Shown here one piece after another: positions 1 through 37,954 of a stretch of 37,954 nucleotides of DNA; positions within the stretch are counted from its first letter, which is position 1, and every line of letters begins with the position of its first letter. The notes under the pieces were generated by a model, which worked only from the letters and a program-made list of their open reading frames with translations, did no database searches and had not been told where the DNA came from. The translations under genes were made by a program, and so were the position numbers. The DNA lies in NCBI GenBank assembly GCA_012837895.1, contig DUQH01000047.1, positions 1-37,954 of the forward strand, given 5' to 3'. Source of the DNA: Candidatus Fermentithermobacillaceae bacterium (GTDB taxonomy: Bacteria > Bacillota > Sulfobacillia > Fermentithermobacillales > Fermentithermobacillaceae).

Positions 1-19
1 CTGTTCTCTTGTCTTTCAT
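1..19 (-). CDS. Start of a gene downstream of padR (cut by window edge)
   Basis: An ATG at 19-17 on the minus strand opens a frame reading M-K-D-K-R-T before the window ends. A strong ribosome binding site, GGAGGT at 31-26, lies six bases upstream. The ATG overlaps the padR stop as ATGA, so the two genes are probably translationally coupled. Genes cotranscribed with padR in Bacillota are often small membrane proteins or transporters, but nothing here identifies the product. Confidence 0.6.
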
Positions 20-333
20 AGCAGCACCTCCGCGTGTTGATACAGTTCAGCAATACGTGCCGCTTCCTCGCGCAAAATCCGGGTGCCCGTTTCAGTTATG
101 AGGTACGTCTTGCGGCGGTTTTCCTCTTTGACAGGCTCAATCAAACCGTCACGTTCAAGTTTGCTTATACTGGAGTAGACCGTCCCAGCTCCGAGAACAA
201 TGCGTCCGGCGGTTAATTCGTTGACATGTTGCATGATCCCGTAGCCATGGCGCTCTTCCCGTAAAGAAAACAAGATGTAAAACATGGTTTCACTCATGGG
301 AACATACCGCCTGCGAATCTTGTCAAAGATCAC
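16..333 (-). CDS. PadR-family transcriptional regulator
   Basis: This is a 105-residue winged-helix repressor of the PadR family. The N-terminal stretch SETMFYILFSLREERHGYGI is the family signature, followed by the wing region GAGTVYSSISKLERDGLI and a short C-terminal dimerisation helix. I start it at GTG 333 because GAGGGGAG at 348-341 sits seven bases upstream. This keeps the conserved RRRYVP segment before SETMF. A longer GTG start at 363 has no ribosome site and would lie about 12 bases from the predicted transcript start. A sigma-A promoter with a palindrome between its -35 and -10 lies just upstream, so autorepression is likely. The ligand is unknown; PadR proteins usually answer to phenolics, drugs or envelope stress. 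The gene overlaps the next one by ATGA. Confidence 0.9.
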   Translation of the reverse strand: MIFDKIRRRYVPMSETMFYILFSLREERHGYGIMQHVNELTAGRIVLGAGTVYSSISKLERDGLIEPVKEENRRKTYLITETGTRILREEAARIAELYQHAEVLL

Positions 334-366
334 CTTCTGTCTCCCCTCAAGCCTACTCCACACTAT

Positions 367-411
367 GATATATCACATCATGTTATACCACAACGTGATA
401 TATTCAGTCAA
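367..411 (-). promoter_or_regulatory. padR promoter with embedded palindromic operator
   Basis: On the minus strand the -35 TTGACT (411-406) and -10 TATAAC (387-382) are 18 bases apart. Between and over them lies an inverted repeat: ATCATGTT at 377-384 and AACGTGAT at 392-399, with 7 of 8 pairs matching around a 7-base spacer. An outer pair, GATATATCAC (367-376) and GTGATATAT (395-403), is nested with it. A dimer bound here would block RNA polymerase, which fits PadR autoregulation. The binding protein is inferred from position. Confidence 0.7.
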
Positions 412-596
412 CGGCCATATCTCACCTTACCATCAGGCTGTCAAGAGAAGCTTCCGTATGAGGTCATGTATGTTCCTGCCTTCAGCTTTAGCGCGGAGAA
501 TTGGCCCATAGAGGACTCAACTTACCCCATGGAGAACTTCTCAAAAAGGCAAAAGCAACCAACACATACCCGCTTGAAACCGGAATCAACGGGAAC

Positions 597-605
597 AAAG
601 GAGGG
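597..605 (+). promoter_or_regulatory. Ribosome binding site that sets the M14 peptidase start
   Basis: AAAGGAGGG at 597-605 is followed after six bases by TTG at 612. The open frame runs further upstream to a TTG at 501, but that start has only a weak GGAG three bases away. The downstream TTG also gives a protein that begins just before the first conserved region. Confidence 0.75.
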
Positions 606-611
606 AGCACC

Positions 612-2276
612 TTGTTTTCCAAGGTTCCTATAACATTCGACAGGTACTTGCTGTATGAAGAGATCAAACAATACCTTGAAAATGTAGCAGCCGCATATCC
701 TGACTTATGCAGCCTAAGTTCCATCGGAAAAAGCTATGAAGGACGGGACATCTGGCTGCTTACCATCACCGCCGGTGGAGAGGCAGCACCGTCTGAGAAA
801 CCCGCCATATACGTTGACGCAAACATCCATGCAGGAGAAGTCACTGGGAGTATGGCAGCCCTGTACCTCATAGATTACCTACTCGGGAAATACGGCACAG
901 ATGATGAAGTCACCCATCTACTGGACAGGCTGACTTTATACGTGCTTCCCCGGGTCAACCCTGATGGGGCAGAACTTTACCTGACAACGCCCCACATGCT
1001 TAGAAGCAGCGTAAGGATATGGCCTGATGATGGAATACAAGACCTTCCAGGGCTTCACCGGGCTGACATCAACGGCGATGGCAAAATCCTTGAGATGAGA
1101 ATCAGGGATGACAACAAAGGCGAATGGAAAGTCTCCTCGAAAGATCCCCGTCTGATGGTTCCCAGACAGCCTGGTGAAAGGAAAGGGCCCTTCTACCGGA
1201 TTTATCCTGAAGGATATATAAAGGACTATGAAGGTGAGCCGGTAACGGTGCACAAGACGCCTTGGGGCTTGGACCTGAACCGGAATTTCCCGTCTAATTG
1301 GGAGCCCGGCGTGCCAGGCGGCGGGGAGTTCCCTGCAGGGGAGCCGGAAACCCATGCGTTAGTGCAATTCATAGTAAATCATCCTAACATCGGCGCTATT
1401 CAAGCCTTGCACACTGCAGGAGGCTTCTTCTTCAGGAATCCGTGCAAGTACGAAGAAAGCAAAATGGACCCTCAAGACCTGATAGCTACCAAAGCTATTG
1501 CCCGCCAGGGTACCAAGGTCACCGGCTATCCTGATGTCAAGTCCCCGAACAGTTCCACCATGAACGAATGGGCTTACGAGCACAGGGGCATAATCGCTTA
1601 CACCACCGAACTCTGGAACCGTTATGAACGCGCCGGGATCGATCTTGAGGTTGCAAGGGAGAAGTCTGATCCTGAGAAGTTTCCGGATGAGTTCGAAAAG
1701 ATGTGCCTAAAGTTCTTGGAGTGGAACGACCGTGAGCTGTCGGGCAAGGGGTTCATAGACTGGATGCCTTTCGAACATCCCCAGCTGGGTACAGTTGAAA
1801 TCGGAGGCTGGGACAGAAAATTCTGCGCCCAGAACCCACCTCCTCACTTATTAGAAGAAGAATGCCGCAGAGCTGCCCAGTGGATTATGCAGCACGCAGC
1901 AGCTTTACCGTGGGTCAACATAACAGACACTAGAGTCCAGGATATCAGTGGTAGCCTGAAAAAGGTGACTGCTTTGATAGAAAACTGGGGCTATTTGCCT
2001 ACAAGCATTACCAACAAGGCTGCACAACTCAAGGTTGTTGAAAAGGACACTGTTGAGCTCAAGGCAGGCCCAGGAGTAGAGATAACCGGTAAAGCAAAAC
2101 ACGAAACAGACTTCCTGGAAGGGTACGTCAGCGGAGCAAAGGGCCCTGCCAAGTCGACAGTCCAGGTCTCATGGGTGGTAAGAGTGTCTCCGGACCACAC
2201 CCCTCCTCCCTGTGTGACTGTTGAATACAGGAGCCAAAGGGGCGGGGTAGTGAGAAAAGCACACTGCCTTGCCTAA
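612..2276 (+). CDS. M14 family zinc carboxypeptidase (cytoplasmic)
   Basis: A 554-residue metallocarboxypeptidase of the M14 family, expected to remove C-terminal residues or cleave wall-type peptides. Zinc ligands are H73 and E76 (NIHAGE) and H267 (QALHTAGG). The substrate-binding motif NRNF starts at N223, and the catalytic glutamate is E333 (TTELWNR). Between the zinc site and NRNF is an insertion with DINGDGKIL at 152-160, which looks like a calcium-binding loop. The last 140 residues or so are probably a beta-rich accessory domain. No signal peptide or membrane segment is visible with the TTG start at 612, so the enzyme is probably intracellular. It stands alone between divergent padR and convergent murB. 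The exact substrate cannot be told. Confidence 0.9.
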   Translation: MFSKVPITFDRYLLYEEIKQYLENVAAAYPDLCSLSSIGKSYEGRDIWLLTITAGGEAAPSEKPAIYVDANIHAGEVTGSMAALYLIDYLLGKYGTDDEVTHLLDRLTLYVLPRVNPDGAELYLTTPHMLRSSVRIWPDDGIQDLPGLHRADINGDGKILEMRIRDDNKGEWKVSSKDPRLMVPRQPGERKGPFYRIYPEGYIKDYEGEPVTVHKTPWGLDLNRNFPSNWEPGVPGGGEFPAGEPETHALVQFIVNHPNIGAIQALHTAGGFFFRNPCKYEESKMDPQDLIATKAIARQGTKVTGYPDVKSPNSSTMNEWAYEHRGIIAYTTELWNRYERAGIDLEVAREKSDPEKFPDEFEKMCLKFLEWNDRELSGKGFIDWMPFEHPQLGTVEIGGWDRKFCAQNPPPHLLEEECRRAAQWIMQHAAALPWVNITDTRVQDISGSLKKVTALIENWGYLPTSITNKAAQLKVVEKDTVELKAGPGVEITGKAKHETDFLEGYVSGAKGPAKSTVQVSWVVRVSPDHTPPPCVTVEYRSQRGGVVRKAHCLA

Positions 2277-2330
2277 GAAGACGGCTCAGAAAAGGCAGCT
2301 AACAAGGTCCTGCAAGATCCTGAACAACAA

Positions 2331-2362
2331 GAGTCGTGAGTTAGCCACCTATCTCACGACTC
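2331..2362. terminator. Hairpin terminator between convergent genes
   Basis: GAGTCGTGAG (2331-2340) pairs perfectly with CTCACGACTC (2353-2362). Three more pairs (TAG/CTA) form inside after one mismatch, leaving a four-base loop. The flanks are moderately T-rich on the plus strand (CTGTTTTC) and on the minus strand (CTTGTTGTT). It lies between the convergent peptidase and murB and probably ends transcription from both sides. Confidence 0.7.
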
Positions 2363-2406
2363 ATCTGTTTTCATCAGCCAAGCGAGGCAATCCGAGGCCG
2401 GTGGTG

Positions 2407-3354
2407 TTATCCAGACTCTAGGTCTTCTCCAATTACTATGATCTCAGGTTCCAGTACAACCCCGTAATTCTCGTAGACCTTTTGTTTTATGATATCCATG
2501 AGGGTAAGCACATCCTTTGCAGTAGTGCCGCCGTGGTTTACGATAAAGCCTGCATGTTTAGGCGAAACCATAGCGCCCCCGCACGAAAACCCTTTGAGCC
2601 CCAGTTCTTCTATCATAGCGCCAACGTACCTGCCGGTCGGCCTTCTAAACGCGCTCCCTGCAGAAGGCATATCCAGCGGCTGCTTCTCTTCCCTTTGCTT
2701 TAGGTGTTCCATCATCACCTGCCGGATTCTATTCTTGTCTCCCGGCTCAAGTACTATTTCCACATTGAGAATGAGAAGATCGTCCCTGGACAAGAACAAA
2801 GAGTTCCTGTATGAAAACTGTGCTTCCTCACTGGAAATCCATTGGGTTGTGCCGTCGGTAGTTGCCACTTCAGCCCTTCTTACCAAGGAGCCTATGTCGC
2901 CGCCATAAGCTCCGGCGTTCATTGTAACGGCTCCGCCCATACTCCCTGGGATCCCCACTGCAAACTCCAAGCCCGATAATTCGTAGTCCACACTGGCTTC
3001 AACAATCGTATGAAGCAACGTTCCGGAACTAACCATGAGGCTCTTGGAACCGTTCCTTTCGATCCCTGTGTATCCTGAAGCTAGTTTGATTATGCAGCCC
3101 CGCACGCCGCCATCCCTGACGAGCAAATTGGTCCCGTTGCCAATGGTGTGACAGGGCACATTAAGCCGTTTACACATTAACCAGGCGTTGATAGCATCAT
3201 CACGGGTACCGGGAATGACGAGGAGGTCACATGGCCCGCCAATACGGAATGATGTGTGGTTTGACATCGGCTCGGAAAAAAGCACTTGAGAGTTGGTTAA
3301 GGAAGACGCAATCTGCTCATAAACCGCACTGGAATCAGCACTTCCACCGCCCAT
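2407..3354 (-). CDS. murB: UDP-N-acetylenolpyruvoylglucosamine reductase MurB
   Basis: MurB reduces UDP-GlcNAc-enolpyruvate to UDP-MurNAc with NADPH and FAD, the second committed step of peptidoglycan synthesis, in the cytoplasm. The 315 residues show the FAD-binding motif IGNGTNLLVRDGG at 71-83 and GIPGSMGGAVTMNAGAYGG at 134-152. The SYRNS motif carries R183, the proton-donor serine is S234 (SAGSAF), and the C-terminal catalytic glutamate is E302 in LEPE. Length and motifs fit the short type II enzyme. The start is ATG 3354, six bases after GAGGAGGA. It is the last gene of the pcrA-ligA-gatCAB run, 37 bases after gatB, and ends before the shared terminator at 2331-2362. Confidence 0.97.
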   Translation of the reverse strand: MGGGSADSSAVYEQIASSLTNSQVLFSEPMSNHTSFRIGGPCDLLVIPGTRDDAINAWLMCKRLNVPCHTIGNGTNLLVRDGGVRGCIIKLASGYTGIERNGSKSLMVSSGTLLHTIVEASVDYELSGLEFAVGIPGSMGGAVTMNAGAYGGDIGSLVRRAEVATTDGTTQWISSEEAQFSYRNSLFLSRDDLLILNVEIVLEPGDKNRIRQVMMEHLKQREEKQPLDMPSAGSAFRRPTGRYVGAMIEELGLKGFSCGGAMVSPKHAGFIVNHGGTTAKDVLTLMDIIKQKVYENYGVVLEPEIIVIGEDLESG

Positions 3355-3391
3355 GGCCGCTCCTCCTCTCTCACTAAACTATGCTCCCTTA

Positions 3392-4843
3392 TCATGATAG
3401 TAGTTTGTCCCTTAATATTGTATTGACCTTGGCCGGGTTAGCTTTCCCTTTGGTATGTTTCATAACCTGTCCAACCAAGAATCCAACGGCTTTAGCCTTC
3501 CCCGCCTTTATTTCTTCAACCACCGATGGGTGCGCAGCGATAACCTCATCTACAATCCTTGCAATGCTCTCGTCATCTGAAATCTGCTCCAAACCGCGCT
3601 CTTTAACTATTGTACGCGGATCCTGCCCGGTCTCAATCATAATAACCAGTACATCTTTAGCTATCTTTCCGCTGATGACGCCTTTGTTAATAAGTTCGAG
3701 CATTGATACAAGATATTCAGGACTCAAGGGGATGTTTTCATACGGTATGTTTTCCGCCTTCATGTACCCCAGCAGTTCAACCATTATCCAGTTAGAAGCA
3801 GTCTTGGGATCTGCGCCAAGGGAAACGCATGCGTCAAAAAACTCTGCCAGTGAAGGATCAAGGGTAAGCACTCGTGCATCATACTCGGGAAGGCCAAGTT
3901 CGTCTACGTAATAAGAGACAATCTCATCGGGAAGTTTGGGCATTTCGTTTCTCACTTCTTCAATGAACCCCTGGCTCAGCTCCAGCCTGGGCAAGTCAGC
4001 ATCAGGGAAATACCTGTAGTCATCGCTTGATTCTTTGGTACGCAGCACTCTGGTAACTTGTTCAGTTTCATCCCAATGCCTGGTCTCCCTGACAATCTGC
4101 CCGCCTTGTTCCAGCACCTGTGCTTGCCGTTGGAACTCATATGCCAGCGCTCTCACCACTGCCCTGAACGAACTCAGGTTCTTCATTTCCACGGGGGCCC
4201 CAGGCACCTGGCTGCCTTTCCTTCTTACAGATATATTGCAGTCAACCCTCATAGAGCCTTCTTCCATCTTCACATCTGAAACACGGGCAAACTTGAGCAG
4301 CCCCTGGAGTTTCTCAAGGTATTGCCTTGCCTCTTCAGGCGACGATATGTCAGGCTCAGACACTATTTCAATGAGAGGCACTCCGGCCCTGTTACAGTCC
4401 ACCAGTGAATACTCAGCCGTTATGATCTCGTCTCCGGCGTGAACCGACTTGCCTGCGTCTTCTTCAATGTGAACCCTGTTTATCCTGATTTTCTTGCGCG
4501 GGTCGTCTATCCAGATGTACCCGCCTTGTGCAATGGGTTCATAAAACTGGGTAACCTGATACCCCTTGGGGAGGTCGGGGTAGAAGTAATTCTTGCGGTC
4601 AAACTTGCTGACAGGATTGATAGAGCAGTTAAGCGCTATTGCCGCCCTGGTAGCGAGCCGCACTGCTTCCATGTTAGCCTGGGGCAAAGCTCCGGGCATT
4701 CCAAGGCACACAGGGCATATGTTTGTGTTGGGCGGGTCCCCGAACCGGGATGAGCACCGGCAGAACAACTTTGTATCAGCGGCTAACTCTACGTGAACTT
4801 CCAGCCCAATCATCATTTCATATTGATTAGTCAACCAACTCAC
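3392..4843 (-). CDS. gatB: Asp/Glu-tRNA(Asn/Gln) amidotransferase subunit B
   Basis: GatB is the kinase and transamidase subunit of GatCAB. It activates Glu-tRNA(Gln) or Asp-tRNA(Asn) with ATP and transfers ammonia delivered from GatA. In the 483 residues the signature IGLEVHVEL is at 12-20, and a zinc-binding set of four cysteines (C28, C30, C43, C46) is followed by GMPGALP. KNYFYPDLPKGYQ appears near residue 85, and the C-terminal YqeY-like tail ends with ANPAKVNTILRDKL. The GTG start at 4843 overlaps gatA by 17 bases. Its ribosome site, AGGGAG, is only one base away, so the TTG at 4834 with ten-base spacing is a reasonable alternative start. Either choice leaves the domain intact. Confidence 0.96.
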   Translation of the reverse strand: MSWLTNQYEMMIGLEVHVELAADTKLFCRCSSRFGDPPNTNICPVCLGMPGALPQANMEAVRLATRAAIALNCSINPVSKFDRKNYFYPDLPKGYQVTQFYEPIAQGGYIWIDDPRKKIRINRVHIEEDAGKSVHAGDEIITAEYSLVDCNRAGVPLIEIVSEPDISSPEEARQYLEKLQGLLKFARVSDVKMEEGSMRVDCNISVRRKGSQVPGAPVEMKNLSSFRAVVRALAYEFQRQAQVLEQGGQIVRETRHWDETEQVTRVLRTKESSDDYRYFPDADLPRLELSQGFIEEVRNEMPKLPDEIVSYYVDELGLPEYDARVLTLDPSLAEFFDACVSLGADPKTASNWIMVELLGYMKAENIPYENIPLSPEYLVSMLELINKGVISGKIAKDVLVIMIETGQDPRTIVKERGLEQISDDESIARIVDEVIAAHPSVVEEIKAGKAKAVGFLVGQVMKHTKGKANPAKVNTILRDKLLS

Positions 4844-6338
4844 ACTCCCTGACAGGGTTTAGCTTGCGCCGCATAGAGCTGACCTCTTCACGGATCCCTG
4901 CCTCGATTTCTTGCTCTAATAAATAGCCTGCCTTGAGTACAGCCGGCTCGTCAAAGGGTTTGCCTATTATCTGCAAACCGCATGGGAGAGCTGCACCGTC
5001 ACAATCCACAAATCCCATGGGCATGGAAAGGGCGCACAAGCCCGCCATGTTGACTGGAATCGTGATCAGGTCGGCAAGGTACATGGTGAGCAGATCCTCA
5101 ATCTTCTCGCCTATCTTGAACGCAACATCAGGAGAGGCGGGAGAGACGATTAGATCAAAATTATCAAAGGCTTTTTCAAATTCACGTTTGATAAGGGTCC
5201 TTACCCTGGCTGCTCTCATGAAATACCGGTCTTTATTCCCGGAGTCAAGCACAAAAGTACCCAGGAGTATCCGCTTAACGACTTCCTTTCCAAGCCCCTC
5301 TCCCCGGGACTTGGTGTACATCTCATCCAGTGTCCCTGCAGGAGCCCTTCTGCCAAACCTCACCCCGTCAAATCTCGACAGGTTAGACGAAGCTTCGGCT
5401 GCTGCAATCACATAGTAAGCTTCAACTGCATGAGCTACAGGAGGTATGCTCATCTCTTCAACTATCATTCCCATGTCTTCCATAGTGCTGAGGGTGTTGT
5501 CGAACAGCTCCCTTACCTGGGCAGACACGCCATTCAGCAATTCCCTGGGGATACCTACCCGCAGCCCTCTGACGCTACCTTCCAGGCGCTTAGTGTAAGC
5601 TGCCGGCTCTCCCGCTGCAGACGTGGCATCAAGGGGATCATGTCCGGCGATAGCTTCCAATAGCAGGGCACAATCCCACACAGTCTCCCCAAAAGGCCCT
5701 ACTGTATCCAACGATGAAGCATACGCTGTGACTCCGTAACGGGATACAAGCCCGTAGGTAGGCTTTAGGCCACAAACCCCGCTAAAGCTTGCAGGCTGCC
5801 TTATTGAACCCCCGGTATCTGTCCCCAAAGCCAGAGGCGCCATTCCCGCGGCGACCGCCGCGGCAGATCCGCCGCTTGATCCACCTGGAACCCGCCTCAA
5901 GTCCCAGGGGTTACGTGTGATCCCGTAAGCAGAAGTCTCAGTGGAAGAACCCATGGCAAATTCGTCCAAGTTTGTCTTCCCGACGATAACCGCACCTTGA
6001 TCGCGCAGCAGTTTGATCACTGTAGCGTCATAAGGCGAAATCCAGTTCTCCAGGATCTTGGAACCGCATGTGCACCTGGCGCCTTTGACGCAGATGTTGT
6101 CTTTGATAGCAACGGGCAGTCCCGCCAAAGGCCCGGGAGAATCGCCTTCCCGGAGCAGGGCATCTACCCTGGATGCATCCATGCGTGCCGTTGGTTCCAG
6201 AACGTCAATAAACGCATTGATTTCAGGATCTGCTTCCCTTATCGCATTGAGGTAACATTCCAGCACCTCAGTTGCGGAAATTTCACCTGATGTTATGTAC
6301 TTCAGAATGTCCCTTACGGGCATACCCCATATTTCCAT
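4827..6338 (-). CDS. gatA: Asp/Glu-tRNA(Asn/Gln) amidotransferase subunit A
   Basis: GatA is the glutaminase of GatCAB and an amidase-signature enzyme that releases ammonia from glutamine for GatB. The Ser-cisSer-Lys triad is visible: K79 in LPVAIKDN, S154 in PGGSSGGS and S178 in [11 protein letters not shown]. These fall at the positions known for the family. The 503-residue length is slightly longer than the usual 485 or so. The ATG at 6338 is preceded by AGAGGTG. The gene sits between gatC and gatB in the standard C-A-B order and overlaps gatB, which favours equal subunit production. The presence of gatCAB implies that Gln-tRNA(Gln), and possibly Asn-tRNA(Asn), is made by the indirect route. 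Confidence 0.97.
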
Positions 6339-6357
6339 TGCCAGACACCTCTTTTGA

Positions 6358-10692
<4,335 letters not shown>

Positions 10693-10708
10693 AATTCATA
10701 CACCGCCA

Positions 10709-10738
10709 TTGGGAATACTTGAACACCTAGATTATAAC
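10709..10738 (+). promoter_or_regulatory. Promoter for the XPB helicase operon
   Basis: TTGGGA (10709-10714) and TATAAC (10733-10738) are 18 bases apart on the plus strand, which would start transcription near 10745. The -10 overlaps the pcrA -10 on the other strand, so polymerase cannot hold both promoters at once. This assignment rests on sequence match alone. Confidence 0.55.
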
Positions 10739-10760
10739 GGATATGCTCACCGCCGGGCAA
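10731..10760 (-). promoter_or_regulatory. Promoter for the pcrA-ligA-gatCAB-murB operon
   Basis: On the minus strand TTGCCC (10760-10755) and a perfect TATAAT (10736-10731) are 18 bases apart. Transcription should begin near 10724, giving a leader of about 32 bases before the TTG start of pcrA. The -35 lies inside the first arm of an inverted repeat at 10755-10764. Confidence 0.65.
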
Positions 10761-10836
10761 AAGCTTGAAACCTTGCTGGTTGAAGGAACTGAGCCTCTTG
10801 ACGTAGAATAGAGATCTCTGGGCTTTTGCCCATTTT
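10755..10836 (+). promoter_or_regulatory. Attenuator-like leader ahead of the XPB helicase
   Basis: GGGCAAAAGC (10755-10764) is the exact complement of GCTTTTGCCC (10822-10831), 57 bases apart. The second arm can also fold locally as GGGC-TTTT-GCCC (10820-10831), followed by ATTTT (10832-10836), a small terminator-like hairpin. The two pairings exclude each other. A 10-base palindrome, AGAGATCTCT, lies at 10810-10819. The leader also contains a 22-codon frame from ATG 10743 to TAG 10809-10811 with no visible ribosome site. Control by attenuation is inferred. Confidence 0.4.
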
Positions 10837-10871
10837 ACTGGTTTCACTAAAGATTCAGGAGGAACACGCTT

Positions 10872-12578
10872 TTGGCGAGAAATCTGCCCGCTACAGTCCT
10901 TAGCGATGGCACAATACTGCTGGAAGTCAACAATCCCGAGTACGAGAGCGCCCGCGATGCCATCATGCGGTTCGCGGATTTGGTGAAGAGCCCTGAGTAC
11001 ATCCATACGTACCGGCTGTCTGTGCTGTCGTTATGGAACGCTGCTTCCTGCGGCTTTACCTCTGAACAAGTCATAGAGGAACTAAGCAGCTACTCCAGAT
11101 ACCCGTTGCCGGAAAACATCATAGTGCACATCAAAGACACTATGGACAAATTCGGCATCACCAAGCTTACCTATGAAGACGGGAATCTGATCCTGATCTG
11201 CTCCGACCCGTTCATCATGGAGGAAATAAGAAGGTCGGACAGGATGGAGCCGCACATTGAAAGGCCAGCCGGAAAAGACTCGCTGATAATAAAGGCGTAC
11301 TCACGCGGGCTGGTGAAGCAAATCCTCATCAAGATGGGCTACCCTTGCGAAGACCTGGCAGGCTACACCGAAGGTGATCCCCTGGATATGTCCCTTGCGA
11401 GCATCACAAGAGAAGGATTGCCGTTCAGCCTCAGGCCATACCAGAAAGACGCAAGGGATGCGTTCTGGGCAGGCGGCAGCGTCAGGGGCGGAAGCGGTGT
11501 TATTGTACTTCCATGTGGGGCAGGCAAGACAGTCGTAGGTATGGGAGTCATGGAACTTGTGGGGGCCCAGACGCTGATCCTCACAACCAACGTAGTGGCG
11601 CTCAGGCAGTGGATAAACGAACTCTTGGACAAATCTAACCTGACTGAAGACATGGTCAAGGAATACAGCGGGGATAAGAAGGAAGTAGGCCCTGTGACGG
11701 TTACAACATACCAGATCCTCGCTTACAGGAAGCGGGGCACTTCCAAGGAGATCTTTCCACACTTCGATTTGTTCAACAAGCGGAACTGGGGGCTCATAAT
11801 CTACGATGAAGTACACCTGTTGCCAGCACCTGTGTTCAGAATTACGGCAGACCTGCAAGCCAGAAGAAGGTTGGGGCTTACAGCTACCCTTGTGCGGGAA
11901 GATGGGCGGGAAGACGATGTATTCAGCCTGATCGGGCCCAAAAAATTCGACAAGCCCTGGAAAGAACTTGAGGCTCAGAACTGGATTGCAGCTGCCCATT
12001 GCCATGAAATAAGGGTGGATTTCCCTCAGGACAAACGACTTGAATACCATGTAGCCGGAGAAAGGGACAAGTACAGGATAGCTGCAACCAACCCTGAAAA
12101 GTACCCGCTGGTGAAGGCTATCATAGAGCGGCATCCGGAAGATCAGATACTTGTGTTGGGCCAGTACATAGATCAACTGGAGCACATTGCAGCACTACTG
12201 GATGCTCCCATGATTTACGGCCAAACCCCTAACAGCACCAGGGAAGAGCTATACGAGAAATTCAGGGAAGGCGAAATAAGGGTGCTTGTTGTATCCAAAG
12301 TTGCCAACTTCGCTGTAGACCTTCCTGATGCAAGCGTGGCGATACAAGTATCAGGCACCTTTGGGTCCCGTCAGGAAGAAGCACAGCGCCTTGGCAGAAT
12401 CCTGCGTCCCAAACCTCAAGGTGAAAGTGCAACATTCTACACTTTGGTTACCCGTAACACAAAAGATCAAGAGTTTTCCCAAAAGAGACAGTTGTTTTTG
12501 ACCGAACAAGGATATAAGTATACCATTTGGGAAAGCCAAGATTTCCTTAACCAGTGGAAAAGGAGAAACCAGAGATGA
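10872..12578 (+). CDS. XPB-type superfamily 2 DNA helicase
   Basis: A 568-residue bacterial homologue of the eukaryotic and archaeal XPB/ERCC3 helicase, a 3'-5' DNA-dependent ATPase. Residues 20-125 form an XPB N-terminal (Helicase_C_3-like) domain. The core follows: RPYQ at 188-191, Walker A CGAGKT at 215-220, DEVH at 312-315, LTATL at 336-340 running into the XPB-specific RED motif at 342-344, and the motif VI region QRLGRILRPK. The TTG start at 10872 has AGGAGG nine bases upstream. The stop overlaps the next gene by ATGA. Mycobacterial XPB is likewise followed by a helicase-associated protein. A role in repair or in remodelling DNA at stalled complexes is likely but unproven in bacteria. 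Confidence 0.93.
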   Translation: MARNLPATVLSDGTILLEVNNPEYESARDAIMRFADLVKSPEYIHTYRLSVLSLWNAASCGFTSEQVIEELSSYSRYPLPENIIVHIKDTMDKFGITKLTYEDGNLILICSDPFIMEEIRRSDRMEPHIERPAGKDSLIIKAYSRGLVKQILIKMGYPCEDLAGYTEGDPLDMSLASITREGLPFSLRPYQKDARDAFWAGGSVRGGSGVIVLPCGAGKTVVGMGVMELVGAQTLILTTNVVALRQWINELLDKSNLTEDMVKEYSGDKKEVGPVTVTTYQILAYRKRGTSKEIFPHFDLFNKRNWGLIIYDEVHLLPAPVFRITADLQARRRLGLTATLVREDGREDDVFSLIGPKKFDKPWKELEAQNWIAAAHCHEIRVDFPQDKRLEYHVAGERDKYRIAATNPEKYPLVKAIIERHPEDQILVLGQYIDQLEHIAALLDAPMIYGQTPNSTREELYEKFREGEIRVLVVSKVANFAVDLPDASVAIQVSGTFGSRQEEAQRLGRILRPKPQGESATFYTLVTRNTKDQEFSQKRQLFLTEQGYKYTIWESQDFLNQWKRRNQR

Positions 12579-14155
12579 ACCTGAGAGAAGCTCTTGTTGC
12601 ACTGGCTGTTGAACGTCTCAATTCAACTGCTTATTTCTACGGGATAGCTTTGCCGGACAGTCAGGATCCTGATTACCAGGCAAAACTGGCTGAGCTTATC
12701 TCAAAGCATCTCCTGATTCCTGCCAATGTGCTGGTTGCCATGAACGGCCTCAGCGACGAAGAAATCCTGGCATTGCGCATGATAACCATTGCAGGCGGTG
12801 GAAACGGCGTAATTGTTGAGCAGTGCCACCAGAAACTCAACCAGTTGTCGCGCAAGTGGCGCAGGAATGGTTTTAAGGTAATAGAAGGCCTGATTACCAG
12901 GGGCCTTGTGTTTACAAGGAGAGAAGGTTACCGGCAGGTATACTTTGTCCCCAAAGACTTGCGGGAAGTGCTCTCAGACTTCTTCCTGTCGGCGATTTTT
13001 CAAAGGACTAGCATTGATCCGGCCCATTTCTCCCCGCGTTACAGGTTCGACTTCGCCGCTCCTTTGAGACATGTATGCCTGCTCATGTCATACTTGAGAA
13101 AGCATGAAGTGAGGGTTACCCAGGCAGGCTCCATGTTCAAGAAATGCCAGGATGATCTTGTAGTGATCATAGAGGAAGATGAAAACAGCCTTGACGAGTC
13201 CTTTTTCCCTGTCAGGTACCCGCCCCGCCTTGCGTTCCTGCTGTTCTTCGCAAAATCCCACAGCTTGTGTGAGGAAAGAAGCAGCACCCTCAGGTTAGGC
13301 TCTGAAGCGGAAAAATGGCTGGATGCCCCGTACTCACATTGGCGCAAGACCCTATATACTTACTGGAAGCAAACATTTATTGAGCAGGATTCCGATCTAC
13401 AGACACTCTTGTGGCTGATTGAGAAATCACCTGAAGATACAGTGTTGTCTGTATCGGCCTTGCTGGACGAAATGAACGCCTTGTCAACAAGCCATTCATC
13501 CCACGGACTAAACCTAAGAATCGAGAAGAACCTGGTAGATATGTTGGAATACCTTGGAGCGCTGGAAGTTTACGAATCCAGAAACGACATAATGATCAGG
13601 GTGACCCGGACAGGAAGGGCGCTGTTTGGACTGGAACCCTGGCCCGAAGAGAAGTTTGACACTGACATTTACGTCCAACCCAACTTTGAGGCACTGGTGC
13701 CATGCACCATTGAACCCAGGATCCTGTGGTCAATAGACACCTTTGCAGAGATAATCAAAGTAGACCAGATGCTGGTTTACAAGCTTTCAAGAGACTCAGT
13801 ATACCGCGCTATGCTCCACGGACACACCCCTGATACAATCGAAGAGTTTCTCGCGGAGCATTCCAGGATTCCAATTCCCCAAAACGTGAGTTATTCAATA
13901 TCCCAGTGGGGAACATCCTACGGCAGGATAGAATTTGAAGACGTGATCCTGCTCAAATGTGACTCAAAGGAGCTTGCTGACGAGCTCATGCTGTCACCCA
14001 GGATCAAACCCTACCTTAAGAAGAAAGTGGGCCCGTGTTACATTGTGGTGGACAGGGAATCCTATCAGTCTTTGGTCGCGGCACTTTCAGAGGAAGGGTA
14101 CATGCCTAAAGTCAAACCCAGCACCCGTGTTGCGACTGAGCAGTCAATCATCTAA
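12575..14155 (+). CDS. Helicase-associated (XPB N-terminal/p52-like domain) protein
   Basis: A 526-residue partner of the XPB helicase without a catalytic motif of its own. The N-terminal half looks like stacked winged-helix modules. Residues 365-470 are a Helicase_C_3-type domain. Within it Y402-G450 aligns without gaps to Y47-G95 of the helicase, with 16 of 49 identities by hand count; shared words include SR-P-P-N. In TFIIH the XPB N-terminus binds a homologous domain of p52, so a clutch-like contact is suggested. I start at ATG 12575, which overlaps the helicase stop and has AGGAG nine bases upstream, rather than at GTG 12554. The 3' end overlaps convergent rseC by 12 bases. The function is inferred from the neighbour and domain. 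Confidence 0.85.
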   Translation: MNLREALVALAVERLNSTAYFYGIALPDSQDPDYQAKLAELISKHLLIPANVLVAMNGLSDEEILALRMITIAGGGNGVIVEQCHQKLNQLSRKWRRNGFKVIEGLITRGLVFTRREGYRQVYFVPKDLREVLSDFFLSAIFQRTSIDPAHFSPRYRFDFAAPLRHVCLLMSYLRKHEVRVTQAGSMFKKCQDDLVVIIEEDENSLDESFFPVRYPPRLAFLLFFAKSHSLCEERSSTLRLGSEAEKWLDAPYSHWRKTLYTYWKQTFIEQDSDLQTLLWLIEKSPEDTVLSVSALLDEMNALSTSHSSHGLNLRIEKNLVDMLEYLGALEVYESRNDIMIRVTRTGRALFGLEPWPEEKFDTDIYVQPNFEALVPCTIEPRILWSIDTFAEIIKVDQMLVYKLSRDSVYRAMLHGHTPDTIEEFLAEHSRIPIPQNVSYSISQWGTSYGRIEFEDVILLKCDSKELADELMLSPRIKPYLKKKVGPCYIVVDRESYQSLVAALSEEGYMPKVKPSTRVATEQSII

Positions 14156-14566
14156 CGGCCTGGCAACAGGCATATATTTGCCGGCCTTCCTGGAAGCAGC
14201 ATCATAGCTCCTGAGCCATGCGAAACAACCCACTAGGCCTCCGGCGGCAAACACAGCTGCCCATACAGAAGCGTTGCCCAGGAAGCTGCCGAGAAACCAG
14301 CCGCCTGCATATCCCAAGCCTAGACTCAGCAGGGGTAACATATAAACCAGGAAGGAAAGCCGGAGGTAATCAGCGTCAGGAAGTTCCAATACAACCAAGT
14401 CGCCTGGCTTCGGGTTTCCGGTCTTTACGGCTTCAACAATCATAGTATCGCCGCCAAGGGACAAACGCCCGCCGCAGCGCCCGCAAGTGCTGCAAGCCTC
14501 TTTCCTCGAGACCTCTACTATCACTGCCCGGTCCTTGACCGAGATCACCGTTCCTATCTCCTGCAC
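14144..14566 (-). CDS. RseC/MucC-family redox-linked membrane protein
   Basis: A 140-residue member of the RseC (SoxR-reducing system) family. The N-terminal cytoplasmic domain starts GTVISVKDRAVIVEV and carries a cysteine cluster, C25-x2-C28-x2-C31, suited to metal or Fe-S binding. Two membrane helices follow at about 68-89 and 97-118, then a basic tail. In other bacteria RseC acts with Rnf/Rsx complexes, which reduce SoxR, or with envelope stress control. Here the rnf operon lies 10 kb upstream on the same strand. The GTG start at 14566 has GGGGGA upstream. It closes the shape-gene run 18 bases after rodA and overlaps the convergent helicase-associated gene. The exact role is uncertain. Confidence 0.85.
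   Translation of the reverse strand: MQEIGTVISVKDRAVIVEVSRKEACSTCGRCGGRLSLGGDTMIVEAVKTGNPKPGDLVVLELPDADYLRLSFLVYMLPLLSLGLGYAGGWFLGSFLGNASVWAAVFAAGGLVGCFAWLRSYDAASRKAGKYMPVARPLDD
14157..14186 (+). other. Hairpin just past the helicase-associated gene, inside rseC
   Basis: GGCC-T-GGCAA (14157-14166) pairs with TTGCCGGCC (14178-14186), a nine-base-pair stem with one bulged T and an 11-base loop. It begins two bases after the plus-strand stop codon. No T-tract follows, so it may be a pause or 3'-end stabilising structure rather than a full intrinsic terminator. Confidence 0.4.
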
Positions 14567-14584
14567 TCTGCTTCCCCCAATGAA

Positions 14585-15739
14585 TCAGAATAAGATCTTG
14601 TGCCGTTTCCAGCCTACATTCAGTACAAGCCCGATTGCAAACGAATTTACCATGGAAGCGGTCCCGCCGTAGCTCAAGAATGGCAGGGGGATACCTGTAA
14701 CCGGCATAATACCCATTGTCATCCCTATATTCACCATGCTTTGAAACAGGAGCATGCTCAGGACCCCGCCGGCTATCAAAGTCCCTTCTTTGTCAGCGGA
14801 GGTGACCGCGGCTATCAGACACCTGCACAGGATAAGCACATACACCCCAAGCACTACCGTTGTGCGCACAAACCCGAGTTCCTCGCCGACGACTGAGAAG
14901 ATGAAGTCTGTTTCCTGGTGGGGAATGAAATCCAACCGGTTTTGGGTGCCCTTCCCAAGGCCCTTACCCCACAAAGTACCTGAACCTATAGCTATCTTCG
15001 ATTGCAGCACCTGATAGCCTTTACCCAAGGGATCCTTTTCAGGGTTAAACCCGGTTACAAGCCGGTCGATCCAATGCTCCTCGATAGGCAAAGGTACACC
15101 TGCGTAAAGATAAAGCCACAACAAAATCCCTACCATGATAACGCCTGCCAGGATAAGCGTGAAGATGGTCCTCCCCGGAGTTCCTGAAAAATACAGCATG
15201 CCTGTGACAATAGCGATGATTACCAAAGTGGTGCCGAGGTCCGGCTGCTTCAGGATGAGGAGCGCAGGAACAGCCAACCAGGTGTAAAAGGCAATAACCG
15301 GCCAAACCGACTCAAGAGGGCTGTCCATGGAACACAAGATCCTGGTGGCAAACAATATGGCAGTGAGTTTGAACAACTCTGAGGGCTGCAGGTCAAAAAA
15401 ACCCAGGGAAATCCACCGGGTAGAACCACCCGCAGTCCTGCCAATAAAGAGCACAGCCACGAGTAGCAACACGTTCAGGCCCAGTATCCAGGGGGATAAC
15501 CATACCAGGTCACGGTAGTCGATGAAAGTCGCCAGTCCCATCATCACCAGCGAAGCCGCTATCAGCAGGAGCTGTCTTTTCAGGTAATAATGCCCGCCAG
15601 CTGAATGGGTGGCACTGTCTATAAGCGGAAGCGACAGGATATGAAGGAACAGTACCGCGCCTAAGAGCCAGAAGTCAATGCGCCGTACCGCCCTGCTTTC
15701 TATCCTGATGTTGGGCAGTTCAATCGATGGCCTTTGCAC
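14585..15739 (-). CDS. rodA: Peptidoglycan glycosyltransferase RodA (SEDS family)
   Basis: RodA polymerises lipid II into glycan strands for sidewall elongation, working with the class B PBP encoded by mrdA in this cluster. The 384 residues hold about ten hydrophobic segments. Conserved SEDS motifs are present: STRWISLGFFDLQPSELFK in the middle, then the long extracellular loop with GTLWGKGLGKGTQNRLDFIP, HQETDFIFSVVGEELG with the essential acidic residue, and GIPLPFLSYGGT near the C-terminus. It overlaps minE by 20 bases. The GTG start at 15739 has AGAAGGA directly adjacent, which is poor spacing, so the true start may differ by a few codons. RodA rather than FtsW is favoured by the mre/mrdA context. 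Confidence 0.93.
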   Translation of the reverse strand: MQRPSIELPNIRIESRAVRRIDFWLLGAVLFLHILSLPLIDSATHSAGGHYYLKRQLLLIAASLVMMGLATFIDYRDLVWLSPWILGLNVLLLVAVLFIGRTAGGSTRWISLGFFDLQPSELFKLTAILFATRILCSMDSPLESVWPVIAFYTWLAVPALLILKQPDLGTTLVIIAIVTGMLYFSGTPGRTIFTLILAGVIMVGILLWLYLYAGVPLPIEEHWIDRLVTGFNPEKDPLGKGYQVLQSKIAIGSGTLWGKGLGKGTQNRLDFIPHQETDFIFSVVGEELGFVRTTVVLGVYVLILCRCLIAAVTSADKEGTLIAGGVLSMLLFQSMVNIGMTMGIMPVTGIPLPFLSYGGTASMVNSFAIGLVLNVGWKRHKILF

Positions 15740-15983
15740 TCCTTCTCACAGATCTCACCGGTATATTAGCAACCAATGCTTTGTTTCTTTCATTGCCTTT
15801 CCACTCAAACTCAAGCCCTTTTTCATCTATCTCAACAAACCTTGAAATCGCCACAATCACGGCATCTTTCATCTGCTCCATGGTATGGGGGGCAAGGGCC
15901 ATCCTGTCCTGCATGAGGACGAGTTTCAGCCTGTCCCTGGCTACTTCCTTAGACTGTTCTTTCCTCCTAAACCATCCAAACAA
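15720..15983 (-). CDS. minE: Cell division topological specificity factor MinE
   Basis: An 87-residue MinE, which stimulates the MinD ATPase and drives pole-to-pole oscillation so that the septum forms at mid-cell. The N-terminal amphipathic segment MFGWFRRK is the membrane-targeting sequence. The contact helix ARDRLKLVLMQDR binds MinD, and VEIDEKGLEFEW with ALVANIPV forms the C-terminal dimer fold. The start is TTG 15983 with GGGGG about seven bases upstream. It follows minD by 12 bases. MinE in a Gram-positive cluster implies an oscillating Min system rather than one anchored only by DivIVA. Confidence 0.93.
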   Translation of the reverse strand: MFGWFRRKEQSKEVARDRLKLVLMQDRMALAPHTMEQMKDAVIVAISRFVEIDEKGLEFEWKGNERNKALVANIPVRSVRRSAKAID

Positions 15984-15995
15984 GCCTATACCCCC

Positions 15996-16793
15996 TTACC
16001 CTGTCTTGATTAACTTGAGCAATTTTTCCCAAAAGGTTTCATGTTCCGTAAGGTCCAGAAAAGGCACTTCTTCTCCCAAGAGGCGGCGTGCTATGTTCCT
16101 GAAAGCTTCCCCCGCCTTTGACCTGTTTGCAGATAAAGCTGCCGGCTCCCCACGGTTTGTGGAAACGACTATGAACTCATCGTCAGGGACAACCCCCATA
16201 AGGCGTATGGCCAGGATGTCTATTATGTCCGGTATATCCATCATATCGCCTTTAGCCACCATTTTAGGCTTCAGCCTGTTAACGATCAACCCGGGATCGT
16301 CAAACCCTGAAGATTCAAGCAGCCCTATTATCCGGTCGGCATCACGTACAGCAGATACTTCAGGAGTTGTCACTATGAGAGCCCTGTCAGCTCCTGCAAT
16401 GGCATTCTTGAAGCCCTGCTCAATACCTGCGGGGCAATCAACCAGTATGTAATCATATTCTTCCTTGAGCTGGTCAACCAGCTGCTTCATCTGGTCGGGA
16501 GTTACTGACGTCTTGTCCTTTGTCTGGGCTGCCGGCAACAAGAAAAGCCCGTCGAGACGCTTGTCCTTTATAAGAGCTTGCCTGAGCCTGCAAAACCCTT
16601 CGACTACGTCAACAAGATCGTACACAATCCGGTTCTCAAGGCCCATTACCACATCCAGGTTCCTGAGTCCTATATCGGCATCCACAAGAACCACCTTGTG
16701 TCCCATAGATGCGAGGGCCACTCCCAGATTAGCACAGGCTGTAGTCTTCCCAACGCCACCTTTTCCAGATGTTATTACTATTGCTTCACTCAC
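15996..16793 (-). CDS. minD: Septum site-determining ATPase MinD
   Basis: A 265-residue ParA/MinD-type ATPase that dimerises with ATP on the membrane and recruits MinC. The deviant Walker A SGKGGVGKTT is at 9-18 with K11 and K16, switch I follows DADIGLRNLD, and Walker B is in DYILVDCPAGIE. The C-terminal amphipathic helix FWEKLLKLIKTG is the membrane-targeting sequence. I choose GTG 16793, which has GGAGGG six bases upstream and overlaps the minC stop as GTGA. A TTG at 16808 extends the frame by five residues but is less well placed. It sits between minC and minE in the usual order. Confidence 0.97.
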   Translation of the reverse strand: MSEAIVITSGKGGVGKTTACANLGVALASMGHKVVLVDADIGLRNLDVVMGLENRIVYDLVDVVEGFCRLRQALIKDKRLDGLFLLPAAQTKDKTSVTPDQMKQLVDQLKEEYDYILVDCPAGIEQGFKNAIAGADRALIVTTPEVSAVRDADRIIGLLESSGFDDPGLIVNRLKPKMVAKGDMMDIPDIIDILAIRLMGVVPDDEFIVVSTNRGEPAALSANRSKAGEAFRNIARRLLGEEVPFLDLTEHETFWEKLLKLIKTG

Positions 16794-17512
16794 CGTTCTC
16801 CCTCCCAACGACTTCCATCTAGCGGTTCCACCAAGATCACGCCATCTTTCAGCCTTGCAACCTCAGGTTCCTTTGGAGCGCCCAGATCACCTTCGGGAGG
16901 CCGCCCGATTACATCCCCGATCCTGATTTGGGTAGGGTCCAGCTTAAAGGCTACGATCGCCACGTCTGTAGCGCCTCCTACGCCCGCGTGGGCAAGCCCC
17001 CTGAGAGTACCCATTACGATTATGTCACCTGCAGCCCTTATCTCAGCACCGGGGTTGACATCCCCTACTACCACTACGTTGCCATTGTATGTAATCCGTT
17101 GCCCTGACCTCAATGTTCCTTTGTACAAGTAAGTATCCGGCCTCTTGGGCGCAGACGTCCAGTTTTCGACAATATTCTGCCTTTGATCTATGTTTCGCTT
17201 TTCCGGCTCCAATGTCCTCTGCCTCTTGACAGTTTTCGCAACGGGCTTGGGCTCACTGCCACCGTGAATGACCTTCCTTAACCGCAGCCCATGGGGAAAC
17301 GCAAGGATGTTCTGGACCTCCAGAATCTGATCTATTGAAAACTCAAGATTTCCTATATCAAGCACTACATCAGCGCCTTGGAAGAATAATTCGGCCCTCT
17401 GCAGGTGAGCTTTTAGTTTCTCCTTTAATACCTCGTAATCTTGCTTGTCATTGAATATAAGTTGCAGGCCGTCTTTACTGCCTCTGAAAACCACATCTTG
17501 TTTCCGAGCCAT
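16790..17512 (-). CDS. minC: Septum site-determining protein MinC
   Basis: MinC inhibits FtsZ assembly away from mid-cell and is carried by MinD. The 240-residue protein has an N-terminal FtsZ-inhibiting domain (about 1-105), a variable linker rich in basic residues, and the C-terminal right-handed beta-helix. That helix is marked by YKGTLRSGQRITYNGNVVVV, GDVNPGAEIRAAGDIIVMG and LRGLAHAG, which bind MinD and FtsZ tails. The ATG at 17512 has AGGAG eight bases upstream. It follows mrdA by 21 bases and overlaps minD by 4, so the three min genes are translated as a unit. Confidence 0.96.
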   Translation of the reverse strand: MARKQDVVFRGSKDGLQLIFNDKQDYEVLKEKLKAHLQRAELFFQGADVVLDIGNLEFSIDQILEVQNILAFPHGLRLRKVIHGGSEPKPVAKTVKRQRTLEPEKRNIDQRQNIVENWTSAPKRPDTYLYKGTLRSGQRITYNGNVVVVGDVNPGAEIRAAGDIIVMGTLRGLAHAGVGGATDVAIVAFKLDPTQIRIGDVIGRPPEGDLGAPKEPEVARLKDGVILVEPLDGSRWEGER

Positions 17513-17533
17513 CTCCGGTGCTCCTCCCCATGG

Positions 17534-19405
17534 TTAATCCGCTATTACCTGCTCTGCCTCTTGGGGCTGTGTAATCGCCAGGAACGCATCGAATATTTGC
17601 CTGGCTACAGGCGCAGCCACAGCTGACCCTGAGCCGCCTTGATCCACAACCACAGCCAGGGCAATTTCCGGGTCTTCGTAAGGCCCGAAACCTACAAACC
17701 ACGAATGGTCATCTCCCAGTGGGTTCTGAGCCGTTCCTGTCTTTCCACATACCTTAACCGGACAATCATGGAATATCCAATATGCGGTTCCGCCAGGCTC
17801 ATTAGTAACCCTGAGCATCCCCGCTTTTACAATATCAAAAATGCCTGGGTCCACCACAAGTTCTCCGGATACTTCCGGCAAAAACTCCTCAACCACATTG
17901 CCCTCAGAGTCCAAGATCTTGGATACAAGCCTCGGCCTCATCCTCACTCCCTGATTGGCAACCGCCTGGGTTACTGAAGCCATTTGGATGGGCGTATACA
18001 GGTGGAACGCTTGTCCCATGGCAACCATCATGTGTTCAGAGAACAAGAATTCAGGCTGGGCTACCCTGCCTTCGCCGTAAGCTTTTGCTTTCCACTCAGT
18101 GCTTGGAACGGTACCGTAGTTCTCCCCGCCCAGGTCTATACCTGTTTTCATGCCTAGCCCCAAGGCGCGGCAGTATTCAGCAAGGGTGTCTACACCAAGC
18201 CGCCTGCCCATCTCATAGAAGTATGTGTTGCACGAGACTTCCAACGCTTCTTCTATGTTGACGTAGCCGTGGCCTCCCCATTTGTGGCAAATCAAAGTGG
18301 GGGCAGAAGGATGATAACCAGGGTCGAAAAACTCTTCAGTCCTGTCTGTCTTGCCCTCTGCGAGAGCTGCAACTGCCGTAACTATCTTGAAAGCTGAGCC
18401 TGGAGGATATAATCCTGTGGCAGCTAGATTGGCAAACCGCCACTCTCCTGAAGTGATCTTCTGGTTCAAGTCTTTGTAGCTGATTCCCGAGATCAGGATG
18501 TTAGGATCAAATCCCGGTACCGAAGCAATGGACAGCACCCCGCCTGTCTTGACATCCAAGACCACCGCAGAAGCTCCCTTAGCCTCCGGGTTTTGTTCCA
18601 GGGCGCTCTTGAGTGCTTCCTCTACAGCCATCTGGAGGTCAAGGTCGATCTCAAGTTGGATTGACTTGCCAGGTTCAGGGTCAATCCCCGGGCCAACGTT
18701 GCCTGTAGGCCGCCCCCTGTAATCAACCTCAACCTGGTAACCGCCGTTTATCCCCCTGAGTATGCTCTCGTAATATAGTTCAAGCCCCTGCTGGCCCACA
18801 ATGCTACCCATCTTGTAATCCTTCCATTGAGGGTCGTCGAGCTGGGATTGTGTAATCTCACCTACGTACCCCAGTGTTGTGCTAAGAAGGTCATCCTGTG
18901 GGTAGTATCGGATTGGCTGGGGATCAATGAAGACACCAGGGAGATTAGGAGCGTCTTCAACGATCTTAGTGTAGATCTCAGGAGTAATGTCTCTTGCAAT
19001 AGGCACGGGTTCAAAATACCTGCCTTCATATTTCCTCACTTTCTCCTCAACTTCTGCAGGCTCCATCCCAAGTATGTCAGCCAGGTGCGGCAAGGTAGTT
19101 GCAGCTTCCTTTTCGTCCAGGTACCAGTAGAATACAGTAAAGGCAGGCCTCGATGTAACCAGCAACTCCCCGTCCCTGTCGAGGATCTCGCCTCTCGGGG
19201 CAGGGATGGGCGTGATCCTGAGATAGTTTTCTTTTGAGAGAGACCGGTATTTCTCGCCCTGTACAATTTGGAGGTTAAACAGCTGGCCTATGACGATAAG
19301 GAAACAAGCGAACACTATGATCAATACATAATCCCTTATCCGCTTTAGCTCGCGGACAGGCAAATTGCCGGGCGTGTTTTCCCTGTTCCTATAGCCGTGG
19401 TTCAT
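17534..19405 (-). CDS. mrdA: Penicillin-binding protein 2 (elongasome transpeptidase)
   Basis: A 623-residue class B PBP that cross-links new glycan made by RodA during elongation. One membrane segment at about 26-47 is followed by a pedestal domain with APRGEILDRDGELL and then the transpeptidase domain. The acyl-enzyme serine is S337 in PGSAFK, the SxN motif is S391-C-N393, and KTG is at 555-557 (CGKTGTAQ). The ATG at 19405 overlaps mreD by 17 bases, with AGGA four to five bases away. Its place after mreBCD and near rodA marks it as the PBP2/MrdA type rather than the divisome FtsI/SpoVD type. Confidence 0.95.
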   Translation of the reverse strand: MNHGYRNRENTPGNLPVRELKRIRDYVLIIVFACFLIVIGQLFNLQIVQGEKYRSLSKENYLRITPIPAPRGEILDRDGELLVTSRPAFTVFYWYLDEKEAATTLPHLADILGMEPAEVEEKVRKYEGRYFEPVPIARDITPEIYTKIVEDAPNLPGVFIDPQPIRYYPQDDLLSTTLGYVGEITQSQLDDPQWKDYKMGSIVGQQGLELYYESILRGINGGYQVEVDYRGRPTGNVGPGIDPEPGKSIQLEIDLDLQMAVEEALKSALEQNPEAKGASAVVLDVKTGGVLSIASVPGFDPNILISGISYKDLNQKITSGEWRFANLAATGLYPPGSAFKIVTAVAALAEGKTDRTEEFFDPGYHPSAPTLICHKWGGHGYVNIEEALEVSCNTYFYEMGRRLGVDTLAEYCRALGLGMKTGIDLGGENYGTVPSTEWKAKAYGEGRVAQPEFLFSEHMMVAMGQAFHLYTPIQMASVTQAVANQGVRMRPRLVSKILDSEGNVVEEFLPEVSGELVVDPGIFDIVKAGMLRVTNEPGGTAYWIFHDCPVKVCGKTGTAQNPLGDDHSWFVGFGPYEDPEIALAVVVDQGGSGSAVAAPVARQIFDAFLAITQPQEAEQVIAD

Positions 19406-19937
19406 CGCTTCCTATACCTACCCCTTTTCCCCTCTTGCTGGGCCATACCATGGCTATAATACCTGAAACACCGCTCACCATCAGGTTAACAGGTATTATC
19501 AGGACGAACGACCATATCAGGCTGTAAGGCACCACATCTCTAATGAAGAACTCCCAAGTAACCGGCATCTTGAGAAGCCGCAAAGCTGCGTAGGACACAC
19601 AGTCGCCAATCCCTGTTGAAACCACAGCTGCAATGCTGTCTGAAAACGGCATTCGCGGATTCAGGAATCCCCTGACCCAGGACATGGTCATAGACACAAC
19701 TGATAAAGACAAAGCAGAAAACCCGATAGTCCTACCTGTAAATACATCCTGGACAAGGCCTATCCCAAACCCGGCTACCGCGCTAGCCGGCAAGGGTATT
19801 TGCCATCCGGCAGAACATGCCAGCACAACAGCTAAATCCAACCCTTTGGCACTGCCCAGGTAGACATATTGCACAAGCAGCAACAGGGGAGCCAGCAATG
19901 CATATGCGATGTAGAGACTCATCCTTTTCCCGTTCAT
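19389..19937 (-). CDS. mreD: Rod shape-determining membrane protein MreD
   Basis: A 182-residue integral membrane protein with about five hydrophobic helices. It links MreC and the PBP2/RodA synthase to the MreB filament. Family features visible are the GFGIGLVQDVFTGRTIGFSA segment and short charged loops. Sequence conservation in MreD is low, so the call rests on size, topology and exact placement between mreC and mrdA. The ATG overlaps the mreC stop as ATGA with no strong ribosome site of its own, pointing to coupling. Confidence 0.93.
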   Translation of the reverse strand: MNGKRMSLYIAYALLAPLLLLVQYVYLGSAKGLDLAVVLACSAGWQIPLPASAVAGFGIGLVQDVFTGRTIGFSALSLSVVSMTMSWVRGFLNPRMPFSDSIAAVVSTGIGDCVSYAALRLLKMPVTWEFFIRDVVPYSLIWSFVLIIPVNLMVSGVSGIIAMVWPSKRGKGVGIGSDEPRL

Positions 19938-20746
19938 TTTATCATCACTAGCACTTCTTCCAGATGTGCGAAATCAACGGCCGGCTTAACGTAACACTCC
20001 TTTACCAGCCCTGGCTGGGGGACGTAAACCTCGGTAACTTCTCCCACAAATAAGCCTGCCGGATACACGCTGCCCACACCTGATGTAAGCACTTCATCTC
20101 CGGCACGGACATCAGCATCCCTTGAAAAGAAGCGCATTACCAAAGTATCCGGCCCGCTCCCTCCGACTACCACCCCGTAGTCCCTGGATCTTGATACGAG
20201 TGAACCTACACCGCTTTCCGGGTCAGTGAGGAGCAACACCTGGGCACTGCGGGCATCAACCTTGATAACCCTGCCAACAAGCCCCCTTCTGGAGATCACA
20301 GGTGCATCCAGAGTTACACCGTCTTCACTGCCCAGGGATATGGTTATGGTTGAAAACCATTTGCTCGGGCTCCGTCCTATAACATCAGCTGCCTTGTACT
20401 CCTGTTCAAGCTGCTCCCTGAATCCAAGCAGTTCCTTGAGCCGCCGGTTCTCGTTCTCAATTTCGTTTAACCTGGTCAAAAGCGACTCAAGCGAATCCAG
20501 TCTGCTTTTGAGTTCCTGGTTTTCTTTCAAGAGGGCTTCCTTGTCCTGGAACAAGGCACTGTATTCACCAACCTTGCTCTTGACAGCCAACAAACCGTCA
20601 AGCAGCGGTTGCATCCCTTTCCACAGCAGTTTCTCCCAAAGGGAGGGGTTGTCCGGGGAGCTACCTGTGATGTTCATCAAAAACACTGAGGCGGCCACAA
20701 GAAGCACAAGGGCAATCAACTTCTTATATGGAAACAGCCGCCTCAA
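19934..20746 (-). CDS. mreC: Rod shape-determining protein MreC
   Basis: A 270-residue bitopic protein. One membrane helix (about 8-26) is followed by a coiled coil (about 65-110, repeats such as LKENQELKSRLDSLESLL) and two beta-barrel domains containing VIGRSPSKWFSTITI and GLVGRVIKV. It lies outside the membrane and scaffolds PBP2 and RodA. The start is TTG 20746 with GGAAGG about ten bases upstream. It begins 20 bases after mreB and overlaps mreD by 4 bases. Confidence 0.95.
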   Translation of the reverse strand: MRRLFPYKKLIALVLLVAASVFLMNITGSSPDNPSLWEKLLWKGMQPLLDGLLAVKSKVGEYSALFQDKEALLKENQELKSRLDSLESLLTRLNEIENENRRLKELLGFREQLEQEYKAADVIGRSPSKWFSTITISLGSEDGVTLDAPVISRRGLVGRVIKVDARSAQVLLLTDPESGVGSLVSRSRDYGVVVGGSGPDTLVMRFFSRDADVRAGDEVLTSGVGSVYPAGLFVGEVTEVYVPQPGLVKECYVKPAVDFAHLEEVLVMIK

Positions 20747-20766
20747 AGAATGTCATCCTTCCTTTT

Positions 20767-21795
20767 TCAACGACGCTTGGGAGAAGCCAGCACTTTTCTA
20801 AGAGTATCGATCTCTTCCAGAGCCTTTCCAGCGCCTCTCACCACTGCGTACATCGGCTCGTCCACTGTATGGACAGGCATACCGGTTTCCTGGCTAATCA
20901 ACCTGTCCAGCCCCTTCAGCATAGAGCCGCCGCCTGTCATGACTATGCCCCTGTCCATAATGTCAGCGGCAAGTTCAGGGGGAGTGTTCTCAAGGGTTTC
21001 TTTTACAGCTTCTAAGATGGCGTTTACAGGCTCGGAGAGGGCCTTGCGTATTTCCCGTGAGTCAATGCTTATGGTCCTGGGCAAACCTGTAACCAGGTCA
21101 CGCCCTCTTATGTCCATCATCTCTTCTTCATCAAGTTCGTAAGCTGACCCTATGGTGGTCTTCACTTCTTCTGCGGTCCGTTCACCTATGAGCAGGTTAT
21201 AAGCGCGCTTTACGTAATTGACCACTGCTTCATCCATTTCATCCCCGCCTACCCTGATAGACCGGGAAGCTACAATTCCTTCAAGGGAGATCACGGCTAC
21301 TTCACTTGTACCGCCGCCGATGTCCACTATCATGTTACCTGTCGGCTCATCAACAGGCAGCCCTGCGCCTATAGCTGCAGCCATGGGTTCTTCAATGGTA
21401 TAGGCTTCCCTGGCGCCTGCCCTGAGTACTGCATCCAACACGGCCCTTCTCTCAACTTCGGTACAGCCTGACGGAACGGCCACGATAACCCTTGGCTTGA
21501 GAAGCCCTCGCCTGTAAGCTTTGCCGATGAAATGGTGCATCATGATCTGGGTTACGTCAAAATCAGCGATAACTCCGTCTTTCATGGGCCTGATAGCGAT
21601 TATATTACCAGGAGTCCTGCCGATCATCTGCTTTGCTTCAGTGCCAACGGCAAGCAATTCCTTGGTTTCTGCATGGATGGCAACCACTGAGGGTTCGACT
21701 AACACAATTCCTTTTCCCCTGACGTGCACAAGTGTGTTAGCGGTACCCAGATCTATGCCGATATCCCTGGTAATATATTTGAAAAGCCACTGCAC
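20767..21795 (-). CDS. mreB: Actin-like rod shape protein MreB
   Basis: A 342-residue bacterial actin that forms membrane-bound filaments orienting wall synthesis. Nucleotide-binding motifs are phosphate 1 [12 protein letters not shown], phosphate 2 [16 protein letters not shown] and the adenosine motif [30 protein letters not shown] is also typical. The N-terminal MQWLFKY could be an amphipathic membrane anchor. The start is GTG 21795 with GGGGAG about nine bases upstream. It is the first gene of the mre block, 38 bases after radC; no strong promoter is evident in that gap. Confidence 0.97.
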
Positions 21796-21833
21796 CTTCT
21801 GCCACTCCCCTCTTAATTACAAACCGTAAAGAG

Positions 21834-22598
21834 TTACCAAGTAAACCATCCTGCAAAAGACTCCCTCAGGCTTATGTACTGTCCACGCCCGATTATCACA
21901 TGGTCCAACACGGTAATTCCCACGATTTTGCCTGCTTCTATTATTCTTTTTGTCATCCTGATATCGTCGTCGCTTGGTGCCGCTTCACCGCTAGGATGGT
22001 TGTGGGCAAGAATCACGGCAGCCGCGCTCCTTTTTATGCAATTCTTGAATATTTCCCTGGGATGTACAACAGACGTATCCAGGCTCCCTACGGATATCAC
22101 TTCGCGATGGATCAGGTGATTTCTTACATTGAGCATCAGGATCCAAACCTGTTCCCTGTCCAGCTGCTCCATATCACCTTTTAGCAGTTCGTACACATCC
22201 CGCCCGCACGTGACTGCAACCCGCGGTGTCAGGTAATGTTCAGGCTTGAGCAACCGCCTGTGGATCTCGGCACATGCCTTGAGCCTGGCCGCTTTCGCCA
22301 TCCCAATCCCTGAAAGGGACATGAGTTCTTGTTTAGACGCCTCTGTCAAGAAACCAAGCCCCGGACCGTAGTTGGCCTCGCCCCAATGCATAAGCCTCTT
22401 GGCGACATCAAGAGCAGTTTCCCTGGAAGTTCCTGTGCCCAGCAAAATCGCTACAAGTTCAGCATCGGAAAGAGCTTGGGCGCCCACCTTAAACAACCTT
22501 TCCCTGGGCTTTTCGTGTTCAGGCCAATCTTTTATTGTTAACCGGTTCAGGGTTATGGCTACCTCCTCTATAGTCCCCTTCGCAGCCAACCCTGACAT
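21834..22598 (-). CDS. radC: RadC/JAB-domain protein
   Basis: A 254-residue protein of the RadC family. A helix-hairpin-helix module (LMSLSGIGMAKAARLKA) precedes a JAB/MPN metallopeptidase-like domain whose zinc signature HNHPSGEAAPSDDD is intact. The family is widespread next to mreB and maf in Bacillota. Its role is unsettled, as early claims in repair were not upheld. The ATG at 22598 has no good ribosome site, whereas AGAGGAGG at 22569-22562 lies inside the frame, five bases before an ATA codon. The start is therefore less sure than the gene, and the conserved part begins at EKPRERL. Confidence 0.93.
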   Translation of the reverse strand: MSGLAAKGTIEEVAITLNRLTIKDWPEHEKPRERLFKVGAQALSDAELVAILLGTGTSRETALDVAKRLMHWGEANYGPGLGFLTEASKQELMSLSGIGMAKAARLKACAEIHRRLLKPEHYLTPRVAVTCGRDVYELLKGDMEQLDREQVWILMLNVRNHLIHREVISVGSLDTSVVHPREIFKNCIKRSAAAVILAHNHPSGEAAPSDDDIRMTKRIIEAGKIVGITVLDHVIIGRGQYISLRESFAGWFTW

Positions 22599-22625
22599 GG
22601 ACTCTCATGTACTTCTCAATATACA

Positions 22626-23225
22626 CTAAACAAAAAAGTTTGTAATCACGAGTCCGGCCCTCTTAAGTATCTCATAAAATCTTGATAATGGAAGCCCTAT
22701 TACACCTGTATAATCACCTTTTATGGCTGTAACAAACAAAGCAGCCTTCCCCTGGATTCCGTAGCCTCCGGCCTTTCCCATAGGTTCGCCTGTGCTCACA
22801 TACCACTGGATTTCATGTGGTTCTAACTTGCGCATGGTCACAAGGGAGCAGTCTAGGTCTGTAAACACCTTTCCTGTTCTGGGTTCGCAAAGGGCAATGC
22901 CTGTGTACACCTGGTGGGTTTTTCCTGACAGTTGCTCAAGCATCTCGCTAGCTTCCTCAGGCGTGTGAGGCTTGCCAAGCACAGTTTCCCCAAGAACCAC
23001 AAGGGTGTCGGCACCCAAGACCACATCTTCCGGGTATTCCTTAGCTACAGAAGCGGTTTTCCCCCTGGCCAGGGCAATTGCCAGGTCCTCAGGGCTTAGC
23101 CCATTTGTATCAAAACGCGCTTCATCAAACGTAGAAGGCACTACCAATGGTTGTATTCCGATAGTTTCCAACAGGGCCTTCCTCCGGGGAGACCGGGATG
23201 CAAGCACTAACCTCAACCGGTTCAC
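22626..23225 (-). CDS. maf: Maf-family nucleotide pyrophosphatase
   Basis: A 199-residue Maf/YhdE-type nucleoside triphosphate pyrophosphatase that hydrolyses non-canonical or pyrimidine NTPs (dTTP and UTP in the YhdE subgroup). Signatures are LVLASRSPRRKALLETIG at the N-terminus, then DVVLGADTLVVLG with the catalytic aspartate, GKPHTPEEASEML and GYGIQGKAALFV. In Bacillota overexpression of Maf blocks septation, matching its place beside shape genes. The GTG at 23225 overlaps the upstream DUF4321 stop as GTGA. A TTG at 23216 with GGAAGGTG six bases before it is an alternative start. Confidence 0.95.
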   Translation of the reverse strand: MNRLRLVLASRSPRRKALLETIGIQPLVVPSTFDEARFDTNGLSPEDLAIALARGKTASVAKEYPEDVVLGADTLVVLGETVLGKPHTPEEASEMLEQLSGKTHQVYTGIALCEPRTGKVFTDLDCSLVTMRKLEPHEIQWYVSTGEPMGKAGGYGIQGKAALFVTAIKGDYTGVIGLPLSRFYEILKRAGLVITNFFV

Positions 23226-23467
23226 CTTCCAAGTATCAGCACCAGCAGCAGGACAAGTATTGCACCTGCCAAATTGAGGCGGATATTAAACCCGAAAGTC
23301 AGGGAAACCACATTGAGAGCCAGGTGGAAAGGAGGGTTCAACCCGAACGAAAAACCCTTGGAGAGTATCGGTGCTACGTCTGAAAGAACCTCACCTATGA
23401 CACTACCTACGATTGCTCCGGCAAGCAAAGCTATAACCCAAACCCAGGTGCGGGATTGTCTCCTCAT
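23222..23467 (-). CDS. DUF4321 small membrane protein
   Basis: An 81-residue protein with two hydrophobic helices (about 7-27 and 55-78) separated by SFGLNPPFHLALNVVSLTFG, the pattern of the DUF4321 family found beside maf in Clostridia. The function is unknown. I prefer ATG 23467, which has GGGGAGG nine bases upstream; ATGs at 23473 and 23485 extend the frame by two or six residues. The stop overlaps maf by 4 bases, so it belongs to the maf-radC-mre run. Confidence 0.85.
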   Translation of the reverse strand: MRRQSRTWVWVIALLAGAIVGSVIGEVLSDVAPILSKGFSFGLNPPFHLALNVVSLTFGFNIRLNLAGAILVLLLVLILGR

Positions 23468-23538
23468 GGCCATATTCCTCCCCATTTATACCGGCTCAAA
23501 CAACTCAATCAAAAACTAAGTGCTACCGGCAATCAATA

Positions 23539-24597
23539 CTATTTGAACTCAAATCCGTCCACAAGCCCTTTGCTGACAACGCTCCCGTCTTGCCTTACAA
23601 AAATAACGCCAATACCGTCGAATTGTGAAAGGATGCCTTCACTGTCATCCGGCCCCAGGATAAACATAATCGTAGATAAAGCGTCTGCATCTATAGACGA
23701 AGGAGAGAACACTGTAGTTCCGCGGCTGGTATCGGAAGGGTACCCTGTCCTTGGATCTATAATGTGGTGGTATACAGTGTTGTCTACTACGAAGTACCTC
23801 CTGTAATCGCCGGAACTTACAATTGCCATGTCCTCGGCAGGCATCACGCCGATAATATCCCCTGTGTCCTTTGGATCGGTGACACCTACCCGCCACAGGG
23901 TATTATCTGGTTTCCTGCCCCCTGCATACACATTACCGCCGGCATTGATGAGGAACGACTCCACTTGAGAGGCCCGGAGGATTTGCGCCATTTTGTCCAC
24001 TGCATATCCCTTAGCTATGGCACCCAGGTCCAAACCCATTCCCTTCACGGAAAGAAACACTGTTGCTTCATCCCGGTCAACCTGCACACGCGTGTAGTCT
24101 ACTAACTCAAGGGCTGCCGCCACATCTTCCTTGGAAGGCAGTTGTTTCTGCTCCCGGGCAACTGCCCACAGCTCTGACACAGGAAAAACAGTGGGATCAA
24201 ACACTCCACCTGAGAGCTCTGCGAAGTATAGAGCTCTTTCTATCACGGCCAGTGTATCATCTGAAACCTTAACAGGAGCTTCACCGGCCATACGGTTTAC
24301 CTCTGACACTTCGGAATCAGGGTCATAAGCGCTCAGCAGCGAGTCAAGCCGGCGCATCTCTGCTAGAGCTTGCTCTATAGCTTCTTCAGCATTGGGGCCG
24401 TATGCCCTGACATTGACATCTGTGTCCATTATGTCGAAAATGTGCTTTTCCACAGGTTTGTCTGTGCTCCCTAGGAGGGAACAACCGCCCATAGCCAGAA
24501 CCAGCGCAACTGAAATAAGCGCAAAGAGAATCCTGATGTTCCCTTCACGCTTATTTACCACAGCTGTAGGCATCTGCCTTTTACCTTGCTTAGACAC
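23539..24597 (-). CDS. apbE: FAD:protein FMN transferase ApbE (lipoprotein)
   Basis: ApbE attaches FMN through a phosphoester bond to a threonine in partner proteins such as RnfD and RnfG. The 352-residue precursor has a basic N-terminus, a hydrophobic stretch and a lipobox LAMGGC with C39, so it is anchored on the outer face of the membrane. Family motifs are DIMDTDVNV, LDSLLSAYDPDSEVSEVN, DLGAIAKGYAVDK, LINAGGNVYAGG, HHIIDPRTGYPS and IDADALST. GTG 24597 has a perfect AGGAGGT five bases upstream. The gene directly follows rnfB by 73 bases, and its likely target in this operon is RnfD because rnfG is missing. Confidence 0.95.
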   Translation of the reverse strand: MSKQGKRQMPTAVVNKREGNIRILFALISVALVLAMGGCSLLGSTDKPVEKHIFDIMDTDVNVRAYGPNAEEAIEQALAEMRRLDSLLSAYDPDSEVSEVNRMAGEAPVKVSDDTLAVIERALYFAELSGGVFDPTVFPVSELWAVAREQKQLPSKEDVAAALELVDYTRVQVDRDEATVFLSVKGMGLDLGAIAKGYAVDKMAQILRASQVESFLINAGGNVYAGGRKPDNTLWRVGVTDPKDTGDIIGVMPAEDMAIVSSGDYRRYFVVDNTVYHHIIDPRTGYPSDTSRGTTVFSPSSIDADALSTIMFILGPDDSEGILSQFDGIGVIFVRQDGSVVSKGLVDGFEFK

Positions 24598-24670
24598 TCT
24601 TTACCTCCTAGGCATCAAATCCGCTCTGGACGCGGACTGCGTTAACAGAACCCAGGACAATGTAAATCTG

Positions 24671-25483
24671 TTACGAAACTTGCTTGCCTGCCTCTGAACG
24701 TCTCCTGTCAACGATTGTCTTAGCCGGACACTTGGTGGCGCAAATCCCACAGTTGTCACATAGCGAATAATCGATCTTAGCCAAGGTATCCCTGTCCATT
24801 GATATTGCCTTCTGGGGACAAGATCTGACACAAATACGGCATGCAATGCAACCCACCTTGCAGTACTTCCGTACCTGAGGCCCCTTGTCGTATGACTTGC
24901 ACAATATGTGAACCCGCTTGCTGACGGGCGCCAGATCGATCACGCCCCTTGGGCATGCCCTAACACAAGCGCCGCACCCTGTACACTTCTTTTCGATAAC
25001 AACAGGCAGTCCCTTAGGTGACATGTACATGGCATCAAAAGGACATGCTCTTACACAAGTTCCAAGCCCAAGGCATCCATACGGACATCCTTTGGAGCCA
25101 CCAAGCTGGTCCAGAGCCTTGCAATCCATTACCCCGTGGTATTCTGCCACAATCTCAGCACGGTCATCATCGCCTTGACAATATACCACGGCTATCATTG
25201 GCTCAACCGCGTCACAAGCCATGCCCATGATAGAAGCAAGTTTCTCGGCAACTCCATCCCCACCTGGTACGCAAGCGTTACAGGGAGCTTCGCCTTTAGC
25301 TATTGCAGCAGCCAGTCCTGCACACCCTGGGAAACCGCACGCACCGCAATTAGCTCCGGGCAGCACTGCAAGGATTTCGGCTATCTTAGGGTCTTCTTCA
25401 ACTCTGAACTTCTGGGCAGCTAAAGCCAGAAATGAGCCAAATACAAGGCCGGCTGCTCCCAATGTCACAAGTGCAGTTAACAT
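24671..25483 (-). CDS. rnfB: Rnf complex subunit B (ferredoxin-accepting)
   Basis: RnfB takes electrons from reduced ferredoxin into the Rnf complex. The 270 residues start with one membrane helix, then a 4Fe-4S domain GANCGACGFPGCAGLA typical of RnfB. Next come consecutive cysteine clusters: CPYGCLGLGTCVRACP, CTGCGACVRACP, CKVGCIACRICVRSCP and CDNCGICATKCP. This multi-cluster form is the clostridial type, longer than the proteobacterial RsxB. ATG 25483 has GGAGGG about eight bases upstream. It begins 13 bases after rnfA. Confidence 0.97.
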   Translation of the reverse strand: MLTALVTLGAAGLVFGSFLALAAQKFRVEEDPKIAEILAVLPGANCGACGFPGCAGLAAAIAKGEAPCNACVPGGDGVAEKLASIMGMACDAVEPMIAVVYCQGDDDRAEIVAEYHGVMDCKALDQLGGSKGCPYGCLGLGTCVRACPFDAMYMSPKGLPVVIEKKCTGCGACVRACPRGVIDLAPVSKRVHILCKSYDKGPQVRKYCKVGCIACRICVRSCPQKAISMDRDTLAKIDYSLCDNCGICATKCPAKTIVDRRRSEAGKQVS

Positions 25484-25496
25484 CTATGCTCCCTCC

Positions 25497-26084
25497 TTAC
25501 TTAACCAGGTTTGCGAACAAGCCTGAGAAACCCAGGAACGCAAGGGACATGAGACCGGTTGAAATCAATGCCAGCGGGAAGCCGTCTAAGGTGGCAGGTA
25601 TGTCCATGAGTTTCCACCTTTCACGTATCCCCGCGAAGATGATTATCGCAAGACTCCAACCAACAGCTCCTGCGAACCCGCTCAGAGTGCTTAGCACAAC
25701 CCCGTATGATTTGGTCACGTTCAACATGGCTGCGCCTAACACAGCGCAGTTGGTAGTGATGAGCGGGAGGTAGATTCCCAAGGCCTGATACAAACCAGGC
25801 AGAGTCTTCTTCATAAATATTTCAACCAACTGCACAAATGAGGCGATAACCAGGATATATACGATAGTTCTCAGGTATTCCAGTTCCAAGGGCTTCAGAA
25901 CATATTGCTCGAGCGCAGCTGTTACCGTTGAGGCAACAGTTATGACGAAGATCACTGCACCTGACATACCTGTGGCCATATTCAGGTCTTTTGAAACCCC
26001 CAAGAACGGGCACAGCCCGAGATACTGCATGAAAACAAAATTATTGATTAGCACGCCTGCCAAGATTATCCCGAGTACTTCCAT
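25497..26084 (-). CDS. rnfA: Rnf complex subunit A (membrane)
   Basis: A 195-residue integral membrane subunit with about six helices, homologous to RnfE and NqrE. The half-motifs around the intramembrane Fe-S site are FLGLCPFLG and TTNCAVLGAAM, each supplying a cysteine. RnfA and RnfE are inverted partners. I choose ATG 26084, nine bases after AAGGAG, over a TTG at 26090. It sits between rnfE and rnfB. Confidence 0.96.
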   Translation of the reverse strand: MEVLGIILAGVLINNFVFMQYLGLCPFLGVSKDLNMATGMSGAVIFVITVASTVTAALEQYVLKPLELEYLRTIVYILVIASFVQLVEIFMKKTLPGLYQALGIYLPLITTNCAVLGAAMLNVTKSYGVVLSTLSGFAGAVGWSLAIIIFAGIRERWKLMDIPATLDGFPLALISTGLMSLAFLGFSGLFANLVK

Positions 26085-26111
26085 GCACAATCACTCCTTC
26101 CGGCTGTTGCC

Positions 26112-26759
26112 TTAACCAACCTGCGACTCAGATTTCTTGCGCTTACTTGCCCGGGCTACTGCGATATTGAGCAAAGCCATCAGGGCGCCCAGGGTTATGA
26201 ACCCGCCGGGAGGTGTCAACATCACAGCTGCAGGTTCAAACAACGGAACCTTGGGGAATACAGCGCTCCCGAATGCGATTTGCCCGGTTCCCAGGAATTC
26301 CCGTATACCGCCAATCAACATCAGGTTAAGCGTAAAAGCCATGCCTGAGCCCAGGGCATCCATTGCCGAGTTGAGCACAGGGTTTCTGTACGCAAACGCT
26401 TCAGCGCGGTGGAAAATTATGCAGTTAACCACAATGAGCGGCACAAAAATCCCCAAGATATTGTACATCGCAGGCATATATGCCTTCATCACCAATTCCA
26501 CTATCACAACCGGAGTTGCAATCAGAATTATGAAAACAGGGATACGGATTTCGTCAGGGATTACCTTCCGCAACAAGGATACAAACACGTTGGAGAAGGT
26601 GAGCACAAAGATCACCGCAACTCCCATCCAAAACCCATTGACCAAAGACGTTGTAACCGCCAATGTAGGACACATACCTACCGCTAGACTGAAAGTCGGG
26701 TTTTCCTGTATGAATCCTTTGATGAAATCATAACCCAGAGATGCTTTGTTCTTATTCAC
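26112..26759 (-). CDS. rnfE: Rnf complex subunit E (membrane)
   Basis: A 215-residue membrane subunit with about six helices. Cysteine half-motifs are VGMCPTLAVTT and VVNCIIFHRAEAFA, matching those in RnfA. The partner IREFLGTG segment and the basic tail RASKRKK are also typical. GTG 26759 overlaps the rnfD stop as GTGA and has GGAGGTG eight bases before it. In most rnf operons rnfG would lie between rnfD and rnfE; here there is no space for it. Confidence 0.96.
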   Translation of the reverse strand: MNKNKASLGYDFIKGFIQENPTFSLAVGMCPTLAVTTSLVNGFWMGVAVIFVLTFSNVFVSLLRKVIPDEIRIPVFIILIATPVVIVELVMKAYMPAMYNILGIFVPLIVVNCIIFHRAEAFAYRNPVLNSAMDALGSGMAFTLNLMLIGGIREFLGTGQIAFGSAVFPKVPLFEPAAVMLTPPGGFITLGALMALLNIAVARASKRKKSESQVG

Positions 26760-27742
26760 CTGGTCTCACCTCCGGCTGCTTTCCGGGCCTTTGCGTCATG
26801 GCCGGATCCGTAATATCTGGGTATTACATAGTTGTCAATCAACGGTGTAACAAGATTCATGAACAAAATGGCATAGGTAACGCCTTCAGGGTAGCCTCCC
26901 CACAACCTTATCACCAAAGTGATAAGCCCGGCGCCTATCCCCATATACAACCTGCCCCTTTGAGTGACAGGCGACGTCACATAGTCTGTGGCCATGAAAA
27001 ACGCTCCTATGAACGCCCCGCCCAGGAATACCCCGCTGAGGGCGCCGCCCTGGAAAAGCGCCCCTGGTTTCCCGAAAATCCAAGTGCCTAGGGCCAGGGT
27101 ACCCAGGTAACCCAAGGGGATCCTGTAGTCTATGACATCCCTGACTATCAGGTAGAGCCCTCCGAGTAGCAGCGCCAGTATGCAGGTTTCGCCAATCGAC
27201 CCGGGCCTTTGGCCAAGGAGCATTTGTGTCAACGTCAGGCCGGCCTGCCCGGTTGCATTGAACCCAACCAGCGGCGTTGCAGAAGAAAGGGCCTCATAGG
27301 TCATGGGATTAAGCCAATCCCTTGTCATGTGCAAAGGCCATGCAGCAATTAAGAACGCCCTGGCTGCAAGCGCAGGATTGACAAAGTTGTACCCTAAACC
27401 GCCAAAAACCTGCTTTGCAATTACGATCGCAAATGCCGACCCGATAACCGGTATCCATACAGGCACATCCGGCGGCAATGTCAATGCCAGGAGCAAACCT
27501 GTGATCACCGCCGAAAAATCGTTTATGCTGACCGGTCTTTTTACGGCTTTTTGATAAATAGCTTCTGAAGCCACCGCCGAAGCTACCGAAGCCAGGATGA
27601 CCAACAAAGACCTGAAACCAAACAGTATGGTTCCGGCTATAGCAGCGGGCAAAAGCGCTATCACCACGTCAAGCATGAGTCCCTGCACTGTCTTGGTGCT
27701 TTTCATATGAGGTGCCGGTGTTACCAGCAATCTATCTTCCAT
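26756..27742 (-). CDS. rnfD: Rnf complex subunit D (flavinylated membrane subunit)
   Basis: A 328-residue membrane protein of the NqrB/RnfD family with about nine to ten helices. The likely covalent FMN site is T156 in ALSSATPL, the position that ApbE modifies in the family. Other conserved segments are GLGYNFVNPALAARAFL and GAFFMATDYVTSPVT. I choose ATG 27742, with GGAGG eight bases upstream. An open frame extends 49 residues further, but it runs into the 3' end of rnfC and lacks family similarity. It overlaps rnfE by 4 bases. Confidence 0.95.
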   Translation of the reverse strand: MEDRLLVTPAPHMKSTKTVQGLMLDVVIALLPAAIAGTILFGFRSLLVILASVASAVASEAIYQKAVKRPVSINDFSAVITGLLLALTLPPDVPVWIPVIGSAFAIVIAKQVFGGLGYNFVNPALAARAFLIAAWPLHMTRDWLNPMTYEALSSATPLVGFNATGQAGLTLTQMLLGQRPGSIGETCILALLLGGLYLIVRDVIDYRIPLGYLGTLALGTWIFGKPGALFQGGALSGVFLGGAFIGAFFMATDYVTSPVTQRGRLYMGIGAGLITLVIRLWGGYPEGVTYAILFMNLVTPLIDNYVIPRYYGSGHDAKARKAAGGETR

Positions 27743-27777
27743 GCTTATACCCTCCGTATCTCCAGACAAACCCAGCT

Positions 27778-29127
27778 CTACCTTTGAGCTTTCCGCCTCG
27801 ATGTTATGTCTGCTTTGGCCATCTTTATCCACTGCACCAACGGTCTCTTTGCAGGGCAGATATAAGAACAACATCCGCATTCGATGCAATCCATCGCCCT
27901 GAAAGATTCAGCTTCTTCCATAAGCCCCCGCTCGGCATGGGCCGAGATCCACAACGGTTGAAGCCCCATGGGACACGCGTCAATACATTTCCCGCACTTG
28001 ACGCAAGGAAGGATGGGCTCTTCTACTGCCTGCTCCTTTGTGAGCACCAGTATTCCAGAAGTCCCCTTGAGCACCGGAACGTCGATGCTCTTGAGGGCAC
28101 GGCCCATCATGGGCCCGCCTAATATCACCTTGCCGGGAGTACCTGTAAACCCTCCTGCCCTTTCAATCAGGTACGACAAGGGGGTACCAAGCAGCGCCTT
28201 GAAATTGGACGGCTTTGCCACACCCTCTCCCGTGACAGTCACAACTCTTTCCACCAGCGGAAGGCCGGTAAGTATGGCCTCGGCAAGGGCATAGGCAGTA
28301 CCCACGTTAGATACCAAGACCCCTACATCATAGGGCAGCCCCGGAGGAGGAGGCACTTCCCTGCCCAAGACAGCATGTACCAGTTGCTTTTCCCCACCCC
28401 TGGGATACCTGGCGCTAAGCACGGCAAGTTCCAATCCGTCGTAAGATGACATAGCTTGCTTGATGGCTTCAATGGCATCAGGCTTGTTATCCTCTATGCA
28501 CATAATCCCGCGTTTGACCCCTGACGCCTTCATCAGTGCCCTAAACCCAAAGAGCACCTTGTCAGCTTGTTCAAGCATGACCCTGTGATCTGCAGTGAGG
28601 TAGGGCTCACATTCCGACCCGTTGAGCAGGTAAGTGTCTATATGCTTGTCCTCAGGAGGGGCAAGTTTCACAGAAGTAGGAAAAGCTGCGCCCCCAAGCC
28701 CCACAATACCTGCTTCCCTGGCCAACTTCCTGATCTGCTCAGGCAATATGCCGTCCAGGTCAGAAGCTGTAGGTGACATGTTTTCGGCGGGTTCGTGCTT
28801 GCCGTCTGGCTCAAGGACTATAGCTTCCGACATACGGGCAAGCACGGGATGATACCTTGGCTCGATAGCTTTTATCACCCCTGACGTGGGTGCATGCAAT
28901 GCGGCACTTACGAACCCACCCGGTTCAGCTATGATCTGTCCCCGCTTGACTTGATCCTTTGGCTTCACAGACGCCACAGACGGGGCACCTATATGTTGTG
29001 ACATAAAAAGTACGAGTTCCCCGGGGATTCCGGCGAACTCTATCGGAGACTTTTCAGACAGTTCCTTCTTGCCAGGAACCGGCACTCCTCCGATCATTTT
29101 CTTTATGACAGTAATCACTTTTTCCAC
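27778..29127 (-). CDS. rnfC: Rnf complex subunit C (NADH-binding)
   Basis: RnfC exchanges electrons with NAD(H) on the cytoplasmic side. The 449 residues have the N-terminal barrel-sandwich segment LFMSQHIGAPSVASVKPKD, the NADH/FMN fold with GIVGLGGAAFPTSVKL and LLNGSECEPYLTADHR, and a C-terminal double 4Fe-4S domain, CVKCGKCIDACPMG and CIECGCCSYICPAKRPLVQ. It is the first gene of the operon, 35 bases before rnfD. Its ATG at 29127 follows a leader of about 66 bases from the promoter at 29201-29229. Confidence 0.97.
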   Translation of the reverse strand: MEKVITVIKKMIGGVPVPGKKELSEKSPIEFAGIPGELVLFMSQHIGAPSVASVKPKDQVKRGQIIAEPGGFVSAALHAPTSGVIKAIEPRYHPVLARMSEAIVLEPDGKHEPAENMSPTASDLDGILPEQIRKLAREAGIVGLGGAAFPTSVKLAPPEDKHIDTYLLNGSECEPYLTADHRVMLEQADKVLFGFRALMKASGVKRGIMCIEDNKPDAIEAIKQAMSSYDGLELAVLSARYPRGGEKQLVHAVLGREVPPPPGLPYDVGVLVSNVGTAYALAEAILTGLPLVERVVTVTGEGVAKPSNFKALLGTPLSYLIERAGGFTGTPGKVILGGPMMGRALKSIDVPVLKGTSGILVLTKEQAVEEPILPCVKCGKCIDACPMGLQPLWISAHAERGLMEEAESFRAMDCIECGCCSYICPAKRPLVQWIKMAKADITSRRKAQR

Positions 29128-29200
29128 CTCGATTGCAGCTAAAAATGCAGCCGGAGAACTTAGTTTACAGATAATTCAGATCATGAGTTACACAGAGATA

Positions 29201-29229
29201 ATTGTAGTCTCTAACCGCGCAAACGTCAA
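29201..29229 (-). promoter_or_regulatory. Promoter of the rnf operon
   Basis: On the minus strand TTGACG (29229-29224) and TACAAT (29206-29201) are exactly 17 bases apart, five of six matches to each consensus box. Transcription should start near 29194. This is the only strong sigma-A match in the 154-base gap between rpoN and rnfC. I see no operator palindrome beside it. Confidence 0.75.
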
Positions 29230-29281
29230 ATAACATGCCTTTTTTGAAAGGTTTGCATCGCCACTCAATCAGCTACTGTAA

Positions 29282-30655
29282 TCACAGTTTCTTCCTGCGG
29301 TTTGAAGGAGGAATTCCCAGTTGGGACCGGTACTTGGCAACTGTGCGCCGGGCGATCTCTACGCCCTGCGAGTTAAGGCCGTGGGCAATCTGGCTGTCGG
29401 TTAACGGAGCCCCTGGGTCTTCATTGCGCACCATTTCTTCAATCATTCTCTTTATGTTGTACTGGGAAACCTCTTGCCCGTAGGACTCGACTCCAGGAGA
29501 AAAAAACATCTTGCATGGAAACACCCCGAAAGGCGTATCCACATACTTTCCGGATACCGCCCTGGATACTGTAGAATCATGTATATCCAGTTCGTCTGCA
29601 ACATCCTTGAGGGTCATAGGCTCAAGATGCCCCGGACCTTCCAAGAAGAACCGCCGTTGCCGTCCCACGATGCTCTCCATCACCCTGGATATGGTTATCC
29701 TTCTCTGCTCTATGCTTCTTAACAGGAAACGGGCCCTTTTCATCTGCTTGATCAGGTAACTCCGGGCGTCTTTCTCTCCGGATATAAGCAGTTTCCTGTA
29801 ATAAGGGTTCCACCTGATAGACGGCAAGGCGCTGTCGTTTAGGATCACCACAAACTCGTCACCGATCCTCTTCACTGCAATATCAGGCACTATGAAAGTA
29901 ACATGGCCTCCTGAAAATGCCGCACCGGGTTTGGGCTGCAGTTTGACTATAGAGTCCCTGGCCCTTAGCACCTGCTTAAGGCAAGCATTTGTGCTTTGGC
30001 ATATCTTGCTGTACCTGCCCCGGGCAAGGTCGTCGAGGTGGTGCCTTATGATCTCTAGCGCAAGCGGGCTCAAGCCCTTGGCTTCAGCTTGCAGTTCAAG
30101 GCATTCCCTGAGGTTCCTGGCAGCAACGCCAGGTGGGTCGAACTTCTGGACCAGTTTGAGCACACTCTCAACCTGTTCCGGACAACTTGCTGTGGCCGAG
30201 GCAATCTCCCTGGGTGTAGACTGCAAATACCCGTTGTCATCTATGCTTTCAATGATGAAACGGGCAATGCTTTGCTCCTTAGGGTCCAGACGTATTACCC
30301 CTAACTGGGATAACAAATGCCCCCTGATTGAAACATTGGGTTGGGCAGAAGTGTAACGCAAGGGGTTGTATTCATCCAGGCGCCTGGCTGAAGAGCTGCC
30401 CCTGACTCTCCCTCCCAGGCCGAGGTCTGAAGAGTCAAGGAAGTAGGCCATCCAGTCTTCTTCATCTTCGTCTTCATGCAGTTTTTCCGTGGTCTCGTCA
30501 ATCAATTCCAAGAGAGGGTTCTTCTCAATCTCCTCCAGGATCAAGCCAGAGAGCTCCTGAACGTTCATCTGCAAAATCATGATAGCTTGATGCAGCTCAG
30601 GCGTTAAGACGAGCTTCTGTGTTTGGACAAGTTCGAGCCCGTAGGCCGGTTTCAT
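29282..30655 (-). CDS. rpoN: RNA polymerase sigma-54 factor RpoN
   Basis: A 457-residue sigma-54, which directs polymerase to -24/-12 promoters and needs an AAA+ activator. Region I is seen as LELVQTQKLVLTPELHQAIM with the Gln/Leu-rich helices. An acidic region II follows (EDEDEEDWMAYF), then the core-binding domain. The helix-turn-helix lies around LDIHDSTVSRAVSGKYVDTP, and the RpoN box is ARRTVAKYR at 435-443. ATG 30655 has GGGGAGGGG close upstream. No sigma-54 activator gene lies in the window. It follows the P-loop/Asp23 gene by 58 bases and may share its transcript. Confidence 0.96.
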   Translation of the reverse strand: MKPAYGLELVQTQKLVLTPELHQAIMILQMNVQELSGLILEEIEKNPLLELIDETTEKLHEDEDEEDWMAYFLDSSDLGLGGRVRGSSSARRLDEYNPLRYTSAQPNVSIRGHLLSQLGVIRLDPKEQSIARFIIESIDDNGYLQSTPREIASATASCPEQVESVLKLVQKFDPPGVAARNLRECLELQAEAKGLSPLALEIIRHHLDDLARGRYSKICQSTNACLKQVLRARDSIVKLQPKPGAAFSGGHVTFIVPDIAVKRIGDEFVVILNDSALPSIRWNPYYRKLLISGEKDARSYLIKQMKRARFLLRSIEQRRITISRVMESIVGRQRRFFLEGPGHLEPMTLKDVADELDIHDSTVSRAVSGKYVDTPFGVFPCKMFFSPGVESYGQEVSQYNIKRMIEEMVRNEDPGAPLTDSQIAHGLNSQGVEIARRTVAKYRSQLGIPPSNRRKKL

Positions 30656-30713
30656 GGTTCCCCTCCCCTAACAATACTATTTCAACACTGCTCGTCGCTT
30701 GCTCCGGCCAAGC

Positions 30714-31574
30714 TTAATCCAATCCGATTTTCTTGGTGATTACGTCTACGCTCAGCAGGTAAATTCCGGTAAGATACTCAAGCTTCTGCTTAAGCTTTGA
30801 CTGGACTTCTCTCATGACAGAGAACACTTCAACGCCGTAGCTAAGCACCAATTCGACTTGAAGGATAGCCCCGTCACCGGTGGTCAGTACCAAGACCCTG
30901 AGCACCCGTTTGACACCTTCGACTTCGTAGCAGATCTCGGTCGCTATCTGCATCACAACATTGTCGGCGATGTAGAAATTGCCAAAATAGCTGTATGTGG
31001 GCCTTACCACGCTTCGTTCCAATACGGCAGCTTTCTTCTCCCGGGCTTTCACAAGAATCTTAAGGGGGTCCACAAGATACCCTGAGAAAGTCTTCTTAAC
31101 CTCAAAAACCGGGGCGGGGATCACATGCTTGCCCTCTTGCCGCCGCCTCCACAAGGCCTCCCTGACCTCTTCTTCACTGGCCAAATCCCTTATATCCAGT
31201 GTAAGCGTAGGTTCAGAGAGCCCCAGCCTGGATATGATGCGCTCTATCATGGAAACGGAGGTGCCAAGCACCAGGACCCTTTGTATGTCCAGGTCTTCAA
31301 GGGCAGACCTGACTTCCAGAGCATGTCCGGCAGAAGTAAACACTGCCCTTCTGACCGCCGCGGTCTTGGTCTCCTCCCTTTTGGCCGATCTGCCCGCAAC
31401 GATCCTTGAACCGGAAATAAGCAAGCCGTCGTCTATGATTGCCTGGCAGCCGTATTCCTGGGCAATCCACATTGCGTGGTGGGACTTGCCTGTGCCGCTC
31501 GGGCCCACCAGTGCAATCACTTCAATGTGCTGCAAACCTGAACCGGTTCCTACTTCTTTCCCCGTGAGAACCAC
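30714..31574 (-). CDS. P-loop nucleotide-binding domain fused to Asp23/Gls24-like domain
   Basis: A 286-residue two-domain protein. Residues 18-140 are a P-loop NTPase-like domain with Walker A GPSGTGKS at 24-31, an acidic pair D48-D49 and a hydrophobic strand RVLVLGT at 99-105 that may be the Walker B strand. Residues 193-280 resemble Asp23/Gls24 proteins: YIADNVVMQIATEICYEVEG, then a beta hairpin, YGVEVFSVMREVQSKLKQKL and LTGIYLLSVDV. Asp23 proteins in Bacillota are membrane-associated envelope stress proteins without ATPase parts. The function of the fusion is unknown. GTG 31574 overlaps the TPR gene by 25 bases and the exact start is uncertain. No membrane segment is seen. Confidence 0.75.
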   Translation of the reverse strand: MVLTGKEVGTGSGLQHIEVIALVGPSGTGKSHHAMWIAQEYGCQAIIDDGLLISGSRIVAGRSAKREETKTAAVRRAVFTSAGHALEVRSALEDLDIQRVLVLGTSVSMIERIISRLGLSEPTLTLDIRDLASEEEVREALWRRRQEGKHVIPAPVFEVKKTFSGYLVDPLKILVKAREKKAAVLERSVVRPTYSYFGNFYIADNVVMQIATEICYEVEGVKRVLRVLVLTTGDGAILQVELVLSYGVEVFSVMREVQSKLKQKLEYLTGIYLLSVDVITKKIGLD

Positions 31575-33007
31575 CTGAAACCTACCTTCCCCCGTTCCTC
31601 TAGTTTGGGGACTGGAGCTACGCCCTTAGGAGGCTTGGCATCTTCTTTGACAAAACTGTTTACCAAGCTCAATACCTTCTTGTGGTCTTCAGTCTTTGCG
31701 TAATCCCCGGCAAACTGGATGAGTTCAGGCCATATTGCCCTGGATATAAACCCGCTGGATTCAAGGGCGAAATTGGGATTGTAATTCATAGCTTTCACCC
31801 AATGATCGAGGCCGTCCCCTGGATTACCCGAGGCAATCAGCACAGTGCCATACAGGAACTCAGTGTCTGACCTGAGTTTACGCGAATCCTTATCCTTGGG
31901 TTCAACTTGCGCCAGCTTATCAAGGAGTTCCTCAGTTATCTGCCTGGATTCAGCCATCTTTCCTGACCTGTAGTATAGGTCTCCCAACACCATCTGCGGT
32001 TGTGGGTTGGCAGGGTCCATCAGGCTGATAGCAGTCCACTCATCTATGGCCTTGTCAAAATTCCCTGCATTGACCGCCAGGGTAGCAAGGTTTTGCCGTG
32101 CAGGAAGGTACGCAGGATTCAAAGTTTTGCACTTTTCCCACATTTCCACTGCCTTATCTACCTGGTTTTTCTCAAGATAAGCAAGGCCTAGGTTGTAAGT
32201 GGCAAACAGGTCATCCGGATTGGCCTGGAGCACTTCCTCCCATTGAGCCATGGCTGAGTCAGTGTCTCCAGACATGGCATAAGCTTCTCCCAGGGTGGTT
32301 ATGGTCACGGTACTTTCCGGCTCAAGTTCTTTAGCTTTGGTGAGCGCTTCAATTGCTTTGGCGTGTTCGCCCTTGCCCAAATAACAAAGGCCTTTGTTGT
32401 AGAACAACAGCGGGGCTGTTGAGCCTAACCGTTCAGCACGCTCAAGCACATCAATAGCTTCATCATACATCTTGAGGTCTGTGTATATGGCTCCCACGTT
32501 GTGCAACGCCTGGAGGTTGGCAGGCTCCAGTTTCAAGACCTCAAGCCATTCGTTCAAAGCGTCCCTGATCCTGCCCTTTGCCAGGTACAGCTCCCCAAGC
32601 TGCGCCCTGGCTAGCACATTACCTGGGTCCGCATCCCGGGACTTCTCAGTATGGGCGATAGCAGCGTCCAGGTCGCCCTCATAAGCGCAGACTTTACCAA
32701 GGAAGTAGTGGGACGGCGCGTGGGACTTATCCAGGGAAACGGTCTTCATCCAGAAGCGTTTAGCCTCTTCCAAATCGCCTGAATCAGCCAAAAGGATCCC
32801 TAGGTAATAATGGGCTTCCACATTGCGCTTATCCAGTTCGATCACTTTCTCCAGATGTTCCCGGGCTTGGTCACGCTCGGCAAGCCTCATGTACGACAAG
32901 GCCAGCTGGAGTCTGGTAGCGATATCTTTAGGTCTTCTTGCCACATCTTTTTCCAGGTTGCTGATTATTGCACGAAGGGACTTCTCATCAATGTTCATGT
33001 TAGCCAC
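31550..33007 (-). CDS. TPR-repeat protein
   Basis: A 485-residue protein made almost entirely of tetratricopeptide repeats. About ten 34-residue units run without gaps from residue 28 to 367, each with the pattern of G/A at position 8, A at 20 and P near 32, for example units 62-95 and 266-299. A C-terminal 110-residue segment ends in the basic RWFSRGKK. There is no signal peptide or membrane helix, so it is probably a cytoplasmic scaffold. GTG 33007 has GAGGGG about six bases upstream. It is the first gene of the run leading to the P-loop/Asp23 protein and rpoN, and is divergent from iscR. Its partners cannot be told from sequence. Confidence 0.88.
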   Translation of the reverse strand: MANMNIDEKSLRAIISNLEKDVARRPKDIATRLQLALSYMRLAERDQAREHLEKVIELDKRNVEAHYYLGILLADSGDLEEAKRFWMKTVSLDKSHAPSHYFLGKVCAYEGDLDAAIAHTEKSRDADPGNVLARAQLGELYLAKGRIRDALNEWLEVLKLEPANLQALHNVGAIYTDLKMYDEAIDVLERAERLGSTAPLLFYNKGLCYLGKGEHAKAIEALTKAKELEPESTVTITTLGEAYAMSGDTDSAMAQWEEVLQANPDDLFATYNLGLAYLEKNQVDKAVEMWEKCKTLNPAYLPARQNLATLAVNAGNFDKAIDEWTAISLMDPANPQPQMVLGDLYYRSGKMAESRQITEELLDKLAQVEPKDKDSRKLRSDTEFLYGTVLIASGNPGDGLDHWVKAMNYNPNFALESSGFISRAIWPELIQFAGDYAKTEDHKKVLSLVNSFVKEDAKPPKGVAPVPKLEERGKVGFRWFSRGKK

Positions 33008-33074
33008 GTTAACCCCTCACGATACTAATATAGTGTAACCTACATTCATACCTTGTTCTTCGCTTCTAAGCGTT

Positions 33075-33103
33075 ATAATACCTCCTCTAGGATGTTCTCC
33101 AAA
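33075..33103 (-). promoter_or_regulatory. Possible promoter of the TPR-Asp23-rpoN run
   Basis: On the minus strand TTGGAG (33103-33098) and TATTAT (33080-33075) are 17 bases apart. A small palindrome, CGCTT-CT-AAGCG (33061-33072), covers the expected transcript start. The -35 match is modest, so this is tentative. Confidence 0.4.
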
Positions 33104-33133
33104 ACCAATTCAACTAACCGGATGTACTTGACT

Positions 33134-33163
33134 TGTTATAATCCTAGTAGAATAATAGGATTA
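33134..33163 (+). promoter_or_regulatory. iscR promoter (extended -10) with overlapping operator
   Basis: TGT-TATAAT at 33134-33142 is a perfect extended -10; there is no good -35. Starting inside the -10, TAATCCTA (33139-33146) and TAGGATTA (33156-33163) form a perfect 8-base inverted repeat with a 9-base spacer, covering the expected transcript start near 33149. Rrf2 regulators commonly repress their own operons from such sites, so IscR is the probable ligand. Confidence 0.7.
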
Positions 33164-33190
33164 GATTGTGATACAAGCTGGATTTCAACT

Positions 33191-33197
33191 GAGGTGA
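33191..33197 (+). promoter_or_regulatory. Ribosome binding site near the iscR start
   Basis: GAGGTGA at 33191-33197 is the only good ribosome site near the start of iscR. It contains the GTG at 33194 and lies six bases before a CTG at 33203 in the same frame. If it is the real site, translation would begin at CTG rather than GTG. Confidence 0.45.
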
Positions 33198-33649
33198 GAA
33201 AACTGTCTTTTTCGCTGTCGACCAAAGGGCATTATGCGGTATTGCTTATGTACGAATTGGCCAGGTCAGAAGACGATTTTGTGTCACTTGCCGAAATCTC
33301 CGCTGCCCAAAAACTTTCCCAGGGTTACCTTGAACAGATCGTAATCCCGCTGAGGGAACACGGCCTGGTGCAAGGCAAGCGCGGATTTGGTGGTGGCTAT
33401 AAGCTTGCAAGGCCGGCGGACAGGATCACCGTTGGTGAAATCGTGAAGGTGGCCGAAGGCCCTGTCGCGCCTGTCAAGTGCATGCACGACGATTTCTCTG
33501 ACTACGACTGCCCTGAGGATTGCAGAGCGAGATTGGTTTGGGAGAAAGTCGGCAATGCCATCGAAGGCGTCCTCCATTCAATAACTTTGCATGACTTGGT
33601 TGAGGGGGCCGCACACACCGGAAAAAAGGAGGACACAGACCATGAGTAG
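33194..33649 (+). CDS. iscR: Rrf2-family regulator, IscR-like
   Basis: A 151-residue Rrf2 winged-helix protein, most likely the Fe-S-sensing repressor of the isc operon. The start region SLSTKGHYAVLLMYELA and the recognition helix SQGYLEQIVIPLREHGLV with KRGFGGGYKLAR are family signatures. Cysteines C96, C106 and C110 (C-x9-C-x3-C) can hold a cluster as in IscR, though the spacing differs from C-x5-C-x5-C in E. coli. The frame is open upstream to 33053, but that part spans the promoter, so it is not coding. GTG 33194 is used here; CTG 33203 is possible. The 3' end overlaps iscS by 8 bases. CymR-like control of sulfur genes is the main alternative. Confidence 0.88.
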   Translation: MRKLSFSLSTKGHYAVLLMYELARSEDDFVSLAEISAAQKLSQGYLEQIVIPLREHGLVQGKRGFGGGYKLARPADRITVGEIVKVAEGPVAPVKCMHDDFSDYDCPEDCRARLVWEKVGNAIEGVLHSITLHDLVEGAAHTGKKEDTDHE

Positions 33650-34832
33650 TCAGCCAAACGCTCAAAGACAAGTCTACCTTGACCATTCGGCAACCACCCC
33701 GGTGAGGCCTGAGGTGCTGGCTGCTATGTTGCCATATTTCGCAGGCAAATTTGGCAACGCTTCAAGTGTTCACAGGTGGGGATACGCAGCAAGGGAAGCT
33801 ATCAATGACGCCCGGGAAAAGGTGGCCTCTCTCATTGAAGCTTCTCCTAATGAGATAATTTTCACGTCTGGCGGAACTGAAGCTGACAACCTGGCGATAA
33901 GGGGTATTGCCCATGCGAGAAAATCAAAGGGCAATCACCTGATCACCAGTCAGATTGAGCACCATGCAGTACTCCATACTTTTGAAGCTCTTCAGAAGGA
34001 AGGTTTTGAAGTCACCTTTGTCCCATGTGATAAGTACGGGTTAATCGACCCGGATGACGTAAGAAGAGCTATTAGGAAAGACACAATCCTGGTTTCGATC
34101 ATGCACGGCCAGAACGAAGTGGGCACGGTAGAGCCAATAAAGCAAATCGGTGAAATAGCCCGGGAACATGGGGTCTTGTTCCACACTGACGCTGTGCAGA
34201 GCGCAGGTAAGATCCCTATTGACGTCAAAGACATGAACGTTGACCTGCTTACCCTTTCAAGCCACAAGATATACGGCCCCAAAGGCGTAGGAGCCCTGTA
34301 CGTAAGGAGGGGCGTAAGGCTTACCCCCCAGGTCACCGGCGGTGCGCACGAAAGGATGAGGCGGGCAGGCACAGAAAACGTCCCCGGGATAATAGGATTC
34401 GGGGAAGCAAGCCGCTTAGCCAAGGCGGAACTTCCTGAAGAAGCAGAAAGGCTTAGCAAACTGCGCGACAAGCTGATTGAAGGGCTGCTCAGGGAAATCC
34501 CTGATGTGGCTCTCAACGGGCACCCGGTACTGAGGCTGCCTCATAACGTCAACGTGAGCGTTAAGTACTTGGAAGGCGAATCCATACTGCTCAACCTTGA
34601 CCGGATGGGCGTAGCTGCATCATCAGGTTCAGCCTGTACTTCAGGTTCGCTGGAACCGTCCCATGTGCTCCTGGCGATGGGCCTGTCACATGAGACTGCC
34701 CACGGATCCCTGAGATTTTCACTGGGCATGTCCAATACAGAAGAGGATGTTGATTACGTGTTGGAGATTCTGCCACCTATAGTCGGGAAACTTCGTGCCA
34801 TGTCGCCGTTAGGCCCAGGCAGCGGTTTATGA
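33642..34832 (+). CDS. iscS: Cysteine desulfurase IscS/NifS
   Basis: A 396-residue PLP enzyme that removes sulfur from cysteine as a persulfide and gives it to IscU. The N-terminus VYLDHSATTPVRPEVL is typical. SGGTEADNLAI binds PLP phosphate, H108 stacks on the cofactor, D183 is in FHTDAVQSAGK, and K209 in LSSHK carries PLP. The active cysteine is C332 in SSGSACTSGSLEPSH, with the longer mobile loop of group I enzymes. I use ATG 33642, which has AAGGAGG upstream, not the upstream open frame that lies within iscR. It is followed by iscU after 20 bases. Confidence 0.96.
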   Translation: MSSQPNAQRQVYLDHSATTPVRPEVLAAMLPYFAGKFGNASSVHRWGYAAREAINDAREKVASLIEASPNEIIFTSGGTEADNLAIRGIAHARKSKGNHLITSQIEHHAVLHTFEALQKEGFEVTFVPCDKYGLIDPDDVRRAIRKDTILVSIMHGQNEVGTVEPIKQIGEIAREHGVLFHTDAVQSAGKIPIDVKDMNVDLLTLSSHKIYGPKGVGALYVRRGVRLTPQVTGGAHERMRRAGTENVPGIIGFGEASRLAKAELPEEAERLSKLRDKLIEGLLREIPDVALNGHPVLRLPHNVNVSVKYLEGESILLNLDRMGVAASSGSACTSGSLEPSHVLLAMGLSHETAHGSLRFSLGMSNTEEDVDYVLEILPPIVGKLRAMSPLGPGSGL

Positions 34833-34852
34833 TGTAAAGGCGGGGATAAGAC

Positions 34853-35272
34853 ATGTACAATGAGAAAGTTATGGACCATTTTTTCAATCCCAGAAACGTA
34901 GGGGAACTTGAAAATCCTGATGGCGTTGGCCAGGTCGGAAATCCTGTGTGCGGGGATATGATGAGGATAACCCTGAGGATAAAGGACAACAGGATTGAAG
35001 ACATCAAGTTCAGGACTTTCGGGTGCGGGGCTGCGATTGCCACCAGTTCCATGGTGACTGAGTTGGTCAAGGGGCTCACTTTGGAAGAAGCACTGGAAGT
35101 TTCAAATAAGCAAGTGGCAGAATCCCTGGGCGGGTTACCCCCGCAGAAGCTGCATTGCTCTAACCTGGCGGCCGAAGCAGTACACGCTGCAATTCAGGAT
35201 TACTACAAGAAGCAAGGGATTGACATAGAAATCAAGACAGAGGAGCACGAACACCAAGAACACGGGCACTAA
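34853..35272 (+). CDS. iscU: Fe-S cluster scaffold IscU with His-rich tail
   Basis: A 139-residue scaffold on which Fe-S clusters are built. Ligands are C33 and D35 in PVCGD, C58 in FGCGAA and C102 in KLHCSN, all intact. The C-terminus after residue 128 is unusual: EEHEHQEHGH has four histidines among acidic residues and may bind metal. The same coding pattern continues in frame beyond the TAA for 31 codons. ATG 34853 is preceded by a G-rich GGCGGGG site. It is the last gene of iscR-iscS-iscU, before the terminator at 35390-35424. There is no A-type carrier, HscAB or ferredoxin gene, as is usual for Gram-positive isc operons of this kind. Confidence 0.95.
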   Translation: MYNEKVMDHFFNPRNVGELENPDGVGQVGNPVCGDMMRITLRIKDNRIEDIKFRTFGCGAAIATSSMVTELVKGLTLEEALEVSNKQVAESLGGLPPQKLHCSNLAAEAVHAAIQDYYKKQGIDIEIKTEEHEHQEHGH

Positions 35273-35368
35273 GAGGACGGGCATCGAGAGAACGAGCACC
35301 AAGAACAGGGACACCAATATAACACAGTGCCAAACTATGAGAAGACGCATTTCAGTCATTGCCCCTAG
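35273..35368 (+). other. In-frame His-rich remnant after the iscU stop
   Basis: Directly after the iscU TAA the same frame stays open for 31 codons to TAG 35366-35368. The first codons again encode His, Glu and Gln at high density (EDGHRENEHQEQGHQ), echoing the tail before the stop. The DNA contains near-copies of GAGCACCAAGAACA. It looks like a decayed or extended tail made by tandem duplication, now outside the protein. Confidence 0.5.
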
Positions 35369-35389
35369 TGATGCATTGACACTTTCACG

Positions 35390-35424
35390 CAGCTGCCGGA
35401 TAGGTGTATCCGGCAGCTGTTTTT
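35390..35424 (+). terminator. Intrinsic terminator of the isc operon
   Basis: CAGCTGCCGGATA (35390-35402) pairs perfectly with TATCCGGCAGCTG (35407-35419) around a GGTG loop, followed by TTTTT at 35420-35424. This 13-base-pair stem with T-tract is a textbook Rho-independent terminator, 118 bases after iscU. Confidence 0.95.
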
Positions 35425-35583
35425 CCCGCTTATTCCCTCTTTGTTATATTTACTGCTAAAATTGTCGAAAGGGAACATACGCCTTGAAAATTTCGTCTGA
35501 ACAAAACAAGTTATTACGATTACTATATCAGGTAAGAAATCAGCATAAGATCGAACCCCATAAGAAGCGAGAGGTAAATACAT
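35425..35583 (+). other. AT-rich leader of the amidase gene
   Basis: Together with 35273-35424 this makes a 311-base stretch without a gene. This part is AT-richer than its surroundings and should hold the amidase promoter. TAAAAT at 35457-35462 and TTGAAA at 35484-35489 are weak elements without proper partners, so I do not name a promoter. GAGAGG about nine bases before ATG 35584 is the ribosome site. Confidence 0.4.
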
Positions 35584-37803
35584 ATGACCAAACATATCCG
35601 ACATTTTTCGATAAGACCTTTTTCAAGAGCAAACGGCCGGGTGTTGCCTGGCGTGCTTCTCCTGGCTATGGCCCTAAGCCTTGCATGTCAGCCTCAAACG
35701 GCCTTGTCCAGCGGCAATAGCCCGCTTATGCCGTCTGACTTCGCAGGTTTCAAAGGTGTTGTAGTGGGAGATGTGTGTAATCTAAGGTCAGGCCCAGGCA
35801 CAAATCACAGCATTGTAGGGACAGTGCTGGAAGGTACCTGGCTGGACATAATATCCATCGAAAACGATTGGCTTAAGATATCATATAAAGGCAAAGAAGC
35901 GTGGATCGCAGCGTGGCTCGTTGACATCGACCTGAGTTCACGCGGCATATCTGCAGTCATAACCAGAACCGATGTAAACATGCGCCAGGGTCCGGGCACA
36001 GACTATCCTGCGCTGGGGGTGACTCAAAGAGGCCATACATATCCTGCTGAAGCTAAGCGCAACGACTGGATCAGGGTATCCCTGGGAAGCGGACGCACGG
36101 CATGGATCTTTGAGGAGCTGCTGCAATTGACCCTCCCTGTCATCGAGGAGACTACCCCTGTGGCAGGAGACATGGTGGTAGGCCCCCGGGGCGGATCGGT
36201 GACAGTATATCAGAGGCCCATTAAGGGCTCGCCTGTTATGGCCACCTTGAGATCAGGGGATTCTGCCAAGTACATCACGTCAAGAGGCGCATGGATTGCG
36301 GTGCAGACTTCGGCCGGGATAAGAGGCTGGGTATACGGCCCTGATTCGGTGATTTCCGCAGTAAACGACCCTTCCCTTTCCTTCGGTGTATCTGAAACAT
36401 CGTGGTCTCTGGGGAAATACAGTTCAACTACGGTAAACGCTACTGACGTGAATTTTAGGGCAGGTCCTGGCACCAACTACCCTGTGATCTCCATGGTGCA
36501 AAAAGGCGACATAATCCGTGTGCTTGAAGTGCGGGATCGCTGGATAAGGGGTATTTCGCCCAAAGGCGTTGTAGGCTGGGTGGCATCGTGGCTGACCACC
36601 GGTGCTTCTGCCGGTGCATCCCCAAGCTTTTCAGTGGCACTTGACGCAAGTTCAAGTATCCGTACCCTTACACTGCAGGGTCCGTTTCAAACCTGCCAGA
36701 TTATACGCAGGGAAGACAACGCATTGGTAATTAGCACCTCTGAGTTTTTCAAAACAGCAGGCAGGCTCGACATAAACGCCTACGAGTTTGAATCGGTTAA
36801 GGTCGAAGGAAGCGATGTTACCATAAGGTTTTCCGAAGCTCCGTCATATATCGTCCAAGAGCAATCGCCGGGAAAAGTGGTGCTCGGCTTTGCGCCCACA
36901 GTCACCGGAATTGATGTGAGGCGTGAGGACGACGGGGAAGTGCTTACAGTGCACACCCTTGGATATACATGGCCCACTGTAACCAGGAACGGCAGCTCGG
37001 TTACAATGTTCCTGCCAGGCGCTTCTTACGCCGGACAAGCCTCACTGGTTCGCGGCGATTTAGTTAGGAAGGTGGATATCGGTGCCACCAACGATGGCGT
37101 CAGCTTATCCATGGACGCATCTCTAAGCGGTACCTACCTGCTCAAGAAAAATGCCAACTCCCTGGAAGCCTTCTTCCCCAACCCGGGGCTCTCAGGCAAG
37201 GTGATCGTGGTTGACCCAGGGCACGGCGGAAACGATCCAGGGGCATCAGGCCCCACAGGCTACCAGGAACGGACGGTAAACTGGAAAATCGCCCTCAAAC
37301 TCCGTGACCTGCTTGAGTCAGCAGGAGCAACTGTTATTCTCACCAGGTTGGGAGAATTTGAAGATGCCACTCCTCCTGAAGATTGGAAGCCTGACATAGA
37401 CGAATATTCAGGTGACCTGGCTAAGAGGGCGGCATGGTCGCAGAAAGCTCACGCCTTCGTTTCCATACATAACGACTGGCATAGCAACCGCCAAACTGCA
37501 GGCACAACTTCTTATATCTGCAGCCAGACTTTGAACACGTCTGAATCCAGGCGGCTGGCGACACTGATCCAGAAACACCTGACAGCAAGCCTTGGTACTG
37601 TTGACAGGGGAGTTAAAGATTCAAACTTCTTCGTCAACAGGGAATCCCACTGCCCCTCGGTCTTGGTTGAAGTAATGTACTTGTCCAATCCCAGGGAAGA
37701 AGACCTGCTCAAGCAAGATCACGTTCAGGAAGCGGCAGCCAGGGGAGTATTAAAGGCTCTTGAGGAATACTTCTCCCCTGCTTCAGGAGCCGGTACCTAT
37801 TAG
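35584..37803 (+). CDS. Secreted N-acetylmuramoyl-L-alanine amidase with SH3 repeats
   Basis: A 739-residue wall hydrolase that cuts the MurNAc-L-Ala bond. A signal peptide (about 1-42, basic then hydrophobic, LLLAMALSLA) directs export; C35 does not sit in a good lipobox. Four bacterial SH3-like repeats follow at about 56-115, 121-180, 200-252 and 283-340, with NLRSGPGTN, NMRQGPGTD and NFRAGPGTN in three; the third is degenerate. Residues 345-535 are beta-rich and AMIN-like. The C-terminal Amidase_3 domain has zinc ligands H547 (DPGHGG), E562 (YQERT) and H629 (SIHND) and catalytic E696 (LVEVMYLSN). All active residues are present. It lies alone after the isc terminator. A role in daughter-cell separation or sporulation is possible. 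Confidence 0.94.
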   Translation: MTKHIRHFSIRPFSRANGRVLPGVLLLAMALSLACQPQTALSSGNSPLMPSDFAGFKGVVVGDVCNLRSGPGTNHSIVGTVLEGTWLDIISIENDWLKISYKGKEAWIAAWLVDIDLSSRGISAVITRTDVNMRQGPGTDYPALGVTQRGHTYPAEAKRNDWIRVSLGSGRTAWIFEELLQLTLPVIEETTPVAGDMVVGPRGGSVTVYQRPIKGSPVMATLRSGDSAKYITSRGAWIAVQTSAGIRGWVYGPDSVISAVNDPSLSFGVSETSWSLGKYSSTTVNATDVNFRAGPGTNYPVISMVQKGDIIRVLEVRDRWIRGISPKGVVGWVASWLTTGASAGASPSFSVALDASSSIRTLTLQGPFQTCQIIRREDNALVISTSEFFKTAGRLDINAYEFESVKVEGSDVTIRFSEAPSYIVQEQSPGKVVLGFAPTVTGIDVRREDDGEVLTVHTLGYTWPTVTRNGSSVTMFLPGASYAGQASLVRGDLVRKVDIGATNDGVSLSMDASLSGTYLLKKNANSLEAFFPNPGLSGKVIVVDPGHGGNDPGASGPTGYQERTVNWKIALKLRDLLESAGATVILTRLGEFEDATPPEDWKPDIDEYSGDLAKRAAWSQKAHAFVSIHNDWHSNRQTAGTTSYICSQTLNTSESRRLATLIQKHLTASLGTVDRGVKDSNFFVNRESHCPSVLVEVMYLSNPREEDLLKQDHVQEAAARGVLKALEEYFSPASGAGTY

Positions 37804-37954
37804 GCCTCCCGGACTCCTCATCTGATACTTGCCGGATTGGAGCCGGGTACGGGTACTGGGGCTAGGCACGGATCACAGCATAGATTCCAGGTTCTTGGTG
37901 CACTTGCTGCACCGTTTTGGGGGTAGCAAGGCGGAAACGAATTCATAATGGTGC
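37804..37954. other. Window end, no gene seen
   Basis: These 151 bases after the amidase stop hold no open frame with a credible start. I looked for tRNA, T-box and common riboswitch patterns and saw none. The only structure is the hairpin at 37897-37913. Confidence 0.5.
37897..37918 (+). terminator. Possible terminator of the amidase gene
   Basis: GGTGCA (37897-37902) pairs with TGCACC (37908-37913) around a five-base loop, then G and TTTT at 37915-37918. The stem is short and the T-tract weak, and it lies 94 bases past the stop codon, so it is only a candidate. Confidence 0.4.

Follow-up and report, generated by a model that had tools for sequence, protein, structure and literature searches.

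The locus

The window, a 37,954-nucleotide stretch of DNA from a Candidatus Fermentithermobacillaceae bacterium, carries two overlapping genes on its forward strand: one for a 568-residue XPB helicase (P0001, positions 10872-12578) and one for a 526-residue p52-like partner (P0002, 12575-14155). The helicase gene opens with a TTG start codon at 10872, with a ribosome-binding site, AGGAGGAA, read upstream of it at 10857-10864. The partner gene opens with ATG at 12575, inside an ATGA (12575-12578, read in the sequence) that also holds the helicase stop codon; the coordinates and the ATGA coupling described in the earlier note are thus borne out. Beyond the pair lie ligA and a pcrA-like gene in one direction and rodA, minD, minC and a PBP2 gene in the other. 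The genome had been called clostridial; its nearest named contigs are Candidatus Fermentithermobacillaceae or Bacillota by title.

The helicase

P0001 scores 841.7 bits against the NCBI bacterial XPB equivalog model NF045503 (cut-off, 610) and lies above the cut-offs of PF16203, PF13625, PF04851 and PF00271. Its RecA1/RecA2 core spans residues 185-552 (11424-12527; placed by Pfam, with PDB XPB matches at 186-552) and holds the motifs PCGAGKT (residue 214), DEVH (312) and LTATL (336), together with QRLGR. The RED motif that had been said to follow LTATL is read in the translation at residues 342-344 (11895-11903).

Two domains precede the core: a clutch domain at residues ~7-96 (10890-11159), delimited by PF13625 and by the fit of the predicted model to the p52 clutch, and a small α/β domain at residues ~97-164 (11160-11363), delimited by the secondary structure of the model and lying at the place of the DRD. 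In human XPB, the region corresponding to this small domain is part of the DRD. A model of the first 188 residues (34 sequences, pLDDT 90.8) retrieves XPB chains at Foldseek ranks 1-18, and its residues 3-96 superpose on p52 303-400 with an rmsd of 1.6 Å over 91 residues. Residues 97-164 align with Tfb5 (3dom_B, Z 5.7, 53 residues) and with an archaeal XPB (2fwr_B, Z 5.6, 56 residues); unrelated folds, aIF1 among them, score as high.

The two clutch domains are homologous

The earlier note had aligned Y47-G95 of the helicase to Y402-G450 of the partner, without gaps and with 16 identities in 49 residues. That count is correct; no ungapped 49-residue comparison of helicase and partner scores higher, and shuffling the partner sequence 300 times gave a maximum of 15. 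The homology had nevertheless been understated: it extends over ~125 residues rather than 49, BLASTP aligning helicase residues 30-157 with partner residues 386-509 at 33 identities in 128 positions (E 5e-10). The profile search that the note had proposed places both domains in a single family, PF13625, and not in unrelated ones, with 100.5 bits for residues 9-127 of P0001 and 82.4 bits for residues 366-482 of P0002 (cut-off, 34.2). The NCBI XPB model likewise matches residues 386-509 of the partner (E 6.7e-11). On these sequence comparisons the clutch domains of helicase and partner are homologous. Within their own genome (2.05 Mb in 146 contigs) PF13625 finds two places only at E 0.001: the helicase and the partner.

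The partner resembles p52 along its whole length

An AlphaFold2 model of the partner (43 sequences, pLDDT 89.7, pTM 0.80), searched against the PDB with Foldseek, retrieves p52/Tfb2 chains of TFIIH entries at ranks 1-22 (best E, 5.4e-14), followed at ranks 23-35 by XPB chains and one further Tfb2 chain; the first unrelated chain stands at rank 36. (Foldseek lists entries only: 8ebt_D, 7o4i_2, 6trs_A and others were identified as p52/Tfb2 by a profile search of PDB sequences, and the remaining chains were assigned from entry and length.) VIA-align places residues 14-510 of the model on residues 24-461 of human p52 with Z 15.1 over 388 residues, the best row beyond TFIIH reaching Z 9.6; since the rmsd over all domains is ~20-21 Å (21.1 Å in this alignment), the match is one of domains in order, not of a rigid body. 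Identity to p52 in the long structural alignments is 14-15%.

The order of domains in the predicted model is that of p52/Tfb2: winged helices, clutch, C-terminal domain. The winged-helix region (residues ~34-343; 12674-13603) is defined by the secondary structure of the model and its alignment to p52; residues 35-146 also match ArsR/MarR-type folds. The clutch domain (residues ~361-452; 13655-13930), defined by PF13625, structure alignment and profile, superposes on residues 72-166 of the XPB N-terminal domain with an rmsd of 1.6 Å over 92 residues. The C-terminal domain (residues ~455-510; 13937-14104), read from the secondary structure of the model and aligned with the end of p52, sits where p52 has its p8-binding domain. 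This domain and the small post-clutch domain of the helicase are, by profile comparison, related in sequence: at E 0.001 the partner C-terminal-domain profile matches the helicase post-clutch domain in 14 of 61 genomes, the window's own copy giving no match at that threshold.

Sequence profiles point the same way as the model. Of the 24 matches of the family profile to PDB sequences, the top 13 come from XPB or p52/Tfb2, with E from 1.8e-4 to 0.12, and a profile restricted to partner residues 315-437 ranks p52/Tfb2 first to fifth, above XPB. Fold prediction and profile together identify the partner as a distant p52 homologue, p52-like over its entire length and not just in its clutch. It scores 14.1 bits against the Pfam Tfb2 family (PF03849; cut-off, 34.5), over residues 395-430 only, and is for that reason named p52-like and not filed as a Tfb2 member.

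Helicase and partner are retained together

The pairing is conserved across the genomes surveyed, in co-presence, in shared gene order and in frequent overlap. In the window's genome and 60 relatives, XPB lies above the cut-off in 32 of 61 and the partner is present in the same 32; neither was found in the remaining 29. Among 299 genomes sampled from the phylum, 20 have XPB above the cut-off, and all of these (20/20) have the partner; in both surveys only a match outside XPB was counted as the partner. Five further genomes of the phylum sample match the partner profile. In one (G278) the partner adjoins an XPB gene cut off by the contig end, in another (G303) the match is merely the clutch of a diverged XPB, in a third (G077) it is a remnant, and in the last two (G142 and G160) it is confined to the winged-helix part. 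G079 and G303 of this sample have diverged XPB genes that fall below the cut-off, and in neither genome does the partner profile match anything other than XPB. Partner loci from other groups led to 14 genomes, of which 12 carry XPB above the cut-off and one a fragment; the last has none.

Linkage is not a prerequisite of retention: both genes are kept on different contigs in G024 and G054, and 3 kb apart in G035. Where they are paired, XPB is the first gene in 131 of 135 distinct pairs, and the 4-base overlap is present in 64 of those 131. Two additional searches, of a class (154 genomes, 93 matching) and of the phylum of G066 (140 genomes, 53 matching), served for the collection of pairs only, since they also pick up the clutch of XPB itself and give no count of XPB.

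Members of the family are also found in Actinomyces oris and Deinococcus aquaticus, where a gene near XPB is annotated by NCBI as coding for a 'helicase-associated domain-containing protein' and exceeds the PF13625 cut-off. These belong to the same PF13625 family as the partner but are 805-847 residues long; the A. oris gene lies on the opposite strand, one gene away from XPB, and in D. aquaticus a gene for a 115-residue protein separates the two. Rv0862c is a candidate for the mycobacterial partner of XPB.

A third small protein in other bacteria

The intervening 115-residue protein of D. aquaticus resembles the C-terminal domain of the partner at E 4e-10. Across 216 loci scanned, 15 small open reading frames are related to that domain; L131 among them is probably a remnant, and L136 is a weak case (E 0.0035). 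The eight partner loci L238-L245, which did not enter the building of the profile, come from the phylum of G066, whose sample includes a Myxococcota record (G064). Seven of the eight have a small open reading frame directly upstream of the partner on the same strand, and the partner reading frame of the eighth reaches the contig end; XPB lies above the cut-off in all eight genomes, either on a different contig or far from the partner.

Within TFIIH, p8 pairs with the C-terminal domain of p52, which has the same fold (PMC7708078). The small proteins of these other bacteria are, on the strength of profile matches, possible counterparts of p8/TTDA, though the link to p8 is a weak one. A small-domain profile (A3) finds five yeast-type Tfb5 sequences in the PDB at E 0.033-0.042, ranked after three unrelated ones, and Tfb5 is not among the Pfam families matched at E 10 by 25 small-protein sequences. 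In the window's genome the small-domain profile matches the C-terminal domain of the partner itself and no separate p8-like place. The description of the pair as a two-protein module thus fits this genome; it does not extend to the bacteria in which the 216-locus scan places a small third protein beside the partner.

Interface positions and coevolution

Mutants mark six residues of human p52 as belonging to its interface with XPB: E310, Y316, Y318, R337, F338 and M341. Their equivalents in the partner were numbered from the alignment of the 315-437 profile, those of E310 and M341 being inferred from PMC7708078. By conservation they rank 3, 22, 24, 34, 45 and 88 of 91. Among 128 pairs, position 368 is Q/E in 91, 374 is L/M/I/V in 123, 376 is P in 121, 395 is K/R in 74 and 399 is M in 53; 396 is unconserved. 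By this alignment the known interface is partly kept, a mixed outcome that we do not count as support for contact. Near-invariant residues are present in both clutches of the 128 pairs: D12 (124), E18 (125), W55 (128) and N56 (128) in the helicase, and P376 (121), D397 (123), N437 (118) and W445 (119) in the partner.

These pairs derive from 200 loci, 148 of which gave a helicase-partner pair on one strand; the other 52 are short loci or contig ends, or have other gene arrangements or the two genes apart. Eleven rows were removed for gaps (L116, L117, L118, L125, L135, L136, L141, L145, L154, L173 and L199), and removal of duplicates left the 128, with an effective number of 46-90 depending on the threshold. 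Mean-field direct-coupling analysis (DCA) of this set gives a mean of 1.30 for the ten strongest inter-protein couplings, compared with 0.72-0.81 in six random re-pairings. Relatedness alone can raise couplings and could yield this excess, and the positive controls are poor (AUC 0.63 for helix i+4 contacts, 0.72 for hairpins); the noisy DCA was therefore set aside as evidence of contact between the two proteins, and nothing is concluded from it.

Comparison with known systems and a proposed mechanism

The closest known system is the XPB-p52-p8 arm of eukaryotic TFIIH (ERCC3/Ssl2, GTF2H4/Tfb2 and GTF2H5/Tfb5). The helicase is like its TFIIH counterpart in carrying an N-terminal clutch, and the modeled partner is like p52 in having winged helices, an XPB-homologous clutch and a small C-terminal domain in the same order. 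The bacterial system differs in consisting of two overlapping genes, in the partner's falling below the Pfam Tfb2 cut-off and in having no separate p8-like place in the genome. It is not a bacterial TFIIH; p44 (Ssl1) is found in none of 21 genomes at E 0.01. UvrA is present. Archaeal XPB-Bax1 offers another instance of an XPB with a dedicated partner, one that alters XPB ATPase (PMC13024598). Bax1, however, is a nuclease bound to the thumb and HD2, whereas the XPB described here carries a clutch; a nuclease is not what Pfam finds in P0002, which gives PF13625 and the sub-threshold Tfb2 match only. The Mycobacterium tuberculosis XPB belongs to the same helicase family and has an N-terminal domain; Balasingham 2012 (PMC3353954) studied it without a partner, and by itself it required a high molar excess for unwinding.

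The p52 clutch of TFIIH joins the N-terminal domain of XPB in a pseudo-symmetric dimer (PMC6422496), and p52/p8 have a double effect on XPB, activating it and capping its rate (PMC7708078). Because the bacterial pair shares both of these domains as well as the architecture of the partner, the same docking and control are proposed: helicase and partner probably constitute a two-subunit DNA translocase, XPB with a bacterial p52 homologue, that is held together by its clutches and has its ATPase under the partner's control. The partner clutch would dock on the homologous N-terminal clutch of XPB in a pseudo-symmetric dimer; thus held, the partner would position the two RecA domains of the motor, turning on a weak ATPase and limiting its rate, and its N-terminal winged helices may tie the motor to a target, DNA or another protein. 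By analogy with eukaryotic TFIIH, the pair may serve in DNA repair.

Two other arrangements are weighed against this one. The partner might be a winged-helix DNA-binding protein with a duplicated PF13625 domain that shares a DNA substrate or a pathway with XPB and forms no stable clutch with it. The match of its N-terminal part to ArsR/MarR-type winged helices (Z up to 9.6), its persistence at a distance from XPB in some genomes and the poor preservation of p52-XPB interface positions would all suit such a protein; the matching in order of the entire p52 architecture and the tracking of XPB by the partner (32/32 and 20/20) would not, and we consider it quite improbable. Alternatively, a complex might form through another face, for example with the C-terminal domain of the partner and the small domain of XPB pairing as p52 and p8 do, the partner clutch facing another copy of itself. 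Against this arrangement stand the near-invariant residues of both clutches in the 128 pairs, although folding alone could explain them, and the fact that the corresponding region of human XPB is part of the DRD. The sequence relationship between the two small domains and the only partial retention of known interface positions favor it, as does the crystal of free p52, in which the MD2 sheet lies in a dimer interface (PMC7708078); on balance it is unlikely. Docking through the homologous clutches remains the preferred reading.

Implications

The gene family is already catalogued (PF13625) and a system of this kind is known from eukaryotes; what is new is its stand-alone bacterial form. The open-licence PMC literature, preprints apart, yielded no report of a bacterial p52, and the 2012 paper states that p44 and p52 homologues were not found in bacteria (PMC3353954). 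A p52-like partner could explain why a lone bacterial XPB needs high molar excess to unwind DNA (PMC3353954). It would also provide a bacterial model, in two proteins, for the XPB clutch, a structure whose failure has a part in human repair disorders, and would turn the origin of TFIIH into a testable question.

We would put at about even the chance of a broader reading, that the XPB arm of TFIIH (XPB, p52 and p8) is a free-standing module spread across bacteria and not a eukaryotic invention. Bacillota would have XPB and the p52-like protein; the phylum of G066 and a Deinococcus would add a p8-like protein whose gene immediately precedes that of the p52-like protein; the post-clutch domain of XPB would be a third copy of the small domain; and TFIIH would have arisen when a motor already equipped with its regulator gained XPD, p44, p34, p62 and the kinase.

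Other records searched

An XPB-like helicase of Halorussus (L126) lacks a PF13625 match at E 0.1, and no gene annotated as such lies within 5 kb of it; Haloferax has an XPB match at E 1e-100 and no PF13625 match. PADLOC has no match for the partner and only distant helicase matches for XPB. A pattern search of viral contigs gave 35 stretches, none of which codes for a relative of the partner. Among phage records, one place, in an unannotated 9.2-kb faecal record, spans more than 80% of XPB.

Small ORFs preceding p52-like genes

Stand-alone small ORFs related to the C-terminal domain of the p52-like partner lie directly before the p52-like gene in other genomes: at 6734-7081 of locus L125, 4338-4556 of L127, 3632-3826 of L128 and 6819-7082 of L137, and also at L238-L242, L244 and L245, which are partner loci in the phylum of G066. 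It is possible that these ORFs are bacterial counterparts of p8/TTDA (Tfb5), the small TFIIH subunit that pairs with the p52 C-terminal domain. Genome G550 has two XPB genes above NCBI's equivalog cut-off (NF045503, 610 bits), at 12879-14516 of contig 83 and 7124-8761 of contig 89; one of the two (L129) is overlapped at its end by a p8-like ORF.

Partner-related proteins and a fused ORF

A second, shorter partner-like protein of ~360-400 aa, comprising the winged-helix part without the clutch, is encoded in G095 (L138, 2378-3463), G138 (contig 23, 48234-49304) and G289 (contig 1, 1696459-1697373), and two partner-like genes stand in tandem next to a single XPB gene in G387 (L141) and G372 (L142). 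The C-terminal 140 residues of a ~650-aa protein resemble the partner's first winged-helix region in G160 (L139, 1387-3342) and G142 (L140, 2938-4908). In G077, an ORF at L131 (3167-3625) fuses an XPB-like motif II stretch, YDEVHLLPAPVFR, recognised by eye, to the partner's C-terminal domain; no XPB was found in this genome at E 1e-30, and the ORF looks like the remnant of a lost XPB-partner operon.

Surroundings of the XPB pair

The XPB pair forms a + strand island in the window (- strand spans beside it: 10611-10692 and 8731-10692), with oppositely oriented genes on both sides: pcrA-like and ligA genes on the left, and rodA, minD, minC and PBP2 genes on the right. A 140-aa gene (14144-14566, - strand) converges with the partner gene, overlapping its end by 12 bases; it has no NCBIfam matches at 1e-10, and its product presumably resembles RseC/MucC membrane proteins.
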